Assembly: GCF_018263855.1 (NCBI RefSeq)
Contig: NZ_CP073318.1
Span: 5,332,001-5,396,000, forward strand
Direction: 5' to 3'
Origin: Kutzneria sp. CA-103260
GTDB lineage: Bacteria > Actinomycetota > Actinomycetes > Mycobacteriales > Pseudonocardiaceae
Length of the DNA stretch: 64,000 nucleotides
Below the pieces are notes generated by a model that saw only the letters and a program-made list of their open reading frames with translations, had not been told where the DNA came from and made no database searches. The translations under genes were made by a program, and so were the position numbers. Shown here in pieces: positions 1-64,000 of this stretch (position 1 is its first letter; every line of letters begins with the position of its first letter).

Positions 1-167
1 GGGACACCTTGATGCTAGGTCGGACGTGGCCTGCTGTTTGAGGCCAATCTGACACAATTTCGGAAGGCCACTTGCCGGGTGGGCTTGTCCGACCAGCGGT
101 TCGGGTGTGAGATCGGACACATCGAGGTGTACGCCAGGCCAATTCGGTTCGTGCGGGAGGTGACCCC

Positions 168-2294
168 ATGGGGTCCAAGAACACCGACAACACCAATTCC
201 GGCGGCGCGGTCGCTGTAGCCGACCCGGCCAAGGTCCGCAATGTCGTGCTGGTCGGCCCGTCCGGGGCCGGCAAGACCACGCTCACCGAGGCGCTGCTGG
301 CCGCCTCGGGCGTGCTGACCAGGGCCGGGTCGGTCACCGAGGGCACCACCGTGTGCGACCACGACCCCGCGGCCCAGCGCCAGCAGCGCTCGGTCGGACT
401 GGCGGTGGCCCCGCTGGTCCACCAGGACGTCAAGATCAATCTCATCGACACGCCCGGCTACGCCGACTTCGTCGGCGAGCTGCGGGCCGGGCTGCGGGCC
501 GCCGACGCCGCGGTGTTCGTGGTCGGCGCGGCCGAGGGCGTGGACGCGATGACCATGGCCCTGTGGGAGGAGTGCGCGGCCGTCGGCATGCCCCGCGGCG
601 TGGTGATCGCCCGGCTCGACCACCACCGGGCCGACTTCGACGCCGAGCTGGCCGCCTGCCAGGAGGCGTTCGGAGCCGGCGTGCTGCCGCTCTACCTGCC
701 GGTGCCCGGCTCGGCCAACACCAAGCTGGTCGGCCTGATCACCCAAAGCGTCTTCGACTACTCCGACGGCTATCCGCCGACCGTCCGCGAGCCGGACGCC
801 GCGCTGGCCGAGTTCCTGGCCGACCACCGCAACACGCTGATCGAGGGAGTCATCGCCGAGAGCGAGGACGAGACCCTGATGGACCGCTATCTCGGCGGCG
901 AGCAGATCGACCCCGACGTGCTCATCACCGACCTGGAGACCGCGGTCAGCCGGGGCTCGTTCTACCCGGTGGTGCCGGCCTGCGCGGCCACCGGCCTGGG
1001 GCTGGCCGAGATCCTGGACGGCATCGTGCGGGCCTTCCCGTCCCCGCTGGAACACCCGCTGCCCTCGGTCACCGACCCGGTCGGCGGCACCGTGCTGGAG
1101 ATCAGCACCGACCCGGACGGCCCGCTCGCGGCCGAGGTCGTGCGCACCGCCGTCGACTCCTACGTCGGCCGGGTGTCGCTCGTCCGGGTGTTCTCCGGGA
1201 CGCTGCGGCCGGAGCGGTCGGTGCACGTGTCCGGGCACGGCATGAGCGACCGCGGGCACGAGGACCACGACGAGGACGAACGGGTCGCGCACATCTACTC
1301 GCCGCTCGGGGCGCAGCTGCGAGAGGTGCCGTTCTGCGTGGCCGGCGACCTGTGCGCGCTGACCAAGCTCGGCTCGGCCGAGACCGGCGACACCGTGTCC
1401 GATCCCGACCAGCCGCTGCTCATGTCGCCGTGGCTGATGCCGGAACCGCTGCTGCCGGTGGCGATCACGGCCCGCAAGCGCAGCGACGAGGACACCCTGG
1501 CCCGCAACCTCGCGCGACTGGTCGCCGGGGATCCGACGCTGCGGCTGGAACGCAACACCGAGACGCACCAGATGGTGTTGTGGTGCATGGGCGAGGCCCA
1601 CGCCGACGTGGTGCTGGCCCGGCTGCGGGCCGGCGGCGCCGAGGTCGACACCGAGGACGTTCGGGTGCCGCTGCGGGAGACCTTCGCCAAGGCCGCCAAG
1701 GGCCACGGCCGGCACGTGAAGCAGTCCGGCGGGCACGGCCAGTACGCCGTGTGCGACCTGGAGGTGGAGCCGCTGCCGCGCGGATCCGGCTTCGAGTTCG
1801 TGGACCGGGTCATCGGCGGCTCGGTGCCGCACCAGTTCATCCCCAGCGTGGAGAAGGGAGTGCGGGCGCAGCTGGCGAAGGGCCTGCACGGCGACCACCC
1901 GTGCGTCGACGTGCGGGTGACCCTGGTCGACGGCAAGGCGCACAGCGTCGACTCCTCGGACTCCGCGTTCCAGACCGCCGGCGCGCTGGCGTTGAAGGAG
2001 GCCGCCGCCAACAGCCGGATCTCGCTGCTGGAGCCGATGGACGAGGTGACCATCCGGCTGCCCGACGAGTACCTGGGCTCGGTGCTCGGCGACCTGTCCA
2101 GCAAGCGGGCCCGGGTGCTGGGCACCGAGGCCGACATCGTCCCCGGCCGGACCCTGATCCGGGCCGAGGTGCCGGCCACCGAGCTGATCCGCTACGCCGT
2201 CGAGCTACGCTCGCTGGCCTCCGGGACGGCGACGTTCACCCGGCACTTCGCGCGGTACGACCCGCTGCCGGACAACCTGGCCGCCAAGGCCTGA
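168..2294 (+). CDS. EF-G-like translational GTPase (EF-G2/FusA2 branch)
   Basis: This 708-residue protein has the full EF-G layout: GTP-binding domain, domain II, and the C-terminal domains III to V. The P-loop GPSGAGKTT is at residues 30-38 and the G3 motif DTPG at 94-97. The G4 motif, normally NKxD, reads ARLD at 148-151, so two guanine-recognition residues are changed. This pattern fits the second EF-G found in actinobacteria (mycobacterial FusA2), reported to bind GTP but lack ribosome-stimulated GTPase activity. It is therefore unlikely to be the main translocase, and no rpsL, rpsG or tuf gene is nearby. The ATG start follows a strong ribosome site, GGAGGTGA. The gene stands alone and converges on the NUDIX gene across a hairpin. 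Confidence 0.9.
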   Translation: MGSKNTDNTNSGGAVAVADPAKVRNVVLVGPSGAGKTTLTEALLAASGVLTRAGSVTEGTTVCDHDPAAQRQQRSVGLAVAPLVHQDVKINLIDTPGYADFVGELRAGLRAADAAVFVVGAAEGVDAMTMALWEECAAVGMPRGVVIARLDHHRADFDAELAACQEAFGAGVLPLYLPVPGSANTKLVGLITQSVFDYSDGYPPTVREPDAALAEFLADHRNTLIEGVIAESEDETLMDRYLGGEQIDPDVLITDLETAVSRGSFYPVVPACAATGLGLAEILDGIVRAFPSPLEHPLPSVTDPVGGTVLEISTDPDGPLAAEVVRTAVDSYVGRVSLVRVFSGTLRPERSVHVSGHGMSDRGHEDHDEDERVAHIYSPLGAQLREVPFCVAGDLCALTKLGSAETGDTVSDPDQPLLMSPWLMPEPLLPVAITARKRSDEDTLARNLARLVAGDPTLRLERNTETHQMVLWCMGEAHADVVLARLRAGGAEVDTEDVRVPLRETFAKAAKGHGRHVKQSGGHGQYAVCDLEVEPLPRGSGFEFVDRVIGGSVPHQFIPSVEKGVRAQLAKGLHGDHPCVDVRVTLVDGKAHSVDSSDSAFQTAGALALKEAAANSRISLLEPMDEVTIRLPDEYLGSVLGDLSSKRARVLGTEADIVPGRTLIRAEVPATELIRYAVELRSLASGTATFTRHFARYDPLPDNLAAKA

Positions 2295-2338
2295 GGCCCG
2301 TTCGTGCGGTGGCGCCGGGGGACGTCACCGCACGGGCC
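2295..2338. terminator. Hairpin between convergent EF-G-like and NUDIX genes
   Basis: The sequence GGCCC-(GTTC bulge)-GTGCGGTG pairs with CACCGCAC-GGGCC across a 14-base loop, giving 13 pairs. It begins directly after the EF-G-like stop and overlaps the NUDIX stop codon. There is no U-tract, as is usual in high-GC actinobacteria. Confidence 0.6.
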
Positions 2339-3284
2339 GCACCGTGCCGTCCCAGGGCGTGGCCAGCAGGTCGTCGAGCAGCGGGCCGATCAGCGGCGGG
2401 TAGACCAGCTCGCCGGTGTCGGCCAGCTCGGCCGTGGTCCACCAGCGGTGCCCGGTGACGATGTCGTTCTCCAGCTGGGTGAATCCCGAGGTGTCGATCG
2501 TCTCCGTGTTGGTGCGCAACAGGAAGAACCACTCCTCGCCGAGAAACCACCGGCTGTCGAAGGAAAAAGTCACCCGCCGCAGCCACACCGGGCCGGTCAG
2601 GTCGTCCTGCGCGCAGCGGATTCCCGTCTCCTCGAACAGTTCCCGGACCGCCGCCTCACGCAGCTTCTCCCCCTGCTCGATGCCGCCGCCCGGGGTGAAC
2701 CACCACTGCTCGGTGTTGTTCGGCGGCAGATTGCCGCCCCGGAACAACAGCACCCGGTCGCGGTCGTCCACTAGCAGGACGCGGGCCGAGGCCCGCGGCA
2801 CCAGCGCCTGTTCCCCGCTCTCCGGCGCCACCGGCTCCGCGATCTCGAAGTAGCTCGGCAGCGGCGCCGTGCCCGCCAGCCGCAGCCACCGGACGGATCG
2901 CCTGCGCCGCAAGGCAAGCGTGTCCCGCACCGCGTCGTTGTGCACCCGCCGGGCCAACACCAGGCGATGCTCGGCGTCGGCCAACTCCGTCACGATCTCC
3001 TCAGGCAGCGCCGCCCGGTCCAGGTCCCCCAGCAGCCGGCTCACCTCGTTCTCGGCCGCTTCCCGGTCCGCCTTCAGGGCCTGCTCCGCTGCCTCCGTCG
3101 CCGCTTGCAGCTTCGGGCTCGCCAACCGGGCCAGCAGCGCCCTCCGCGCCAGCGCCGCATCCAACGCCGCCCACGCCGCGTCGGTCCGGATGTGCAACCG
3201 GTCCAGCCGGCTCGTCAACCGCATCGTCCGCGCCACGAGGATCAGCAGCACCACCAGCCCCGCCGCCAGCGCCTCGATGATCAC
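2325..3284 (-). CDS. LemA-like/NUDIX membrane fusion protein (Rv2609c-like)
   Basis: The 319-residue protein starts with one membrane helix (about residues 3-19). A helical LemA-like part follows to about residue 150, with the family-like stretch RVHNDAVRDTLALRR and an ending near APLPSYFE. A C-terminal NUDIX hydrolase domain carries the complete box GGIEQGEKLREAAVRELFEE followed by TGI. NUDIX enzymes cleave nucleoside diphosphate-linked substrates; the substrate here cannot be told from sequence. Position is informative: in mycobacteria the gene after pimA (Rv2609c) is also a membrane NUDIX protein. The GTG start lies 9 bases after the stop of the preceding small gene, so it is probably the last gene of the PIM operon. 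Confidence 0.82.
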   Translation of the reverse strand: MIIEALAAGLVVLLILVARTMRLTSRLDRLHIRTDAAWAALDAALARRALLARLASPKLQAATEAAEQALKADREAAENEVSRLLGDLDRAALPEEIVTELADAEHRLVLARRVHNDAVRDTLALRRRRSVRWLRLAGTAPLPSYFEIAEPVAPESGEQALVPRASARVLLVDDRDRVLLFRGGNLPPNNTEQWWFTPGGGIEQGEKLREAAVRELFEETGIRCAQDDLTGPVWLRRVTFSFDSRWFLGEEWFFLLRTNTETIDTSGFTQLENDIVTGHRWWTTAELADTGELVYPPLIGPLLDDLLATPWDGTVRPVR

Positions 3285-3293
3285 CGCTCGACC

Positions 3294-3710
3294 CTACTCC
3301 GGGCGGGGGAAGTAGCGGCCGGACGTGGTGGTGGCGAAGGCGGTGTCGAACAGGGCCCAGCCGTCGAGCTCGGTGGTGGCGTTGGCGAGCGGGTCCCAGC
3401 CGTCGGCGACCGCGGCGTCCAGCAGGGCCCGGACGACGCCGGGCTGGTTGAGGTTGAGGCCACGGCCGTCGGCGTGCCGCACCTGGCCCGAGTGCAGGAG
3501 CCAGCCTTCGGCGACGAGGAAGCCGTTGCCGACGTGGAACTCGACGAAGAGGCGGCCGGGCGAGCGATCGCGGCGGATCATCAGGAACTCGTGGCAGGTC
3601 TTGTCCCGCTCGACCGGGTCCTCGATGTTGTCGTGGCTGTGGCCGACATGCCACCGGTAGCGGTCCGCGCCGACGCCGAGCCAGCGGCTGTCGTTGCGGT
3701 GGCGGGGCAT
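3294..3710 (-). CDS. Hypothetical protein, 138 aa, in the PIM operon
   Basis: I do not recognise this family. The protein is soluble, with no signal peptide or membrane helix. It is rich in His, Asp and Trp near the N-terminus (RYRWHVGHSHDNIED), with a central EFHVGNGFLVAEGWLLHSG stretch and a C-terminal LDGWALFDTAF segment. It lies 5 bases after the pimA stop and 9 bases before the NUDIX gene on the same strand, so it is almost certainly co-transcribed with both. In mycobacteria, as I recall the order, pimA is followed directly by the NUDIX gene, so this looks like an added gene. The preceding pimA end contains a copy of a dispersed repeat. The ATG start was chosen for spacing and the lack of coding sense further upstream. 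Confidence 0.75.
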   Translation of the reverse strand: MPRHRNDSRWLGVGADRYRWHVGHSHDNIEDPVERDKTCHEFLMIRRDRSPGRLFVEFHVGNGFLVAEGWLLHSGQVRHADGRGLNLNQPGVVRALLDAAVADGWDPLANATTELDGWALFDTAFATTTSGRYFPRPE

Positions 3711-3715
3711 TCGAC

Positions 3716-4807
3716 CTACCTCAAACCTGCATTTCGGTGGGACGCTGAGCGGGACTCGCGGGGGTTGGCCGAGGTGGCGGCTTCGTAGACGCGGAGGACC
3801 TGGTCGGCGACGACGGACCAGTCGAAGGCTAGGGCGCGGGAGGCGCCGGCGAAACCGAATTCCATGCGGCGCACGGGGTCTTCGAGCATCGAGGCGAGGG
3901 CGGCGGCCAGGGCGGCGGGGTCGCCGGGCGGGGCGAGGAGGGCGGCGGGGCCGAGGACGCGGCGGAAGGCGTCGAGGTCGCTGGCGACGACGGGGGCGCC
4001 GGCGCTCATGGCCTCGGCCAGCACGATGCCGAAGCTCTCGCCGCCGGTGTTGGGGGCGCACACGACGTCGACCGAGCGGAGCAAGGCGGCCTTGGTGGCG
4101 TCGGAGACTTCGCCGAGGACGACGGCCTGGGGGCAGGCGGCCTGGAGGGCGGTCGCGTCGCCGCGGCCGGCGACGAGGAGGCGGAGGTCGGGATAGCGCG
4201 GGGCCAGCAGACGAACAGCTTCGACCAGCACGGACATGCCCTTGCGGGGCTCGTCGAAGCGGCCGACGAAGCCGATGGTGCCGCCGGCGCGGGGATAGCC
4301 GGGCAGCGGCGGGGCGTCGGCGAAGAACCGGACGTCGACGCCGTTGGGGATCTCGACGGCGTCCCCGCCCAGGTGCTCGACCTGCACCCGCCGGGCCGGC
4401 TCGGACACGGCGATCCGGGCGGTGACCTTCTCCAGCTGCGGCCGCAGCACGCCCTGGGCGGCGAGCAGGATCCAGGACCGGGTGAACGAGGTGTGGAAGG
4501 TGGCGACGATGGGGCCGCCGGCCAGGGTCAGGGCCAGGAACGACAGGCTGGGCGCGATGGGCTCGTGCACGTGCAGCACGTCGAAGGAGCCGGCCCGCAG
4601 CCACCGCCGCACCCGGACGTAGGCGCCGGGCCCGAAGGCCAGCCGCGCGACGGAGCCGTTGAAGGGAATGGGCATGGCCCGCCCCTCGGGCGCCAGCACG
4701 GACACCTCGTGCCCGAGCCCGCGCAGCGCGGCGGCCAACCCGGTGACATGGGCCTGGACGCCGCCCGGCACGGCGAGCGAGTACGGGCAGACCAGGCCGA
4801 TCCTCAC
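3716..4807 (-). CDS. pimA: Phosphatidylinositol alpha-mannosyltransferase PimA (GT4)
   Basis: This GT-B fold glycosyltransferase of about 363 residues should transfer the first mannose from GDP-mannose to the inositol of phosphatidylinositol on the inner face of the membrane, opening PIM synthesis. Visible motifs are the N-terminal PGGVQAH loop, FHTSFTRSW after the first Rossmann half, GRFDEPRKG at the start of the donor-binding half, and GESFGIVLAEAM, whose Glu contacts the donor sugar nucleotide. It starts with GTG 3 bases after the acyltransferase stop. The last dozen or so residues (about ESRSASHRNAGLR) are encoded by a copy of the dispersed palindromic element and are probably not part of the ancestral protein. 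The order pgsA-acyltransferase-pimA matches the mycobacterial PIM cluster. Confidence 0.92.
   Translation of the reverse strand: MRIGLVCPYSLAVPGGVQAHVTGLAAALRGLGHEVSVLAPEGRAMPIPFNGSVARLAFGPGAYVRVRRWLRAGSFDVLHVHEPIAPSLSFLALTLAGGPIVATFHTSFTRSWILLAAQGVLRPQLEKVTARIAVSEPARRVQVEHLGGDAVEIPNGVDVRFFADAPPLPGYPRAGGTIGFVGRFDEPRKGMSVLVEAVRLLAPRYPDLRLLVAGRGDATALQAACPQAVVLGEVSDATKAALLRSVDVVCAPNTGGESFGIVLAEAMSAGAPVVASDLDAFRRVLGPAALLAPPGDPAALAAALASMLEDPVRRMEFGFAGASRALAFDWSVVADQVLRVYEAATSANPRESRSASHRNAGLR
3722..3764. repeat. Dispersed palindromic element, copy 1 (inside the pimA 3' end)
   Basis: Read on the minus strand it begins CCCCCGCGAGTCCCGCT, then after a short gap CCACCGAAATGCAGGTTT. It aligns base for base, with a few differences, to the copy after the acyltransferase-3 gene (30193-30237), and shares CGCGAGTCCCGCT with the copy at 7540-7617. 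It lies within the pimA frame and supplies its last codons and stop. Confidence 0.75.
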
Positions 4808-4810
4808 CGG

Positions 4811-5704
4811 TCAATCCTCATTGTGGGCGGGCTCCTCGGCCAGCCACAGCCGCTGGAGCATGTGCCAGTCCTCGGGGTGAGCGGCGATGTCGGCGGCGAA
4901 CACGTCGGCCAGGGCCTGGGTGGCGGCGGGAATGCCCTCCACCCCGCTGACCTTGACCGGCGGGTGCACCCGCATGCCCCAGCCGGTCTCGGTGAACCAG
5001 GTGCCGACCGGCAGCAGCGCGGCCCCGGTGGTGGCGGCCAGGTAGGCCGGTCCGGCCGGCATCTTGGTGGTGCCGCCGAAGAACGACACGGGCACGCCGC
5101 TGGCGGTGAGGTCCCGGTCGGCGAACAGGCACACCACGCCGCCGTCCCGCAGCCGCTGGGCCAGCAGCTCGGTCGGCCGGACGTCGCCGCCGGCCGACGG
5201 CACGACCTCGAAGCCGAGCCGCTGCCGGGCCCGGGTGAAGCTCCGGTACAGCGACTCCGGCCGCACCCGCTGCACGACGACGCTGACCTGCCGGGCGTGC
5301 CCGAGCAGCCACACGCCGGCCAGGTCCCAGCTGCCGCAGTGCGGCAACGCCAGGATCACGCCGTTGCCCTCGGCGCACGCGGCGAGCAGGTTCTCCTGGC
5401 CGGTGGCGGTCCGCTCGACCGCCTGGTGCACGGCTTCGACGTCGCCGGGCCGCAGTCGGAACGTCTCGCACCAGTAGCGGGCGTAGGACCGCATCGCCCG
5501 CGCGACGAGCTCGTCCAGCTCGGCCGCCCCGGCCCGGGGCACCACCCGGGCCAGGTTCCGGCGTAACTGCGCGACGCCACGGCCGCCCCGCCGGGTCGCG
5601 AAGTCCGCGCCCCACTGGAACACGCCGACGGCGACCTGTTCGGGCACGATCCGGGCGAACAGCCAGCCGGCCCGGAAGGCGGCGGTGACCAGCAAACCCT
5701 TCAC
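4811..5704 (-). CDS. patA: Phosphatidylinositol mannoside acyltransferase (PatA type)
   Basis: This 297-residue protein belongs to the lysophospholipid/lauroyl-type acyltransferase family and should transfer a fatty acyl chain to the mannose of PIM1 or PIM2. The catalytic HxxxxD motif is HCGSWD in the stretch ALPHCGSWDLAG. A second conserved region, LFADRDLTASGVPVSFFGG, follows. The N-terminus has a hydrophobic, Arg-containing segment consistent with peripheral membrane binding. The GTG start overlaps the pgsA stop (GTGA), so the two are translationally coupled, and pimA begins 3 bases after its stop. The position between pgsA and pimA is the same as mycobacterial Rv2611c. Confidence 0.88.
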   Translation of the reverse strand: MKGLLVTAAFRAGWLFARIVPEQVAVGVFQWGADFATRRGGRGVAQLRRNLARVVPRAGAAELDELVARAMRSYARYWCETFRLRPGDVEAVHQAVERTATGQENLLAACAEGNGVILALPHCGSWDLAGVWLLGHARQVSVVVQRVRPESLYRSFTRARQRLGFEVVPSAGGDVRPTELLAQRLRDGGVVCLFADRDLTASGVPVSFFGGTTKMPAGPAYLAATTGAALLPVGTWFTETGWGMRVHPPVKVSGVEGIPAATQALADVFAADIAAHPEDWHMLQRLWLAEEPAHNED

Positions 5705-6312
5705 TGGGTCTGCTCCTTGGCCGCCCGGTGCACGGCCAGCAGCCGCTGTGCCACGGTGACCACGGCCAGCACCGCCAGCACCCACAGGGCCACGTCCAGC
5801 GCGTACGGCACGCCGAGGCCGGTCAGCCCGGTGCCGACCAGGGCCAGGATCATGCGCTCGGCCCGTTCCACCAGGCCGCCGTCGGCCGACAGGCCGGTGG
5901 CCTCGGCGCGGGCCTTCACGTACGAGATGACCTGGGCGCCGACCAGCGCGATCAGCGCCGCGGCCCCGCCCACACGGTCGTTGGTGGCGGACAGGCAGAA
6001 CCAGGTGATGGCCGCGAGCAGCGCGCCGTCGGCGATCCGGTCGCAGCTGGCGTCGAGCACCGCGCCGAACCGGGTGCCGGCCCCGCTGGCCCGCGCCACC
6101 GCGCCGTCCAGCAGGTCGAACAGCACGAAGAAGGTGATCACGAGAGTGCCGGCGAGCAGCTGCCCGCGCGGGATGAACCAGAGGGCGGCGAGCACGGTGC
6201 CCGCGGTGCCGACGAGGGTGACGGCGTTCGGCGTGACACCACGCCGCAGCAGCCACGTCCCGACCGGGTCGGTGACGCGGGAGACGGAGGCGCGAGCGAA
6301 GATGTTCAGCAT
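5701..6312 (-). CDS. pgsA: Phosphatidylinositol phosphate synthase (CDP-alcohol phosphatidyltransferase)
   Basis: This 203-residue integral membrane enzyme joins CDP-diacylglycerol with inositol 3-phosphate, the route used by actinobacteria to make phosphatidylinositol. The CDP-alcohol phosphatidyltransferase signature is complete: D66xxDG70xxAR74, then G83xxxD87xxxD91. About six hydrophobic helices can be drawn. Its place directly upstream of the PIM acyltransferase and pimA separates it from phosphatidylglycerophosphate synthase, which has the same signature. The ATG start fits the N-terminus seen in this family (MLNIFARASVSRVTDP). The next upstream gene on this strand, the MarR gene, ends 106 bases away, so the PIM operon probably has its own promoter there. 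Confidence 0.92.
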   Translation of the reverse strand: MLNIFARASVSRVTDPVGTWLLRRGVTPNAVTLVGTAGTVLAALWFIPRGQLLAGTLVITFFVLFDLLDGAVARASGAGTRFGAVLDASCDRIADGALLAAITWFCLSATNDRVGGAAALIALVGAQVISYVKARAEATGLSADGGLVERAERMILALVGTGLTGLGVPYALDVALWVLAVLAVVTVAQRLLAVHRAAKEQTQ

Positions 6313-6418
6313 GGGGCGGCGGAGGCACCTACCTGCACTTCAGGACGGGGTACGGCCAGCCTAGCCAGCGACCCCGATCACCCCGCCAGCGACACCCCCG
6401 CGGTTCATCGGTCCCGTC

Positions 6419-6901
6419 TCATTCCTCACACGGGTTGCTGGGACAGCCCTTGCTGGCCTGGGCGGTGATGGCCTCCGAGATCAGCCCCAGCTGCTTGACC
6501 TGCTCCTCGCTCAGCCCGTCGAACAGCACGCTGCGGACCTCGGCGGCGTGCCCGGGGGCGGCCTGCTCGACCGCGGTCATACCATCGTCGGTGAGCACCG
6601 CGAACGCGCCGCGCTTGTCGGTGGGGCAGGACCGCCGGCTGACCCAGCCGTTCTCCTCCAGCCGGGCGATGGCGTGCGAGAGCCGGCTGCGGGAAGACTT
6701 GGTGAACTCGGCCAGCTCGCTCATCCGCAGCTCACGGTCGGGTGATTCGGAGAGTGCGACGAGGATCTCGTAGTAGGTGGTCGGCATGCCCGAGTCGCGC
6801 TGCAGTTGGCGGTCCAGACGCTCGTTGACCAGCTTGGTGGCGGCCGTGTAGGCCCGCCACGCCCACTGCTCGGACTCGGACAACCATCGCGGCTCGCTCA
6901 T
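6419..6901 (-). CDS. MarR-family transcriptional regulator
   Basis: This winged-helix regulator of about 160 residues has the usual MarR layout: N-terminal dimer helix (WAWRAYTAATKLVNERLDRQL), recognition region (MRMSELAEF-TKSSRSRLSHAIARLEENGWVSR) and wing (DKRGAFAVLTDDG). It is divergent from the YceI gene, and a perfect 13-bp inverted repeat lies between the two starts (6921-6965). It probably represses both genes and is released by a small ligand. Two Cys near the C-terminus (GCPSNPCEE) could allow redox or metal sensing, which is speculative. An alternative ATG three codons upstream (6910) is possible; I prefer MSEPRWL because related proteins commonly begin this way. Confidence 0.88.
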   Translation of the reverse strand: MSEPRWLSESEQWAWRAYTAATKLVNERLDRQLQRDSGMPTTYYEILVALSESPDRELRMSELAEFTKSSRSRLSHAIARLEENGWVSRRSCPTDKRGAFAVLTDDGMTAVEQAAPGHAAEVRSVLFDGLSEEQVKQLGLISEAITAQASKGCPSNPCEE

Positions 6902-6920
6902 GGCTACCATCGTACCTGTT

Positions 6921-6965
6921 GTTGAACTCTCAATCTCAGTGCTAGAGTTCGGTTGAGAGTTCAAC
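6921..6965. promoter_or_regulatory. MarR operator: perfect 13-bp inverted repeat
   Basis: GTTGAACTCTCAA (6921-6933) and its exact complement TTGAGAGTTCAAC (6953-6965) flank a 19-base centre that contains a second, smaller repeat (AACTCT/AGAGTT at 6925-6930 and 6944-6949). It sits between the divergent MarR and YceI starts, 20 bases from the former and 23 from the latter, so one regulator could control both directions. Confidence 0.8.
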
Positions 6966-6988
6966 CAATGCTCATGGAGGACCGAAAG

Positions 6989-7528
6989 ATGACTGCCGCA
7001 ACCCAGATCCCCGGATACGTCGCCGGCACCTGGACCATCGACCCGGTGCACTCGGACGTCGCGTTCATCGTCCGCCACCTCGGCGTCTCCAAGGTTCGCG
7101 GTCGCTTCAACACCATCTCCGGCACGATCGTGACCGGTGACGACCCGGCCGCCTCCACGGTGACCGCCAGCATCGTGGCCGACAGCATCGACACCAAGAA
7201 CGAGCAGCGCGACGGCCACGTGAAGTCCCCCGACTTCCTGCACGTCGAGGAGCACGAGCACCTGACCTTCACCTCCACCGCCGTGCGCATCGACGGCGAG
7301 GAGATCGAGATCGACGGCGACCTGACCCTGCACGGCGTCACCAAGGCCGTCACCCTGACCGGCGAGCTGGGCGGCTTCGGCGACGGCCCCAACGGCAAGG
7401 TGCTGGGCGTGTCGGCCACCACCGAGATCAAGCGCTCCGACTTCGGCGTCGGCGGCGGCATCCCGGCGGCCGTGGTCAGCGACAAGATCAAGATCGAGCT
7501 GGACGTCGAGGCCGGCCTCCAGGCCTGA
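6989..7528 (+). CDS. YceI-family lipocalin-like protein
   Basis: This 179-residue YceI-domain protein has no signal peptide, so it is probably cytoplasmic, unlike the periplasmic E. coli member. YceI proteins form an extended lipocalin-like barrel that binds isoprenoid or amphiphilic chains. Typical features are the opening GTWTIDPVHSDVAFIVRHLGVSKVRGRF and the later GDLTLHGVTKAVTL and KRSDFGVG segments. The start ATG is set by GGAGG 8 bases upstream; more upstream in-frame starts would run into the operator. It is divergent from the MarR gene and probably repressed by it. The pair interrupts what is a compact PIM cluster in mycobacteria. A ligand for the regulator may be the compound bound by this protein, which is inference. 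Confidence 0.9.
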   Translation: MTAATQIPGYVAGTWTIDPVHSDVAFIVRHLGVSKVRGRFNTISGTIVTGDDPAASTVTASIVADSIDTKNEQRDGHVKSPDFLHVEEHEHLTFTSTAVRIDGEEIEIDGDLTLHGVTKAVTLTGELGGFGDGPNGKVLGVSATTEIKRSDFGVGGGIPAAVVSDKIKIELDVEAGLQA

Positions 7529-7539
7529 TGCCCCGACCC

Positions 7540-7617
7540 CCGCGAGTCCCGCTCTCGGGCAACTGAATGTCGAGTTCTGGAACTCGACACACGGTTGCTG
7601 GAGAGCGGGACTCGCGG
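7540..7617. repeat. Dispersed palindromic element, copy 2 (full 78-base cruciform, likely terminator)
   Basis: Outer arms CCGCGAGTCCCGCTCTC (7540-7556) and GAGAGCGGGACTCGCGG (7601-7617) are exact complements. Inside are GCAAC/GTTGC (7559-7563, 7594-7598) and a core GTCGAGTTC-TG-GAACTCGAC (7569-7588). It fills the space between the convergent YceI and HIT genes and abuts the HIT TAA stop. As RNA it would form a long stem on either strand, so it probably ends both transcripts. Confidence 0.85.
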
Positions 7618-8181
7618 TTATTTGGGCCAGGCTTTCGACAACAGCGCCCACGTCTCCCCCAGGAGTTGGGGGATGGTGCGGGTCTGGCCGATGACGGGCA
7701 TGAAGTTGGCGTCGCCGCCCCAGCGGGGCACCACGTGCTGGTGCAGGTGGGCGGCGATGCCGGCGCCGGCGACCGTGCCCTGGTTCATGCCGATGTTGAA
7801 GCCGTGCGGGGCCGACACGCTGCGCACCACCCGCATCGCGGTCTGGGTGAACTCCCCCAGCTCCACGGTCTCGGCCGCGTTCAGGTCGGTGTAGTCGGCG
7901 ACGTGCCGATACGGCACCACCATCAGGTGACCGGCGTTGTACGGGTACAGGTTGAGCACCGCGTACACCAGCTGCCCACGGGCCAGGATCAGTGCCTGCT
8001 CGTCGGGCAGGCGCACGATGGCGCAGAACGGACAGCCGGCCGGCTCGTCGCTCTCGGGCTTGTTCTCGCCCTGGATGTAGGCCATCCGGTGCGGGGTCCA
8101 CAGCCGCTGAAGCGCGTCCGGGACCCCCACACCGTGCTGAACCGACTTCCCTGCCGGGGGTCCCTGTTCAGGTGAGGTCAC
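7618..8181 (-). CDS. HIT-family hydrolase/phosphorylase (Rv2613c-like)
   Basis: This 187-residue histidine triad protein is likely a diadenosine polyphosphate phosphorylase or hydrolase; mycobacterial Rv2613c, which lies in the same place, is an AP4A phosphorylase. The motif HxHxH-phi reads HLHQHVVP within [25 protein letters not shown] pair near residue 50 may bind metal. The segment [15 protein letters not shown] is typical of this subfamily and requires the long N-terminus. The GTG start overlaps the thrS stop (GTGA at 8178-8181), so the gene is translationally coupled to thrS. It ends directly against the palindromic element. Confidence 0.9.
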
Positions 8182-10241
8182 GCGGTGGCCACCACCGAGA
8201 AGTTCTCCGCGTTGGGCGAGGCGTTCTCGCGGCGGCTGACCCAGTCCACCACCGCTTCCACGGCCTGCTCGACCGGCACGCCGTTGACCTGGCTGCCGTC
8301 GCGGAAGCGGAAGGACACCGCGCCGTTCTCCACGTCCTTCTGGCCGGCGACCAGCATGAACGGCACCTTCTGCAGGGTGTGGTTGCGGATCTTCTTCTGC
8401 ATCCGGTCGTCGGAGGCGTCCACCTCGACCCGCACGCCCTTGGCCCGCAGCGCCTTGGTGACCTGCAGCAGGTGCTCGACGTGCTCGTCGGCGATGGGGA
8501 TGCCGACCGCCTGCACCGGGGCCAGCCAGGCCGGGAACGCGCCGGCGTAGTGCTCGGTGAGCACGCCGAAGAAGCGCTCGATGGACCCGAACAGCGCCCG
8601 GTGGATCATCACCGGCCGCTGCCGGCTGCCGTCGTTGGCGGTGTACTCCAGCTCGAACCGCTCGGGCAGGTTGAAGTCCAGCTGGATGGTGGACATCTGC
8701 CAGGTGCGGCCCAGCGCGTCCCGGGCCTGCACGGAGATCTTGGGACCGTAGAAGGCGGCGCCGCCCGGGTCCGGCACCAGCTCCAGGCCGGAGTCCTCGG
8801 CCGCCTCGCGCAGCGCCTCGGTGGCCTTCTCCCACACCTCGTCGGAGCCGACGTACTTCTCGTCGTTGCGGGTGGACAGCTCCAGGTAGAAGTCGTCCAG
8901 GCCGTAGTCGCGCAGCAGGTTGAGCACGAAGCCCAGCAGCGACTTCAGCTCGTCCTGCACCTGCTCGGGGGTGCAGAAGATGTGCGCGTCGTCCTGCGTC
9001 ATGCCGCGCACGCGGGTCAGGCCGTGAATCACGCCGGACTTCTCGTAGCGGTACACGGTGCCGAACTCGAACATGCGCAGCGGCAGCTCGCGGTAGGACC
9101 GCCCGCGGGACCGGAAGATCAGGTCGTGGAACGGGCAGTTCATCGGCTTGAGGTAGTAGTCCTGGCCGGGCTTGCGGACCTTGCCGTCCTCGTCGTACTC
9201 GGCGTCCAGGTGCATGGCCGGGTACATGCCGTCGCGGTACCAGTCGAGGTGGCCGGAGGTCTCGAACAGCGCGCCCTTGGTGATGTGCGGCGAGTAGACG
9301 AACTCGTAGCCCTCTTCCTCGTGCCGGCGGCGCGAGTAGTCCTCCATGGCCCGGCGCACGATGCCGCCGCGCGGGTGGAAGACGGCCAGCCCGGAGCCGA
9401 TCTCGTCGGGGAAGCTGAACAGGTCCAGCTCGGTGCCCAGCCGGCGGTGGTCGCGGCGCTCGGCCTCGGCCAGCAGCTCCAGGTGCTTGTCCAGCGCCTC
9501 CTGCGACTCCCAGGCGGTGCCGTAGACCCGCTGCAGCTGCGGGTTCTTCTCGTTGCCGCGCCAGTAGGCGGCGGCCGAGCGGGTCAGCTTGAATGCCGGG
9601 ATGTGCTTGGTGGTGGGCACGTGCGGGCCGCGGCACAGGTCGCCCCACACCCGGTCGCCGCTGCGCGGGTCGAGGTTGTCGTAGATGGTCAGCTCGCCCG
9701 CGCCGACCTCCATGACCTCGGACGTGTCGACGTCCGACTTGATGTCGACCAGTTCCAGCTTGAACGGCTCGGCCTTGAGCTCGTCCTTGGCCGCGTCCAC
9801 GGACTCGACGACCCGGCGCGAGAACCGCTGGGAGCCCTTGATGATCTGCTTCATGCGCTTCTCGAGCGCGGCCAGGTCCTCCGGCGTGAACGGGCGGTCG
9901 ACCTGGAAGTCGTAGTAGAAGCCGTCCTTGATCGGCGGGCCGATGCCCAGCTTGGCCTCCGGGAACGCCTGCTGCACGGCCTGGGCCAGCACGTGCGCGG
10001 TGGAGTGCCGGATGACGCTGCGGCCGTCCTCGGTGTCGGCGGCGACCGCCTCCACCTCGACGTCGGCCTCCGGCGTCCAGGACAGGTCGCGCAGCTTGCC
10101 CTCGGCGTCCCGCACCACCACGATCGCGTCGGAGCCCTTGCCGGGCAGGCCGGCGTCGCGGACCGCGGTGCCCGCCGTCGTCCCGGCCGGCACCGTCACG
10201 CGCGGTGCTGATCCTGGGCCTGAGGGGCGCGGCTGCGACAC
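8178..10241 (-). CDS. thrS: Threonine-tRNA ligase
   Basis: This class II aminoacyl-tRNA synthetase of 687 residues charges tRNA-Thr. Domains in order are an N-terminal TGS domain, the editing domain with [11 protein letters not shown] (HxxxH zinc-like motif), the catalytic core with the [26 protein letters not shown] motif-2 region, and the C-terminal anticodon-binding domain. The GTG start (VSQPRPSG) is supported by GAAGGAG about 5 bases upstream and lies inside the 3' end of the PAP2 gene, a 46-base overlap. I saw no T-box leader. The thrS-HIT-pgsA order matches the mycobacterial locus apart from the MarR/YceI insertion. Confidence 0.96.
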
Positions 10242-11005
10242 GATGACTCCTTCAACACGGGATAAGTCGGTATCCCATCGTATCCAGCGGCCACCTGGGC
10301 GTTTGCCGTAGCCCTCGGGTGGGCGCACAGCGGCAGGGCCACCGCCGCGACAGTGCCGGCGGCGATCGCCCCGGTGGCGACAATCACCAGGTCGGAGCTG
10401 GTGGTCGAGGCAAGTACCACATATCCGGCGAGCACGGCAGCGGCCGGTGCGCAGGCCGCCGTGAGGGCCGCCCACAGGGTCGGCCGGACGTCGGACAGGG
10501 CCGCCGCGAGGGCCCCGCACAACGCCAATGCCCCGATCGTGTCGCTGAGCCGGTGCCAGCCCAGCTCGGCGGTGGTGGCCGCGATGTAGGACGTCAGCAC
10601 GGCGCCCAGCACCAGCGCCGCCGGCCGGATGTCCCGTGGCAGCACCAGGATCGCCCCCAGCACGATCGCCGCACAGGCGGTGACGTGGCCGCCGGGGAAG
10701 CTGTTGCCGACCGAACCCGGCCGGTACAGCAGCGACTCCTTCAGCACCCACGCCACCGAGATCGCCGCCGCCATCAGCACCGCCGCCGCGGCCGTGCCCC
10801 GCCAGCGGCGCTGGAGCACGCCGGTGGCCAGGACCAGCACGATGCCGACGGCGATCAGGCCCGGGCTGATCGCGCCCAGCGTGCCGGTCATGTCCGGCGG
10901 CAGCAGCGTGGCATCCTCCAGCCGGCGGCCGGTCGGCGACAGCACAAACACCGCGTAGGCGAGCACGAACCCGACCACGCATCCCCCCACGGGCAGCAGC
11001 TTCAT
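10196..11005 (-). CDS. PAP2-superfamily membrane phosphatase
   Basis: This 269-residue protein has about seven membrane segments and the phosphatidic acid phosphatase type 2 motifs: SFPGGH (in [20 protein letters not shown]) and the third motif around [12 protein letters not shown]. Family members remove phosphate from lipid phosphates or polyprenyl pyrophosphates at the outer membrane face. The first motif (KxxxxxxRP) is represented by KESLLYRP. The C-terminal tail of about 40 residues is polar, and its last 15 codons overlap the start of thrS. It is the first gene of the thrS transcription unit and is divergent from the Pro/Gln-rich gene at 11155. Confidence 0.85.
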
Positions 11006-11154
11006 GCGATCAACACTGCCGGTGCGCTGTGTGTGAACTGTGCGTGTCCTGTCATGGTTTCGCTACGAGTTCGACAGGTTCCACTCAGCGGCAGCACAGC
11101 CGGCTCTCGCACTCTGGTGTTCAGCAGCAACGCGCAACCCCAGGAGCAGGCCAG

Positions 11155-11670
11155 ATGTCCGAGCCGAACACCCCAGACGAGCAGCCGGCCGAGCAGCACC
11201 AGCAGCCGGTGGCCGGCCCCGACGCGCACCAGCAGCCGTCCGCCGCCGAGCCGCCGCAGCCCTCCCAGCCAGAACAGGCCCCGGCGCAGGAGGAGCCTCA
11301 GCCGGCGGCCTTCGCCGCCGACGCGCCGCCCGAGGCCCAGCCCGGTGTCCAGCAGCCGCAGGCGTCCTACGTTCCCCCGCCGCCCGGCGCGCCCCAGCCC
11401 CAGGTGATCTACGTCCAGCGGCCGCCCGGCAAGTTCGCCGCCTTCGCCCGCAACCGGGTCACCCAGGTGGTGGCCGCGCTGGTGGTCGGGCTGATCGTGG
11501 GCGGCGGCATCGGCGGCATCATCGGCGCGCACCACACCGGCGGGCCCGGCATGCACCGCACGTACTCCCAGTACGGCCCCCAGGGCGGCTTCGGCCGCGG
11601 CGGCGGCTTCGGGCCCGGCAGCCAGCAAGGCGGCCCCCAGCAGGGGACGCAGCAGGGAGAACAGGGCTAG
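11155..11670 (+). CDS. Pro/Gln-rich single-pass membrane protein
   Basis: This 171-residue protein has an N-terminal region of about 90 residues dominated by Pro, Gln, Ala and Glu. One membrane helix follows (VTQVVAALVVGLIVGGGIGGIIGA), then a short Gly/Gln-rich tail with FGRGGGFGPGSQQGG. It resembles the many low-complexity membrane proteins of actinobacteria; no enzymatic domain is present and I cannot assign a function. The topology is probably N-terminus inside, as Arg-containing KFAAFARNR precedes the helix. The ATG start has AGGAG 8 bases upstream. It stands 37 bases before the oxidoreductase gene. Confidence 0.7.
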   Translation: MSEPNTPDEQPAEQHQQPVAGPDAHQQPSAAEPPQPSQPEQAPAQEEPQPAAFAADAPPEAQPGVQQPQASYVPPPPGAPQPQVIYVQRPPGKFAAFARNRVTQVVAALVVGLIVGGGIGGIIGAHHTGGPGMHRTYSQYGPQGGFGRGGGFGPGSQQGGPQQGTQQGEQG

Positions 11671-11689
11671 TTACACCTGTTAACCAACC

Positions 11690-11709
11690 ATGCGGCATCA
11701 TCGCCGCAT
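11690..11709 (+). promoter_or_regulatory. Small hairpin over the oxidoreductase start
   Basis: ATGCGGC and GCCGCAT pair across the loop ATCATC, and the right arm runs into the start codon at 11708. A hairpin here would hide the translation start. No ribosome site is visible, so the mRNA may be leaderless or poorly translated. Confidence 0.35.
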
Positions 11710-12694
11710 GAGCAATACGACGACCGTCCGCATCGGGGTGCTCGGCGCGGCCCGCATCGCGCCGAACGCCCTGATCGCGCCGGCCCGGGACAACGCGGAG
11801 GCCGAGGTGGTCGCGGTGGCGGCCCGCGACCGCGACCGGGCCTCGGCGTACGCGCAGAAACACGGCATCGGCCGGGTGCACGGCAGCTACGAGGAACTGC
11901 TCGCCGACCCGGACATCGACGCCGTCTACAACCCGCTGCCCAACGCCCTGCACGCGCGGTGGACGCTCGCGGCGCTGGACGCCGGCAAGCACGTGCTGTG
12001 CGAGAAGCCGTTCACCAGCAACGCCGCCGAGGCGAAGACCGTGGCCGAAGCCGCCGAGAAGAGCGGCCTGGTGGTGATGGAGGCGTTCCACTACCGCTAC
12101 CACCCGCTGGCCCAGCGGGTCGCCGACATCCTGGCCAGCGGCGAGATCGGCACGCTGCGCCACGTGCAGGCGGCCCTGTGCTTCCCGCTGCCCAAGTTCT
12201 CCGACATCCGCTACAACCGCGACCTCGGCGGCGGAGCCATGATGGACGCCGGCTGCTACGCGTTGCACATGGTGCGGCTGCTCGGCGGTGGCGAGCCGGA
12301 TGTCGTGTCCGCGCACGCGAAACTGCACAAGCCGGACGTGGACCGGGCGATGAAGGCGGACCTGGTCTTCCCCCAGGGACACACGGGCGCACTGACCGCG
12401 TCCCTGTGGTCGAGGGACCTGCTCAAGATCACCGCCTCGGCGGTGGGCGACAAGGGCCGCGTCAACGTGTTCAACTTCGTGATGCCGCAGGGTTATCACC
12501 GGCTGACCGTGCGCACCGCCGACGGCAAGCGGGTGGAGCAGCTGTCGAAGCGCCCGTCCTACAGCTATCAGCTGGACGCCTTCTGCGGGGCCGTGCTCCG
12601 GGGCGAGCCGATCCTCACGCCGCCGTCCGACTCGATCCGCACCATGACGGTGATCGACGAGATCTACCGGAAGGCCGGCCTCACTCCCCGTTAG
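11708..12694 (+). CDS. Gfo/Idh/MocA-family NAD(P)-dependent oxidoreductase
   Basis: This 328-residue protein has an N-terminal Rossmann fold (VRIGVLGAARIAPNAL) and the family signature EKPFTSNAAEA, whose Lys takes part in catalysis. The second half is the alpha/beta dimerisation domain with GGGAMMDAGCYALHMVRLLGG. Family members oxidise or reduce sugars, inositols or related polyols with NAD(P). The substrate cannot be read here, and there are no sugar transporters or isomerases beside it. The start is taken as ATG GCA-free MSNTTT; an ATG six codons upstream is in frame but inside the hairpin. It is followed 76 bases later by a serine protease gene. Confidence 0.88.
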   Translation: MSNTTTVRIGVLGAARIAPNALIAPARDNAEAEVVAVAARDRDRASAYAQKHGIGRVHGSYEELLADPDIDAVYNPLPNALHARWTLAALDAGKHVLCEKPFTSNAAEAKTVAEAAEKSGLVVMEAFHYRYHPLAQRVADILASGEIGTLRHVQAALCFPLPKFSDIRYNRDLGGGAMMDAGCYALHMVRLLGGGEPDVVSAHAKLHKPDVDRAMKADLVFPQGHTGALTASLWSRDLLKITASAVGDKGRVNVFNFVMPQGYHRLTVRTADGKRVEQLSKRPSYSYQLDAFCGAVLRGEPILTPPSDSIRTMTVIDEIYRKAGLTPR

Positions 12695-12770
12695 ACAAAC
12701 CCAGGAACTTCTTGGGGTGCGCACGCCTTCGCCTCAGGTTCCTCATATGTGGCGAAGTCAGGCTGGTGCC

Positions 12771-13679
12771 ATGACCGAGACGCCCCGCACCCCTGAGCCC
12801 GCCGCCGTCTACACCGACAACACGCCGACGCCGCCGACCGGCTTCCCGAACCCGCTGTTCGTGCCGCAACCACCGCAGCCGCCCCGCAAGTCACGCAAGG
12901 GCGCCGCGGTCCTGATCGGGGCCGCGGTGCTGGCGGCGGTGGTCGGCGGCGGCACCGGCTACGGCATCTACACGGCCAACGCCCAGTCCACTGTGGTCAG
13001 CAGCCTTTCCAGCAGCACCACCGCAACCCCGGCCGCCAACAACACGTCCGGCTCGGTCAGCACGGTGGCCGCCAGCGGCCTGCCGGTGGTCGTGCAGATC
13101 TCCAACTCGCAGGGCCTGGGCTCGGGCGTGATCATCAGCTCCGACGGGCTGATCCTCACCAACAACCACGTGGTGGCCAGCGGCGGCTCCTTCACCGTCA
13201 CGTTCAACGACGGCAAGAAGGTCGCGGCGACCGTGGTCGGCACCGACCCCTCGACCGACCTCGCGGTGGTCAAGGCCCAGGGCGTCAGCGGGCTGAAGAC
13301 GGCCACCTTCGGCGACTCCTCGCAGGTCAAGGTGGGCGACCAGGTGGTGGCGATCGGCTCCCCCGAAGGACTTCAGGGCACCGTCACCACCGGCATCGTC
13401 AGCGCGCTGAACCGGACCGTCACCGCCTCGGACAACCAGGGCAACAGCCCGTACTCGCGCTCGGCCAACTCGGCCACCACCTACAAGGGCGCGATCCAGA
13501 CCGACGCGTCCATCAACCCCGGCAACTCCGGCGGCCCCCTGTTCAACCTGCAGGGCCAGGTCATCGGCATCAACTCGTCCATCTACTCCACCAGCGACGG
13601 CAGCATCGGCCTGGGCTTCGCCATCCCCAGCAACACGGCCAAGACCGTGGCCCAGAAGCTGGTGGCAAACGGCAATTAG
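12771..13679 (+). CDS. Membrane-anchored trypsin-like serine protease (HtrA/DegP type, no PDZ)
   Basis: This 302-residue protein has a Pro-rich cytoplasmic N-terminus (1-42), one membrane helix (about 43-65), a Ser/Thr-rich linker, and an extracytoplasmic S1C protease domain. The catalytic triad is intact: His133 in LTNNHVV, Asp163 in STDLAVV and Ser253 in NPGNSGGPL. The chain ends just after the protease core (AKTVAQKLVANGN), so the PDZ domain normal for HtrA/PepD proteins is absent. Such proteases act in envelope protein quality control. The ATG start places the membrane helix at the usual distance; a TTG/GTG extension upstream has no coding sense. The DUF885 gene follows closely. Confidence 0.9.
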   Translation: MTETPRTPEPAAVYTDNTPTPPTGFPNPLFVPQPPQPPRKSRKGAAVLIGAAVLAAVVGGGTGYGIYTANAQSTVVSSLSSSTTATPAANNTSGSVSTVAASGLPVVVQISNSQGLGSGVIISSDGLILTNNHVVASGGSFTVTFNDGKKVAATVVGTDPSTDLAVVKAQGVSGLKTATFGDSSQVKVGDQVVAIGSPEGLQGTVTTGIVSALNRTVTASDNQGNSPYSRSANSATTYKGAIQTDASINPGNSGGPLFNLQGQVIGINSSIYSTSDGSIGLGFAIPSNTAKTVAQKLVANGN

Positions 13680-13714
13680 CGACCTGCGTGCCGTGGACCA
13701 CCTATGCTCGGCCG

Positions 13715-15340
13715 GTGAACCCTGTCGACGAGCTGTCCGACCGGTACGTGGGCCGACTGGCCGCGACCGATCCCTGCCTGGCGGCCATGATGGGCATCGC
13801 CGGCCACGACGGCGCGCTGACCGACTACGGGCCGGACGGCTTCGCGGCCCGGCACGAGTTGGCCGAACGCACCCTCACCGAGCTGACCGCCGTCCCGCTC
13901 GGTTCGGATGCGCAGCGGCGGGCCGCGGCGGTGCTGCGGGATCGGCTGGAGATCGAACTGGCCCGGTTCGCCGCCGGCTACGTGGAAGCGGACCTCAACA
14001 CCATCGACAGTCCGCCGCAACGGTTGCGGCAGGCCATCGAGGTGCTGGACCAGGGCGAACGGACCGTCGAGGCGGACATGCGCTCGCGGCTGGCCGGGAT
14101 TCCCGAGGCGCTGGCCGGGCTGCGGGCGACCCTGGAGCGGGGCCGACAGCAGGGGCGCGTGTCGGCCGTGCGACAGGTCGTCAACTGCGCCCGGCAGAGC
14201 AAGGAGTTCGCCGACTACCTGGACACGCTGCCGGGCCACTTCCGGGCCGAGACCGAGCGGGCCGGGGCCGCGCTGCTGGAGTTCGCGGCGTACCTGACCG
14301 AAGGTTTGGCCCCGTACGCTCCGGCGCGGGACGCCGTCGGGTCTGAGCGGTACGCCTTGGAGGCACGCAACTTCCTCGGCAGCGAGATCGACCTTGTGGA
14401 GACGTACGACTGGGGCTGGCGGGAGCTGGCCCGGCTGGAATCGGAGATGCGGGCCGTCGGCGCGCACATCCGGCCCGGCGAGCCGCTGCCGGCCGTGCTG
14501 GCCGCCCTGGACGCCGACCCCGCGCACCGGGCGTCCGGTGTCGACCAGTTTCGCGGCTGGATCCAGGAGCTGGCCGACCGGGCCATCGCCGATCTCGACG
14601 GCGTGCACTTCGACATCCCGGAACCGTTGCGGCGCCTGGAATGCCGGGTGCCCGGCTCCAACACCGGCATCTACTACCTCGCGCCGGCCGAGGACCTCAG
14701 CCGGCCCGGCATCGTGTGGTACTCGGTCACCGAGGAGCAGCCGGCCACCTGGTCCGTGCCGTCGGTGATGTTCCACGAGGGCGCGCCGGGGCATCACCTC
14801 CAGCTCGGCCTCAACGTGCTGAACACCCGTACTCTCAACCGATTCCAGCGGCTCAGCGCCGAACTGCACGTCGGGCACAGCGAGGGATGGGGCCTCTACG
14901 CCGAGCGGCTGATGGACGAGCTCGGCTGCTACGAGCTTCCCGCGCACCGCATGGGCATGTTGGCCGGCGGCCAGCAGCTGCGCGCCGTCCGCGTCATCGT
15001 CGACATCGGCCTGCACCTCGAACTGTCCATCCCGCACGGCGTCGGCTTCCACGACGGCGAGCCGTGGACACCCGAACTGGCCGTGGAGTTCGTGCGCGAC
15101 CGCTCCGGCTCCATCGGCGGCGAGGAGTTCGCCCGCTTCCAGGTCGACCGCTACCTGGGCCTGCCCGGCCAGGCCATCGCCTACAAGGTAGGCGAACGCT
15201 CCTGGCTCGCCGCCCGCGCCGCCGCCCAGTCCCGCCAGGGCGCCCGCTTCGACCTGCGCACCTTCCACAAGACGGCGCTGGACCTCGGCCCGATGGGCCT
15301 GGACCTGCTCACGACGGAGCTGGCCCGGCTGCTGACCTGA
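13715..15340 (+). CDS. DUF885-family protein, putative zinc metallohydrolase
   Basis: This 541-residue DUF885 protein is soluble and probably cytoplasmic. It carries HEGAPGHH at residues 354-361, the HExxxxHH motif that suggests a metal-dependent peptidase-like active site, and the downstream helix HSEGWGLYAERLMDELG, which supplies the likely third ligand. No substrate has been established from sequence. I chose GTG at 13715 because a good -10 element (TATGCT at 13703-13708) lies a few bases upstream, suggesting a leaderless message; a GTG nine codons earlier (13688) is also possible. Its 3' end overlaps the convergent cyclase gene by 32 bases. Confidence 0.85.
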   Translation: MNPVDELSDRYVGRLAATDPCLAAMMGIAGHDGALTDYGPDGFAARHELAERTLTELTAVPLGSDAQRRAAAVLRDRLEIELARFAAGYVEADLNTIDSPPQRLRQAIEVLDQGERTVEADMRSRLAGIPEALAGLRATLERGRQQGRVSAVRQVVNCARQSKEFADYLDTLPGHFRAETERAGAALLEFAAYLTEGLAPYAPARDAVGSERYALEARNFLGSEIDLVETYDWGWRELARLESEMRAVGAHIRPGEPLPAVLAALDADPAHRASGVDQFRGWIQELADRAIADLDGVHFDIPEPLRRLECRVPGSNTGIYYLAPAEDLSRPGIVWYSVTEEQPATWSVPSVMFHEGAPGHHLQLGLNVLNTRTLNRFQRLSAELHVGHSEGWGLYAERLMDELGCYELPAHRMGMLAGGQQLRAVRVIVDIGLHLELSIPHGVGFHDGEPWTPELAVEFVRDRSGSIGGEEFARFQVDRYLGLPGQAIAYKVGERSWLAARAAAQSRQGARFDLRTFHKTALDLGPMGLDLLTTELARLLT

Positions 15341-16697
15341 CCTCGAAGAAGGGCTCAGGCAGGTCGGCGTCCGGGACTTCGAGGCACCACCGGTCGCCCA
15401 CGCGTTCCGCGACCGCGCGGTCCACCACGACCAGCGTGCGGTCGCGTGAGGCCAGATCGCAGATCTGCGCCGCCTTGTGCACGCTGGCGCCGACCACGAG
15501 GTTCTCCCGGTGCCGCACCGGCCCCATCCGGACCTCGCGGTACGGGCCGTACGAGATGCCCATCCGGCTGTGCACCCGGTCGACCTGCCAGCCTCGATCC
15601 CGCCACACCTTCTTGATCCGCGCGAAGTCCTCGGCGGCTCGCAGCGCCGTGGTGACCGCCGCGTCCACCGCCGTCGAGTTCCCGGAGACCGCCAGCTGGT
15701 CGTCGACAAACCGGAACATCGCGCCGTCGCCGAGATATCCGTCGATCGCGCCGCCCGCGTTGAGCACGAACTCGGTGACACCGGTCAGGTACTCGTCGAT
15801 GCAGGCCACCGCGCCCGGTTCGCCGAGCGCGTCGAACAGCGACGAGGAGTGGCTGAGGTCGCAGAACACGATGGCCGCCTGGTAGCGGCTCGGCGGCGAG
15901 TACAGCCCGATCTGGGAGAAATGGTCGGTGTCGCTGACGAATTCGCCGACCTTGACCGCCATCCTGGTCACCGCCGCGACCGCCGCCTGCTCGTCCCCCC
16001 TCTCGAAGCCGCCGTCCTTGTTCAGGAACTGCGCGACACCGACGGGGCCCTTGCCGCCGTAGTGCAGCGGCACGGTGAGCATGTTCTCCGTGACATGCTC
16101 GGCCCGCGAGTCCACCGCGGGCGAGAAGTGGGGATTCTCCTGGGGATCGCCAATCACCGGGCGGCCGTCCCGGAACACGAAGCCGGCGATCGACTGCGGT
16201 TTCACCTTCATCTTCTCCAGCCGCGGGGCGGCCGGGCCATGGGCGACGAGGAAGATGAAGGAGTTGGACTGCGGTTCGGGATCTTTGACGATCACCGAGG
16301 ACTCGGTGGCCCCCAGATCCTGCATCACGTTGCGAAGCTCGTTCTCGACCTCGTACCGGAGCAGGCCGCCGCTGGTCAGCAGCGACGCCTCGGACGACAT
16401 CTTGCTGCGCAGGTCCTCGAAAATCTCGTAGTAGAGCTCCCGTTTCTTGGCGTTCGCGACGGCCTCGGCCCGATCGGCGCGCTGCTGCGCGGCGGCCGCC
16501 AGCTGCTGGGCCGCCCGCACCTGTTCGTGCAGATCCGTCTTCAGCGCCGCGGTCTCCGCCTTGGCCTCGGCTTCCAGGGTGAGGACCTTGGCGTCGATGG
16601 TTTTCCTTCCCACCCACCAGATTGCGCCGACAACCATCACCAGGACCGCCACGCCCGCGCTGACCACCGGGGCCCACTGGAGAAACGTCACTCGCAC
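15309..16697 (-). CDS. Membrane GAF-class III nucleotidyl cyclase homologue, catalytic residues altered
   Basis: The 462-residue protein has an N-terminal membrane helix (about 8-30), a long coiled coil (33-90), a GAF-like sensor domain (about 105-250) and a class III cyclase homology domain (about 273-440). The first metal Asp is present in FCDLSHSS (D280) and the second in GYLGDGAM (D324). The base-recognising Lys of DKFIGDG is Gly320. In the transition-state motif, normally VNxAAR, the sequence is VHKAAQ, so Asn is His407 and Arg is Gln411. It may be inactive, a sensor scaffold, or make a different product. The GTG start lies 70 bases from the AraC gene stop. The 3' end overlaps the DUF885 gene tail to tail. 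Confidence 0.8.
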   Translation of the reverse strand: MRVTFLQWAPVVSAGVAVLVMVVGAIWWVGRKTIDAKVLTLEAEAKAETAALKTDLHEQVRAAQQLAAAAQQRADRAEAVANAKKRELYYEIFEDLRSKMSSEASLLTSGGLLRYEVENELRNVMQDLGATESSVIVKDPEPQSNSFIFLVAHGPAAPRLEKMKVKPQSIAGFVFRDGRPVIGDPQENPHFSPAVDSRAEHVTENMLTVPLHYGGKGPVGVAQFLNKDGGFERGDEQAAVAAVTRMAVKVGEFVSDTDHFSQIGLYSPPSRYQAAIVFCDLSHSSSLFDALGEPGAVACIDEYLTGVTEFVLNAGGAIDGYLGDGAMFRFVDDQLAVSGNSTAVDAAVTTALRAAEDFARIKKVWRDRGWQVDRVHSRMGISYGPYREVRMGPVRHRENLVVGASVHKAAQICDLASRDRTLVVVDRAVAERVGDRWCLEVPDADLPEPFFEVRSAAGPAPS

Positions 16698-16767
16698 GCT
16701 CCAACACGTTCCGGTGGTGCCGCCGACGCTGTGCGGGCACCTTACCGTGCCGCGCCGTCAACCGGGC

Positions 16768-17484
16768 TCAAATGAAATAGGTGCCCGGAGTCGTGCCGGT
16801 GACGCGGCGGAAGGCGGCGACGAAGGCGCTGGGGGTGGCGTAGCCGACGCGGCGGGCGGTGGTGGCGACGGGCATGCCGGCGGCCAGCAGGGGCAGGGCG
16901 GCCAGCAGGCGGATCTGGGTGCGCCAGGCGCCGAAGGTCATGCCGGTCTCGGCGACGAAGGCCCGGGCCAGGGTGCGGGAGGAGGCGCCGACGAGGCGGC
17001 CCCAGGCGGACAGGTCGCGGTCGTCGGCGGGGTCGTCGGTGAGGGCTCGGGCGATCACGGCCAGGCGATCGGAGACGGTGGGCACGTGGATGGTGGACAC
17101 CGGCACGGGCACCAGCAGGTCCCGCAGCACGGCCTCGGCGCGGCGGCGGGGAGCAGTGGGCAGGGTGAGGTCGGCGAGGTAGCGGATCATCTCGGCCAGC
17201 AGCGGCCCGACGGCGACGACGGTGGGCTCGCCCCAGCGCCGCCCGCCGAAGTACACGCTGTGCATGGACGACGTGCTGGCGGCCCCGGTGCGGTGCACGG
17301 TGCCGGCCGGGATCCACAGCGCCCGGCTGGGCGGCAGCACCCAGGTGGCGTCGCCGACCTGCACGGTCAGCATGCCCTCGGCGGCCCAAGCGAACTGGTG
17401 GTCGGGATGCACGTGCCAGTCGAACCACTCCCCCTTGGGCATGGTCACGCTGAGCACCATGATGGCGTGTCCGTCTGACGACAT
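16768..17484 (-). CDS. AraC-family regulator with cupin domain
   Basis: This 238-residue protein has an N-terminal cupin sensor domain (WHVHPDHQFAWAAEGMLTVQVG, IPAGTVHRT) and a C-terminal double helix-turn-helix DNA-binding domain. The latter carries RLVGASSRTLARAFVAETGMTFGAWRTQIRL and the closing ARRVGYATPSAFVAAFRRVTGTTPGTYF typical of AraC/XylS proteins. The cupin half probably binds a small ligand. The ATG start has AGGTG just upstream. It is divergent from the methyltransferase gene with a 55-base gap, so control of that gene and of itself is likely. It does not appear co-transcribed with the cyclase gene, which runs on beyond it on the same strand. Confidence 0.88.
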   Translation of the reverse strand: MSSDGHAIMVLSVTMPKGEWFDWHVHPDHQFAWAAEGMLTVQVGDATWVLPPSRALWIPAGTVHRTGAASTSSMHSVYFGGRRWGEPTVVAVGPLLAEMIRYLADLTLPTAPRRRAEAVLRDLLVPVPVSTIHVPTVSDRLAVIARALTDDPADDRDLSAWGRLVGASSRTLARAFVAETGMTFGAWRTQIRLLAALPLLAAGMPVATTARRVGYATPSAFVAAFRRVTGTTPGTYFI

Positions 17485-17539
17485 CACCTGTCCTTCTACT
17501 CGGTAGCGGACACCTCCGGCCCACCCTACCGTCGAAGCC

Positions 17540-18112
17540 ATGCCGATGAACTTCATGCACCGGAGGATCTGCTCCTCGCAGGACTGGGCCCGGCAGGTCC
17601 GCGAGCAGAAGCTGCCCTGGTCGCTGGCGGGCGTGGAACTGGGCGAGGACCTGCTGGAGATCGGGCCGGGTTACGGGGCCACGACCCGGGTTCTGGTGGA
17701 GATGGCCCCCAAGGTGACCGCGGTGGAGGTGGACGCCAGGTCGGCCGAGGATCTCCGTGGCGAGTTCGACGGCCGGGCCCGGATCCTGCACGGCGACGGC
17801 AGTAAGATGTCGTTGCCGGACAACGACTTCAGCTCGGTGGTGTGCTTCACGATGTTGCACCACGTGCCGACCAGGGACATGCAGGACGGCATCTTCGCCG
17901 AGGCGCTGCGGGTGTTGCGGCCGGGCGGGGTGTTCGCGGGCAGCGACAGCCGGCTGAGTCTGCGGTTCCGGATGCTGCACATCGGCGACACGATGAACGT
18001 GGTCGACCCGGACGAGCTGCCGGAACGCCTGCGGCGGGCCGGTTTCGAGGACGTCGAGGTGACCCTCAAGGAGGGGGCGTTCAAGTTCAAAGCCCGGAAA
18101 CCTTCGCGCTAA
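17540..18112 (+). CDS. Class I SAM-dependent methyltransferase
   Basis: This 190-residue protein has the SAM-binding motif I LEIGPGYGATTRVLVE, an acidic motif II (VTAVEVD) and motif III/IV DFSSVVCFTMLHHVPTRD, followed by EALRVLRPGGVFAGSDS. It resembles methyltransferase domain type 11 proteins acting on small molecules or lipids; the substrate is unknown. A likely -10 element (TACCGT) lies 7 bases before the ATG, so the message may be leaderless. Divergence from the AraC-cupin gene suggests regulation by it. A MarR-ABC exporter unit follows in the same direction 42 bases later, but that unit has its own operator. Confidence 0.87.
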   Translation: MPMNFMHRRICSSQDWARQVREQKLPWSLAGVELGEDLLEIGPGYGATTRVLVEMAPKVTAVEVDARSAEDLRGEFDGRARILHGDGSKMSLPDNDFSSVVCFTMLHHVPTRDMQDGIFAEALRVLRPGGVFAGSDSRLSLRFRMLHIGDTMNVVDPDELPERLRRAGFEDVEVTLKEGAFKFKARKPSR

Positions 18113-18131
18113 AACCGGTGGCGTCGTCGCG

Positions 18132-18153
18132 TTAGTACGCAGTAGCGTAATAA
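18132..18153 (+). promoter_or_regulatory. Probable MarR operator before the MarR-ABC operon
   Basis: TTAGTACGC (18132-18140) and GCGTAATAA (18145-18153) form an inverted repeat with 8 of 9 pairs and a 4-base centre. It ends one base before the GTG start of the MarR gene, so a bound dimer would block both transcription and ribosome access. It suggests autoregulation. Confidence 0.6.
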
Positions 18154-18154
18154 C

Positions 18155-18577
18155 GTGCCTCGAGACGAGAACGTCCGCCGGATCCGGTCGGCCGTGACCC
18201 GGCTGTCCCGCCGGCTGCGGGCCGAACGGCCGGCGGACGCCCTGGCAGCGACCAAGATCGCCGTGTTGGCCGAGTTGTGGCGCAACGGCCGGATGTGCGC
18301 CGGCGACCTGGCTTCCCTGCTGCGGGTGCAGCCGCAGTCGCTGACCAGGACGCTGGCCGCGCTGGAGGAGGACGGCCTGATCCTGCGCCGGCCGGACGAG
18401 CTGGACCGCCGGCAGGCGGTCATCGGCATCACCGAGGCCGGCGTGACCGCGCTGTCCGAGGACATGCAGGCCCGGGAACTGTGGCTGGCCAAGGCCATGG
18501 ACATCCAGCTCAGCCCAGCCGAGCGGCAACTGCTGGCCGACGCGGCCGAGCTGATGGATCGGCTGGCCGATGACTGA
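18155..18577 (+). CDS. MarR-family regulator of the ABC exporter
   Basis: This 140-residue winged-helix protein has RMCAGDLASLLRVQPQSLTRTLAALEEDGLILRR as the recognition region and RRQAVIGITEAGVTAL as the wing. It probably represses its own operon and responds to a compound exported by the ABC protein encoded next. The stop overlaps the exporter start by 8 bases (ATGACTGA), so the two are translationally coupled. The GTG start lies directly after the operator repeat and there is no ribosome site, suggesting a leaderless or near-leaderless message. Confidence 0.9.
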   Translation: MPRDENVRRIRSAVTRLSRRLRAERPADALAATKIAVLAELWRNGRMCAGDLASLLRVQPQSLTRTLAALEEDGLILRRPDELDRRQAVIGITEAGVTALSEDMQARELWLAKAMDIQLSPAERQLLADAAELMDRLADD

Positions 18578-21500
18578 GCCGCGGGTGAACCCCATGGGCG
18601 GCAACTGGATCCGCCGCCTGCTGCCGTTCCTGCGGATCCAGCGCCGCAGCCTGGTCCTCACCTTCGCCGCCGCACTGGCCGGCGCCGGTCTGGCCGCGGT
18701 CACACCGCTGCTGGAGCGGCACATCGTCGACGACGTCATCCTCAGCCATCGCTCCCCCTTGCTGCCGTGGCTGATCGCGCTGATCGCGGTCGGCGTGCTG
18801 ACCTTCTTCGCGTCGCGGATCCGCCGCTTCCGGGCGGCCAAGGTGGTGCTGGAGGTCCAGTACCAGATCCGCAACGCGGTGCACGAGCAGTTGCAGCGCC
18901 TGGACATCGGCAGCCACCAGTCGATGCCGACCGGGCAGCTGGTGTCCCGGATCTCCACCGACGCCGGCGTGATGGTCCGGGTGCTGTCCTACTTGCCGGC
19001 GCTGAGCAGCAACGTGTTGCTGATCGTGGTGTCGCTGGTGGTGATGGTCGTGCTGTCGCCGCTACTGGCGGTGATCAGCGCGCTGGTGGTGCCGGCGCTG
19101 GTTTTTGTGGTGTACAAGATGCGCCGCCAGGTCCGACCGGCCACTTGGGACAGTCAGCAGCGCGGCGCCGAGGTGACGCAGACCGTCACCCAGACCGTGT
19201 CCGGCATCCGGGTGGTCAAGGCGTTCGGCCAGGAGGACCACGAGCTGGACCGGTTCGTCGAGGCCAGCCAACAACTCTACGGTGCACGCATCCGATCCGT
19301 CCGGCTGATCGCCAAGTACCAGCCGCTGCTGCAGGCGATCCCAGCGATCGGGCAGGTGCTGCTGCTGGCCCTGGGCGGCTGGCTGGCGCTGCACGGCAAC
19401 ATCACCGTCGGCACCTTCCTGGCCTTCGCCACGTACTTGGCCCAGGTCATCGGGCCGGCGCAGATGTTCGCCGGGATGATCAGCGCCACCCAGCGGGCCG
19501 GCATCTCCGCGCGGCGGATCTTCGACCTGCTGGACTCGGTGCCGGCGGTCACGGACAAGCCGGACGCCGAGCCATTGCCGCCAGTGCGCGGCGACATCGC
19601 CATCACCGACGCCACTTTCGGCTACCTGCGCTCGGAACCGGTGCTGGACGGCTTCACGTTGCACGTCGAGCCCGGTGAAACCGTGGCCCTGGTGGGCACT
19701 TCCGGCTCCGGAAAGTCCACCGTGGCCATGCTGCTGGCGCGATTCCACGACGTGCAGGGCGGCAGCGTCAAGATCGACGGAGTCGACGTCCGGGACGTGA
19801 CGGTGGATTCGCTGCGCAGCCAGGTCGGCATGGTGTTCGAGGAGAGCTTCCTGTTCTCCGACACCGTGCGGGCCAACATCGGCTACGGCCGGCCGGACGC
19901 CACCGACGCGGAGATCGAGGCGGCAGCACGAGCGGCGGAGGCGCACGGCTTCATCCAAGCGCTGCCGGAGGGATACGACACGCAGGTCGGCGAGCGCGGG
20001 CTGACGTTGTCCGGCGGGCAGCGGCAGCGAATCGCGCTGGCCCGGGCTCTGCTGACCGATCCGCGGATCCTGGTGTTGGACGACGCGACCAGCGCGGTGG
20101 ACGCCCGGGTCGAGGAGGGCATCCACGCCACGCTGCGCCGGGTGATGGTCGACCGCACCACGCTGCTGATCGCCCACCGCCGTTCCACCCTGCGGCTGGC
20201 GAGCCGGATTGCCGTGGTGGACAAGGGACGTGTGGTCGCGCAGGGCAGTCACGAGGAGCTGATGGCCGCCAGTCCGCTGTATCGGCGGCTGCTGGCCGGC
20301 ACCGACGAGGACATCGACGTCGAGGTGACCGAAGGCGTCACCGCCGAGGCCTGGCAGGCGGATGGCGGCAAGCGCAAGCAGTTGGCGATCATGGAGACGC
20401 CCAGGGAGATGGCCGCCGGCATCGCCGCGTTGCCACCGGCCCGGGACCGCGCCGAGGTCGACACCGTCGGCGACGACGACCCGCACTTCTCCTTCCGCCG
20501 CTTCGTGTGGCGGCACCGCACGGCGCTCGGGCTGGGTCTGTTCCTGGTGTTGTTGGACGCCGTCGCGACCGCCGCCGGCCCGTACTTCTCCCGTGAGGGC
20601 ATCGACAACGGCGTGCTCAACGGGTCCAGCGCGGCGCTGATGCTGTCGGCCCTGGTCTTCTTCGCGGTGGTGCTGGGCGATCTCGCCGTGTCGGTGGCCA
20701 TGACGCTGGTCAACGGCCGCACCGGTGAGCGGCTGCTGATGGCGTTGAAGGTCCGCGTGTTCAAACGGCTGCTCAGGCTGCCGGTCTCGTTCTACGACCG
20801 GGAGATGGTCGGCCAGGTCATGACCCGCATGACCACCGACACCGACTCGTTCTCCTCCTTGCTGCAGAACGGTTTGCTCCAGGCCGCGGCCAGCGTGCTG
20901 ACCTTCACCGGCGTGTTCGTGGCGATGGCCGTGATGAACATCGAGCTGACCGGGGTGGCCGCGCTGGTGCTGATCCCGTTCGTGCTGGCCACCACGTTGT
21001 TCCGGCGGCTGGCCAAGGGCAGCTATGTGCAGGCCCGGGAGCGGATCTCCGACGTCAACGCCGGCTTGCAGGAAAGCCTTTCCGGCGTAAGGGAATCTCA
21101 GGCGTTCGGGCAGCAGCAGCGCCGGCACAGCGAGTTCAAGCGGCTCACCCGGGGCTACCTGGACGCCAGGATGAAGGCCCAGCGGCTGATCTCCGCGTAC
21201 TTCCCGTTCCTGGAGTTCCTGTCCGACCTCGGCGCGGCGCTGGTGCTCGGCGCGGGCTACTTCCTCATCGCCCGCAACGAGTTGACCGCCGGCGAGCTGA
21301 TCGCGTTCGTGCTCTACCTCGGCCTGTTCTTCGCCCCGATCCAGCAGCTGTCCGGTGTGTTCGACGACTGGCAGCAGGCACGGGTGTCGATGCAGCGGAT
21401 CAACGACCTGCTGGCCGAGCCCGATCTCACACCGACCGCCGCCCAACCGACCCACCCCGGCCGGCTGACCGGCCGGATCATGGTGCGGGACCTGTGGTTC

Positions 21501-22232
21501 CGCTACCCCGGCGTGGACACCGACGTGCTGCGGGGCGTGAATCTCGTTGTGGAGCCCGGGGAAACGGTCGCGCTGATCGGCGAGACCGGGGCCGGCAAGT
21601 CCACTGTGGTCAAGATGCTGGCCCGGTTCTACGACCCGGACCGGGGATCCGTCACGATCGACGGCTTCGACCTGCGCGAGCTGGATCCGCCGGAGTTCCG
21701 CCGACAGCTGGGTTACGTGCCGCAGGAGGCTTTCCTGTTCCCCGGCACCATCCGGGACAACATCGCCTACGGCCGGCCCGAGGCCACCGACGCCGAGGTC
21801 GAGGCGGCCGCGCGGGCCATCGGCGCGCACGACTTCGTGGCCAAGCTGCCGGGCGGCTATCTGCACGAGATGGGTGAGCGGGGCGGATCCCTGTCCGCCG
21901 GGCAGCGGCAGCTGTTGTGCCTGGCCCGGGCCCAACTCGTCGATCCGGTGCTGCTGTTGCTGGACGAGGCCACCGCCAATCTGGACCTGGCCACGGAATC
22001 CGTCGTGTCCGCCGCCATGTCCACGCTGGCCGAGGGCCGCACCACGATCCTGGTCGCGCACCGCTTGCAGACCGCTCGCGCCGCCGACCGGATCGTGGTG
22101 ATGGACGCCGGGCGCGTGGTCGCCGTCGGCACTCATGAGCAGCTGCTCGCCGACAGCGACCACTACGCTCGACTCTGGCTGGCCTTTGAAACCAGCACAG
22201 CCGCCGTCACACCAGCGTCGCGTCCAGCGTGA
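18570..22232 (+). CDS. Fused two-unit ABC exporter (TMD-NBD-TMD-NBD)
   Basis: At 1220 residues this is a complete exporter in one chain: two copies of a six-helix membrane domain plus ATPase. ATP site 1 has Walker A GTSGSGKST (376-384) and LSGGQ, but its Walker B is LVLDDATSAVD, so the catalytic Glu is Asp505. ATP site 2 has Walker A GETGAGKST from residue 1004, an altered signature LSAGQ, and an intact Walker B with Glu1133 (LLLLDEATANLD). This is the asymmetry of heterodimeric drug or lipid exporters, here in fused form; in most bacteria the halves are separate genes. MarR control upstream suggests an inducible efflux function. The tail overlaps the convergent OsmC gene by 26 bases. Confidence 0.92.
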   Translation: MTEPRVNPMGGNWIRRLLPFLRIQRRSLVLTFAAALAGAGLAAVTPLLERHIVDDVILSHRSPLLPWLIALIAVGVLTFFASRIRRFRAAKVVLEVQYQIRNAVHEQLQRLDIGSHQSMPTGQLVSRISTDAGVMVRVLSYLPALSSNVLLIVVSLVVMVVLSPLLAVISALVVPALVFVVYKMRRQVRPATWDSQQRGAEVTQTVTQTVSGIRVVKAFGQEDHELDRFVEASQQLYGARIRSVRLIAKYQPLLQAIPAIGQVLLLALGGWLALHGNITVGTFLAFATYLAQVIGPAQMFAGMISATQRAGISARRIFDLLDSVPAVTDKPDAEPLPPVRGDIAITDATFGYLRSEPVLDGFTLHVEPGETVALVGTSGSGKSTVAMLLARFHDVQGGSVKIDGVDVRDVTVDSLRSQVGMVFEESFLFSDTVRANIGYGRPDATDAEIEAAARAAEAHGFIQALPEGYDTQVGERGLTLSGGQRQRIALARALLTDPRILVLDDATSAVDARVEEGIHATLRRVMVDRTTLLIAHRRSTLRLASRIAVVDKGRVVAQGSHEELMAASPLYRRLLAGTDEDIDVEVTEGVTAEAWQADGGKRKQLAIMETPREMAAGIAALPPARDRAEVDTVGDDDPHFSFRRFVWRHRTALGLGLFLVLLDAVATAAGPYFSREGIDNGVLNGSSAALMLSALVFFAVVLGDLAVSVAMTLVNGRTGERLLMALKVRVFKRLLRLPVSFYDREMVGQVMTRMTTDTDSFSSLLQNGLLQAAASVLTFTGVFVAMAVMNIELTGVAALVLIPFVLATTLFRRLAKGSYVQARERISDVNAGLQESLSGVRESQAFGQQQRRHSEFKRLTRGYLDARMKAQRLISAYFPFLEFLSDLGAALVLGAGYFLIARNELTAGELIAFVLYLGLFFAPIQQLSGVFDDWQQARVSMQRINDLLAEPDLTPTAAQPTHPGRLTGRIMVRDLWFRYPGVDTDVLRGVNLVVEPGETVALIGETGAGKSTVVKMLARFYDPDRGSVTIDGFDLRELDPPEFRRQLGYVPQEAFLFPGTIRDNIAYGRPEATDAEVEAAARAIGAHDFVAKLPGGYLHEMGERGGSLSAGQRQLLCLARAQLVDPVLLLLDEATANLDLATESVVSAAMSTLAEGRTTILVAHRLQTARAADRIVVMDAGRVVAVGTHEQLLADSDHYARLWLAFETSTAAVTPASRPA

Positions 22233-22641
22233 TCGTCGTGCCGGTCAGCGCCTTGCTGACCGGGCAGGTGTCCTTGGCGGTCTGGGCCAGCTCGGCGAAC
22301 TTGGCCGCGTCCAGGCCCGGCACCTTGGCGTTCACCGTGATCGCGATGCCGGTCAGCGCGAAGCCGCCGGCCGGGTCCGGGCCCAGCGTCACCTCGGCGC
22401 TCACGTCGAGCGAGTCCGCGGTGAGGCCTTCCGCTCCGAGCACGCCGGACAGGTTCATCGCCAGGCACGAGCTGTGCGCGGCCGCGATCAGCTCCTCCGG
22501 CGAGGTCTGGCCGTCCGGGTTGCCCGTGCGGGTCGGGAACGACACGTCGAACTGACCCGCGTTCGAGGAGTCGAACGTGACGGTCCCCTTGCCGTTCTGC
22601 AGTCCGCCTTCCCAGTGGGTGGTGGCGTCGCGGCTGGGCAT
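22207..22641 (-). CDS. OsmC/Ohr-family peroxiredoxin
   Basis: This 144-residue thiol peroxidase reduces organic hydroperoxides. The two redox cysteines are Cys59 (AHSSCLAMNL) and Cys126 (KDTCPVSKAL), at the spacing of the OsmC branch. The opening EGGLQNGKGTVTFDSS is also typical. The ATG start is followed by MPSRDATTHWEG, usual for the family. A readable promoter lies upstream (22673-22701) with an A/T-rich spacer. The gene is single and convergent with the ABC exporter, overlapping it by 26 bases. Confidence 0.92.
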   Translation of the reverse strand: MPSRDATTHWEGGLQNGKGTVTFDSSNAGQFDVSFPTRTGNPDGQTSPEELIAAAHSSCLAMNLSGVLGAEGLTADSLDVSAEVTLGPDPAGGFALTGIAITVNAKVPGLDAAKFAELAQTAKDTCPVSKALTGTTITLDATLV

Positions 22642-22672
22642 TGTGGCCTCCCTGAGTGGTGGTTACACCAAG

Positions 22673-22701
22673 ACCCTAGCGCACACTTAAATCGCACGCA
22701 A
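22673..22701 (-). promoter_or_regulatory. Probable promoter of the OsmC gene
   Basis: On the minus strand TTGCGT (-35) and TAGGGT (-10) are 17 bases apart, about 32 bases before the start codon. The spacer holds GATTTAAGTGTGC, an A/T-rich patch that could be part of a regulator site, but no clear dyad is seen. Confidence 0.5.
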
Positions 22702-22727
22702 TGCTTCCGGACGAAAAGGAGACCACC

Positions 22728-22763
22728 CAGGGGTCAGGCGACCGAGCGGCAGGGGTCAGGCGA
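22728..22763. repeat. Two 14-base direct repeats
   Basis: CAGGGGTCAGGCGA occurs at 22728-22741 and again at 22750-22763 between the OsmC start and the SDR stop. They are two copies only, with no array behaviour. Confidence 0.6.
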
Positions 22764-22785
22764 TTGACGCCGCACTCCTGATCCC

Positions 22786-23472
22786 CTACCAGGGAACGGA
22801 CTTCCCGTGACGGTCCAGGAACTGGAGGCCGGGGGCGCCGGCCTGGGCTTCGAGGACGTCGACAACGGCCGGAATGCTCTCCGACGGATTGAGCGGAGCG
22901 TCGGGGCCGCCGAGCTCGGTCTGGTTGTGGCCGGGATCGATGAGCAGCTTGGTGTGCCCGTCGTGGGCGTGCCGAGTGGCGTAGCTGCGCATGAGCTGGT
23001 TGAGCGCGGCCTTGCTGGCCTTGTAGAGCTCGTAGCCACCGCCGGTGTTGAGCGAGATGCTGCCCTGCTCGGAGGACATGACGGCGACAGTCCCGCCGGG
23101 GACGACGAGGTCACGCAGGGCCTCGACGGCGCGCAGCGGGCTGAGCGCGTTGGTGATCATCACCTCGGTGAACATGCCGGTGGGGACCTGGTCGATGGGC
23201 AGGTCGCCCCGGTCGATGGCGGCGTTGACGAAGAGCAGGTCGAGGCGGCGGCCGGCCAGGCGCGAGCGCAGGGCGGCGACCTGCTCCGGGCTGGTCATCT
23301 CCAACGACTCGACCTCGACCGAGGCGTCGACCCGGAGCTGGCCGCCGGGCTGGCGAGTCGTGGCGATCACCTGCCAGCCCCGCCGGGCGAGCTCGTCGAC
23401 GAGGACGAGACCCAGACCCCGGGAGGCGCCGATGACAAGGGCCAGGCGATCGGATGCAGCGGACACGGTCAC
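22786..23472 (-). CDS. Short-chain dehydrogenase/reductase
   Basis: This 228-residue SDR has a nucleotide-binding motif VIGASRGLGLV (Ile in place of the usual Thr of TGxxxGxG), NAA in the NNAG position (FVNAAID) and the catalytic YKASK after a Ser (MSSEQGS). It is a classical-size SDR of unknown substrate. The GTG start has AAGGAG a few bases upstream. The promoter is unusually clear: a 22-bp perfect palindrome (23498-23519) almost fills the space between a -35 (TTGTCT) and a -10 (TAGCCT), so a TetR-type repressor must control it, yet none is encoded next to it. Confidence 0.87.
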   Translation of the reverse strand: MTVSAASDRLALVIGASRGLGLVLVDELARRGWQVIATTRQPGGQLRVDASVEVESLEMTSPEQVAALRSRLAGRRLDLLFVNAAIDRGDLPIDQVPTGMFTEVMITNALSPLRAVEALRDLVVPGGTVAVMSSEQGSISLNTGGGYELYKASKAALNQLMRSYATRHAHDGHTKLLIDPGHNQTELGGPDAPLNPSESIPAVVDVLEAQAGAPGLQFLDRHGKSVPW

Positions 23473-23494
23473 TCCTTAGTGAAACGGTCCACTC

Positions 23495-23523
23495 AGGCTA
23501 GACGCAACGTTGCGTCTAGACAA
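23495..23523 (-). promoter_or_regulatory. SDR promoter with perfect 22-bp TetR-type operator
   Basis: The palindrome is CTAGACGCAAC/GTTGCGTCTAG (23498-23519). On the minus strand -35 TTGTCT (complement of 23518-23523) and -10 TAGCCT (complement of 23495-23500) are 17 bases apart with the palindrome across the spacer. A dimeric repressor bound here would exclude RNA polymerase. Confidence 0.85.
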
Positions 23524-23528
23524 GCGCC

Positions 23529-24227
23529 TCAGAAGATGAGCACCTCGGCCCCGGGGTGCAGCAGCGGGTAGACGTCGTCGATGGACTGGTCGGTCATGCG
23601 GACGCAGCCGTTGCTGGCCGGAACCGGCGCGACGTCCTCGCCACCGTGCACGGCGATGCCCGTGGTGGTGATGTAGCTGGGCCGGTAGAGCCGGCCCAGC
23701 GGCGCGTACTCCCAGAAGTTGATCTGGTAGTAGACGTGGAAGTCGCCGAGCGGGGTGACGCGGTCGCCGGTGTTGTCGCCGGTGGAGACGTCGTAGATGC
23801 GGTTCACGGCCCCGTCGACCACGGTGTAGTCGACCTGGTGGGCGATGTCGACCTCCAGGTGGGTGCCGGCGGTGGCGTGCTGCGGCTTGATCGTCTTGGG
23901 CGACGGGGAGCGCAGGGCGGTGGCGGTGGCGTCGTCGATGACGCCGGTACGGAGCAGGCCCTGCACCTTCTGGAACGCGACGATCGCGTGCTTGGTCTCG
24001 TCGTCGAGGGTCCCGTTCACGCCTCGGGCCTGGTAGCCGAGGTCGTGCAGGATCTGCTGCGCTTCGGCGACCGTCGGCGGGGCCGGCTTGGGCGGCACGA
24101 CAGTGGTGGTGGCTGTGGCGGAGGTCACGGTCTGCGCCACCGGCGCGGTCGCGGACTGGGCCTGGGCGCAGGCGGCGGCCAGCAGCGCAACAGAGCCTGC
24201 GACCAGCGCTTTCGCGGTTCTCGACAT
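23529..24227 (-). CDS. L,D-transpeptidase with peptidoglycan-binding domain, putative lipoprotein
   Basis: This 232-residue exported protein starts with a signal peptide ending LLAAAC, a likely lipobox. A Thr/Pro linker follows, then a PG_binding_1 domain (AEAQQILHDLGYQARGVNGTLDDETKHAIVAFQ) and a YkuD catalytic domain. The latter's motif HGGEDVAPVPASNGCVRM contains the catalytic His and Cys. Such enzymes form 3-3 cross-links in peptidoglycan or attach proteins to it. The ATG start gives a normal signal peptide. Its 3' end lies just before the palindromic operator of the SDR gene. It is divergent from the ECF sigma gene, 80 bases away. Confidence 0.9.
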   Translation of the reverse strand: MSRTAKALVAGSVALLAAACAQAQSATAPVAQTVTSATATTTVVPPKPAPPTVAEAQQILHDLGYQARGVNGTLDDETKHAIVAFQKVQGLLRTGVIDDATATALRSPSPKTIKPQHATAGTHLEVDIAHQVDYTVVDGAVNRIYDVSTGDNTGDRVTPLGDFHVYYQINFWEYAPLGRLYRPSYITTTGIAVHGGEDVAPVPASNGCVRMTDQSIDDVYPLLHPGAEVLIF

Positions 24228-24307
24228 GTACTCGGATCCCTTGGGCGAGCGAATCGGCGTCACTGGGGATTGGCACGAGTGTCCCGGGGCGCAACGTCCG
24301 ACGCCAG

Positions 24308-24844
24308 TTGTTCGTCGTCCACGGCGTGGAGGACCTGGAGTCGCTGTACCGGGAACACGTGCATGCGCTGCTCGGCTACGCCGCGCGCCGGCTCGGCGAC
24401 CCGAACGAGGCGGCGGACGTGGTGGCGGCGACGTTCCTGGCCGTGCTGGAGCGGCCTGGCGGCTTCGACCCGGCCCGCGGCACGGCCCGGTCCTGGCTGT
24501 TCGGCATCACCGCCAACCTGATCGCCTCGCGCGGTCGTCGGCGGGGCGCGGAGTTCCGGGCCTTGCATCGCGTCTACGGTCAACGCACACTCGCGCCCGA
24601 CGACTTCGCCGAACTGGAGGCCCGCGTGGACGCCGCCACCGCCGCGACCGCCGTGCTGGCCGGGCTCGACGACCTGCCGCCGGCCGAGCGGGAGCTGTTC
24701 CTGCTGGTCAGCCTGGACGAGCTGACGCCGGGCGAGGCGGCGCAGGTGCTCGGCATCACCGCCTCGGCGGCGCGGATGCGGCTGGCCCGGGCCCGCCGCA
24801 AGCTGGTGCCGCTGGTCGGGGAGGGATCGACATGCCCGAGCTGA
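24308..24844 (+). CDS. ECF-type RNA polymerase sigma factor
   Basis: This sigma factor of about 178 residues has region 2 (YREHVHALLGYAARRLGDPNEAADVVAATFLAVLER, then WLFGITANLIASRGRRR) and region 4 (LDDLPPAERELFLLVSLDELTPGEAAQVLGITASAARMRLARARRKL). No extra C-terminal domain is present. The exact start is unclear: TTG here, or GTG six codons later (24326), which begins VEDLESLY and looks more like family members. The gene overlaps the next by 13 bases, so the product is coupled to a membrane protein that probably acts with it. No -35/-10 pair of its own class could be recognised. Confidence 0.88.
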   Translation: MFVVHGVEDLESLYREHVHALLGYAARRLGDPNEAADVVAATFLAVLERPGGFDPARGTARSWLFGITANLIASRGRRRGAEFRALHRVYGQRTLAPDDFAELEARVDAATAATAVLAGLDDLPPAERELFLLVSLDELTPGEAAQVLGITASAARMRLARARRKLVPLVGEGSTCPS

Positions 24845-25566
24845 CCCCGTTCGAGGAGCGGATGCTGGCCGGGCTGCGGCAGGTCGAGCCGCCCCGCAAG
24901 CGTCGCCGCTGGCTGCCGGTGGCGGCGACCGCGGCCGTCGCGGCCGGGCTGTTGGTGCTGACCGTGATCCGGCCGCCGATCGGCACGCCGACCGACGTGC
25001 ACGAGGCGAGCGCACCACCATCGATCCGCCATTTGCGCTGGACCACACCGCATCTGAGCCCGAACGGACCGGGGAGCGACGAGGTGTGGATCGACGACGT
25101 GCGCCACACCGTGCGGCTGAAGTCGCCGACGTTCGACCGGACCTTCACCGACGTGCCGGAGCCGATCGCGCTGAACCGGCCGGGTGTGCCGGAGGAGTTC
25201 GCGAAGATGTCGCCGGACGTGCTGGTGGCCGACCAGCGCACGATCGTCGCCGACCTGCCGACCACCGAGACCGCGCTGTCCGACGTGATCAGCGAGGTGG
25301 CCAAGCGGACCAAGATGTACAACGGCCAGGTGCTCGCCGACCTGCTCAGCAAGCCGGGGCTGAGCGAGCAGATGCGCGCGGTGACGGTGAAACTGCTGTT
25401 GCGGCAGCCCGAAGTCGGCCTGCTCGACCCTAATTCCGTCGACCTGGACGGCCGTCAGGGCGCGCTGTACGTGGCCAATGTCGGGCCGCTGTCGTTGCAG
25501 CTGGTCATCGACGCGTCGACGAGCACGTTGCTGTCGATGAACAAGGACACGATCGTCAACCAGTAG
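24832..25566 (+). CDS. Single-pass membrane protein partner of the ECF sigma factor (CU044_5270-like)
   Basis: This 244-residue protein has a short cytoplasmic N-terminus (ELTPFEERMLAGLRQVEPPRKRRR), one membrane helix (about 25-43) and an external domain of about 190 residues without catalytic motifs. Similar proteins follow ECF sigma genes in actinobacteria and are annotated as CU044_5270 family. A role as a membrane anti-sigma factor or signal receiver is inferred from position, since no zinc-binding HxxxCxxC anti-sigma domain is present. The ATG has GGAGGG upstream and overlaps the sigma gene. The 3' end overlaps the convergent GH30 gene by 11 bases. Confidence 0.8.
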   Translation: MPELTPFEERMLAGLRQVEPPRKRRRWLPVAATAAVAAGLLVLTVIRPPIGTPTDVHEASAPPSIRHLRWTTPHLSPNGPGSDEVWIDDVRHTVRLKSPTFDRTFTDVPEPIALNRPGVPEEFAKMSPDVLVADQRTIVADLPTTETALSDVISEVAKRTKMYNGQVLADLLSKPGLSEQMRAVTVKLLLRQPEVGLLDPNSVDLDGRQGALYVANVGPLSLQLVIDASTSTLLSMNKDTIVNQ

Positions 25567-27379
25567 CGTTCAGCGTCCACGGCTGCCCGGCGCCGACGGT
25601 CAGCTGCACACCGTCCGATGTGGACGCCGCAGTCAATCCCCTGCCCTGGTTGGAGATCGTGCCGTTGCTCACGGTCCACTGCTGGGCCGCCGACCCGTCG
25701 CAGGTCCGCTGCACGACGGTCGTGGCCGAGGCGTCGAGGCACTTTCCGCTGTTCACCGAGGTGATCGTGCCGTTGGCCTGCACGGTCCAGCGCTGGTTGG
25801 CGTCGCCGGTGGTGTGGTACTGGATCACCGCCGCACCGTCCGAAGTGGACGCTCCGGCGACGTCGGCGGCGGAGCCGGAGTTGACCGCCTGCACGACGTA
25901 GTTCCGGCCCGGGACGGCGGAAGTCGGCTGGCCGAAGGTGAACGTGGTGATGCTGCGGGCCGGCAGCGTCGCGGTCGCGGTGCTGCCGCTGACGGTGGGC
26001 AGGTCCACCGGGGCCAGGTCCTCGGTGGCGCTCGTCCGGTACGCCCCGGTCGCGGTGAGCTGGCCGTTGGTCGCGCCGAAGTGCAGCGGGAAGGAGGTGG
26101 CCGACGTGTTGTCGTTGATCGCCACCACCGTCCACGTGCCGCCGGACTCGAAGGCCACCGGCCACACGTTGGCCGGCATGCCGGTGATCGGGAACCGCAG
26201 CGCGTTGGGCCGCACGAACCGGCTGAAGTTGGCCAGCGCCCAGAACCGTTTGGTGACATAGAGGTTCTGGTTGCCGTTCGTCGCGTAGTTCGGGTCGTAG
26301 TAGATCAGGCCGTCGTTCCAGCCCTGGCCGTTCTTGGTGGTCGGGCAGCTCGGCGTGGCCACCGGGTCGCAACCCAGCACCGGGGACAGCGCCGTCCACC
26401 AGTCGAACTGGGCGTCGTTGGCCTCGGTCAGGTCCTGGTGGATCAGGTCGGCCATGCGCAGGCCGCCGTCGATGGTCGGGTCGTAGCCCTGGCCGTAGCC
26501 GCCGCCGTTGGAGCAGCAGATCTCCGTGGCCCACAGCGGTTTGCCGTAGTTCTTGGCACTGGCCCGCAGGGTGTTGAGAGTGGCGTTGGTCGGGAAGTCG
26601 TAGGTGTGGTGGGCCAGCGCGACCAGGTACCGCTGGGTGTTGGCGTCCCCGGCCCAGAGCGGCAGCTCGAAGATGTCCTGCAACGCCCAGCTGGTCTCGT
26701 CGGCCAGCACCTGGGCCGACGCGCCCGACCTGGCCAGGGCCGCCCCCAGCGCCTGCACGATAGCCCCGCGCTGGCCCGTGCCGACCGACATGCCCTCCTG
26801 GCCGCAGTCGCCGAAGCTGTTGTCCGGCTCGTTCATCGGACTGACCTGGGAGAACGTCACGCCCTGCTGCTGGAAGTGGGTCACCACGTCGGCCAGGTAC
26901 TGCCCGAACGCCGCCTCGTCGCCGCTGGTCAGGGAGCCGCCGCAGCTCTTGCCGTTGGTCGTCCACACCGGCGGGGCGCTGTTCACGAACGCCTGCAGGT
27001 CCGGCACTCCGTGCTGGGCCGCCGCTTTCACGAAGGTCGTGCCGCCCGGATCCTTCGTCCAGTCGTACACGCCCGGGCTGACCAGCGCCGTCTGCGGGGC
27101 TCGCGGCGGATTCGTCACGCCCACTCCCCCGCCGCCCACGTTGTAGCGGTAGACGCTCAGGTCCAGCCCATCCGGACCGAACAGCAGATCACCCACCCGC
27201 TGCTGCACCGCCGGGGCGAAATGCGCCAGGTCGTTCACCCACCACGCGCCCGAGGCCCCGAACCCCTGCACCGACTGCGCCGGTGTCCCCGACACCTCCG
27301 CCGCCGCCTGCGGTGTCGCCACCGCCGGAGCCGCCATCGCCGTCATCGCCAGCGCCGTCGCCAGGATCACCCCACGCAT
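25556..27379 (-). CDS. Secreted GH30-family glycoside hydrolase with ricin-type lectin domain
   Basis: This 607-residue secreted enzyme has a Sec signal peptide (to about residue 23-28), a GH30 catalytic barrel and side beta-domain, then a ricin B-like (beta-trefoil) domain from about residue 475. The acid/base Glu184 is in VSPMNEPDN and the nucleophile Glu286 in WATEICCSN. The sequence is closest in feel to the beta-1,6-galactanase branch of GH30 (GH30_5), active on arabinogalactan side chains; I am less sure of the subfamily. The trefoil repeats (SGKCLDASATTVVQRTCDGSAAQQW) suggest sugar binding. The ATG lies one codon after a TTG. A weak dyad (CAAC-N8-GTTG) upstream at 27421-27436 may be an operator. 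Confidence 0.87.
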   Translation of the reverse strand: MRGVILATALAMTAMAAPAVATPQAAAEVSGTPAQSVQGFGASGAWWVNDLAHFAPAVQQRVGDLLFGPDGLDLSVYRYNVGGGGVGVTNPPRAPQTALVSPGVYDWTKDPGGTTFVKAAAQHGVPDLQAFVNSAPPVWTTNGKSCGGSLTSGDEAAFGQYLADVVTHFQQQGVTFSQVSPMNEPDNSFGDCGQEGMSVGTGQRGAIVQALGAALARSGASAQVLADETSWALQDIFELPLWAGDANTQRYLVALAHHTYDFPTNATLNTLRASAKNYGKPLWATEICCSNGGGYGQGYDPTIDGGLRMADLIHQDLTEANDAQFDWWTALSPVLGCDPVATPSCPTTKNGQGWNDGLIYYDPNYATNGNQNLYVTKRFWALANFSRFVRPNALRFPITGMPANVWPVAFESGGTWTVVAINDNTSATSFPLHFGATNGQLTATGAYRTSATEDLAPVDLPTVSGSTATATLPARSITTFTFGQPTSAVPGRNYVVQAVNSGSAADVAGASTSDGAAVIQYHTTGDANQRWTVQANGTITSVNSGKCLDASATTVVQRTCDGSAAQQWTVSNGTISNQGRGLTAASTSDGVQLTVGAGQPWTLNATG

Positions 27380-27475
27380 GGTCAAGACCGTAGGCAGTGA
27401 TCGCTACTCGCCGGTACCCCCAACAGTTCACAGTTGAAAACCCCGGCGAGTTCACCCAGGAAATTCAGCACTGTC

Positions 27476-27500
27476 CGTCACACCGAATGTCGGTTTCCGG
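27476..27500. repeat. Dispersed element, copy 3 (half element, 25 bp)
   Basis: These 25 bases are the exact reverse complement of 30193-30217. The copy lies 6 bases after the XRE gene stop and lacks the CGCGAGTC half seen in the other copies. The two 25-mers face each other across the XRE-SDR-transpeptidase block. Confidence 0.8.
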
Positions 27501-27506
27501 TCGTGG

Positions 27507-28313
27507 TCAGGCGAGGCTGCGCAGTGTTTCGTCGTCCCCGCTGCCGGGGTGGGGGAAGTACACGTACAGCACGTGGCCCTCGGGCCCGGCGCACGCGAAG
27601 GTCTCGAAGCTCAGGCGCAGGACGCCGATGCCGTCGACGCGCAGTCGTTTGTCGCCCGTCACGCGGTCGTACACGTCGTGGGAGTCCCACAGTGCCCGGA
27701 ACGTCTCGCTGCGCTCGCGCATGCCGGCGATGAACGGGTCGAGTTCCGCGCCGCGCACGCCTGACGTGGCGCGCAGACCGGCGACGGCTTGCTGGCTGAT
27801 GTCGTCCCAGTCGGGGTAGACCTCGGGCGCGCGGGGGTCGAGGAAGGTGAACTCGATCAGGTTGTGCCCGGGGCTCCACGCCGGGTTGACCCGTGCGGCG
27901 AGCGCGGTGCCGGCCAGCACGTCACGGGTGGGGCCGACGACGAACGCGGGCAGGTCGGCCCAGCGCTCCAGCAGGGCCAGCACCCCCGGCCGCACGGTGT
28001 GGCCGGGGACGGCGTGGGGGTCGGCCGGGGCCAGCGGCGGCGTCGCGAGGGACCACAGGTAGGCCCGCTCGGTGTCGTCCAGCTGTAGCGCGCGAGCCAG
28101 GGCTTCGAGGATCTCGCGGGAGGGATGCCGGTCGCGGCCCTGCTCGATCCGGGTGTAGTAGGACGGGCTGAGCCCAGCCACCAGCGCCAGCTCCTCGCGG
28201 CGCAGCCCGGTGACCCGCCGTCGCGTGCTGTCGCGGACGCCGGCGGAGGCGGCGTCGATTTTCTCCCGGCGGCTACGCAGGAAGGAGCCGAGCTGGTTGT
28301 CGTCACGTGCCAT
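27507..28313 (-). CDS. XRE-family regulator with MmyB-like ligand domain
   Basis: This 268-residue protein has an N-terminal helix-turn-helix (TGLRREELALVAGLSPSYYTRIEQGRDRHPSREILEALARAL) and a C-terminal MmyB-type domain (about 105-268) that in this family resembles a PAS-like ligand pocket. It contains the family stretches NPAWSPGHNLIEFTFLDPRAPEVYPDW and VTGDKRLRVDGIGVLRLSFETFA. Such regulators very often sit divergent from an SDR gene, as here, and control it in response to a lipid or fatty-acid-like molecule. The ATG start is unambiguous. A dispersed 25-bp repeat follows the stop. Confidence 0.9.
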   Translation of the reverse strand: MARDDNQLGSFLRSRREKIDAASAGVRDSTRRRVTGLRREELALVAGLSPSYYTRIEQGRDRHPSREILEALARALQLDDTERAYLWSLATPPLAPADPHAVPGHTVRPGVLALLERWADLPAFVVGPTRDVLAGTALAARVNPAWSPGHNLIEFTFLDPRAPEVYPDWDDISQQAVAGLRATSGVRGAELDPFIAGMRERSETFRALWDSHDVYDRVTGDKRLRVDGIGVLRLSFETFACAGPEGHVLYVYFPHPGSGDDETLRSLA

Positions 28314-28413
28314 CAGGACCGACTTTACCGCTGGTCACACGCGAAGCTGACCCTGCGGGAGCCACCCTCACGGGGGTGTGGCACGTCCAGGGGCGCGCTG
28401 GTGGCATGAAGGC

Positions 28414-29268
28414 ATGTCGAACGAAACACCCCAATCGCCGGTGTGGCTGATCACCGGATGCTCCAGCGGCCTGGGCCGGGCCTTGGCCGAACACGCCCTC
28501 AACCGGGGTGACCGGGTCGCGGTCACCGCCCGCGACCGCATGACCGTGACCGATTTCGCCGACAAGCACGGCGATCGCGCGCTGGCCCTGGAGTTGGACG
28601 TCACCGACCCGGCGTCGGTGGCCGCGGCCGTCCAGGCGTGCGAGGAGGCCTTCGGACGTGTCGACGTCCTGGTGAACAACGCCGGATACGGCTACCTGGC
28701 CGCCATCGAGGAGGGCGAGGACACGGCGGTCCGCGCGCTGTACGAGACCAACGTGCACGGCGTGGTGACCGTCCTCAAGGCGGTGCTGCCCGGCATGCGG
28801 TCCCGCCGCTCGGGGCGGATCGTCAACGTCTCGTCCTTCGGCGGCCTGGCCGCCTTCGCCGCGACCGGCTACTACCACGCGACGAAGTTCGCCCTGGAGG
28901 GCTTGTCGGAGTCGCTGCACGCGGAACTCGCGCCGCTGGGCATCGCGGTGACGATCGTCGAGCCGGGCGGCCTGCGCACCCAGTGGGCGGGGGCGTCGAT
29001 GCGGCAGTCCCCAACCCGCCTGGACGACTACGAGCAGACCGCCGGCAAACGCCGTGACGCCACGCTGGCCGTGTCCGGCCGCCAGCCCGGCGACCCGGCA
29101 CGGGCCGCCGCGGCGATCGCCGCGATCGTGGACACCGAGGCACCGCCGCTCCGGCTGCTGCTGGGCTCCGACGCGCTCGCCGGGGCTCGCGCCCGTCTGG
29201 ACCGGGTGCGCGGCGAGATCGACGCCAACGAGGCGTTGACCAGGAGCGCGGACCTGGCGGAGGCATGA
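28414..29268 (+). CDS. Short-chain dehydrogenase/reductase, target of the XRE regulator
   Basis: This 284-residue SDR has TGCSSGLGRALAE (cofactor motif), NNAGYGYLAA, Ser in VNVSSFGGLAAF and the catalytic YYHATK. The longer C-terminus and the EPGGLRTQWAG stretch match the group often annotated as oxidoreductases acting on retinol- or steroid-like substrates in actinobacteria. Substrate is unknown. It is divergent from the XRE-MmyB gene with 100 bases between, where an imperfect GC-rich dyad (28361-28382) may be the operator. It converges on the next L,D-transpeptidase gene with only 6 bases between the stops. Confidence 0.9.
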   Translation: MSNETPQSPVWLITGCSSGLGRALAEHALNRGDRVAVTARDRMTVTDFADKHGDRALALELDVTDPASVAAAVQACEEAFGRVDVLVNNAGYGYLAAIEEGEDTAVRALYETNVHGVVTVLKAVLPGMRSRRSGRIVNVSSFGGLAAFAATGYYHATKFALEGLSESLHAELAPLGIAVTIVEPGGLRTQWAGASMRQSPTRLDDYEQTAGKRRDATLAVSGRQPGDPARAAAAIAAIVDTEAPPLRLLLGSDALAGARARLDRVRGEIDANEALTRSADLAEA

Positions 29269-29274
29269 GCCCGA

Positions 29275-30105
29275 TTATCCGATGCCGATGACGATGCGTG
29301 GCTCAGCGGCGGGATTGAGCCAGCGCATCAGCGGGAGCAGGTCGTCGACGGGGATCGCCACGCAACCCTGGGTCGATGCGCCGGTGGTGACGTGGAGGAA
29401 GAACGCGCTGCCGGCACCCTGGGCGATGCGTGGGCCGGTGTTGTAGTCGATGACCACGGCGTAGTTGTAGAACGGGGTCTCGTAGTAGAGGTGTTCGTTG
29501 GGGTTGCTGCTGGTGGTGTCGAACGGGCAGGCGCTGGCGCAGCGCTGGTGGGTGTTGTAGAGCGGGCCGGGCTGGCTGATCCACCAGTCGTCGGGGGTGG
29601 TGCGCAGGTAGGGCAGGGCGGTGCCGGGGTTGGCGTCGCGGCCGAAGGCCTGGGTCAGGGTGAAGCTGCCGATCGGGGTCGCGGACAGGGTCTCGCTGGG
29701 GTGGGCGGTCAGCCCGGCCGAGCCGAGGTTGGCCGGGATGTTCGCGCTGACCGGCTGCCAGCCGCCGGCGACCTTGGTCCATTCCCGCACCTGGGCCGTG
29801 GTGGCGGAGGCGCTCTTCGCGACGACGGTGATCACCTGGGTTGCCGAGCCGGTGTCGGCGGTCAGCGGCAACGGCTGACCAGCGGGAGGGGCCGGCGTGG
29901 TGGTTGTCGGAACGGTGGTCGACGGCGTGGTGGTCGTCGGCGCGGTGGTCGTCGTTGATGCCGGCACCGTTGTCGTGCTGGTGCTGCTCGGCGGGGTGCT
30001 GCTCTCGTGGGCAGCCGAGCGGGCAACCGGCGGCGGGCTGGTGGCGCAGCCGGCTAACGCCGTCACGAGCAGCGCGGCCGATACGCACCGCGGCAGGGAT
30101 CGCAT
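29275..30105 (-). CDS. L,D-transpeptidase-type lipoprotein (YkuD domain)
   Basis: This 276-residue lipoprotein has a signal peptide ending LAGC. A Ser/Thr/Pro linker of about 50 residues follows (TTTTAPTTTTPSTTVPTTTT), likely wall-spanning and possibly glycosylated, and then a YkuD-type catalytic domain. The active-site stretch is FFLHVTTGASTQGCVAIP, with His and Cys in the expected order. The domain is the single-domain type without a PG-binding module, unlike the one at 23529. It probably works at the outer face of the membrane on peptidoglycan. The next gene upstream on the strand is the acyltransferase-3 gene, which ends 132 bases away. Confidence 0.87.
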   Translation of the reverse strand: MRSLPRCVSAALLVTALAGCATSPPPVARSAAHESSTPPSSTSTTTVPASTTTTAPTTTTPSTTVPTTTTPAPPAGQPLPLTADTGSATQVITVVAKSASATTAQVREWTKVAGGWQPVSANIPANLGSAGLTAHPSETLSATPIGSFTLTQAFGRDANPGTALPYLRTTPDDWWISQPGPLYNTHQRCASACPFDTTSSNPNEHLYYETPFYNYAVVIDYNTGPRIAQGAGSAFFLHVTTGASTQGCVAIPVDDLLPLMRWLNPAAEPRIVIGIG

Positions 30106-30192
30106 CAGCCCACACTCTCACGTCCGCGCGTCGCGTCGAGCAGCGACGCCCGAACGGCGACAAGCCGCCCGGGTGGGCGGCTTGTCGATGTG

Positions 30193-30237
30193 CCGGAAAC
30201 CGACATTCGGTGTGACGGAAAGCGTGACTCGCGGGGG
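30193..30237. repeat. Dispersed palindromic element, copy 4
   Basis: It directly abuts the acyltransferase-3 stop. On the minus strand it reads CCCCGCGAGTCACGCTTTC, then the 25-mer shared exactly (inverted) with copy 3. It aligns over its whole length with copy 1 in pimA. Confidence 0.85.
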
Positions 30238-31440
30238 TCAGGCGGCGACGGGGTGCACTTCGGCCTTGACGGGCTTGGGGGCGCGGCGGATGCGGTCGCG
30301 GCCGATGAGGACCTTGGCCAGCGGGGTGCGGATCACGATCTCCACGACGACCAGGGAGGTGATCACGGCGAACAGGTAGGCCGACACGGTCAGCGGCAAG
30401 CCCTGGGGGATGTGGTTGGGGAACCACTCGCCGAACTCGTTGAGGAACACCCACAGCATGGCCGGGTGCACCAGGAACACGCCGAAGGAGCGCTGGGAGG
30501 CGGCGGCGATGATCCGCTGGGAGCGGGAGCCGGCCTGCTGGCGGGCGGCCCAGCGGGAGCCGACGAGGTAGAGGGCCAGCACGACGAAGCCGTACCAGGG
30601 CAGCATCTCCGGCTGGAGCACGCCGGTGGCGTCGCCGGGGGTGTGGCCGTAGGCGAGGTTGACTCCGTACCAGGTCAGGGCGAGCGCGGCGGAGCCGGCC
30701 AGGCCCCACCAGATGAGCCGGCTGTGCGCGGTGATCCAGGCCTGGAACGCCTCGTAGTGGAAGGCGGCGATGCAGCCGGCCAGCAGGAAGAACTGGTAGG
30801 TGATCACCAGCGTGCCGTCGTTGGACCACAGCTGCCCGAGCAGCGAGTCGGGGTCGGACGGCGCGGGCAGGTAGGTCTCGGCCAGGGAGAGCCCGACCTG
30901 CAGCACCAGCGAGCCGACGAGGATTTTCTTGTGGTGCCGGACGGTCTTCTTGAGCACCGACAGCACGAACGGGAACAGGATGTAGAACTGGAGCGACACC
31001 AGCAGGAAGTACAGGTGGTACCAGCCCAGTCCCTTGTAGATGCAGCCCCAGAGGTTGTCGAGGAAGTCGCCCAGCGGCATGGAGCTCATGCCGACCTGTT
31101 GCAGGACGCCGAAGTAGAAGGCGGTCCAGATCAGGTACGGAATGCCGACCAGCGACATCCGCCGCCGCCAGAAGTTGCCGGTGGCCAGCGGGCGCTTGCG
31201 GTAGGTGTAGACCAGCACGAACCCGGTGAGGAAGAAGAACACGGACCGGGTGAAGTGCAGCAGGGTGAGCGCCCCGTAGGCGGTCACGTCGGCGCCGTCG
31301 TTGGTGTACGTGATGACGTGCACCGCGATCACGCTGGCGAAGGTCAGCACTCGGACCAGGTCGACCTGGTTGAGGTGTCCCTTGCCCGCCTTCGCCGTGG
31401 CCTTGGCCGCCGGCGCGGCGGGGAGCATCTGAACGCTCAT
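30238..31440 (-). CDS. Acyltransferase-3 (OafA/NolL-type) membrane protein
   Basis: This 400-residue protein has about ten membrane helices and the acyltransferase family 3 pattern: DLVRVLTFASVIAVHVITY near the start (the His is the family's conserved catalytic candidate), HFTRSVFFFLTGFVLVYTYRKR, and WYHLYFLLVSLQFYILFP. Family members O-acetylate or otherwise acylate exported sugars, lipids or antibiotics. The N-terminus of about 25 residues is Ala/Lys-rich and cytoplasmic. The ATG start (MSVQMLPA) is chosen as the first in a region with coding sense. The gene ends against copy 4 of the dispersed element. The target glycan is unknown; the wall enzymes and glycan genes around are suggestive only. 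Confidence 0.88.
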   Translation of the reverse strand: MSVQMLPAAPAAKATAKAGKGHLNQVDLVRVLTFASVIAVHVITYTNDGADVTAYGALTLLHFTRSVFFFLTGFVLVYTYRKRPLATGNFWRRRMSLVGIPYLIWTAFYFGVLQQVGMSSMPLGDFLDNLWGCIYKGLGWYHLYFLLVSLQFYILFPFVLSVLKKTVRHHKKILVGSLVLQVGLSLAETYLPAPSDPDSLLGQLWSNDGTLVITYQFFLLAGCIAAFHYEAFQAWITAHSRLIWWGLAGSAALALTWYGVNLAYGHTPGDATGVLQPEMLPWYGFVVLALYLVGSRWAARQQAGSRSQRIIAAASQRSFGVFLVHPAMLWVFLNEFGEWFPNHIPQGLPLTVSAYLFAVITSLVVVEIVIRTPLAKVLIGRDRIRRAPKPVKAEVHPVAA

Positions 31441-31720
31441 CGGGCGTGTCCTCCCTCGTCCCACTCGTGATCGGTGACTAGCTTGCAACCTCGACCTGAG
31501 AGTGGCTTAAGGATGGCGGCCCCATTGCCTGTCGAAATCCTGATGATGGTTCGACCTGTGCTCCCATGACGCGCCAGCAACCCTTCCGACCAGGGGATTC
31601 ACCTCCGCCCCCGGGGACTGGGCCGGACAGGTGACCTTCAGCATCTCGACAGCTGACGCCCAGGCTTCCCGTTCGGGACCACGCCACGCGCCGCGCGTGG
31701 GTTCACCGTAGCGAACGGAC
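31441..31720. other. Gene-free stretch between GH105 and acyltransferase-3 genes
   Basis: No convincing gene is seen. A minus-strand open frame ending near 31507 has poor third-position G/C bias and no start signal. The stretch holds the GH105 terminator at 31684-31700 and presumably the promoter of the acyltransferase-3 gene near 31450-31500. Confidence 0.5.
31684..31700 (-). terminator. Hairpin after the GH105 gene
   Basis: CCACGCG and CGCGTGG pair perfectly around a CCG loop, 20 bases after the GH105 stop. Confidence 0.55.
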
Positions 31721-32776
31721 TCACTGACACGAGCGGGTGACCAGGGCGGCCGCGTAGGCATGCAGCCCGAGGCCCTGCCCCCAAGGCTGGATGCGGTCGT
31801 CACGAATGACGGAATACCCGAACGGCACGAGTTGTAACACGGTGCCGGCGCTGGTCCTGGTCACGGCGCCGTCGGCGGCCACGTACGGGTGCAGCCCGCC
31901 CATGGCTCGCCAGGCCGATTCCCCGGTCACCGCAGGTGAAACGCCCAGCGCGGCGGCCCGGAACAGCGCGGCGGCGATGCCGGCTGTGGCGGAGGTCTCG
32001 ATGATTCCCCGGGTTTCCGGGTGCCCGTCGACCAGCACGTCCCACACGCCGTGGGCCGGTTGGTTTCCGGCCAGCGCGGCCAGTTGGGCGGAAAGAAGTT
32101 CACGGATGTGACCGTGGCTCGGATCGGCTTCGAGGATTTCGACACCGGACAAGGCGATCCAGGCGTTGGCCCGGCCCCAGAAGCACCAGACCGTCTCGCC
32201 GCGGTGCGAGCCGTGGGCGAACAGACCGGTGGCCGGATCGCGCAGCACGTCGGCGTGCGCGAGCCACTGCCTTGCCGCCTCGGCGATGAGCTCCGGCCGT
32301 CCCAAGGCCTGTCCGCACTGGACGAGGAACACGCCGGCCATGAACGCGGTGTCGGCCCAGACACCGCCGGGCCAGTGCTCCAGCGCTCCCGGCCCGGTCC
32401 GCTCGGCCAGCCACGACAGCAGCTGCTCGCAGGCGTCGGCGTAGCGGCGCTCGCCGGTCTCCTTGTACAGCCACGCGCAGGCCGCGCCGGGAATGATCGA
32501 ATTGACGTGATCAGGCGCTATGCCCTGCCGGAGGTGATTGTCCACATAATCGACCACGAAGGGCGGCAACGGATCCCCGGCGGCCGAGGCCAGCCGCAGC
32601 AGGCCGAGCAGCACCACGCCCTCGCCCCAGAACCAGCGGCGCAGCCCCATCTCCGCCGCGCGCCGGCCGATCCGCCGGCCGGTGTCGGCGAGAACGTCAA
32701 CGGTCAAAACCGAAGGATCCACCGGCGGCCGCAGCGGTTCGGCGTGCTCGGCCGAGCTCGGGTCGAGTCCGGTCAC
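31721..32776 (-). CDS. GH88/GH105-type unsaturated glucuronyl/galacturonyl hydrolase
   Basis: This 351-residue (alpha/alpha)6-barrel protein resembles YteR/YesR-type GH105 enzymes, which hydrate the 4,5-unsaturated uronic acid left at the end of oligosaccharides by polysaccharide lyases. Conserved stretches include RRWFWGEGVVLLGLLRL, GGVWADTAFMAGVFLVQCG (with the likely catalytic Asp), and WCFWGRANAWIALSGVEIL. It has no signal peptide, so it should work in the cytoplasm. The GTG start overlaps the stop of the large upstream gene (GTGA), so the two proteins are made together. A hairpin follows the gene. Confidence 0.85.
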   Translation of the reverse strand: MTGLDPSSAEHAEPLRPPVDPSVLTVDVLADTGRRIGRRAAEMGLRRWFWGEGVVLLGLLRLASAAGDPLPPFVVDYVDNHLRQGIAPDHVNSIIPGAACAWLYKETGERRYADACEQLLSWLAERTGPGALEHWPGGVWADTAFMAGVFLVQCGQALGRPELIAEAARQWLAHADVLRDPATGLFAHGSHRGETVWCFWGRANAWIALSGVEILEADPSHGHIRELLSAQLAALAGNQPAHGVWDVLVDGHPETRGIIETSATAGIAAALFRAAALGVSPAVTGESAWRAMGGLHPYVAADGAVTRTSAGTVLQLVPFGYSVIRDDRIQPWGQGLGLHAYAAALVTRSCQ

Positions 32777-35127
32777 GGCCCCTCCCAGTCCAGCGACAGT
32801 CCTTTGTACGTCACACCATCAGACCAGAACACCGGCTCCGCCGGGGCGGGATCGCCGACCACGCACACCCAGGCCGTGCCGGGACCGTTGGGCCGCAGCT
32901 CCTGGTAGGCGTCCGGACCGGTGGTGACGATCCGCGCGCCGCCCTCGCAGGCCAGCGCCACGATGCCGGCGCCGCGACGGCCGATCGTCCACACCCCGCG
33001 CTGTTCCCAGGAGTCCAGTGTGGACAGTGGGAACCAGGCGTGGGTGTAGCCCATCGGGTCGTCCGGCGGGATCCGGTACAGGGCCAGCACCACGTCCCGG
33101 AACTGCCGGGCCCGGGGCAGGATCCGGTTGCCGGCCCAGGCGTTGGGCCGGGCCGAGGAGCTGGTCGACGAGTTCGGCGCGTGGGTGACGTAGACCTGCG
33201 TCTCCGACCCCAGCGTGGCGCCCCAGACGTGCTCCTGGAGCCCGGGCAGGCCGGCTCGGTAATCCTCCACTGTGGACAACATCACGTCGGACGTCTTGTA
33301 CACCACGATGTCCGAGTGGTAAGGCCGCGAGAGCAGGTCGTGCTCGAAGCGGTACTCGCCCGCCGAGCTGATCCGCACCAGCTCCCGCGCCTCGGGCGCC
33401 GCCGGGAGCTGGTACTTCACCGCGGTGGCCAGTGCCGTCGCCGGCAGCACGGCGTTGTTCAACGCGCCCATGCCGTAGCACAACCACAGGATCGGGGCGG
33501 TCTCCTCGAACCGTGACGACCGCACGGTGTTCACGTACGACCGGCCGTGCGCGGCCCCGTTGACGCCCCGCCACGACGTGACGTGCAACCCGGTCAGGAT
33601 CCGGTCCAGTAGCACGCGGGCGTCGGCCACCAGCGACGGCTCCCCGGCGAACTCCACAATGGACACCAGGGCCAGCGCGTCGATGGCGAGGTAGGCGTTG
33701 GAGTTGAACTCGCTGAAGCCGCCGGCCAGCCGGCGCCGGATCCACTCCGCCGCCAGCTCGTGGCCGTGCGCGGCGTGGTCCGAGCCGGTCCAGCCGGTGT
33801 TGCCGAACACCTCACCGGGGAACAGCGAGCCGGCCAGCAGCTCGGCGGTGTGCCACACCAGCTGGTGGTTCTCGGTGAAGTAGCACATGGCGTCCAGGCC
33901 GGGCTGGTCGATCCAGTACTTGAAGCCCAGCAGCGCGGCCCGCACCTCGTCCCGCAGCCCTGGATCCCAGTGCTCGGCCCCGACGCGGTGCAGCAGGGTG
34001 ATCAGCCCGACCGCCTCGAAGTCGGCGCAGTCGGCCCGGCTGGCGATCATCCACAGCGACCGCTCCAGGGCCTCGGCACGCACCCGGCCGGCGGCGAGGG
34101 CGGTCGCCACGCTCGGCGTGGTCGTCTGCACGTGCGCGAGCAGTTCGGCCCGCCATTGTTCCGGCGAGCCAACGGGTTCCGGCCGGTAGCGCGGCGGCAG
34201 CACCGCGATCGGGAACTCCCGGAACACCGGCGAGCGGTCGTCGTCCACCGACACCCGCAGCACCACCTCGCCGCTGGCCAGCATCGACGCCGACCCCACG
34301 GCCCCTTCGGCGTCCTCGCCCAGATCGCCCAGATCGACCAGCCGCGCGGTCGCCCGGCCATCGGTCAACGTCACGACCTCGCGGCCGACGCGGAGCCGGG
34401 CATCAGCGGGACCGGTCAGCTCCACCGCGCCGTCGACCGTGCCCCAGGTCGGCGTGCCGACCGCGGACAGGATCCGCTCCGCCTCGGCGGCCACCCGTTC
34501 GTCCGCACCGGGGCTGGGAATCACCACCCGCACCGGCAGGCCGCCGACCCGCAGCCGCACGACCTGGCGGCACTCGCGGAAGCCGACCTGCCAGGACGTC
34601 ACCACGACCTGGGAGATCCCGGACGGCAGCCAGACCCGCACCTCGTGCTCGGCCGGCTCCATGTAGGTGACGGTGTCCGCGTGCAGCAGCAGTTCACCGT
34701 TGACGTGCAGCAACACCGGGCCGGTGCTGGCCACCTTCAAGGTCCGCCATTCGGCCTGGTCTATCTCGAAGGCCGTGCCGGCGACGGCGGTGCGGTAGGT
34801 CGGCGTGAAGCAGAATTCGCTCCAATCGACCAAACCGTCCATTCCGGTGTGAATGCGACGGAATTTCGGGCCTTCTACGACTTCGGGCGGCGGCTGGTCG
34901 ACCGGCAACGGCCGGTTCAGATAGAGCCGGCGCTTCAACGGGGTGACGTCCGGGCCGTTGGTGAGCACCCACCGGCCGTCGTCTCCCCAGGGCGAACCCG
35001 TGGCGGCCACACCGAGATCCGCGTCGGGCACCGGCGCGGCGATCACCGGCCGCACCACCCAATCGAGTACCGATCCCATTACTGACAGTCGATGAGTTGT
35101 GCGTCCATCCGTGGCCACGATGCCCAT
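32773..35127 (-). CDS. Large (alpha/alpha)-toroid-like protein, putative polysaccharide lyase
   Basis: I do not recognise a named family with certainty. The 784-residue protein has an N-terminal beta-rich region (1-310), a helical middle like the incomplete toroids of heparinase/alginate lyases (about 330-560) and a beta-sandwich end. The middle has family-like motifs YFTENHQLVWHTAELLAG and FSEFNSNAYLAIDALALVS. Asn-His in ENHQ, Tyr-containing HGRSYVN and RPYHSD are plausible catalytic residues. No signal peptide is present. The stop overlaps the GH105 start, and GH105 enzymes act on lyase products, so a lyase role is the best guess; a hydrolase is possible. The start could instead be the ATG at 35079 (MGSVLDW). 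Confidence 0.6.
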   Translation of the reverse strand: MGIVATDGRTTHRLSVMGSVLDWVVRPVIAAPVPDADLGVAATGSPWGDDGRWVLTNGPDVTPLKRRLYLNRPLPVDQPPPEVVEGPKFRRIHTGMDGLVDWSEFCFTPTYRTAVAGTAFEIDQAEWRTLKVASTGPVLLHVNGELLLHADTVTYMEPAEHEVRVWLPSGISQVVVTSWQVGFRECRQVVRLRVGGLPVRVVIPSPGADERVAAEAERILSAVGTPTWGTVDGAVELTGPADARLRVGREVVTLTDGRATARLVDLGDLGEDAEGAVGSASMLASGEVVLRVSVDDDRSPVFREFPIAVLPPRYRPEPVGSPEQWRAELLAHVQTTTPSVATALAAGRVRAEALERSLWMIASRADCADFEAVGLITLLHRVGAEHWDPGLRDEVRAALLGFKYWIDQPGLDAMCYFTENHQLVWHTAELLAGSLFPGEVFGNTGWTGSDHAAHGHELAAEWIRRRLAGGFSEFNSNAYLAIDALALVSIVEFAGEPSLVADARVLLDRILTGLHVTSWRGVNGAAHGRSYVNTVRSSRFEETAPILWLCYGMGALNNAVLPATALATAVKYQLPAAPEARELVRISSAGEYRFEHDLLSRPYHSDIVVYKTSDVMLSTVEDYRAGLPGLQEHVWGATLGSETQVYVTHAPNSSTSSSARPNAWAGNRILPRARQFRDVVLALYRIPPDDPMGYTHAWFPLSTLDSWEQRGVWTIGRRGAGIVALACEGGARIVTTGPDAYQELRPNGPGTAWVCVVGDPAPAEPVFWSDGVTYKGLSLDWEGP

Positions 35128-35129
35128 TC

Positions 35130-35144
35130 TGTCCGACTAGGACA
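35130..35144. promoter_or_regulatory. Inverted repeat before the lyase-like gene
   Basis: TGTCC and GGACA flank GACTA just upstream of the first ATG. The dyad lies in the 114-base divergent gap shared with efeO. It could be a GntR- or LacI-type site for the lyase-GH105 pair; its nearness to the ATG also supports the later start. Confidence 0.4.
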
Positions 35145-35173
35145 AACAATGCGTGACGAGCGGGCCAACACCG

Positions 35174-35202
35174 TTCGACTCCCGTGACAGCCCCCTTAGG
35201 AT
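35174..35202 (+). promoter_or_regulatory. Probable efeO promoter
   Basis: TTCGAC (-35) and TAGGAT (-10) are 17 bases apart, about 40 bases before the GTG start. The -10 overlaps CCTTAGGATT, which is only a half-match to the iron regulator (IdeR/DtxR) box, so iron control is not shown. Confidence 0.4.
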
Positions 35203-35241
35203 TCCCCACGATAGAAATCGTCGATCACCAGGAGCGACCCC

Positions 35242-36366
35242 GTGCGCACTCCCCGTCCGCTGCCGGCGGCGATCGCCTTGGTCGGGGTGGCGGCGGTCGT
35301 GACGGTGGCGGTGTGGCGGCCCTGGGAAGGCTCCGCCGACGCGGCCAGCGGCCCGCCCCAGATCACCGTGTCCCGAAGCCAGTGCGGCCAGGGGTGGACC
35401 GACGCGAAGACCGGCCGGCAGACGTTCACGCTGCGCAACACCGGGGACGCGGCGGCCGAGGTCGACCTGGTCGAGCTCGGCAGCAACAAGGTGTACGGGG
35501 AGCTGGAGGGCCTGGGCCCGAACACCAGCGCGCCGATGGACGTCCAGCTGGGCGCCGGCCAGTACGCCTTCCGCTGCCTGATCGAGGACACCGACGCGAT
35601 CACTGGTCCGAGTGTCACGCTGACGGGTGACTCGAAGAGCGGTCCGGCCGCGGTGGCCGTGACTAAGAACGACATGCTGCCGCTGGTGAAGCAGTACGAG
35701 GCCGCCGTCGCCAGCGGCGTCGCCGACCTGGCCGCCAAGACCGACAAGCTGCGCGGCGACGTGGACGCCGGCAATCTCGACGCCGCCCGCGCCGACTGGC
35801 TGCCGGCGCACCTGGCCTACAACTCCCTTGGCGCGGCCTACGACGCCTTCGGCGACTTCGCCGACAAGATCGACGGCTCCGACGCCGGCTTCCACCCGCT
35901 CGAGAAGGGCTTGTGGCACAACGCCGCCGCCGGTGACCTGAAGCCGATCGCCGACCAGCTGGCCGACTCCGTGCGCGGCCTGGCCGACGACCTGCCCAAC
36001 GAACAGGTGGATCCGAACGATCTCGGGCTGCGGGCCCACGAGATCATGGAGAACGCCCTCCAGTTCGAGCTGACCGGGGAGAACGACCAGGGCAGCGGCA
36101 CCAGCCTGAACACCGCGCTGGCCAACCTCGACGGCACGGCCAAGGTGCTAGCCATCCTGGACCCGGTGCTCCAGCCCCGCTACCCCGACCTGCCCCAGGT
36201 GCGGAAGTGGGCGGACCGGACCCGCGCGCTGCTGACCGCGCACCAGAACACCCCGGTCGGCCAGCTGGACCAGGCCACCCGGGAACAGCTCAACGGCGCC
36301 GTCGGCGAACTGCTGGAGAAGCTCGCCCCGGTCGCCGCCATCCTCGAAGTTCGGAGAGATTCATGA
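35242..36366 (+). CDS. efeO: Iron uptake lipoprotein/periplasmic protein EfeO
   Basis: This 374-residue exported protein has an N-terminal membrane anchor or signal (about 9-25), a cupredoxin-like domain (about 40-130) and a C-terminal imelysin/M75 domain. The M75 metal region contains [23 protein letters not shown] and [10 protein letters not shown]. EfeO binds ferrous or ferric iron outside the cell and passes it to the EfeU permease. The GTG start has CAGGAG upstream. The stop overlaps the efeB start (ATGA), so both are coupled. EfeU, usually the first gene of the efeUOB operon, is absent here; the gene upstream is the divergent lyase-like one. Confidence 0.92.
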
Positions 36367-37556
36367 CCGGCCTCGGCCGCCGTTCCTTCCTGCGCGGCGC
36401 GATCGTCGGCGCCGGCGCGGCGGCGGTGACCGGGCTGTCGGTGTCCGCCGACGCCGCCACCTCGAACTCCGTTGCGTTCCACGGGGTTCACCAGGCCGGC
36501 ATCGACACCCCGCAGCAGAAGCAGGCCGTCTTCGCCTCGTTCGACGTGATCGCGGCGGACAAGGGCGAGCTCACCGATCTGCTCCAGACGCTGACCGACC
36601 GGGCCCGGCTGCTGACCGCCGGCGGCGCGCTGCCGCCGCTGGGGATCACGGCCCCGCCGGCCGATTCCGGGGTGCTCGGACCGGACATGCCGGGCGACGA
36701 CCTGACCGTCACGGTCGGCCTCGGCGCGTCGCTGTTCGACGACCGGTACGGCATCAAGGAACGCAAGCCGGCCAAGCTGACGGCGATGAAGGAATTCCCC
36801 AACGACAGCCTGGACGACAGCCTGTGCCACGGGGACCTGAGCCTGCAGCTGTGCGCCACCGAGACCGACACCGTGCTGCACGCGCTGCGGGACATCGCCC
36901 GGCACACCCGCGGCGGGATGCAGCTGCGCTGGCGGGTGGACGGCTTCCAGAGCCCGCCGCGGCCCTCGGGCACGCAGCGCAACCTGATGGGCTTCAAGGA
37001 CGGCATCGTCAAGCCGGTGCCGGCCGACTTCGACAAGCTCGTGTGGGTCGGCAAGGGCAACGGCGAGCCGGCCTGGACCGAGGGCGGCAGCTACCAGGTG
37101 CTGCGCCAGATCCGGATGCTGGTCGAGTTCTGGGACCGGGTCTCGGTCAGCGAGCAGGAGAACATGTTCGGCCGCCGCCGGGACTCCGGCGCGCCGCTGG
37201 ACGGCAACACCGAGACCGACGTGCCGAACTACCCGGCCGACCCGACCGGCGGCGCGATCCCGCTGACCAGCCACATCCGCAAGGCCAACCCGCGCACCAC
37301 CGACACCGCGGACAGCCAGTTCCTGCGCCGCGGCTACAACTACGACAAGGGCACCGACTCGGTCGGGGACCTGGACATGGGGCTGTTGTTCTGCGGTTAC
37401 CAGCAGGACATCGCCCGGCAGTTCGAGGCCGTGCAGACCCGGCTGGCCGACGAGCCCCTCGTCGACTACATCCGGCCGGTCGGCGGCGGTTATTTCTTCG
37501 CGCTTCCCGGTGTTCGGGACAGCAACGACCACTTCGGCCGGTCGTTGCTCGCATGA
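36363..37556 (+). CDS. efeB: Tat-exported DyP-type heme peroxidase EfeB
   Basis: This 397-residue peroxidase has a twin-arginine signal ([27 protein letters not shown]), so it is folded with heme in the cytoplasm and exported. DyP motifs are [12 protein letters not shown] (the GxxDG with the distal Asp) and the Arg/Phe region [25 protein letters not shown]. The last third, [12 protein letters not shown] and [22 protein letters not shown], is also family-typical. EfeB works with EfeO in iron uptake, oxidising Fe(II) or acting on heme. The ATG overlaps the efeO stop. A phospholipase-type lipoprotein gene follows 20 bases later and may share the transcript. Confidence 0.93.
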
Positions 37557-37576
37557 GTCACTCAGGAGGAGAAGGC

Positions 37577-39184
37577 ATGCGTGCAAGACGCCGTGTCCTG
37601 GCCACGGCCGCCGTGGCCGCGACGGGCTTGTTGCTGGCCGCCTGCGGCGGCGGTGACACCAACCAGGTGGCCAACGCCGCCGATTCGTACCAGTTGGTCC
37701 ACCCGACCACGCCGATCCAGCACGTGGTGGTGATCTTCGGCGAGAACATCTCGTTCGACCACTACTTCGGCACGTACCCGAACGCCACCAACGCGGACGG
37801 CACCCCGTTCAAGGCGGCGCCGGGCACGCCCAAGGTCAACGGGCTGTCCAAGCAGCTGCTGACCGACAACCCGAACGCCTACGACCCCAAGCGGCTCTCG
37901 CCGTCGCAGGCCCTGACCTGCGACCAGAACCACAGCTACGGTCCGGAGCAGAAGGCCGTCAACGGCGGCAAGATGGACAAGTTCGTCGAGAACACCGAGA
38001 CGGACAAGTGCACCGGCCAGCCGGTTCTGTTCGGCGAGCCCGGCCTGGTGATGGACTACTACGACGGCAACACCGTCACCGCGATGTGGAACTACGCCCA
38101 GCACTACGCGCTGAGCGACAACTCCTTCGACACGGTGTACGGCCCGTCCACCCCGGGCGCGCTCAACCTGATCTCCGGCCAGACCCACGGCGGTCAGGCG
38201 ATGGACCCGAAGACCGGCAAGCCCACCACGGACGCCTACGCGGTGCAGTCGCCGGACAAGAACGGCATCGGGACCATCACCAACGACCCCGACCCGTTCT
38301 ACGACGACTGCTCCAACACCAACGGGACGGCGTCGAACAACCTGGCCGCGATGCACGGCCAGAACATCGGTGACCTGCTCAACCAGAAGCACGTCACCTG
38401 GGGCTGGTTCCAGGGCGGCTTCGCGCCGACCAGCCAGAACAACGGCAAGGCCGTCTGCGGCGCCAAGCACGCCAACGTCGGCGGCAACGCGGCGCTGGAC
38501 TACAGCCCGCACCACGAGCCGTTCCAGTACTACCAGTCCACGGCCAACCCGAAGCACCTGCCGCCGTCGTCGGTGAGCGCCATCGGTCACACCGACCAGG
38601 CCAACCACCAGTACGACACGTCGGACTTCGACAAGGCCGTGGCGGCCAACAACCTGCCGTCGGTGAGCTTCCTGAAGGCCGGCGAGTACCAGGACGGCCA
38701 CGCCGGCTACTCCGACCCGCTGGACGAGCAGGCGTTCATCGTCAAGGAGATCAACCAGCTCCAGAAGTCCAAGGAGTGGTCCTCCACCGCGGTCATCCTG
38801 GCCTACGACGACTCCGACGGCTGGTACGACCACGTCAAGCCGCCGACGGTGAACGGCTCCAAGGACGCCGCTCTGGACCAGGCGGCGCTGTGCGGCCACA
38901 GCCTGGTCGCCGGCGGCTACGCCGACCGCTGCGGCTACGGCCCGCGCCTGCCGTTGCTGGTGGTCTCGCCCTACGCCAAGACCAACCACGTGGACCACAC
39001 GCTGACCGACCAGACCTCGGTGCTGAAGTTCATCGAGCAGAACTGGCGGACCGGCGAGATCGGCGACCACTCGTTCGACCAGCGCGCCGGCAGCCTGTTC
39101 GACATGTTCAACTTCTGGCAGCGCCCGAACAACAAGCAGCTGATCCTGGACCCGAAGACCGGGGCCGTGGTCAGCAACCACTGA
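37577..39184 (+). CDS. Phospholipase C/acid phosphatase-type lipoprotein (phosphoesterase family)
   Basis: This 535-residue secreted lipoprotein has the lipobox LLAAC. Its alkaline phosphatase-like PF04185 domain is the one found in non-haemolytic phospholipase C and Francisella AcpA. The opening metal-binding motif is VVVIFGENISFDHYFGTYP; later ones are QHYALSDNSFDTVYGPSTPGALNLISGQTH and ILAYDDSDGWYDHVKPP. Substrate may be phospholipids, phosphodiesters or phosphomonoesters. The ATG is preceded by AGGAGGAGAAGG. It may be transcribed with efeOB, which is 20 bases upstream. A strong terminator follows. Confidence 0.9.
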   Translation: MRARRRVLATAAVAATGLLLAACGGGDTNQVANAADSYQLVHPTTPIQHVVVIFGENISFDHYFGTYPNATNADGTPFKAAPGTPKVNGLSKQLLTDNPNAYDPKRLSPSQALTCDQNHSYGPEQKAVNGGKMDKFVENTETDKCTGQPVLFGEPGLVMDYYDGNTVTAMWNYAQHYALSDNSFDTVYGPSTPGALNLISGQTHGGQAMDPKTGKPTTDAYAVQSPDKNGIGTITNDPDPFYDDCSNTNGTASNNLAAMHGQNIGDLLNQKHVTWGWFQGGFAPTSQNNGKAVCGAKHANVGGNAALDYSPHHEPFQYYQSTANPKHLPPSSVSAIGHTDQANHQYDTSDFDKAVAANNLPSVSFLKAGEYQDGHAGYSDPLDEQAFIVKEINQLQKSKEWSSTAVILAYDDSDGWYDHVKPPTVNGSKDAALDQAALCGHSLVAGGYADRCGYGPRLPLLVVSPYAKTNHVDHTLTDQTSVLKFIEQNWRTGEIGDHSFDQRAGSLFDMFNFWQRPNNKQLILDPKTGAVVSNH

Positions 39185-39198
39185 TCGCACTGATCCGG

Positions 39199-39235
39199 GA
39201 ACGCCCCGCTCCTTTTTCTGAGGAGTGGGGCGTTC
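39199..39235 (+). terminator. Rho-independent terminator after the phospholipase gene
   Basis: GAACGCCCCGCTCCT pairs with AGGAGTGGGGCGTTC (one G-U pair) across TTTTCTG and is followed by TTCT. This is the clearest terminator in the window and closes the efeO-efeB-phospholipase unit. Confidence 0.9.
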
Positions 39236-39326
39236 TTCTGTGCCCTTACCGCCACTCACGCTAGGCAACGACTCCATCACCGGCGAAGATGGGAGGTCCG
39301 GGGCGAGGGCGATCGGAACGGTGGTC

Positions 39327-42161
39327 ATGGGCGGCGGGGGAAATCCGGGGACGGCCGTCCGGCTGCTGGGCCGGATCCAGGTGCTCAACGGGGCCACGGC
39401 GGTCGACCTGGGCCCGTCCGGGCCGCGCTCGGTGTTCGCGGTGCTGGCCTTGCGCGCCAACACAACCGTGACCCTGGACGAGCTGATCTCCGCCCTGTGG
39501 GGCGAAACGCCGCCGCGGACCGCCGAGGGTGGCATCTACTCGCACGTCTCGACACTGCGCAAGGCGCTGGAACCGGGCCGTGGCCGCAAGGACGAGCCGC
39601 GGGTGCTGACCAGCAGTCGCGCCGGGTATTGCCTGCTGCTGCCACCGGATTCCGTGGACGCGTTCCGGTTCCAGACCGCGGCCGCCGAGGCCCGGCGCTG
39701 TTGGACGGCCAACGACTTCGACGGCGCGCTGATCCACTGCGACCGCGCGCTGCGGGAGTGGGGCGGGCCGCCGCTCGGTGGGGCGGCCGGGCCGTTCGCC
39801 GAGGCCGAGCGGTCCCGCCTGGAACTGCTGGAGCTGGATCTCGCGGAGCTGCGGTGCGCGGCACTGCTGGAGACCGGGGCCACCGGCGGCGCGGTCGCCG
39901 CGCTGGCCACGCTCACCGCCCAGCACCCGTTGCGGGAACGGCTGCACGAGCTGCTGATGCTGGCCCTGCTGCGCACCGGGCGGCCAGCCGAGGCAATCGA
40001 GGCGTACCAACGGATTCGGGAACGTCTGGTCGAGGAACTGGGCGTGGAACCGGGCCCGGCGCTGCGTCAGATGCACGAGCGCGTGCGGGCCGGCGAGGAC
40101 GCCGAGCCGACGGCTTTCCCACTCCCCCGCGTGACGCCCGCGCAGCTGCCGCACGGCGTCGCGGAATTCACCGGTCGCGAGGCCGAACTGGCACGGCTGG
40201 GCGAGCTGTGCGCGGAGGCGTCCGGCGCGGCGCACGGCGGATCGGTGGTGATCTCGGCCATCGACGGCGCGGCCGGCGTCGGCAAGACCGCGCTGGCCAT
40301 CCACCTCGCGCACCGGGTCTCCGGCGATTTCCCGGACGGCCAATTGTTCGTCGACCTCCGCGGTTTCGACCCGCACTTCTCGCCGGTCACGCCGGAGGAC
40401 GCGCTGGGCCATCTGCTGCGCGGCCTCGGCGCGCAGGCCGACACCCAGCACACCGGGTTGGCCGCGCAGTCGGCGCTGTACCGCTCGCTGCTGGCCGGCC
40501 GTCGACTCCTTGTGGTGCTGGACAACGCCGTCAGCGCCGAGCAGGTCCGCCCGCTGCTGCCGGCCTCGCCGGGCTGCCTCGCCCTGGTGACCAGCCGCAA
40601 CCGGCTGGCCGGGCTGGTGGCCCGGGACGGCGCGACCCGGCTCAGCCTCGACGTGCTCCAGCCGGCGGAGTCCCTGGCGCTGCTGCGCCGCGTTCTCGGG
40701 TCCGCGCGGGTGGCGGTCGACGTCGAGGACGCGCGGGCCCTGGCCGAGTTCTGCGGCCATCTGCCGCTGGCGCTGCGGATCGCCGCCGAGCGGGTCATCG
40801 GCCAGCGCGGCATCGCGCATCTCGTGGAGGAGTTGCGGGCGGAGCGGGACCGACTGGACGCACTGTCCATTTTGGATGATGAGTCCTCGGTGCTCCGGAC
40901 CGTGTTCTCCTGGTCGTACCAGTCGCTCAAACCCGAGGAGGCCCGGGCGTTCCGGCTGCTCGGTCTGCACCCGTCGGTGGAGTTCGGCGTGACCGAGGCG
41001 GCCGTCCTGCTCGACGTCCCGGTGCCGGACGCCCGGCGGCTGCTGGCCGGGCTGGCCCAGTCGCACCTGCTGGAGCCGGTCGCCCGCGATCGCCACCGGT
41101 TCCACGACCTGCTGCGGATCTACGCCGCCGAGTGCGCGGAGCGGGACGAGGCCGGGGTGGCCATCGACCAGGCCGTCCGGCGGCTGGCGCGCTGGTGCCT
41201 GGCCTCGGCCGCCGCCGCCCGCGAGGTGCTGACCCCGGAACTCGGCCCGATCGAGCTGGAGCCGCCGGAGCACCCGCCGTTCGCCCCCAACGGCTACGAG
41301 GACGCGCAGGCCTGGACCAATCGTGAGCTGGCGGCCCTGGCCGACGTGCTGCGGCTGGCCGTGGACCGCGGCCTCGACGCGTACGCGGCCAAACTCGCCA
41401 GCGCGCTGGGCAGCCTGTGCCACTGCACCAGCCGCTGGCCGGAATGGCTTCGCATAGCCGAAATCGGGCTGGCCGCGGCCGAGCGGGCCGGCGACCGGCT
41501 CAGCGTGGCCCGCCTGCACAACGACGCCGGGGTCGTGCACCACTTCCTCGGGCACGGCGACCAAGCCGTGGCCTGCCACCAGAAAGCGGCCGGTCTGCTG
41601 ACCGAGCTGGCCGAACTGGGCGAGGGCAACCAGGAGGCCATCGCGGCCAACCTGGCCGTGGCCTACCTGATGATGGGCCTGCGGCTGGACGCGCTGCCGC
41701 TGTTGCAGGACGCCCTGGCGATCGCCCGCCGGCAGGACAGCCTGTTCGTCGAGGCCGCCGTCTCCGAAGCGCTCAGCGCCGTGCTGTCCAGGCAGGGCCG
41801 GCACGACGAGGCGATCGAGCACGGGCTGCGATGCGTGGCCCTGGCCCGGCAGACCGGGTCCGAGCACATGCTCGCGCACGGCATGGCCCAGATCGGCGGG
41901 GCCTGCCGGCGAGCCGGCCGGCTGGACGAGGCGATCAAGCATCTCGACGACGCCCTCCAGCTGTGGCGGGGCCTGGGCGACCGCTGGGGCGAGGTGCACA
42001 GCCGGCATTCCCTGGCCCGTGCGCTCCACGAGGCCGGCCAGCCGGACCGCGCCCGCCTGCTGCTCACCGAGGCGCTGGACCTCGTGCGGACGTCCGGACG
42101 CCCCGCCGTCTACGAACGCGAGGCCGGTGCGATCCGTGCGCTGTTGGCGACAATCGGCTGA
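39327..42161 (+). CDS. SARP/AfsR-type regulator with NB-ARC and TPR domains
   Basis: This 944-residue regulator has an N-terminal winged-helix OmpR-type DNA-binding domain (about 5-95) and a bacterial transcriptional activator domain (BTAD, about 100-245). An NB-ARC/STAND ATPase follows, with P-loop GAAGVGKTAL near residue 316 and Walker B LLVVLDN. The C-terminal half is TPR repeats. Such proteins activate antibiotic or development genes after ligand or phosphorylation signals. The start is not certain: ATG here begins MGGGGNPGTAVRLLGRIQ, and a GTG two codons upstream is possible. No biosynthetic cluster lies beside it in this window. Its stop is one base from the convergent kinase stop. Confidence 0.9.
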   Translation: MGGGGNPGTAVRLLGRIQVLNGATAVDLGPSGPRSVFAVLALRANTTVTLDELISALWGETPPRTAEGGIYSHVSTLRKALEPGRGRKDEPRVLTSSRAGYCLLLPPDSVDAFRFQTAAAEARRCWTANDFDGALIHCDRALREWGGPPLGGAAGPFAEAERSRLELLELDLAELRCAALLETGATGGAVAALATLTAQHPLRERLHELLMLALLRTGRPAEAIEAYQRIRERLVEELGVEPGPALRQMHERVRAGEDAEPTAFPLPRVTPAQLPHGVAEFTGREAELARLGELCAEASGAAHGGSVVISAIDGAAGVGKTALAIHLAHRVSGDFPDGQLFVDLRGFDPHFSPVTPEDALGHLLRGLGAQADTQHTGLAAQSALYRSLLAGRRLLVVLDNAVSAEQVRPLLPASPGCLALVTSRNRLAGLVARDGATRLSLDVLQPAESLALLRRVLGSARVAVDVEDARALAEFCGHLPLALRIAAERVIGQRGIAHLVEELRAERDRLDALSILDDESSVLRTVFSWSYQSLKPEEARAFRLLGLHPSVEFGVTEAAVLLDVPVPDARRLLAGLAQSHLLEPVARDRHRFHDLLRIYAAECAERDEAGVAIDQAVRRLARWCLASAAAAREVLTPELGPIELEPPEHPPFAPNGYEDAQAWTNRELAALADVLRLAVDRGLDAYAAKLASALGSLCHCTSRWPEWLRIAEIGLAAAERAGDRLSVARLHNDAGVVHHFLGHGDQAVACHQKAAGLLTELAELGEGNQEAIAANLAVAYLMMGLRLDALPLLQDALAIARRQDSLFVEAAVSEALSAVLSRQGRHDEAIEHGLRCVALARQTGSEHMLAHGMAQIGGACRRAGRLDEAIKHLDDALQLWRGLGDRWGEVHSRHSLARALHEAGQPDRARLLLTEALDLVRTSGRPAVYEREAGAIRALLATIG

Positions 42162-42162
42162 G

Positions 42163-43050
42163 TCAGAGGATGCGGGCCAGCTTGGCCGCGCCGACGGCGC
42201 CGTCCTCGGCGAAGCGGGCGGTGAGGCCGAAGCGGTCGGCCATGCCGCCGGCGACCAGGGCCCGCAGCGGGCCGTCGGCCAGCAGCAGCCCGCCACCGAG
42301 CACGACGTCGTGGTAGCCGGCGCCGACCGGGTCGAGGGCGTCCACCGAGGCCAGCAGCAGCTCGGCGGCCTCGGTGACGATCTCCGCCGCCACCGAGTCG
42401 TCCGCGTACAGGCCGGTGACCAGCGGCGCGAGGGTGGCCAGCCGCACCGGCGGCTCGCGGTAGACGGCGGCTTCGATGGCCGACGTGTCCGGTTCGGTGG
42501 CCAGGGCGTAGGTGACCAGGTCGACGAGCTTGGTCGGGCGGCCGCGGCCGTCGAGCATGCGCAGCACGGCCCGCACCGCCTGCCGGCCGATCCAGAACCC
42601 GGAGCCCTCGTCGCCGACCAGCCAGCCGTTGCCGTCGATGTGCCGCTTGATCCGCCAGTCCCGCAGCTCGGCGGCGGCCGCGCCGGTGCCGGACATCACC
42701 AGCACGCCGTCGGGCACCGGGCTGCCGGCGGCGAAGGCCACCTCGGCGTCGCTGAGCACCCGCGGGGCCACTTTCAGGCCGATCTCGGTCGCCACCCGCT
42801 TGACCTCGTTGACCAGCGGCCGGCCCGCGGTGGGCCCGCCGGCCAGCCCGATCACCGCGGCGGCGACACCGGAGGGAGAATGGTCCCCGAGCGCCTGGCG
42901 GAACGCCGCCGCCAGCTGCTGGCCGGCGTGCTCGATCCCGTGCACGACGGGGTTGGCGCCGGCCGCCTTGCCGGTGCCGAGCACCTCGCCGTTCGCGTCG
43001 ACCAGCACAGCCCTGGTGTTCGAACCGCCCGCGTCGGCGCCGAGGTACAT
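42163..43050 (-). CDS. BadF/BadG/BcrA-type kinase, N-acetylglucosamine kinase-like
   Basis: This 295-residue ASKHA-fold kinase has the phosphate-1 motif GADAGGSNTRAVLVD, the phosphate-2 region VLVMSGTGAAAAEL and the adenosine motif VVLGGGLLL. The stretch GWLVGDEGSGFWIGRQAV is typical of the N-acetylglucosamine kinase group. It likely phosphorylates an amino sugar recycled from cell wall or chitin. The ATG start gives MYLGADAGG directly, as usual for the family. It is divergent from the ABC exporter gene, 63 bases away. Confidence 0.88.
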   Translation of the reverse strand: MYLGADAGGSNTRAVLVDANGEVLGTGKAAGANPVVHGIEHAGQQLAAAFRQALGDHSPSGVAAAVIGLAGGPTAGRPLVNEVKRVATEIGLKVAPRVLSDAEVAFAAGSPVPDGVLVMSGTGAAAAELRDWRIKRHIDGNGWLVGDEGSGFWIGRQAVRAVLRMLDGRGRPTKLVDLVTYALATEPDTSAIEAAVYREPPVRLATLAPLVTGLYADDSVAAEIVTEAAELLLASVDALDPVGAGYHDVVLGGGLLLADGPLRALVAGGMADRFGLTARFAEDGAVGAAKLARIL

Positions 43051-43113
43051 GGAATAGAAGAGTAGACGGCTCGGTTCCCCGGTCGTCACAACGTTGGAGA
43101 GTCGGGGGGATCG

Positions 43114-44979
43114 ATGGATTCGTCCTGGATGTTCATGCGCGGCGTGATGGCTCGGGCGGACGCCCCGAACCAGGTGCGCCGCGGCACGCTGCGCCGGGTG
43201 CTGGAGTTCGCCCGGCCGCACTGGGGAAAGCTGGCCGTGTTCCTCGGTCTGACCGTGGTGGACGCGTTTCTCGCGGTCAGCACGCCGGTGCTGGCCGGCC
43301 GGGTGGTGGACGCGATCATCAACCGGGCCGCGCTGGGCCTGGTGATCGGGCTGGCCGGGCTGATCGCCCTGGTGGCCGTGGTCAGCGCCGGCACCAGCCT
43401 GGTCGAGCGCTGGCAGTCCTCGCGCATCGGCGAGGGCCTGATCTACGACCTGCGGCGCGCGGTGTTCGAGCACGTGCAGCGCATGCCGGTCGCGTTTTTC
43501 ACCCGCACGCGCACGGGTGCGCTGGTCAGCCGCCTGAACAACGACGTGATCGGCGCGCAGCGGGCGTTCACTTCTTCACTGTCAGGTCTGGTCACGAACG
43601 TCATCCAGCTGGCCCTGTCGCTGGTCGTGATGCTGTCGCTGTCGTGGCAGGTCACGGTGCTGGCCCTGGTGCTGCTGCCGGCGTTCCTGCTGCCGGCGCG
43701 GCGGATGGGCGCGCGGATGGCTGGGCTGGAGCGGGAGGCCGCCGGGCTGAACGCCGGCATGACCAACCAGATGACCGAGCGCTTCTCCGCTCCCGGGGCC
43801 ACGCTGGTGAAGTTGTTCGGCCGTCCCAAGGCCGAGGCCGAGGACTTCGGCGACAAGGCCCGGCGGGTGCGGGACATCGGCGTGCGGACCGCGATGGCGT
43901 CGCGCTGGTTCCTCACCGGCATGTCGCTGCTGCCGACCATCGCCCAGGCCCTGGTGTACGGGGTCGGTGGCTGGCTGGCGCTGACCGGTCAGCTCGAAGC
44001 GGGCACCGTCGTGTCGCTGGCGCTGCTGCTGACCCGGCTCTACACGCCGCTGACCGCGCTGGCCAACGCGCGGGTGGACATCATGACCGCACTGGTGTCG
44101 TTCGAGCGGGTCTTCGAGGTGCTGGACGTGCGGCCGATGATCGTGGAGTCGAACCGGCCGACCCCGCTGCCCGCCGGGCCGGTGTCGGTGGAGTTCGACG
44201 ACGTGCGGTTCGGCTACCCGTCGGCCGACCAGGTGTCGCTGGCCTCGCTGGAGTCGGTGGCCAACCTGGACACCCGCGGCGGGCAGGAAGTGTTGCACGG
44301 CATCAGCTTCCGGGCCGAGGCCGGCCAGCTGGTGGCCCTGGTCGGGTCCTCGGGCGCCGGCAAGTCGACCATCGCCTCGCTGGTGCCGCGGCTCTACGAC
44401 ACCGTCTCGGGCGCGGTCCGACTGTCCGATGTGGACGTTCGCGAGCTGTCGTTCGACGACGTCCGGGACGCGGTCGGCGTGGTCACCCAGGACGGGCACC
44501 TGTTCCACGACAGCATCGAGGCCAACCTGCGGTACGCGCGGCCCGAGGCCAGCGCCGAGGAGCTGTGGGACGCCATCGAGCGGGCCCGGCTCGGCGACCT
44601 GATCCGGAGCCTGCCCGACGGCCTGGAGACCGTGGTCGGCGAACGCGGCTACCGGCTGTCCGGCGGCGAGCGGCAGCGGCTGACCATCGCCCGGCTGCTG
44701 CTGGCCCGGCCCCGCGTGGTGATCCTGGACGAGGCGACCGCGCACCTGGACTCCGAGTCGGAGGTCGCGGTGCAGGCCGCCCTGACCGAGGCGTTGCAGG
44801 GCCGGACCGCGCTGGTCATCGCGCACCGGCTGTCCACCATCCGGGCCGCCGACCAGATCCTCGTCATCGAGGACGGCGAGGTGGTGGAGCGGGGCACCCA
44901 CACCTCGCTGATGGCTGCCGGCGGCCGTTACGCGGAGTTGCACAACACGCAGTTCCGCGAGGAGCCGACTGCGGTCTAA
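43114..44979 (+). CDS. ABC transporter half-exporter (TMD-NBD)
   Basis: This 621-residue protein has a six-helix membrane domain (about 45-330) and an ATPase domain with Walker A GSSGAGKST near residue 412, signature LSGGE and Walker B VVILDEATAHLD (D539-E540), all intact. It should therefore work as a homodimer, in contrast to the fused exporter at 18570. The stretch VAFFTRTRTGALVSRLNND is the first coupling-helix region. A slightly long insert precedes Walker A (SLESVANLDTRGGQEVLHG). Cargo is unknown. The ATG has GGGGGA just upstream. The 3' end overlaps the tiny convergent gene by 4 bases. Confidence 0.92.
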   Translation: MDSSWMFMRGVMARADAPNQVRRGTLRRVLEFARPHWGKLAVFLGLTVVDAFLAVSTPVLAGRVVDAIINRAALGLVIGLAGLIALVAVVSAGTSLVERWQSSRIGEGLIYDLRRAVFEHVQRMPVAFFTRTRTGALVSRLNNDVIGAQRAFTSSLSGLVTNVIQLALSLVVMLSLSWQVTVLALVLLPAFLLPARRMGARMAGLEREAAGLNAGMTNQMTERFSAPGATLVKLFGRPKAEAEDFGDKARRVRDIGVRTAMASRWFLTGMSLLPTIAQALVYGVGGWLALTGQLEAGTVVSLALLLTRLYTPLTALANARVDIMTALVSFERVFEVLDVRPMIVESNRPTPLPAGPVSVEFDDVRFGYPSADQVSLASLESVANLDTRGGQEVLHGISFRAEAGQLVALVGSSGAGKSTIASLVPRLYDTVSGAVRLSDVDVRELSFDDVRDAVGVVTQDGHLFHDSIEANLRYARPEASAEELWDAIERARLGDLIRSLPDGLETVVGERGYRLSGGERQRLTIARLLLARPRVVILDEATAHLDSESEVAVQAALTEALQGRTALVIAHRLSTIRAADQILVIEDGEVVERGTHTSLMAAGGRYAELHNTQFREEPTAV

Positions 44980-45203
44980 GAGGTGGCTCGGTTCTTGGCG
45001 TTCTCCAGCAGCCACAGCGCCGCCACGCAGAGCACCAGCACGGACCCGGCCACGATCAACGAGGCCGGGTCCGGCAGGTAGAGCGGCAGGGCCAGGCCCG
45101 ACGCGCCGCGACCGATCAGCTTGAACACGAACGGCAGCACACCGCTGTGGATCCCGATGAGAGCCGCCATCATCTGCAGGAACTCGCAGGTCTTCTTGCT
45201 CAT
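44976..45203 (-). CDS. Small two-helix membrane protein
   Basis: This 75-residue protein is not in a family I know. It starts MSKKTCEFLQMMAALIGIHSG, has a first weak helix (about 8-30) and a strong second one (about 48-66), and ends in a polar tail (ENAKNRATS). The ATG start lies 17 bases from a near-perfect 22-bp TetR-type palindrome, and the TetR gene is divergent. This points to a regulated membrane protein, perhaps a small stress or transport helper. Its stop overlaps the stop of the convergent ABC exporter. Confidence 0.7.
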   Translation of the reverse strand: MSKKTCEFLQMMAALIGIHSGVLPFVFKLIGRGASGLALPLYLPDPASLIVAGSVLVLCVAALWLLENAKNRATS

Positions 45204-45220
45204 CACTACCCCCTGAGTTT

Positions 45221-45242
45221 TTATGATGCGATCGCACCATAA
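45221..45242. promoter_or_regulatory. TetR operator: near-perfect 22-bp palindrome
   Basis: TTATGATGCGA/TCGCACCATAA has 10 of 11 pairs (one A/G mismatch). It lies between the divergent starts of the small membrane protein and the TetR gene, so the repressor probably controls both. Confidence 0.85.
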
Positions 45243-45261
45243 CAGATCGTGAGGAGTCGCG

Positions 45262-45858
45262 GTGCCGAAAGTCGTCGACCACGAGCAGCGGCGGCGGGAG
45301 ATCGCCGCCGCCGTCTGGCGCCTGGCCAGCACGCACGGGCTGGAGTCGGTCAGCCTGCGCCAGGTCGCCGCCGAGGCCGGCGTGTCCATGCGGCTCGTGC
45401 AGTACTACTTCGAGACCAAGGACCGGATGCTGCGGTTCGCCCTGCGGCACCTCAACGAGGTCCTGGAGAGCCGGGTCCGCACCGCACTGGGCAGCGAGCC
45501 CACGCCACGCGAGATCATCCGCACCAGCCTGGCCGAGCTCGTGCCGGCCGACGAGCACAGCCGCATGGTGTCGCTGGTGTTCATCGCCTACTTCGTGCGG
45601 GCTCTGTCCGATCCCGTGCTGGGCGAGGCCTTCCAGGGCGACGGCACCGATCAGCTCGCCGCCTTCTTCGCTGGCCTGATCCGCGATTCCCAGGCCGCCG
45701 GCCACAGTCCCTCGTGGCTGGATCCCGAACGGGAGGCCGCCACCCTGCTGGCCGTGGCCAACGGCATGGGCCCGGACGTGCTCATCGGCACCGCCACGGC
45801 GGACGACGTGCTCGCCACCCTGGACTACAACCTCGACCGCGTCTTCCCACCCCGCTGA
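45262..45858 (+). CDS. TetR-family regulator
   Basis: This 198-residue repressor has the N-terminal helix-turn-helix EIAAAVWRLASTHGLESVSLRQVAAEAGVSMRLVQYYFETKDRML and a C-terminal ligand domain of BetI/TetR_C_6 type (FIAYFVRALSDPVLGEAF, ANGMGPDVLIGT). The GTG start has GAGGAG upstream. The operator is the palindrome 20 bases before the start. Its most likely target besides itself is the small divergent membrane protein, and perhaps the ABC exporter on the far side. Confidence 0.92.
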   Translation: MPKVVDHEQRRREIAAAVWRLASTHGLESVSLRQVAAEAGVSMRLVQYYFETKDRMLRFALRHLNEVLESRVRTALGSEPTPREIIRTSLAELVPADEHSRMVSLVFIAYFVRALSDPVLGEAFQGDGTDQLAAFFAGLIRDSQAAGHSPSWLDPEREAATLLAVANGMGPDVLIGTATADDVLATLDYNLDRVFPPR

Positions 45859-45868
45859 CGCCCCGCCC

Positions 45869-45953
45869 CTCACACCGCTTTCCGCCACATGTGCGCCACA
45901 GTCGACTTCAAACGATGCCTGCGGACCACATGTGGCATCAGGGCAGGTGTGAG
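45869..45953. repeat. Nested inverted repeats before the VOC gene
   Basis: CTCACACC (45869-45876) pairs with GGTGTGAG (45946-45953), and inside them GCCACATGT (45884-45892) pairs with ACATGTGGC (45928-45936). The outer right arm is 12 bases from the VOC start. It may end the TetR transcript or regulate the VOC gene. Confidence 0.5.
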
Positions 45954-45964
45954 AGGGTGGCGCC

Positions 45965-46372
45965 GTGGAGCTGAAGCTGGAGCTGGTGCTGCTGCCCGTC
46001 GCCGACGTCGACCGGGCCAAGGCCTTCTACGCCGACCAGTGCGGCTTCGCCGTGCACGTCGACCACCGGGCCGGCGAGAACTTCCGGGTGGTGCAGATGG
46101 ACCCGCCCGGCTCCGCCTGCTCCATCGCCTTCGGCGTCGGCATCACCGACGCCACCCCCGGCACGATCAAGGGCCTGCACCTGGTGGTGTCGGACATCGT
46201 CGCCGTACGCGAGGAGCTGGCGGCCAAGGGCCTGGCGGTCAGCGAAGTCCGGCACATGAAGGACGGCTGGCAGCCCGGCGTGGACCCGGACCACACCGAC
46301 TACAACTCCTTCGCCGACTTCGCCGACCCCGACGGCAACACCTGGGTCCTCCAGGAAAAGGGCTACCGGTAG
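45965..46372 (+). CDS. VOC-superfamily (glyoxalase/bleomycin resistance-type) protein
   Basis: This 135-residue protein has two beta-alpha-beta-beta-beta modules. The first begins LELVLLPVADVDRAKAFYADQCGF; the second, KGLHLVVSDIVAVREELAAKGL, ends ADFADPDGNTWVLQEKGY. Members bind metal and act as glyoxalases, dioxygenases or antibiotic-binding proteins; the function here is open. The GTG start follows GAGAGGG. It stands between a TetR gene and the A/T-richer CDP-diacylglycerol pyrophosphatase gene. Confidence 0.88.
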   Translation: MELKLELVLLPVADVDRAKAFYADQCGFAVHVDHRAGENFRVVQMDPPGSACSIAFGVGITDATPGTIKGLHLVVSDIVAVREELAAKGLAVSEVRHMKDGWQPGVDPDHTDYNSFADFADPDGNTWVLQEKGYR

Positions 46373-46483
46373 CGCCGTCTCCGCACCCACCCCGGTCCTC
46401 CACGCAGTCCGACGGTCAAGTACCCGCACCGTAGCCGCCAACCGCTGCCTGGCGACCAGCCTGACCTGTGGTTCCGCGGCGAC

Positions 46484-47377
46484 TCAGCTGTACACAAGCA
46501 ACTGATCACAGGTAGACGTGCCACCGTGGAGCGATTTATCGCTGTTCAGGACATAGAAAGTCCCGACGAATCCGCCGTTCGTCTTCTTCGGCACCACGAT
46601 CAACGTTTGGTCGGCCATTTTCAGGTGCGATTTCTGCACCACGTTGCGGTACAGTAATGTGAAGATGTTCTGGTCCAGACCGGCGAGAACGAGGGCCCGG
46701 TACGTCCGATCTCCCTGAGAGCCGTTGATGGTGACACGATATTTCGGATCAGCCCATCGTGTTGGATCATCGGCGATATCTCCCGAATTTTCGAGCTCGT
46801 GCAAGCGGCGTTGCAAGCTGTCCCGCACTCCGGCCATGTGGATATGCAGCTGATTGAAGCGCCTGGCATCCTGCGAGTTGACCCCGAACCCTATGCTTCG
46901 ATACTTCACAGGAACCACCCCGCCAGGCATCGCATTGCCCCAGGCGTAGTTCCAGTAATGCGGCGCACCGGCTTCCCATATGAACGGACATTCAATGCCC
47001 GCAATTCGACGCGCTGGCAACAGGAGGTAATTGTGAGTATTCTCGGGTTTGCCGCGTAGTACGACATACTGGGCGGTCTTGTGCACACAGTCGGGCGGCA
47101 GCTGGGGCGGTGGCGGAACTACCCCGTGAATGCAGTACTGAACATCGTTCCATAGTGGATCGTTTCTGTCACCGGGATCACCGCAGATGACCTGGAGTGA
47201 CGTAGGCGGACAGCTGTTCGTGGCAGCGGAAGGGTCTCCACATACGGGTGCCCGGGACGCCGTGGCAACGTTCCTGTCCGCTTCCGCACCCACCAGGAGC
47301 GCGGCAACACCAACGGTGGAAGAGAGTCCGAAAAATCGACGCCGCGACAGGTGCCCGATATTCTCACTTCCATTCAT
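46484..47377 (-). CDS. cdh: Tat-exported CDP-diacylglycerol pyrophosphatase-like protein
   Basis: This 297-residue protein has a twin-arginine signal (SRRRFFGLSSTVGVAALLVG) and a Cdh-type HIT-like domain. Conserved features are LWNDVQYC, the YVVLRGKP strand, LLLPARRIAGIECPF, APHYWNYAW and the catalytic NQLHIHMA (His178, His180). The family cleaves CDP-diacylglycerol to CMP and phosphatidic acid. The ATG is set by a near-ideal GGAGGTGAT 5 bases upstream. Codon use stands out: AGA, CTA, GTA and TTT occur, and third positions are much richer in A/T than in neighbours, so it was probably acquired. The function of an exported Cdh, away from cytoplasmic CDP-lipids, is unclear. Confidence 0.85.
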   Translation of the reverse strand: MNGSENIGHLSRRRFFGLSSTVGVAALLVGAEADRNVATASRAPVCGDPSAATNSCPPTSLQVICGDPGDRNDPLWNDVQYCIHGVVPPPPQLPPDCVHKTAQYVVLRGKPENTHNYLLLPARRIAGIECPFIWEAGAPHYWNYAWGNAMPGGVVPVKYRSIGFGVNSQDARRFNQLHIHMAGVRDSLQRRLHELENSGDIADDPTRWADPKYRVTINGSQGDRTYRALVLAGLDQNIFTLLYRNVVQKSHLKMADQTLIVVPKKTNGGFVGTFYVLNSDKSLHGGTSTCDQLLVYS

Positions 47378-48047
47378 GACGATCACCTCCGATGCGATAA
47401 TCGGGCGGCCGGCGCTGTCAGCCTTTTCCATGTCCTTCGTGCGACGCGGCGGCAGGCAGCGGCGCAGAGGCGTCACCGACATTCCTTGGCCACCAAACAC
47501 ATGAACGGTCACCTCGCGCGGTGAGCCCTCGGGCGACCAGCCACGTCTGCCGCAAGATGGTGGCGTCGGGATTGAGCGACGCGGGACTCGTGGCGCAGGG
47601 CGACCGCCTCCGGGCCACGCGCAGGTGTCAACGACGCGTGCGAGCCGACGTGAGTCGAGGTCAGAGGTGTGGGCAAAGTGTGGCCCGCAGTCTGAACGGT
47701 GTTGGCATCTCAGGACGAGTGCTGCCACACCACCAGGTCGGTGGCCAGCGCGAACTGCCCCTCCCGTCCCTGGTCGGCCGCTGAGCTCGCCTCCGGCGTG
47801 TGGCTGTCACTGGAAGCAGGCGGCGATGGCACTGGGCGATGATCCTGCTGCTCGTCGCTGGCCACGTTCGATGCACCCCCAAGGAAAAACGGCGAGCGTC
47901 ATGGTGACACGCACGGTTGAGACCTTCTGGTGTTTTGGTCGATCATCAACCGGATGGCGGTGCCGAGCGGGTCGTCTTGACGGCCGTGATGCGCCTGATG
48001 GCTCGACTTCACCCGAGCAGTTCCGTAGCACCGTGCTCGCTTCTTCG
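47378..48047. other. Gene-poor stretch beside the cdh-like gene
   Basis: No convincing gene is seen on either strand. Short open frames here lack the usual G/C third-position bias and start signals. Composition is mixed, and parts look like decayed coding sequence, though I could not identify the parent. It probably holds the promoter of the cdh-like gene near 47390-47450. Confidence 0.5.
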
Positions 48048-48101
48048 TTCCACCTGAGTGGCTCAATTGCGCTCCAAAGCCATGGAGCCACTCAGGTGGA
48101 A
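48048..48101 (-). terminator. Long-stem terminator after the serine hydrolase gene
   Basis: TTCCACCTGAGTGGCTC (48048-48064) and GAGCCACTCAGGTGGAA (48085-48101) are exact 17-base complements around a 20-base loop. It begins 7 bases after the stop codon of the minus-strand gene. Confidence 0.85.
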
Positions 48102-48108
48102 GAAGCCG

Positions 48109-49272
48109 TCAGTCGTCGAGCGAGGCGTAGACCCCGTTCCAGAAGTCCAGGTACAGCGGCCAGTGCAGCAGGAAGCCGGCCCGCTGGGTGAGCAGGATGG
48201 CGGTCAGGTCCTCGGCCGGGTCGTTGTGCCACGAGGTGCCGAGACCGCCGTCCCAGCCGTAGCGGCCGGGCGTGGCCCACAGCTCGTCCCGCCCGGTGAC
48301 GACCTGCACGCCGAAGCCCCAGCCCCGGTGCGCGCCGAAGAATCCCGGCCAGAAGCCGTCGGCGGCGTGCTGCCCGGGCGTCAGGTGATCGGTGGTCATC
48401 AGCCGCACGGCCGGCCGCGACAGGACGCGTTCGCGGCCGTGTTTTCCGTTGGCCAGCAACATGGTCGCGAACGCCAGGTAGTCGTCGGCAGTGGAGACGA
48501 GACCGCCACCGCCGGCCTCGAACGCCGGGGGCTTGCTCCACTGGCCGTCGACGGCGTCGAACAGCTTGCCGTCCGAGTAGCTGACGGTGAGCCGGCCCAG
48601 CTGCGCCTCGGGCACGTGGAAGCCGGTGTCGATCATGCCCAGCGGCTCGAACAGGTGCTCCCGCATGGCCTCGCCCAGCGACCGGCCGGTGGCCCGGGCC
48701 AGCAGCACACCCAGCACCTCCGAGCCGGTGTGGTACATCCACCGCTCCCCCGGCTGGTGCAGCAGCGGCAGCGTGCCGAACCGCCGCATCCACTCGTCGG
48801 GCTCGGGCGGTCCGGCCGGCCGCGGCGGGCCCTCGCCCAGGCCGAGCTGGAGTTCGGCCGCCGCGGCCTGCACGGGATAGGTGCCGGGCGGCGCGTAGAT
48901 GCCGCCCCAGCCCAGGCGGAACGTCAGCAGGTCGCGCAGGGTGATGGCCCGGTTGGCCGGCACGGTGTCGTCGACTTCGGCGTCCAGCGACGTCAGCACG
49001 CGGCGGTCGGCCAGCTCGGGCAGCAGCTCGTCGACGGGATCGTCCAGCCGCAGCCGGCCCTGCTCGACCAGCGCCATGGCCAGCGCGGCGGTCACCGGCT
49101 TGGTCATGGAGGCGATCCGGAAGATCGTGTCCCGCCGCACGTCCCCGATCACGTCCACGTGCGTCTCGCCGCGTCGGCGGATCACGCTGACCAGCCCCGG
49201 GCACTCGCCGTTGTCGACGTGCCGCGCGAGGGTGTCGCGCAGGCGGGTCAAACCCTTGCTGGACAGGCTCAT
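48109..49272 (-). CDS. Beta-lactamase-class-C-type serine hydrolase
   Basis: This 387-residue penicillin-binding-like serine hydrolase has the nucleophile motif S55MTK58 in FRIASMTKPVTAALAM and the second motif Tyr at YHTG (Tyr180). The third motif region is GWDGGLGTSWHND in place of the usual KTG/HxG. It has no signal peptide, so it is more likely an intracellular esterase or peptidase of the EstB type than a beta-lactamase. The ATG start overlaps the stop of the upstream fusion gene (ATGA), giving a tight two-gene unit. A 17-bp-stem terminator follows. Confidence 0.88.
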   Translation of the reverse strand: MSLSSKGLTRLRDTLARHVDNGECPGLVSVIRRRGETHVDVIGDVRRDTIFRIASMTKPVTAALAMALVEQGRLRLDDPVDELLPELADRRVLTSLDAEVDDTVPANRAITLRDLLTFRLGWGGIYAPPGTYPVQAAAAELQLGLGEGPPRPAGPPEPDEWMRRFGTLPLLHQPGERWMYHTGSEVLGVLLARATGRSLGEAMREHLFEPLGMIDTGFHVPEAQLGRLTVSYSDGKLFDAVDGQWSKPPAFEAGGGGLVSTADDYLAFATMLLANGKHGRERVLSRPAVRLMTTDHLTPGQHAADGFWPGFFGAHRGWGFGVQVVTGRDELWATPGRYGWDGGLGTSWHNDPAEDLTAILLTQRAGFLLHWPLYLDFWNGVYASLDD

Positions 49273-50687
49273 CGCGTGAACTCTCCGATCCACTGGCTGT
49301 CGCGCCGCTCGACCGACACGGCGGTCACGCCCTCGACGGCGAAGCCGTCCAGCTGACTCCGGGTCAGCGGCCACGGCGGACCGTCGGCGACGGTCCCCTC
49401 CTCGCGACCGTTGGCGACCACGAACAGCGTGCCGCCGGGGGCGAGCAGGCCGGCGACGGCGGCACTGGCCCGCGCCCGCACCGACTCGGGCAATGCCTGC
49501 ACGGTGAAGATCTCGACCACGAAGTCGAAGGCTCGCAACCACTTGTCTGGCAAAGCGAACAGGTCGGCCACGTGGAAGTCGACATCGGGGTGCCGCTCGC
49601 GGGCGATCTCGACCGCCGTCGGCGAGACGTCGAAGGCCGTGGTGGCGAAGCCAAGGCCGGCAAGGAATCCGGCGTCCACGCCGAGACCGCAGCCGACGAC
49701 CAGGCCGCGCTTGCCCTGGCTGTCCTCGCCCTTGAGCCGCTCGACCAGCGCCGGGTTCGGCTGCTGCCGGTTCCACGGCATCTTGACCTCGCCGCGCACG
49801 CCCTCGGCGTAGAGGCGGTCGAACCACACGGTGGGCTGACCGGCGGCAATTGCTTGCGCCGCAAGGCGATCGCCGCGCAGATCCCAGTCCGTCGTGGCCA
49901 GGTCGGCGACGGCGGTGATCACGGCGTCCCAGGTGCGGGCCGGCAGTTCGTGGCCCATCTGCGGCACGATGCGCAGTTCCGCCCCGGGAATCGCCGCCGC
50001 GAGCGCCTGGCCGTGCTCGATCGGGAACATCCGGTCCTCGTCGCCGTGCAGGACGATGGTGGGCGCGGTGATCTCGGGCAGCCGGCCGTACCAGCGTTCG
50101 ATGCGCTTGGTCGCGTGCAGATTGCGCGCGGTGGCCTCGGGATTCCTCGCCCGCGCGCGCTCCTGGGTGACGAGCTCACGCACCGCCTCGTCGTCGAACG
50201 GCACCGACTGCGCCGCCATCGCGCGCCAGGCCTCCACCCTGCGCTCGATCGGATCGGCCAGCGGCTCGGTGACCTCGGGCAGCGTCGAGGCCGGCAGGCC
50301 CGGCTGGCCCGGACTGGTGGCGATCAGGGTCAGCGAGGCGACGCGGTCCCCGTGGCCGACAGCGATCAACTGCGCGATCGCGCCGCCCATCGAGATGCCG
50401 ACCAGGTGCGCCCGCTCGACGCCATAGTGGTCCAGCAGCGCCACCGGGTCGTCGGCCAGGTCGAGCAGCGTGTAGCCCGGCTCGCCCACCGGGTAGCTGA
50501 CCGACTGGCCCGTGTCCCGCATGTCGTAACGGATGACCAGGCCCACCGCCTCGGCCAGCCGCCGGCAGAACTCCGGCCGCCACGAGTCCTTCGAGCCACC
50601 AGCCCCGGCCAGCAGCAGCACTGCCGCCCGCCCCGGCTCCCCGAAGGTGTCCGTCTCGATCTCGACGCCGTTGACCTGAACGATCAT
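49269..50687 (-). CDS. Alpha/beta hydrolase - SAM methyltransferase fusion
   Basis: The 472-residue protein joins two enzymes. Residues 1-265 are an alpha/beta hydrolase with nucleophile Ser99 (GISMGGA), acid Asp216 or Asp218 (LHGDEDRMFP) and His246 (QMGHELP). Residues about 275-472 are a class I methyltransferase like thiopurine S-methyltransferase, with WFDRLYAEG and MPWNRQQPNPALVERL before the SAM motif LVVGCGLGVDAG (329-340). Both halves look intact. They may act in sequence on one small molecule, or the hydrolase may provide the thiol or carboxyl to be methylated; this is inference. The ATG has GGGGGAG upstream. The stop overlaps the serine hydrolase start. The upstream region holds an SOS box. 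Confidence 0.87.
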   Translation of the reverse strand: MIVQVNGVEIETDTFGEPGRAAVLLLAGAGGSKDSWRPEFCRRLAEAVGLVIRYDMRDTGQSVSYPVGEPGYTLLDLADDPVALLDHYGVERAHLVGISMGGAIAQLIAVGHGDRVASLTLIATSPGQPGLPASTLPEVTEPLADPIERRVEAWRAMAAQSVPFDDEAVRELVTQERARARNPEATARNLHATKRIERWYGRLPEITAPTIVLHGDEDRMFPIEHGQALAAAIPGAELRIVPQMGHELPARTWDAVITAVADLATTDWDLRGDRLAAQAIAAGQPTVWFDRLYAEGVRGEVKMPWNRQQPNPALVERLKGEDSQGKRGLVVGCGLGVDAGFLAGLGFATTAFDVSPTAVEIARERHPDVDFHVADLFALPDKWLRAFDFVVEIFTVQALPESVRARASAAVAGLLAPGGTLFVVANGREEGTVADGPPWPLTRSQLDGFAVEGVTAVSVERRDSQWIGEFTR

Positions 50688-50738
50688 GGATCTCCCCCTT
50701 TTGCGCCGACCCTACCGCGTGATCCCCGCCACCCGGAG

Positions 50739-50754
50739 TCGAACACACGTTCGA
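50739..50754. promoter_or_regulatory. Perfect SOS (LexA) box
   Basis: TCGAACACACGTTCGA matches the actinobacterial LexA consensus TCGAAC-N4-GTTCGA at every fixed position. It lies in the divergent gap between the hydrolase-methyltransferase fusion and the MazG-like gene. To the right, TCGAAC as -35 and TAGAGT (50763-50768) as -10 are 18 bases apart, so a plus-strand promoter is likely. Confidence 0.8.
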
Positions 50755-50775
50755 GACCGTGATAGAGTGCTACTG

Positions 50776-50812
50776 GACGGTGAGCCGTGAGGGGAAGTCA
50801 CGGCTCACCGTC
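50776..50812 (+). terminator. 15-bp perfect hairpin just after the SOS box
   Basis: GACGGTGAGCCGTGA and TCACGGCTCACCGTC pair exactly around GGGGAAG. It begins about 8 bases after the -10 element, too early to end a gene. It could be an attenuator for the downstream MazG-like gene or the body of a short RNA. Confidence 0.7.
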
Positions 50813-50925
50813 CTCACTCCGCGGACATGCGTCCACGGAGAGCGCGGACCACGTCACTCGGAGCGCCCCCGTGGGGGCCGGCCCCCACACCCCCACGCCA
50901 GGGCTTCGCCCCGGACCCCGGCAGG

Positions 50926-51264
50926 ATGGCAGCCGTGGACATCAACACCGGCAACCTCCGCGAGCTGGCCCGCGTGATCTCCGAACACCTGCGCGCCAAC
51001 GGTTTCTCGGCCGAAGGGGCGGCCAACCGGCAGGTCCTGGCCCTGGCCGAGGAGTGCGGGGAGTTCGTCGGCTCCTACCGCCGCTGGTCCGGACAGGCCC
51101 GGCGCAGCGGCACCGCCGAGGAGATGCGAGCCGAGCTGGCCGACGTGGTGATCACGGCCTTCGTCAGCGCCCAGGAGCTCGGCATCGACCTGGACCAGGC
51201 CATCACCGAGAAGGCGAAGGTGGTCTTCACCCGCGGTTGGCGGGAGCAGGCTCCGGTGGAGTGA
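50926..51264 (+). CDS. MazG-like nucleotide pyrophosphohydrolase
   Basis: This 112-residue all-alpha NTP pyrophosphatase has the metal-binding pattern EECGE followed by ELADVV (in LALAEECGEFVGSYRRWSG and MRAELADVVITAF). These enzymes remove abnormal nucleotides such as oxidised or damaged dNTPs. The ATG (MAAVDINTGNLRELA) is about 115 bases after the SOS hairpin, across GC-rich, hairpin-forming sequence. SOS control would make biological sense but depends on readthrough of the hairpin. The TetR gene follows 55 bases later. Confidence 0.87.
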   Translation: MAAVDINTGNLRELARVISEHLRANGFSAEGAANRQVLALAEECGEFVGSYRRWSGQARRSGTAEEMRAELADVVITAFVSAQELGIDLDQAITEKAKVVFTRGWREQAPVE

Positions 51265-51319
51265 CCTGTCAACCACTGCCGGGTTCGACAGCCGCTGCCA
51301 CAACGGGCAGGATGAGCCA

Positions 51320-51895
51320 GTGGATCTTCAACGCGGCGCGGGACTGCGCGAGGCGACTCGCCGGGCGGTCCGGACCCAGATCGCCGCCGCGGCCGTCGAC
51401 CTGTTCGCCGCGCACGGCTTCGAGCACACCACCGTCGACCAGATCGCCGCCGCCGTCGGCATGTCCCAGCGCAGCGTGTTCCGCTACTTCGCCACCAAGG
51501 AGGACATGGCCGTCGACGGCCTGGCCGAACGGGGCCATGAGGTCGCCGCCGTCCTGCGCGCCCGGCCCGACGCCGAGCCCCCGCGCACCGCCCTGCGACA
51601 CGCCCTCGACCTCTGCGTTTCGCCCGGGCCCGACCTCGGCCGGGCCCGGATGCTCGCCGACACCCCCGCCCTGCGCCTGGCCATCATGCGCAAGCACCTG
51701 CAGTGGACCGAACTCCTGCTCCCCGAGATGACCCGCCGCCTCGCTCACACCGACCGGCCCGCACTCGCCGCCGGCTCGATCATCACCGCCACCCTGTCGT
51801 GCCTGGACGTCGCCACCGCCGAGTGGGCGCGCGGCAACGGGGTCGAGTCCTTCGCGGACCTGTTCGACGCGGCCCTGGCCGCCCTCCACGGCTGA
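51320..51895 (+). CDS. TetR-family regulator
   Basis: This 191-residue repressor has the helix-turn-helix QIAAAAVDLFAAHGFEHTTVDQIAAAVGMSQRSVFRYFATKEDM and a C-terminal ligand-binding domain with a Met/Leu-rich dimer face (MRKHLQWTELLLPEMTRRL). The GTG start begins MDLQRGAGLREATRR. No clear palindrome was seen in the 55-base gap before it, so its target cannot be named from this window. A strong terminator follows 80 bases after the stop. Confidence 0.9.
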   Translation: MDLQRGAGLREATRRAVRTQIAAAAVDLFAAHGFEHTTVDQIAAAVGMSQRSVFRYFATKEDMAVDGLAERGHEVAAVLRARPDAEPPRTALRHALDLCVSPGPDLGRARMLADTPALRLAIMRKHLQWTELLLPEMTRRLAHTDRPALAAGSIITATLSCLDVATAEWARGNGVESFADLFDAALAALHG

Positions 51896-52351
51896 CCGAG
51901 CCGGAGATGAAGAATTTCCGCCTTTTCGTCACAGCGGGGGACGCGCGGAAAGTTGAATGTGCGACAAGCCGCGAGGGGAGGGTGACTCACCCCCAGCGGG
52001 TCACCCTCCCCCGTGTCTCACAACTCGCATGAAACGCTTTTCTGCGATTCGTCGGCCAGTGTAGCCCAGCGACGGGGAGGCGACCAGCCACATTCGTTAC
52101 AACGATGGCGACCTGGGACGATGCCCCCACGAGGCCAGGATTGGAACCGGGTCGGGATTCGGTCGGCGGATTTTGTATCTGCGGGCAATTACGCAGGTCG
52201 GAGGCCATTTCCCGGAAGCACGAGCGAGCCGCCCGTTACGATGCGCCACGCCGGCCCGGAGCACCATTTCCGTCACGCGACAAAAGGGCGACGGCCCGTG
52301 ACCGTCGGAAATCCGGTCAGCGAAGACGCGGCAGAACTCTGGTAAGCACCG
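51896..52351. other. Gene-free stretch with a strong terminator
   Basis: No supported gene is seen. The piece before 51975 is A/T-richer. A plus-strand open frame (52013-52345) begins without a ribosome site and has poor codon bias. A patch at 52128-52145 looks slightly like a tRNA T-arm on the minus strand but does not fold. Confidence 0.5.
51975..52011 (+). terminator. Terminator after the TetR gene
   Basis: GGGGAGGGTGAC and GTCACCCTCCCC pair exactly (12 bp) around 13 bases. It is 80 bases after the TetR stop. Confidence 0.8.
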
Positions 52352-52368
52352 AAGAGCGTTTGGCTCTT
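52352..52368 (-). terminator. Small hairpin at the CGNR gene end
   Basis: AAGAGC and GCTCTT pair around GTTTG and overlap the TAA stop. A weaker outer GGTAAG/CTTACC pair could extend it. Confidence 0.4.
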
Positions 52369-52936
52369 ACCGGTCCGAGGCCTTGACTCGGGCCCGGTGC
52401 GCCCGCAGGTTCTCGAGGTTGCCGCAGACCTTGGTGGCGTGCCAGACGCCGCTGTTGTTGCGGGACCGGTCGTAGAACGCCACCTGACAGCGGGGGTTGC
52501 GGCACACCTTCAGCCGGCGCCAGGTGTCGGCCTGCTGGGCGGTGAGCATCTCGACCAGGACCAGCGACGACACGAGCCGGCCACCGCCGCCCCGCGGCTC
52601 GATGACCACCGTGCCGGACGCGTCCAGGCGCAGCGTGGCCGACGACAGCTCGTGGGCGGACTCGACGCCGGTCAGCAAGCCCTTGAGCTCGTCCCGCAGC
52701 GTCCGAACCTGGTCCAGATCCCGTTCGGTCAGGGTCACCTCGGGCTGCTGACGGCCGGTCTCCGCCGCCCACACCGCAAGCGCCTCATCCAGCCACGGCT
52801 GGGCGTCCGCCACCTCCGCGAGCAGGTCCCGGGTCCGCGGTCGCCCGGCGGGAATGGTGTTCAGCAGGTCGTGCACGAAGCCGAGCCCCGCCGGGGCGAC
52901 GTCCATCCGGTACCGCCCGCTCGCCGGCCACACCAT
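52367..52936 (-). CDS. CGNR zinc-finger protein with ABATE domain
   Basis: This 189-residue protein has an N-terminal ABATE (stress-induced regulator) domain (GLGFVHDLLNTIPAGRPRTRDLL) and a C-terminal CGNR zinc finger. The finger's four Cys are in CRNPRCQVAFYDRSRNNSGVWHATKVCGNLENLRAHRAR; the CGNR motif itself reads CGNL. Such proteins are taken to be DNA-binding regulators. The ATG is supported by AAGGAGTG. It is divergent from the TauD-type oxygenase gene, 110 bases away, so that gene is a likely target. Confidence 0.88.
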   Translation of the reverse strand: MVWPASGRYRMDVAPAGLGFVHDLLNTIPAGRPRTRDLLAEVADAQPWLDEALAVWAAETGRQQPEVTLTERDLDQVRTLRDELKGLLTGVESAHELSSATLRLDASGTVVIEPRGGGGRLVSSLVLVEMLTAQQADTWRRLKVCRNPRCQVAFYDRSRNNSGVWHATKVCGNLENLRAHRARVKASDR

Positions 52937-53046
52937 CGCCGCCACTCCTTCCACAAGAAACCACCATCAATACTACAGTTCTTACTTCACTGCGCTCACA
53001 GCGAACCGGCGACGCCAACTGCGGCCGCGTCGGCAGAATCGGCGGC

Positions 53047-53967
53047 ATGGTGACGATCACGGAGCAGCGGGGGCCGGCGGTGTGGCGGGGCGCGGAGATC
53101 GCCGACAGCGCCGAGTGGCGGATCGCCCTGGAACCCGGACATCAAGCCGAGCTGTTGACGGCGCTCGACGCCGTCGCCGGAATCGAGCCGGCCGAGGTGT
53201 CGGTGTCGAACTTTCCCTTGCCCACCTTGGGTCCCGTGCTGGCCGAGCTGGCGAGCGAGCTCCTGCACGGACGGGGATTCGGGCTGCTGACCGGCATCCC
53301 GGTCGACGGGCGCACGGCCGAGCAGTCCGACCTGCTCGCCGTCGGCATCGGCGGCCACGTCGCAACCGTGATGCCACAAGGAACATCCGTGCTCGAACAC
53401 GTACGGGACCGTGGCGTCGACCCGACAGCGCCGACCAGTCGCAGCTTCCAGCACCGCGCTGCCCTCGGCTATCACTCGGACCCGTACGACTTCGTCGCGC
53501 TGCTCTGCCTGCGCCCGGCGATGTCCGGCGGACTGAGCACCGCCGTCAGTTCTCCGGCCGTGCACAACGAGATCGTGCGTCACCACCCCGACCTCGCCGA
53601 AGTGCTGTACCAACCGTGGTGGCGGGACCGCCGCAGCGGCGACGGTCCGGACAGCTTCTACACCGAGCCCGTCTACGACATCGACGCTGACGGCCGGCTG
53701 CGCACCAACTACGGCCCCGACTACATCCGCTCCGCGCAGCGGGGCGCCGACGTGCCGCCGCTGAGCCCCGAGCAGCTGGCCGCCATGGCCGCGCTCGACC
53801 GGCTCACCAGCGATCCGCGGTTCGTGCTCGGCATGGACCTGCGCCCCGGGGACATGCAGTTCCTCAACAACCACGTCACCATGCACAGCCGCACCGCGTT
53901 CGAGGACCATCCCGATCCGGCGCTGCGCCGGGATCTCATCCGCCTCTGGCTGTCGGCCCGACACTGA
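53047..53967 (+). CDS. TauD/TfdA-type Fe(II)/2-oxoglutarate-dependent oxygenase
   Basis: This 306-residue oxygenase has the iron triad HxD...H: His-Ser-Asp in LGYHSDPYDFV and the distal His in FLNNHVTMHSRTAFED, with the 2-oxoglutarate-binding Arg in LIRLWLSARH. The sequence FGLLTGIPVDG and TEPVYDIDADGRLRTNYGP are also family-like. It hydroxylates or cleaves an organic substrate, perhaps an amino acid or a natural-product intermediate; no biosynthetic genes are next to it. The ATG is not preceded by a clear ribosome site. Divergence from the CGNR protein suggests regulation by it. Confidence 0.88.
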   Translation: MVTITEQRGPAVWRGAEIADSAEWRIALEPGHQAELLTALDAVAGIEPAEVSVSNFPLPTLGPVLAELASELLHGRGFGLLTGIPVDGRTAEQSDLLAVGIGGHVATVMPQGTSVLEHVRDRGVDPTAPTSRSFQHRAALGYHSDPYDFVALLCLRPAMSGGLSTAVSSPAVHNEIVRHHPDLAEVLYQPWWRDRRSGDGPDSFYTEPVYDIDADGRLRTNYGPDYIRSAQRGADVPPLSPEQLAAMAALDRLTSDPRFVLGMDLRPGDMQFLNNHVTMHSRTAFEDHPDPALRRDLIRLWLSARH

Positions 53968-54011
53968 GGACCGGCGGCCGCGAGGGGGCTCCCGCGCGGC
54001 CGCCGCCCTTG

Positions 54012-55898
54012 TCACGGATAGTCGGTCACGAAGACCGGCTGGCCGATCTTGGTGGTGTCGGCCGGTCCACCGACGCCGTCGACGACGTGGTCGATGGTGC
54101 CGGCGGCGAGGTTGACGGTCATGATGTGGTGCAGCGTCACCCCGGGCGTGGTCGGGACCTCGAAGCCGTTGGCGGTGTGGATGGCCGGGTTGTTCTGGTT
54201 GAACACGTAGACCCCGGCGCCATACAGGCGGTGGGTCCTGACCTTGTCGCCGACCTTGTAGCCGCCATAGCCCAGCACCGAGCCGTGCATCCAGTCGGCC
54301 TGCGTGGGCGGGTCGTACGGGAGCTCGTTCTGGTACATGATCGTGGTGCCGTCGTTGCCGTTCCACACGGTGTTGTACGTCTGGAAGTGCTCGACGAACA
54401 TGCCGGTTGCGGTCACGTGGTCACCGTTGATCACCGCGCCCTGGCGGCCGATGTTGGTGTTCCAGCGCTGGGTGTTGGTCAGGTTCTCCACGCCGTGGTC
54501 GGCCCGCCACACCCAGGTGTTGTCGATGATCACGTTGTCGCTGTTGACTTCCAGCGCGGTGTCGGCGCTGCCGACGTGCGGCCCGCCGACCCGGAAGTAC
54601 ACATCGGACAGTGTGGTGGGGTCGTTGGCGGAGCTGAAGCCAAAGCCGTGCTGCTGGCCGACCCGCAGCAGCACCGGGGACTTCTGCGCGCCGGCGTCGA
54701 AGGTGACACCGGCGACGATGACGCCGGGCACACTGGCGATGTCGAGCGGGATGGCGCCGCGGTCGGCGGTGAGGGTGGCGTGCCCGAGCCCGAGGATGAC
54801 GGTGTCGGGCCGGAACACGTGGATGCTCTGGGCGATGTCGTACACGCCCGGCGTGAGCAGAAGGTTCTTGCCCAGGGCCAGTTCCGCGTTGATCAGCCAC
54901 ACCGGGTCGGAGGGCTTGGCCACGAAGAAGTCGGACAGCGGCACGGTGCGTCCGGGCGTCAAGCCGTTGGCCCACGTGACACCGCGGCTGTTGTGCTGCG
55001 CGGAGGGCACGCGCACGTTCCACTTCCCGTGCGAGTCAACAAAAAGGTACGACTTCTCGCGGCTGACCGGAGTGGTGTCGAGCGTGGTGTACGGCGGGTT
55101 GGGGAACGCCGTCTCGGCCGGCGCGCCGACCACACCGGAGAAGACCTGGTTCCACACGCCGTTGGACCAGCCGGCGATCTCGCTGTTGCGGATCAGCCAC
55201 TGCTGCTGCGAGCCGTTGGTCACCGACGGCAGCTTGGAGTCGGCGATGAAGCCGCCGCTGGCGTACTGGGGTCCGGCGGTGCAGTAGTCCATCAGCGACA
55301 GTCCGCCGCCGGTGACGTTGACCCGGCGGATCGACGCGGCCTGGGACACCGCCCAGAAGTCGGCGGAGGCACGGCAGCCGTCCTGGCCGGTGGCGTTGAT
55401 GTCGATCGACAGGTTCGACACGGTGCGCCAGAAGTTCACCAGCGCCAGGCAGTTGCTGGTGCCGCCGCCGTCGAGGCAGCGGTTGTACGAGTCGATCTTG
55501 CCGTTGATCACGACGTCGTTCGGGGACGCGCCGAGGCCGGCGATCTCGGTGTAGTAGCCGACCTTGATCTGCAGCGGCTGGGTCGCGGTGCCGTAGGCGC
55601 CGGGCTTGAACAGGAACGCGTAGCGCTGAGTGCCCATCTCGTTGTCGACCTGCGTGGCGTACGCCTTGTCCAGCGCCGCCTGGATCTGGCCGACCGGCAT
55701 CGACGGGTCGAACACGGTGACGTTGCCGCCCAGATCGGGCGCGCCGCCGGGATGGAACTGCGACGTGGGGGCCGCCGTCGCAGCGGCGGCGGGCAGGGTT
55801 GTCGCGGCTGCGGGCAGGGTTGTCGCGGCTGCGGGCAGGGTTGTCGCCAGCGCGAGGCCGAGCACCAGCGCCCGGCCGAGTCTTCGGGCCATGATCAT
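54012..55898 (-). CDS. Secreted right-handed beta-helix (pectate-lyase-like) protein
   Basis: This 628-residue secreted protein has a signal peptide extended by three 7-residue repeats (ATTLPAA). The body is a right-handed beta-helix like pectate lyase and GH55 proteins. Typical pieces are FDPSMPVGQIQAALDKAYATQVDNEMGTQRYAFLFKPGAYG (split here: first half, then MGTQRYAFLFKPGAYG), VGYYTEIAGLGASPNDVVING, and TAGPQYASGGFIADS. It belongs to a group in Streptomyces-like bacteria often labelled adenylyl cyclase; nothing cyclase-like is seen. A carbohydrate-active role is likely and is backed by a LacI-type operator upstream (55937-55948). The ATG pair at 55898 and 55892 are both possible starts. Confidence 0.75.
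   Translation of the reverse strand: MIMARRLGRALVLGLALATTLPAAATTLPAAATTLPAAAATAAPTSQFHPGGAPDLGGNVTVFDPSMPVGQIQAALDKAYATQVDNEMGTQRYAFLFKPGAYGTATQPLQIKVGYYTEIAGLGASPNDVVINGKIDSYNRCLDGGGTSNCLALVNFWRTVSNLSIDINATGQDGCRASADFWAVSQAASIRRVNVTGGGLSLMDYCTAGPQYASGGFIADSKLPSVTNGSQQQWLIRNSEIAGWSNGVWNQVFSGVVGAPAETAFPNPPYTTLDTTPVSREKSYLFVDSHGKWNVRVPSAQHNSRGVTWANGLTPGRTVPLSDFFVAKPSDPVWLINAELALGKNLLLTPGVYDIAQSIHVFRPDTVILGLGHATLTADRGAIPLDIASVPGVIVAGVTFDAGAQKSPVLLRVGQQHGFGFSSANDPTTLSDVYFRVGGPHVGSADTALEVNSDNVIIDNTWVWRADHGVENLTNTQRWNTNIGRQGAVINGDHVTATGMFVEHFQTYNTVWNGNDGTTIMYQNELPYDPPTQADWMHGSVLGYGGYKVGDKVRTHRLYGAGVYVFNQNNPAIHTANGFEVPTTPGVTLHHIMTVNLAAGTIDHVVDGVGGPADTTKIGQPVFVTDYP
55791..55848 (-). repeat. 21-bp tandem repeats in the signal peptide
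   Basis: GGGCAGGGTTGTCGCGGCTGC occurs twice in full and a third time in part. It encodes repeated ATTLPAA units between the signal peptide and the mature protein. Slippage could vary the copy number. Confidence 0.9.
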
Positions 55899-55936
55899 GC
55901 GAACCGTCCTGTCGTCGGTGACTGACGGGCCCTGGT

Positions 55937-55948
55937 GAGAGCGCTCTC
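55937..55948. promoter_or_regulatory. LacI-type operator
   Basis: GAGAGCGCTCTC is a perfect 12-bp palindrome with the central GCGC typical of LacI-family sites (compare TGGGAGCGCTCCCA of CebR). It is about 39 bases before the secreted beta-helix gene, which supports control by a sugar-sensing repressor. Confidence 0.65.
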
Positions 55949-56119
55949 TCCCGCGGGCCGGAGGGGTCTGGCTCAGGGGTCTGTCATAGGGTTGGCTAGT
56001 TGTACCCCGTGACCCGGCCGGACGCCATGGCCGGCGCGGATTTCCGGCCCGGAAGACCTGACTGGGACGTCCGAGTGACCGCCCCTGTCGTCCCATGATC
56101 ATCTCTGTAGGCTGGACCG

Positions 56120-56827
56120 ATGCCCGCAACCGTCCGTGTCGGAAAGGTCGACATCGCGTACCGGGAGACCGGGAATCCTGACGGGCAGCCGGTTGTGCTG
56201 TTACACGCGATGGCCAGCGACAGCGGCACGTGGCGGCGACTGGCCCTCGATCTGACCGGTCGCCGGGTGATCGCTCCGGACCTGCGCGGCCACGGCCGCA
56301 GCTCCCGCGCCGACGACTACTCGCTGCCGGGGTTCCGGGACGACATCGTCGGCTTGTTGGACGAGCTGGGGCTGGACCGGGTGGACCTGGTCGGTCACTC
56401 GCTCGGCGGCCGGGTCGCCTGCCTGATCGCCCAGGAGATGCCGGGCCGTGTGCGGCGACTGGTCCTGGAGGACACCCCACCGCCACCCCACGAACCGGGT
56501 CCGCCGCCCACGCGGTCGCCGGCGGCGCTGGCCGGGTTGGCATTCTGGCGGCGCTTCGACCGGTCGATGGTCGAGCCGATGATCACCGAGTTCCGCACGC
56601 CGAACCCGCACTGGTGGTCGCGGCTGGCCTCGGTCACCGCCCAGGCGCTGCTCGTGCACGGCGGGTCGGCCAGCCACGTGCGGCTGGACCACCTGCACGA
56701 GATGACTCGCCGGCTGCCGCACGGCCGGCTGGTCGCCATCGCGGCCGGGCACCGCGTGCACAGCAAGCGCCCGGCCGAATTCCGCGATGTGGTGACGCCG
56801 TTCCTTCAGAGCCGCGACACCTGGTAG
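56120..56827 (+). CDS. Alpha/beta hydrolase
   Basis: This 235-residue hydrolase has the oxyanion loop VVLLHAMASDSGTW, nucleophile elbow GHSLGG and a His in AAGHRVHSKRP. The Asp is likely in the RGHGRSSRADDY or LEDTPPPP region. Substrate unknown; such proteins cleave esters, amides or C-C bonds. The ATG is close to a TGTAGGCT -10-like element, so the message may be leaderless. It converges on the SnoaL-like gene with a 22-base overlap at the ends. Confidence 0.87.
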   Translation: MPATVRVGKVDIAYRETGNPDGQPVVLLHAMASDSGTWRRLALDLTGRRVIAPDLRGHGRSSRADDYSLPGFRDDIVGLLDELGLDRVDLVGHSLGGRVACLIAQEMPGRVRRLVLEDTPPPPHEPGPPPTRSPAALAGLAFWRRFDRSMVEPMITEFRTPNPHWWSRLASVTAQALLVHGGSASHVRLDHLHEMTRRLPHGRLVAIAAGHRVHSKRPAEFRDVVTPFLQSRDTW

Positions 56828-57153
56828 TGCCGGATCTTCTCACCCTCGACCAGCAGGCTGAGCTGCACACTCACGGTCGGCCGGTCGGTGAAGTCGAAAT
56901 CGACGTGCAGATAGCCGAGCACCAGGTTGTCGCTCAGTCGACGGGTTTCCTGGATGGTGTACGTCGCCGTCATCCCGATCGGCTGGGAATCGTAGTACTC
57001 GGCGACTCCCTTCGGCCCGACCGTGTACGGGTGCAGGCCCTGGAAAATGGCGTCCTCGGTGAAGTTCTCGGCCACCCGCTCCGGGTCGTGCGCGTCGACC
57101 GCTTCCTTCCACCGGTCCAGGACAGTGGTCAGTACCGCCACTTCAGCGTTCAT
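56806..57153 (-). CDS. SnoaL/NTF2-like (SgcJ-type) protein
   Basis: This 115-residue cone-shaped NTF2-fold protein has RWKEAVDAHDPERVAENFTEDAIFQGL and closing VSVQLSLLVEGEKIRHYQVSRL. Family members include cyclases, isomerases and polyketide-tailoring helpers, or simply dimeric ligand binders. It lies 2 bases after the SDR gene on the same strand, so the two are co-transcribed. The ATG begins MNAEVAVLTTVLDRW. The end overlaps the convergent hydrolase. Confidence 0.82.
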   Translation of the reverse strand: MNAEVAVLTTVLDRWKEAVDAHDPERVAENFTEDAIFQGLHPYTVGPKGVAEYYDSQPIGMTATYTIQETRRLSDNLVLGYLHVDFDFTDRPTVSVQLSLLVEGEKIRHYQVSRL

Positions 57154-57155
57154 TG

Positions 57156-57866
57156 TCAGTGCCCCGCGCTCTGGCCGCCGTCGACATGCAGGATCTCGCC
57201 GGTGACGAATCGGTTGTTCTCCAGGAACACGATAGCGTCGACCACCTCGTCGACCTCGCCCATTCGGCCGATCGGGTGCAGTTCGGCCAGGAAGTCGTGC
57301 GTTTCCGGGGCGTGCATCGGCGTCTTGACGATGCCCAGCGCCACCGCGTTGACCCGCACGTTGCGGGCCGCGTACTCGATGGCCAGGGACTTGGTGACGG
57401 CGTTCAGACCCCCCTTGGTCAGGGCGGCCAGGGCGGCCGGCACCTGCGAGAGGGCGTGGTCGACCAGCGTGGTCGAGACCGAGACGACGTGCCCGCCGCC
57501 CTGCTCCACCATCGCCGCCACCGCGCCCCGGGAAATGTCGAAGAATCCGCGCAGGTTGACGCCGGTGACCGCGTCGTAGTCCTCGTCGGTGTACTCGGTG
57601 AACGGCTTGGCCACGAAGATGCCGGCGTTGTTCACCAGGGTGTCGATCCGCCCGAACCCCGCCAGCGCCTGTTCGACGACTGCGGCGCCGGCCCCGGGTT
57701 GGGAAAGGTCAGCCGGAATCGTCCGCACCTCTGGGTCGTCGGATTCCTGAATGGTCCGGGAAACCGCCACCACCCGGTAGCCGAGCTTGCGGTACGCCGT
57801 CACCAGCTCGGCCCCGATACCCTGGGACGCCCCCGTGACAATGGCCACCTTCTGTGCTGAACTCAT
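57156..57866 (-). CDS. Short-chain dehydrogenase-like protein lacking the catalytic Tyr
   Basis: This 236-residue SDR-fold protein has an intact cofactor motif TGASQGIGAE (11-20) and NNAG (79-82). The conserved Lys is at 151 (ALTKGGLNAV), but the position four before it, always Tyr in active SDRs, is Ala147 (ALAALTK). A Ser remains nearby (VSVSTTLVD). It may bind NAD(P) without the usual reaction or use another residue. The rest, including IEYAARNVRVNAVALGIVKTPM and HVDGGQSAGH, is normal. It is co-transcribed with the SnoaL-like gene downstream, which may be its partner. Confidence 0.85.
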   Translation of the reverse strand: MSSAQKVAIVTGASQGIGAELVTAYRKLGYRVVAVSRTIQESDDPEVRTIPADLSQPGAGAAVVEQALAGFGRIDTLVNNAGIFVAKPFTEYTDEDYDAVTGVNLRGFFDISRGAVAAMVEQGGGHVVSVSTTLVDHALSQVPAALAALTKGGLNAVTKSLAIEYAARNVRVNAVALGIVKTPMHAPETHDFLAELHPIGRMGEVDEVVDAIVFLENNRFVTGEILHVDGGQSAGH

Positions 57867-58004
57867 CTCGTCCTCCGTGTCATCCGGTCTTGCTAGTTCG
57901 ATGATGCTCCAACAAGATGTGGGTTTCCACGACCGGATTCCTAAGCTGTGCTAGGCGGAGCCTCACAGCGCGGGGGCTTGCACCGGCACCTACATTCCTC
58001 AGGC

Positions 58005-58844
58005 ATGGCTGACTTCTTCCGGCAAGACCTCAGCGGCACCCGGTTCGAGCGGGTGAACCTGACGGGGGCCGAGTTCCGTACCGTCGACCTGACCGGGACG
58101 CGGTTCCGCGGCGTCCTGCTCAGCGACGCCACGCTGCGCGGCATCGAGCTGCGCGACGTGGAGATCAGCGGCGAGCTGGTCAACGTGACCGTGAACGGCG
58201 TCGACATCGGCCCGCTGGTCGAGGCCGAACTGGACCGCAGACACCCCGACCGGGCGAAGATGCGGCCCACCGACCCGGCCGGCTTCCGCCAGGCCTGGGA
58301 CGTGGTGGAACGCCTGTGGGACGGCACGGTTCGGCGGGCCCGCACCTTCGATCCCGCGCTGCTGCACGAATCCGTGGGCGGCGAGTGGTCGTTCATCGAG
58401 ACGCTGCGACACCTCTCGTTCGCCACCGAGTGCTGGATCCTGCGCGGCATGCAGGGCGATCCGGCGCCGTGGCACGCGCTTTCCCTGCCGTGGGACGGAA
58501 TGCCGGACACCCCGGGCGTGCCCCGGGACCGAGAGGTGCGACCGTCCCTGGACGAAGTGCTGGAGCTGCGGCGGGACCGGATGGCCTCGGTGCGTGAGGT
58601 CGTCGATGATCTCACGGAGGAGTCCCTGGCCGGCGACACCGAGCCGGTCGACGCCCCCGGCTGGCCGCCGGCACGCAGCTTCCCGGTGCGGGAGTGCCTG
58701 CTGACCGTGCTCAACGAGGAGTGGGAGCACCGGCTCTACGCGGAGCGTGATCTGGACACGCTGGTCGATTCCGGCTGTGTCGATTCCGGCTGTGTCGATT
58801 CCGGAAGGGGAACGTCCGGAACCGGTCGTAGCGTGTCGGCATGA
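58005..58844 (+). CDS. Pentapeptide-repeat - DinB fusion protein
   Basis: This 279-residue protein begins with a short pentapeptide-repeat region (about residues 6-50: DLSGTRFERVNLTGAEFRTVDL..., with Leu/Phe at each fifth position). A DinB/YfiT-type four-helix bundle follows (about 85-250), with metal-like His in WSFIETLRHLSFATECW and NEEWEHRLYAERD. The C-terminus has 15-bp tandem repeats that give VDSGC units. DinB-like proteins include thiol-dependent S-transferases (bacillithiol and mycothiol). The ATG is followed by MADFFRQDLSG. The next gene overlaps by 4 bases (ATGA). Confidence 0.83.
   Translation: MADFFRQDLSGTRFERVNLTGAEFRTVDLTGTRFRGVLLSDATLRGIELRDVEISGELVNVTVNGVDIGPLVEAELDRRHPDRAKMRPTDPAGFRQAWDVVERLWDGTVRRARTFDPALLHESVGGEWSFIETLRHLSFATECWILRGMQGDPAPWHALSLPWDGMPDTPGVPRDREVRPSLDEVLELRRDRMASVREVVDDLTEESLAGDTEPVDAPGWPPARSFPVRECLLTVLNEEWEHRLYAERDLDTLVDSGCVDSGCVDSGRGTSGTGRSVSA
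58764..58804 (+). repeat. 15-bp tandem repeats at the pentapeptide-DinB gene end
   Basis: GTCGATTCCGGCTGT occurs twice in full (58764-58778, 58779-58793) and a third time in part. It encodes repeated VDSGC units at the protein's tail. The period is a multiple of three, so copy number can change without shifting the frame. Confidence 0.9.
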
Positions 58845-59359
58845 CCGAAGTGCTCACCGAGCCGCCGATGGCCGGCGACGAGATCACCACGCTGCTGGCC
58901 ACCCTGGAGCGCAACCGCCGGACGCTGGCCTGGAAGTGCGCCGACCTGGACGCCGCCGCGATGGCGACGAAGATCGGCCGGTCGGCGATCACACTCGGCG
59001 GACTGCTGCGGCACCTGACCCGCTGCGAGGCCTCGTCCTTCGTGTGGAAGCTCAACGGCGGGCCCGGTTTCACCCGCGCCGACTGGGATTCCGACTGGGA
59101 GTGGTCGGCCGACAGCGACGTCGCGAAGACGTGGCGGGAGTGGCAGGAAGCCATCGAGCGGTCCCGGCGGCTGATCGCCGAAGCGCTGGCCGACGGCGGC
59201 CTCGACCGGGCCAAGGGACACGAGTTCCCCGACGGCTGGGGCACGCCCAGCCTGCGCCGGATCCTCACCGACATGATCGAGGAGTACGCCCGGCACCTCG
59301 GCCACGCCGACCTGATCCGCGAGGCCATCGACGGCCGGGTCGGCGAGGACGCGCCGTGA
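58841..59359 (+). CDS. DinB-family (DUF664-type) protein
   Basis: This 172-residue four-helix bundle of the DinB superfamily has ITLGGLLRHLTRCEASSFVWKLNGG and RRILTDMIEEYARHLGHADLIREAIDG, with His residues at the metal-binding positions (HL near 66 and H-x3-H-like in ARHLGHAD). Members act as mycothiol-dependent transferases or metal-dependent enzymes of unknown substrate. Its start overlaps the stop of the upstream pentapeptide-DinB gene and its stop shares one base with the next start (TGATG). The three genes thus form a tightly coupled unit. Confidence 0.87.
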   Translation: MTEVLTEPPMAGDEITTLLATLERNRRTLAWKCADLDAAAMATKIGRSAITLGGLLRHLTRCEASSFVWKLNGGPGFTRADWDSDWEWSADSDVAKTWREWQEAIERSRRLIAEALADGGLDRAKGHEFPDGWGTPSLRRILTDMIEEYARHLGHADLIREAIDGRVGEDAP

Positions 59360-59655
59360 TGCGCCTGCGCTTCAGCGGCGAGATCTGGTACTGGCGCGGG
59401 CCTTCGCCGTTCTACTTCGTCACCGTGCCCGAGGAGCAGTGCCGGGACCTACGCGAGGTGTCCGCCGCGCTCACCTACGGCTGGGGCTGCCTGCCGTGCA
59501 CCGTCACACTCGGCGGCAGCACCTGGCGAACCTCCATGTTCCCCAAGGACGGCGGCTACATCGTGCCACTCAAGGCGAAGGTGCGACGAGCCGAGGAGGT
59601 CGACGACGGCATGGTCGTCGACCTACAGCTGGCGTTGGACACCGCGCCGGCCTGA
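59359..59655 (+). CDS. DUF1905-family protein
   Basis: This 98-residue DUF1905 protein begins MRLRFSGEIWYWRGPSPFYFVTVPEEQCRDLRE and ends VPLKAKVRRAEEVDDGMVVDLQL, both standard for the family. It is a small beta-barrel of unknown function, often next to or fused with bacteriocin-protection (YdeI/OmdA-type) domains, which are not present here. The start shares a base with the stop of the DinB gene. It is the last gene of this unit. Confidence 0.87.
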   Translation: MRLRFSGEIWYWRGPSPFYFVTVPEEQCRDLREVSAALTYGWGCLPCTVTLGGSTWRTSMFPKDGGYIVPLKAKVRRAEEVDDGMVVDLQLALDTAPA

Positions 59656-60100
59656 GAGGTGCCCGCGCCGCGCGGTTTCCCAGTTTGCTTGGGTTGGGCG
59701 GGTGGTGGGGTTGGGTGCGTCGTGGCGTTGGGTGGTTTGCCGGCGGTGGGGTGGGGTGTTGCGTCTAGGGAGGGCTGTGGACTGGGGTGGGGGCGGGCTC
59801 GGGTGGTTGTCTTGCCGTGGGGCGGGGTGGCGGGGGTGTGGTTCGGGTGTCCGCACCGCGCAGTCGCCGTTGACCGGGCGCGGCTGTGGCTCGGGTGTCC
59901 ACACCACACAGTTACCGTTGACCGGTATGCCATTCCCCGGTCGCCGGCTGCCGGTTCCCACCAGCGATCACCCTTGCCCTGCACCGCCTCACGCCCCTTC
60001 CCACCCGCCGTGCATCGTCGTCGCCGCCGCACCGCCACCGCCCGCTGCTTCCAGCTCGGAAAGCGCTTGCCTGGTTTTGTCACCCACACAGGTATTCCTT
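59656..60100. other. Gene-free, G/T-rich stretch
   Basis: No supported gene is seen. From 59690 to 59830 the plus strand is strongly G/T-biased. A 48-bp-period repeat follows (59836-59925), and then C-rich sequence. The promoter of the HNH gene is probably near 60100-60140. Confidence 0.5.
59836..59925. repeat. Two 42-bp imperfect direct repeats, 48-bp period
   Basis: The two units (59836-59877 and 59884-59925) share TCGGGTGTCC and CCGTTGACCGG and agree at most other positions. This is a diverged tandem duplication in the gap before the HNH gene. Confidence 0.75.
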
Positions 60101-60131
60101 GCCCCACAACAGGAATCGATCACTGTGGGGC
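60101..60131 (+). promoter_or_regulatory. Inverted repeat before the HNH gene
   Basis: GCCCCACA and TGTGGGGC pair exactly around 15 bases. A -10-like TAGAAT (60134-60139) follows, 7 bases before the ATG at 60147, so the dyad covers the probable promoter of a leaderless message and may be an operator. Confidence 0.5.
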
Positions 60132-60146
60132 GGTAGAATCGAGGGT

Positions 60147-61283
60147 ATGGAAGCGACCCTGACCGCCGACGCCCAGTGGTGGCGCATGGACGAGGGATCG
60201 CTGTGGGCCGCCGGCCAGCAGAGCCAGGACCGGCAGCGCGCGGAGTACGTGCGGCAGGTCGAACTGGTATCAGAGCTGTGGGACCGCACCGCACAAGGCA
60301 AAGACGACCAGCGGGCGCTGGTGACGGATCTGGCGGCACGGTGGAAGATCACCCGGGCGGAGGCGCGGGACCTGCTGCGGCACGCGCAGCTGTTCCGACG
60401 CGAGGCGGTTCGTGAGGCGGCGCGGGCGGGGATGCTCAGCAAGCAGCACCTCATTGTGCTGGACAAGACTCTGGCCGAAGCGCCCGAGCCTGACCGGGAC
60501 AAGGTCGAGGCCGAGCTGCTGGACAAGGCACGCGTGTTCGACGGGGCGGCGCTGCGGACGCTCGGACAGCGGATTCTGCAACTGCTCGACCAGGACGGCA
60601 AAGAACCCGACGACCCCGACCTGGCCGAACCCGAACGAGAATTCCACTACACCAACCGGCGCGACGGCTCCATGGTGTTTCGGGGCAAGCTCGACCCGGA
60701 AAGCGGAGCACAGCTGGAAGCGATGCTCAGCCCACTGGCCAAGCCCGCCTCCGCCGACGACACCCGCACCACCCCACAACGCCAGGGCGACGCCCTCGCC
60801 GAGATCATCGACCTGGCCGCCGGCAGCGACAGCCTGCCGGATGAGGGCGGCGAGAAGCCCCACCTGGCTCTAACCATGCCGCTGGCGGACTTTCTGGCTC
60901 AGCGGGGCACGGCCGAGATGGACGGGTCGGGGCCGCTCAACGCCACCTCAGCGCGACGGATCGGCTGCGACAGCACCGTTCTGCGCGTGGTCCTGGGTGC
61001 CCAGTCGCAGCCGTTGGACATCGGACGCGCCACCCGCACCATCCCGACGCAGATCCGCCGGGCGTTGATCATCCGAGACCGGGGATGCGCCTTCCCCGGG
61101 TGTCATCGAAGACCACGGCAATGTCACGCCCACCACGTGATCCACTGGGCCGACGGCGGACCCACCAGCACCGACAACCTCGTCCTGCTCTGCGGGCAAC
61201 ATCATCGACTGATCCACCACAGCCACTGGTCAGTCAAGATCAACGACGGGGCACCGGAATTCGGGTGGGCGGAAGCCAGCTAG
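60147..61283 (+). CDS. HNH endonuclease domain protein (DUF222/13E12 family)
   Basis: This 378-residue protein has an N-terminal DUF222 region (about 1-270), rich in charged helices, and a C-terminal HNH domain. The domain starts RDRGCAFPGCHRRPRQCHAHHV, continues IHWADGGPTSTDNLVLLCGQHH, and so has the zinc-binding Cys pair, the HH, Asn and His of the active site. These 13E12-repeat proteins are numerous in actinobacterial genomes and may be mobile; their role is not known. The ATG follows a -10-like TAGAAT at 7 bases. A perfect 16-bp stem terminator follows. Confidence 0.9.
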   Translation: MEATLTADAQWWRMDEGSLWAAGQQSQDRQRAEYVRQVELVSELWDRTAQGKDDQRALVTDLAARWKITRAEARDLLRHAQLFRREAVREAARAGMLSKQHLIVLDKTLAEAPEPDRDKVEAELLDKARVFDGAALRTLGQRILQLLDQDGKEPDDPDLAEPEREFHYTNRRDGSMVFRGKLDPESGAQLEAMLSPLAKPASADDTRTTPQRQGDALAEIIDLAAGSDSLPDEGGEKPHLALTMPLADFLAQRGTAEMDGSGPLNATSARRIGCDSTVLRVVLGAQSQPLDIGRATRTIPTQIRRALIIRDRGCAFPGCHRRPRQCHAHHVIHWADGGPTSTDNLVLLCGQHHRLIHHSHWSVKINDGAPEFGWAEAS

Positions 61284-61301
61284 CCACCAACCGAACCCAG
61301 T

Positions 61302-61341
61302 CCGGCACCGCTTGTTGCCCACAGACAACAAGCGGTGCCGG
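61302..61341. terminator. Bidirectional terminator, 16-bp perfect stem
   Basis: CCGGCACCGCTTGTTG and CAACAAGCGGTGCCGG pair exactly around CCCACAGA. It lies between the convergent HNH and NmrA-like genes and probably serves both. Confidence 0.9.
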
Positions 61342-61365
61342 GGCCACCCACCGGTGAAACACGGA

Positions 61366-62253
61366 CTAGCGGGCGGCGGCCGCCGGCTTGAGCACTTCCT
61401 CGCACCACTGGCGGAAACTGGTGGGGCTGCTGGATTCCGGGGTGCGCGGCTCGGCCTCGTCCAGGCCGTTGTTCTTGGCGGTCATCATGTCGAAGTAGGC
61501 CCGGACAGTCGCCTCGGACATGCCGGAGGCCTGAAGCCCGGCCAGGAAGGCCTCGGGCGGAGTCTGCTCACAGCGGACGGGGCGGCCGAGCACGTCGGAC
61601 ATGATCGCCGCCATGTCGTTGCTGGACAAGTCCTCCGGCCCGAGCACGGCGACGTGGCCCTGGCCGGTCCAGGTGTCGTCGAGCAGCAAACGGGTGGCCG
61701 CGGCGGCGATGTCCTGGGTGGCGCAGTGCGGCAGCTTGAGATCGGCGCGCAGCGGAGTGCGGTAGACGCCCTCGTTCATGATCTCGTCGACCTGGCGGAG
61801 CACGTTGTCCATGAAACCGGGCAGGGCCAGCGAACGGAAATTGACGCCGGACGCGGCGATGACGTCGTCCATGGCCAGCGCCCCGGTGACGAAACCAGCC
61901 TGGCCGGCGACGAGAGTGCCGCGGCCGAGGGCGGAAACGCCGACCACGCGGCCGACCCCCTGGCTGACGAAGGCCGCGGCGGCCGGGCGGGCGAAATCGG
62001 AGTAGGCGGCGTCGAGGCTCACGGCCCGGAAGTTCGGCGGCGCAAGCCAGAAAACGGCGTCGGCACCGACAAAAGCGGTGTTGACGACGTCGGCGTCGCT
62101 GTGCGAGCCGGGCACGACCTCGACACGGTCGCGAACAGAGTCGGAAAGCTTGGCCGGGTCGCGCACGATCACGCGGACCTTGGCGTCACGGTCGAGCAGG
62201 TTCCGCACGACCTTGCTGCCGATGGCCCCGGTGGGAGTGGTCACAACGATCAT
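61366..62253 (-). CDS. NmrA-like NAD(P)-binding protein
   Basis: This 295-residue atypical SDR has the cofactor motif VVTTPTGAIGSKVVRNLL at the very N-terminus, then VRVIVRDPAKLSD and the Tyr-less middle (GVSALGRG). It is of the NmrA/quinone-reductase-2 type that binds NAD(P) and may sense redox state or reduce quinones. The gene is divergent from the LysR gene with 71 bases between, which hold a palindrome, so LysR control is likely. The ATG begins MIVVTTPTGAIG, as usual for the family. Confidence 0.88.
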   Translation of the reverse strand: MIVVTTPTGAIGSKVVRNLLDRDAKVRVIVRDPAKLSDSVRDRVEVVPGSHSDADVVNTAFVGADAVFWLAPPNFRAVSLDAAYSDFARPAAAAFVSQGVGRVVGVSALGRGTLVAGQAGFVTGALAMDDVIAASGVNFRSLALPGFMDNVLRQVDEIMNEGVYRTPLRADLKLPHCATQDIAAAATRLLLDDTWTGQGHVAVLGPEDLSSNDMAAIMSDVLGRPVRCEQTPPEAFLAGLQASGMSEATVRAYFDMMTAKNNGLDEAEPRTPESSSPTSFRQWCEEVLKPAAAAR

Positions 62254-62274
62254 GGCACTGAAGTGAACTCGGAT

Positions 62275-62290
62275 TTCCGGTCAACCGGAA
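62275..62290. promoter_or_regulatory. LysR-type operator
   Basis: TTCCGGT-CA-ACCGGAA is a perfect 7-bp-arm dyad in the gap between the divergent NmrA-like and LysR genes. A related AATCCGGTTCCGATT follows at 62297-62311 and could be the second (activation) site. Confidence 0.65.
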
Positions 62291-62324
62291 TGACCAATCC
62301 GGTTCCGATTGATACCCTGATGAT

Positions 62325-63227
62325 ATGAGTGACCTGGAGGTGCGGCAGCTCCGCTATTTCGTCGCGGTCGCCGAGGAACTGCACTTCGGGCGGGCGGCGG
62401 AGCGGCTGGGCATGGCGCAGCCGCCGCTGTCGCGGGCGATCCGGGACCTGGAACGGCAACTGGGCGTGCAACTGCTGGTGCGCACGACCCGGCAGGTCAC
62501 GCTCACCAGCGCCGGCGAGGTGCTGCTGCGTGACGGCCGCGCTGTGCTGGACGCGGTCAAAGCGGCCGAGAGGCGGGCCCAGCACGCCGGCAACCCGGAG
62601 CCCTCGCTGCGCCTGGCGCTCAAGGCCGACTACGACGCGGGGCTGCTGCCGAAGATCCTGGCTCTGTACGAGCAAGACGACGCCGCCATCCCGGTGTCGG
62701 TGCAGCTGGGTGGCCGAGGCGAGCAGCCGCCGGCGCTGCGGGAGGGCCGGGCCGACGTCGCGCTGCTCCCGCTGCCGTTCGACGACCGGGACCTGGACTT
62801 CGAGCCGCTGGTGACCGAGCCCAGGCTGGTGGCGCTGCCGGCGACTGACCCGCTGGCCGCCCGGGACACCCTGTGCCTGGCGGACCTGGACGGGCTGCCG
62901 CAGCCGGACGATCTGCGACCCCGGCGGCAGCTGGACATCGCGCAGATCTTCAGCCTGGTCGAGCTGGGCCGGCTCGTCTGGTTCCCGCCGGAGTCGGTGG
63001 CACGCCGGCATGTCCGGCCGGGCATCGCCTACCGGCCGGTCATCGACATCTCGCCGAGCACGCTCGCGGTGGCCTGGCCCCGGGAGACGCGGTCGCCGGC
63101 CGTGGCCGCGTTCGTGCGGGCGGCCATGGCCGTCGCGAGCGACGACATACGGGCAGACAGTCGTGCCGACCCGGGAAAGGCGCCGCCGGTTCGCGACGGT
63201 TCGACGGTGGGTCGCCCCCTACCGTGA
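62325..63227 (+). CDS. LysR-family regulator
   Basis: This 300-residue regulator has the N-terminal helix-turn-helix MRQ-like VRQLRYFVAVAEELHFGRAAERLGMAQPPLSRAIRDLERQLG and a C-terminal ligand-binding domain (about 90-290), e.g. LRLALKADYDAGLLPKILALYEQ. It is likely to control the divergent NmrA-like gene and itself. The ATG has no strong ribosome site. The end is 4 bases before the glycosyltransferase gene, so that gene may be in the same transcript. Confidence 0.9.
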   Translation: MSDLEVRQLRYFVAVAEELHFGRAAERLGMAQPPLSRAIRDLERQLGVQLLVRTTRQVTLTSAGEVLLRDGRAVLDAVKAAERRAQHAGNPEPSLRLALKADYDAGLLPKILALYEQDDAAIPVSVQLGGRGEQPPALREGRADVALLPLPFDDRDLDFEPLVTEPRLVALPATDPLAARDTLCLADLDGLPQPDDLRPRRQLDIAQIFSLVELGRLVWFPPESVARRHVRPGIAYRPVIDISPSTLAVAWPRETRSPAVAAFVRAAMAVASDDIRADSRADPGKAPPVRDGSTVGRPLP

Positions 63228-63231
63228 CGCC

Positions 63232-64000
63232 ATGCATGCCCTGTTCGCCAGCATCCCGCAAGCCGGCCACACCGCGCCGTTGCTGCCCATCGCCCGTGAG
63301 CTGACGGCGCGCGGCCACCGGGTCCGCTGGTGCGGCGGCCGGCAGTTCGCCGACCGGATCCGGTCCACCGGCGCGGAGTTCACGCCGATGTCCGAGACGA
63401 TCGACCACAATGGACGAAGCGTGGACGAGGTCTTCCCGGAGCGGCAGGCGCTTCGCGGCCTGGCCAAGCTCCGCAACGACCTGTGCTCGGTGTTCATCGA
63501 GCCGATCCCGGTGCAGCTGGCCGACTTGCGGCGGCTGCACGCGGAGCAGCCGGCCGATCTGATCGTGAACGACATGGGTTTCGGCGGTGCGCTGTCGTTC
63601 GCCGCGCTGGACGGGCCGCCGTCGATCAGCGTCGGCATCGGCCCGATGACCCTGGCCAGCCCGCACACCGCCCCGTTCGGGCTGGGCCTGCAACCCGGCT
63701 CGGGCGCGGTGAGCCGACTGCGCAACCGGGCGCTGCAGACGTTGCTGGACCGGGTGGTCCTGCGCGAGGTGCACGACCGGTTGGCCGAAGTCCAGCGCTC
63801 CCTCGGCCTACCGCCGACCGGCGGCGGCCTGAGCGGACTGTCGCCGCATCTGCACCTGCACAACGGTTTGGCCGAGTTCGAGCACCCGCGGCCGGACCTG
63901 CCGTCGCAGGTGCACTTCGTCGGCGCGCTGGTGGATCCCGTGGCGTCCAAGGAAGTTCCGTCCTGGTGGGCGGACGTCGAGAACACCGACCGGCCGATCG
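63232..64000 (+). CDS. Glycosyltransferase, MGT/UGT type (3' end beyond the window)
   Basis: The 256 residues seen are the N-terminal acceptor half of a GT1-type enzyme like macrolide or antibiotic glycosyltransferases. The opening MHALFASIPQAGHTAPLLPIARELTARGHRVRWCG, the DLIVNDMGFGGALSFAALDG stretch and the DPVASKEVPSWW linker are typical. The donor-binding half with the C-terminal signature lies past the window end. It starts 4 bases after the LysR stop. The substrate cannot be told. Confidence 0.85.
   Translation, partial: MHALFASIPQAGHTAPLLPIARELTARGHRVRWCGGRQFADRIRSTGAEFTPMSETIDHNGRSVDEVFPERQALRGLAKLRNDLCSVFIEPIPVQLADLRRLHAEQPADLIVNDMGFGGALSFAALDGPPSISVGIGPMTLASPHTAPFGLGLQPGSGAVSRLRNRALQTLLDRVVLREVHDRLAEVQRSLGLPPTGGGLSGLSPHLHLHNGLAEFEHPRPDLPSQVHFVGALVDPVASKEVPSWWADVENTDRPI

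Follow-up and report, generated by a model that had tools for sequence, protein, structure and literature searches.

The GH105 family releases unsaturated uronide as 5-keto-4-deoxyuronate, and the Kutzneria locus raises the question of which activity is encoded by the gene that runs into a GH105 gene in the window, the whole stretch of 64 kb analysed here. An earlier note had proposed an undescribed polysaccharide lyase. The protein in question, P1 (784 aa, ATG start, 32773..35127, minus strand, stop codon at 32773-32775), is considered here as a candidate uronyl eliminase, either an oligouronide lyase or a dehydratase. Its partner is a GH105/GH88-family unsaturated uronyl hydrolase (351 aa, GTG start, 31721..32776, minus strand). 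The TGA stop of P1 and the GTG start of GH105 share a GTGA (32773..32776, minus strand) with GGAGG ahead at 32785-32781; the length of P1 and the 4-base overlap given previously agree with the sequence. The partner matched PF07470 with 154.4 bits (Pfam cut-off 26.6), which identifies it as a GH88/105 protein, and its closest PDB sequence was 3qwt, a ‘putative GH105’ (E 1.5e-28); an NCBIfam match, BglB, stayed below cut-off (159.6 vs 420). Asp142, presumably the catalytic residue, was invariant in 45 aligned sequences. In 38 of the 44 actinomycete loci with the pair the GH105 start lay -14 to +3 bases from the P1 stop, and exactly at -4 in 10, values biased towards short gaps as the script chose the possible start codon nearest to the P1 stop.

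We then compared P1 with known families. No family was matched in Pfam or NCBIfam, nothing was found among PDB sequences at E <= 10 with either the single sequence or a 58-row profile, and the best PHROGs match had an E of 0.23. When the profile was confined to residues 316-784, the sole PDB match was at chance level (E 1.9). The 58 rows of this alignment comprise P1 and 57 of 70 loci, near-copies and partial or broken sequences being omitted (L009, L012, L013, L015, L026, L028, L041, L042, L048, L058, L059, L075 and L077); scanned against Pfam they yielded nothing credible, the best being PA14 in 5 rows (E 0.0044), and six distant and four plasmid-borne relatives likewise gave no credible family. 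P1 carries no match to Hepar_II_III_C or a related Pfam profile, by which the heparinase II/III-type families PL12/15/17/21 are recognised. Similarly, there was no PF02278 match and an hhalign probability of 0.1 against six PL8 proteins. These searches agree with the earlier failure to place P1 in a known lyase family, since it belongs to none of the sequence families searched. Kinship with GH154 was examined through DUF2264, which we take to correspond to that family, the support in this analysis being motifs only: NNW and GRSLTY, sought by script, occurred in DUF2264 proteins of 11 of 14 loci (L104, L105 and L111 had no open frame passing the motif filter and were dropped). No profile-profile similarity was detected between P1 and these 11 proteins; a distant kinship could still exist, since only 11 were compared. 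Heparinase-like Asn-His and Ser-Tyr-His strings were sought in L099-L102 and none was found. None of the literature listings searched names the P1 family, and a CAZy entry is possible.

Since a whole-protein fold search mostly matched the GH2-like N-terminal domain, residues 316-784 were folded separately. The N-terminal beta-sandwich (residues 16-197; 34537..35082, minus strand) most resembles the N-terminal domain of GH2 enzymes, e.g. beta-glucuronidases (VIA-align Z 9.3-10.4 over 117-129 residues, rmsd 2.7-3.7, among the matches listed). GH31 and an anti-sigma-factor domain were also among the N-terminal matches listed. AlphaFold built residues 316-784 (pLDDT 88.9) as a helical toroid (about residues 318-582; 33382..34176, minus strand), apparent from the predicted secondary structure and from Foldseek, and a C-terminal antiparallel beta-domain (about residues 583-784; 32776..33381, minus strand), recognised in the model and by VIA-align; the toroid-like middle suspected before is recovered in the model and its matches. 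In Foldseek against PDB at E <= 0.001, eight of eight matches were uronate-acting enzymes (PL35, PL33 and PL12 lyases; dermatan sulfate epimerase), with low TM-scores of 0.29-0.44 by query length. The best VIA-align match was GAGase VII (Z 10.7, 377 residues, rmsd 5.9), and PL12 (Z 10.2) and PL17 (Z 10.1) were also found, all three alignments covering both domains; the two-domain matches had rmsd values of 5-7.6 Å. Two endoglucanases (Z 8.7 and 8.5) aligned with the toroid only. Dermatan sulfate epimerase 1 was matched with E 3.3e-4 and Z 9.5, and the BcGDH entries 9o4u and 9nwf with Z 7.9 and 7.7 (233 residues, rmsd 4.4). P1 is predicted to have the fold of the PL33/PL35/PL12 class, toroid plus antiparallel beta-domain, at low TM-scores.

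The strings ENHQ, HGRSYVN and RPYHSD singled out by the earlier note are all present in the P1 translation and were conserved to different degrees. E419-N420-H421 in ENHQ (residues 419-422; 33862..33873, minus strand) and R529 and Y531 in HGRSY (residues 527-531; 33535..33549, minus strand) were invariant in 58/58 and 14/14 aligned rows, H527 was Gln in 6 of the 14 diverse rows, and the RPYHSD stretch varied among aligned relatives. N420 and H421 are proposed to neutralise the carboxylate, and the invariant Y479 (33691..33693, minus strand) would, judging by its spacing, be the catalytic Tyr. The PL33/PL35 catalytic set joins a toroid Asn and/or Tyr (N238 and Y291 in PL33, according to PMC11848413) to a beta-domain His. 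By alignment only, the invariant N420 and Y479 are candidates for the toroid part, and for the His we observed a variable H633 (Tyr in 3 of 58 rows; of the 14, four have Thr or Gln) and a near-invariant H696 (57/58 and 14/14). Equivalence of H633 with PL33 H444 was considered and not retained: the spacing fits (154 vs 153 residues after the Tyr), but conservation is not strict. According to PMC12269599, BcGDH lost its activity when N176, N177, Y229, R285, Y289 or any of five further residues was changed to alanine; N420, Y479, R529 and Y531 of P1 follow the same order, with spacings of 59 and 50 against 52-53 and 56.

Relatives of P1 were found in Actinomycetota, Anaerolineae, Alphaproteobacteria and one haloarchaeon. 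Among 55 actinomycete loci (neighbours called by best phmmer match at E <= 1e-8, representatives checked), GH105 and a sugar-binding transport protein were each counted in 44 loci and each permease in 48, with KduI-like (35), KduD-like (30), KDPG-aldolase-like (16) and KDG-kinase-like (14) genes. Nine alphaproteobacterial or haloarchaeal plasmid regions carried GH88 (8/9) and kduI (4/9), the alphaproteobacterial plasmids showing the actinomycete arrangement again; in all nine the P1 relative is annotated ‘hypothetical protein’. The family seems unnamed; it spans no fewer than two bacterial phyla, and its genes often lie in clusters for sugar uptake and breakdown. The pair is thus conserved far outside the Kutzneria genome, and with no non-lyase family matched, neither of the two findings that the earlier note had named as fatal to its proposal was obtained.

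In the Kutzneria window itself, queries for the sugar importer, KduI, KdgA, KdgK and IclR, taken from relatives, had no match; that for KduD hit a pair of SDR genes (31 and 26% identity), and ABC genes at 18570-22232 and 43114-44979 encode fused membrane and ATPase domains, more than 8 kb from the pair. The absence of an adjoining transporter, noted before, holds here but not for most actinomycete loci. Elsewhere in the genome, near 8.466 Mb and unlinked to the pair, KduI is grouped with relatives of KduD (57% identity) and of IclR, and among 198 sampled actinomycete genomes this was the only one with KduI above cut-off.

Seven P1-bearing actinobacterial genomes or MAGs of 1.1-1.5 Mb have GH105 and KduI near P1; by their titles they are probably of freshwater origin. 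They gave no PF07940 or PF02278 match, which makes P1 the leading candidate there for making unsaturated uronide, and other lyases could be present, since these were the sole lyase families searched. In eight actinomycete genomes without adjacent GH105, PF07470 was above cut-off in two and had no match whatsoever in five, and KduI was above cut-off in three; the corresponding counts for 14 Anaerolineae P1 genomes were four (PF07470) and three (KduI). KduI was also above cut-off in five of nine further actinomycetes with GH105 but no KduI near P1, and was found in none of the other four. Many genomes in these absence counts are draft assemblies. Several P1 genomes thus show no match to GH105 or KduI, and P1 can occur without such partners.

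Taken together, P1 very probably produces a 4,5-unsaturated uronide, acting as either a lyase or a dehydratase. In our main reading, to which we give a probability of roughly 0.55, P1 is an oligouronide lyase that works in the cytoplasm, probably in exo fashion, and belongs to the class built of a toroid and an antiparallel beta-domain, its family unnamed in the libraries searched; judged solely by its sequence and one hydropathy value, it has no signal peptide. Against this reading stand the low TM-scores, the endoglucanases among the VIA-align matches, the variable H633, the likeness of the invariant toroid residues to those of the GH154 enzyme, the absence of sequence-level kinship to PL8 or DUF2264, and the P1 genomes with no match to GH105 or KduI. 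Judging by gene content in relatives, a sugar ABC transporter would import a uronic-acid-containing oligosaccharide. P1 would take the C5 proton of the uronic acid and break the C4-O bond, Y479 acting on C5 while N420/H421/R529 hold the carboxylate. The co-translated GH105 would free the resulting 4,5-unsaturated uronide as 5-keto-4-deoxyuronate, and KduI, KduD, KDG kinase and KDPG aldolase, genes seen in relatives, would lead it into central metabolism. Of the substrates envisaged earlier, short, imported or endogenous, an imported oligosaccharide is favoured because most actinomycete relatives have adjoining transporter genes, an endogenous glycan being less likely. GH28 among the neighbours of the Rhizobium locus hints at a pectic (galacturonic acid) oligosaccharide as the substrate there.

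A serious rival, since the conserved toroid residues resemble the GH154 active site, is an oligosaccharide dehydratase: P1 would remove water across C4-C5 of a saturated non-reducing-end uronic acid and prime GH105, the pair replacing a classical uronidase. BcGDH (GH154) partners GH88 in such a manner according to PMC12269599, its essential residues match N420, Y479, R529 and Y531 in order and similar spacing, and its structures appear among the matches to the P1 model; the NNW and GRSLTY motifs of the DUF2264 proteins point the same way. Two-domain lyases, however, rank higher and align over more of the model, a weak argument because BcGDH is single-domain, and P1 shows no profile similarity to DUF2264. 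Moreover, the missing PF07470 in five of eight actinomycete genomes would leave a dehydratase product without a known taker there. We consider dehydration possible but less probable than lyase action. Fold, lack of a sequence family and conservation of the pair speak for the undescribed lyase first proposed; lyase and dehydratase are not separated by the data.

An improbable reading makes P1 a toroid-fold enzyme of the same pathway with another activity, C5-epimerisation of uronyl residues or glycoside hydrolysis, the unsaturated ends being made elsewhere. The dermatan sulfate epimerase 1 match, the GH2-like N-terminal domain and the endoglucanase matches would suit it, as would the other lyases that certain P1 genomes encode, that of Kutzneria with two PL8-family matches among them; the seven small genomes, where GH105 and KduI adjoin P1 in spite of no match to PF07940 or PF02278, the two lyase families searched, argue against it. 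Accidental adjacency of P1 and GH105, or a structural sugar-binding role, is very hard to credit: a transporter is the sole partner of some P1 genes and the Haladaptatus relative adjoins none of these partners, but GH88/105 pairing recurs in two phyla and the pocket-type residues are invariant.

Returning to the oligouronide enzyme, we tentatively extend the proposal to an undescribed cross-phylum cytoplasmic family combining lyase and GH154-dehydratase active-site features (N-H/Y/R-x-Y in a two-domain lyase fold), which with co-translated GH105 would form a two-step uronidase and the entry to a full ABC-P1-GH105-KduI-KduD route, in both Actinomycetota and Alphaproteobacteria. If so, P1 would be an unrecognised first step of uronide use in soil actinomycetes, small-genome (probably freshwater) actinobacteria and rhizobia, uronic-acid use by such organisms would be predictable from genomes, and the pair would let one ask how one fold chooses between chain breakage and water removal.

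Compared with known systems, P1 is structurally closest to PL35/PL33/PL12 lyases (GAGase II 8khv, BtPL33HA, heparinase III), which share its toroid and antiparallel beta-domain, and the PL33 toroid Asn and Tyr (PMC11848413) come in a comparable order. It differs from them in the absent profile match to PDB chains, in H633 as a beta-domain His candidate not strictly kept, in the added N-terminal beta-sandwich and in showing no signal peptide. PL26 rhamnogalacturonan exolyase, known from Penicillium, is made of a beta-sandwich, a toroid and a C-terminal domain and feeds GH105, a layout that may resemble that of P1; it was absent among the best 50 matches each of Foldseek and VIA-align. With BcGDH (PMC12269599), P1 shares the toroid, the N..Y..R..Y residues and a GH88 partner, whereas it has R-x-Y for R-x3-Y and a second domain. 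Finally, oligo-alginate lyases of PL17/PL15, exo-acting enzymes that process imported oligouronides within the cell (PMC12336832), are alike in the role proposed for P1; unlike them, P1 has no Hepar_II_III_C domain and stands among GH105 and KduI genes.

P1 (32773..35127, minus strand, 784 aa) is followed downstream by the GH105 gene (31721..32776, minus strand, 351 aa), whose start codon lies within the P1 stop codon (GTGA), with GGAGG ahead. The family assignment of the GH105 gene is confident as judged from its sequence. The earlier note had regarded its partner as unusual, and this was borne out: P1 matched no family in Pfam or NCBIfam and no PDB sequence, either as a single sequence or as a 58-row profile. 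P1 would be new at family level, within a kind of enzyme that is already known. The host genome (11.6 Mb, one contig) is near Kutzneria buriramensis and Kutzneria sp. 744, in which P1 identity is 88 and 86% respectively. Close by in the window are consecutive imelysin-family and DyP-peroxidase genes (35242-37556), which we take to be an EfeO-EfeB iron pair, a PF04185 protein of the Phosphoesterase family (37559-39184) and a BTAD/NB-ARC/TPR regulator (39225-42161), of the type often named AfsR or SARP.

P1 relatives are sparse across whole-genome samples. They were detected in 7 of 397 genomes from the order (own genome counted, one of the seven being marginal at E 1e-3) and, with the P1 profile, in 6 of 396 from the phylum, four of which held only distant relatives matching outside the N-terminal domain. 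Six distant relatives had no credible Pfam family. Among the distant actinobacterial relatives L088-L093, with the N-terminal domain unmatched, several have lipoprotein- or TAT-like starts as judged by eye. A genome-contig scan gave 70 loci, 55 from Actinomycetota and 15 from Anaerolineae/Chloroflexi according to record title and tree; one record titled Bifidobacterium breve MAG (L036) clusters in the P1 tree with uncultured actinobacteria, and its label is doubtful.

Neighbours were counted in flanks of at most 10 kb, often shorter, and labelled by best phmmer match (E <= 1e-8); the counts are minimum values, since locus L020 ends 82 bases past P1 and other loci are short too. The 55 actinomycete loci carried GH105 in 44, a solute-binding protein in 44, each permease in 48, KduI-like genes in 35, KduD-like in 30 (a count that may take in other SDRs), IclR-type in 27, KDPG-aldolase-like in 16, KDG-kinase-like in 14 and CE15-like in 3. 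Family checks on single representatives gave 320 and 362 bits for KduI (cut-off 250), 225 for the aldolase (cut-off 156) and 322 for KduD, below its cut-off of 339; the kinase was a PfkB and the solute-binding protein an SBP_bac_1. KduI exceeded its cut-off in only one of 198 background actinomycete genomes, the window's own, and the link to P1 is therefore far beyond chance. On a quickly built 58-protein tree the label 'GH105 adjacent' required 6 changes against a shuffled mean of 18.4, with L020 scored as lacking it though its contig stops there, consistent with an old GH105-P1 linkage in Actinomycetota that was lost repeatedly. CE15-type glucuronoyl-esterase-like genes occur in the clusters of L043 (PF22244), L036 and L052 (both by similarity), a hint of esterified uronic acids.

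None of the 15 Anaerolineae loci had GH105 or KduI nearby; nine had a solute-binding protein, seven each permease, five a sulfoquinovose-isomerase-like and six an acetyl-xylan-esterase-like protein. At L065, L072 and L073 the P1 relative immediately precedes a protein resembling the sulfoquinovose isomerase SftI (320 bits in L072 against a cut-off of 700), which is accompanied by a fructose-6-phosphate-aldolase-like protein and by an ABC transporter.

On plasmids, tblastn with P1 hit 199 records, most of them from Rhizobiaceae and others from Pseudosulfitobacter, Pannonibacter and an archaeon, Haladaptatus; 80% of P1 was covered in only two. Nine places, picked from annotated ones, were read and lend independent support. 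P1 was a 'hypothetical protein' in all nine, with GH88 in 8, kduI in 4, kduD in 3, GH28 in 4, a sugar ABC transporter in 7 and a TRAP transporter in 1; the Haladaptatus region had none of these neighbours. Four of these regions are Rhizobium operons that resemble one another and two come from Shinella, so they do not amount to nine independent cases. The Rhizobium operons (L123, L128, L129, L131) run P1 - GH88 - GH28 - ABC, a gene content suggesting that rhizobia use a pectic oligosaccharide.

We also searched P1 genomes for partner enzymes and for other sources of the unsaturated sugar. The lyase search, covering PF07940 and PF02278 only, found these above cut-off in 4 and 5 of 17 genomes respectively, and neither in L035, L036, L037, L040, L041, L043 and L047 (1.1-1.5 Mb). 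In the genome of the window, PL8 is matched twice and the GH88 family six times, counting the GH105 of the pair, and KduI lies near 8.466 Mb together with relatives of KduD and IclR. GH105 was not seen near P1 at 11 of the 55 actinomycete loci. Eight such genomes were searched, with PF07470 above cut-off in two and KduI in three; in the Anaerolineae, with 14 of 15 genomes searched, the corresponding figures were four and three. Among nine genomes with GH105 beside P1, KduI was detected in five and not found in L021, L024, L027 and L039. The KduI search covered 31 genomes without KduI near P1, many of them drafts, as in the PF07470 search. P1 genomes lacking PF07470 or KduI matches exist, so P1 seems to act without these enzymes in some organisms; this fits an exo-lyase not needing GH105, or another product.

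The AlphaFold model (pLDDT 90.1 for whole P1, 88.9 for residues 316-784) has an N-terminal domain like that of GH2 beta-glucuronidases and a few other proteins. With residues 316-784, all eight PDB matches at E <= 0.001 were PL35, PL33, PL12 or dermatan sulfate epimerase (TM-scores 0.29-0.44 by query length). Among the VIA-align matches listed, Z ran from 10.7 to about 8 for PL35, PL12, PL17, PL8, PL21 and others, two-domain matches aligning 339-406 residues at 5.3-7.6 A; Z of 8-10 is only moderately telling. Two endoglucanases and a GH154 dehydratase were matched by the toroid alone.

P1 is a candidate uronyl eliminase (probability about 0.85). The earlier note, which proposed an undescribed polysaccharide lyase, was largely right about the nature of the partner. 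Within this broader class a lyase is predicted, at somewhat better than even odds; a dehydratase, the reading towards which R529 and Y531 lean, is less likely but a serious rival. All 58 aligned rows and all 14 rows of a more diverse set share D366, D369, E419, N420, H421, E473, S476, Y479, R529, Y531, Q631 and W664; H696 is present in the same 14 and in 57 of the 58. Key residues are N238, Y291 and H444 in PL33 (PMC11848413), while those of the GH154 dehydratase include N176, N177, Y229, R285 and Y289 (PMC12269599). The Asn-Tyr part is common to P1 and both enzymes, whereas R529 and Y531 of P1 look nearer to the GH154 dehydratase.
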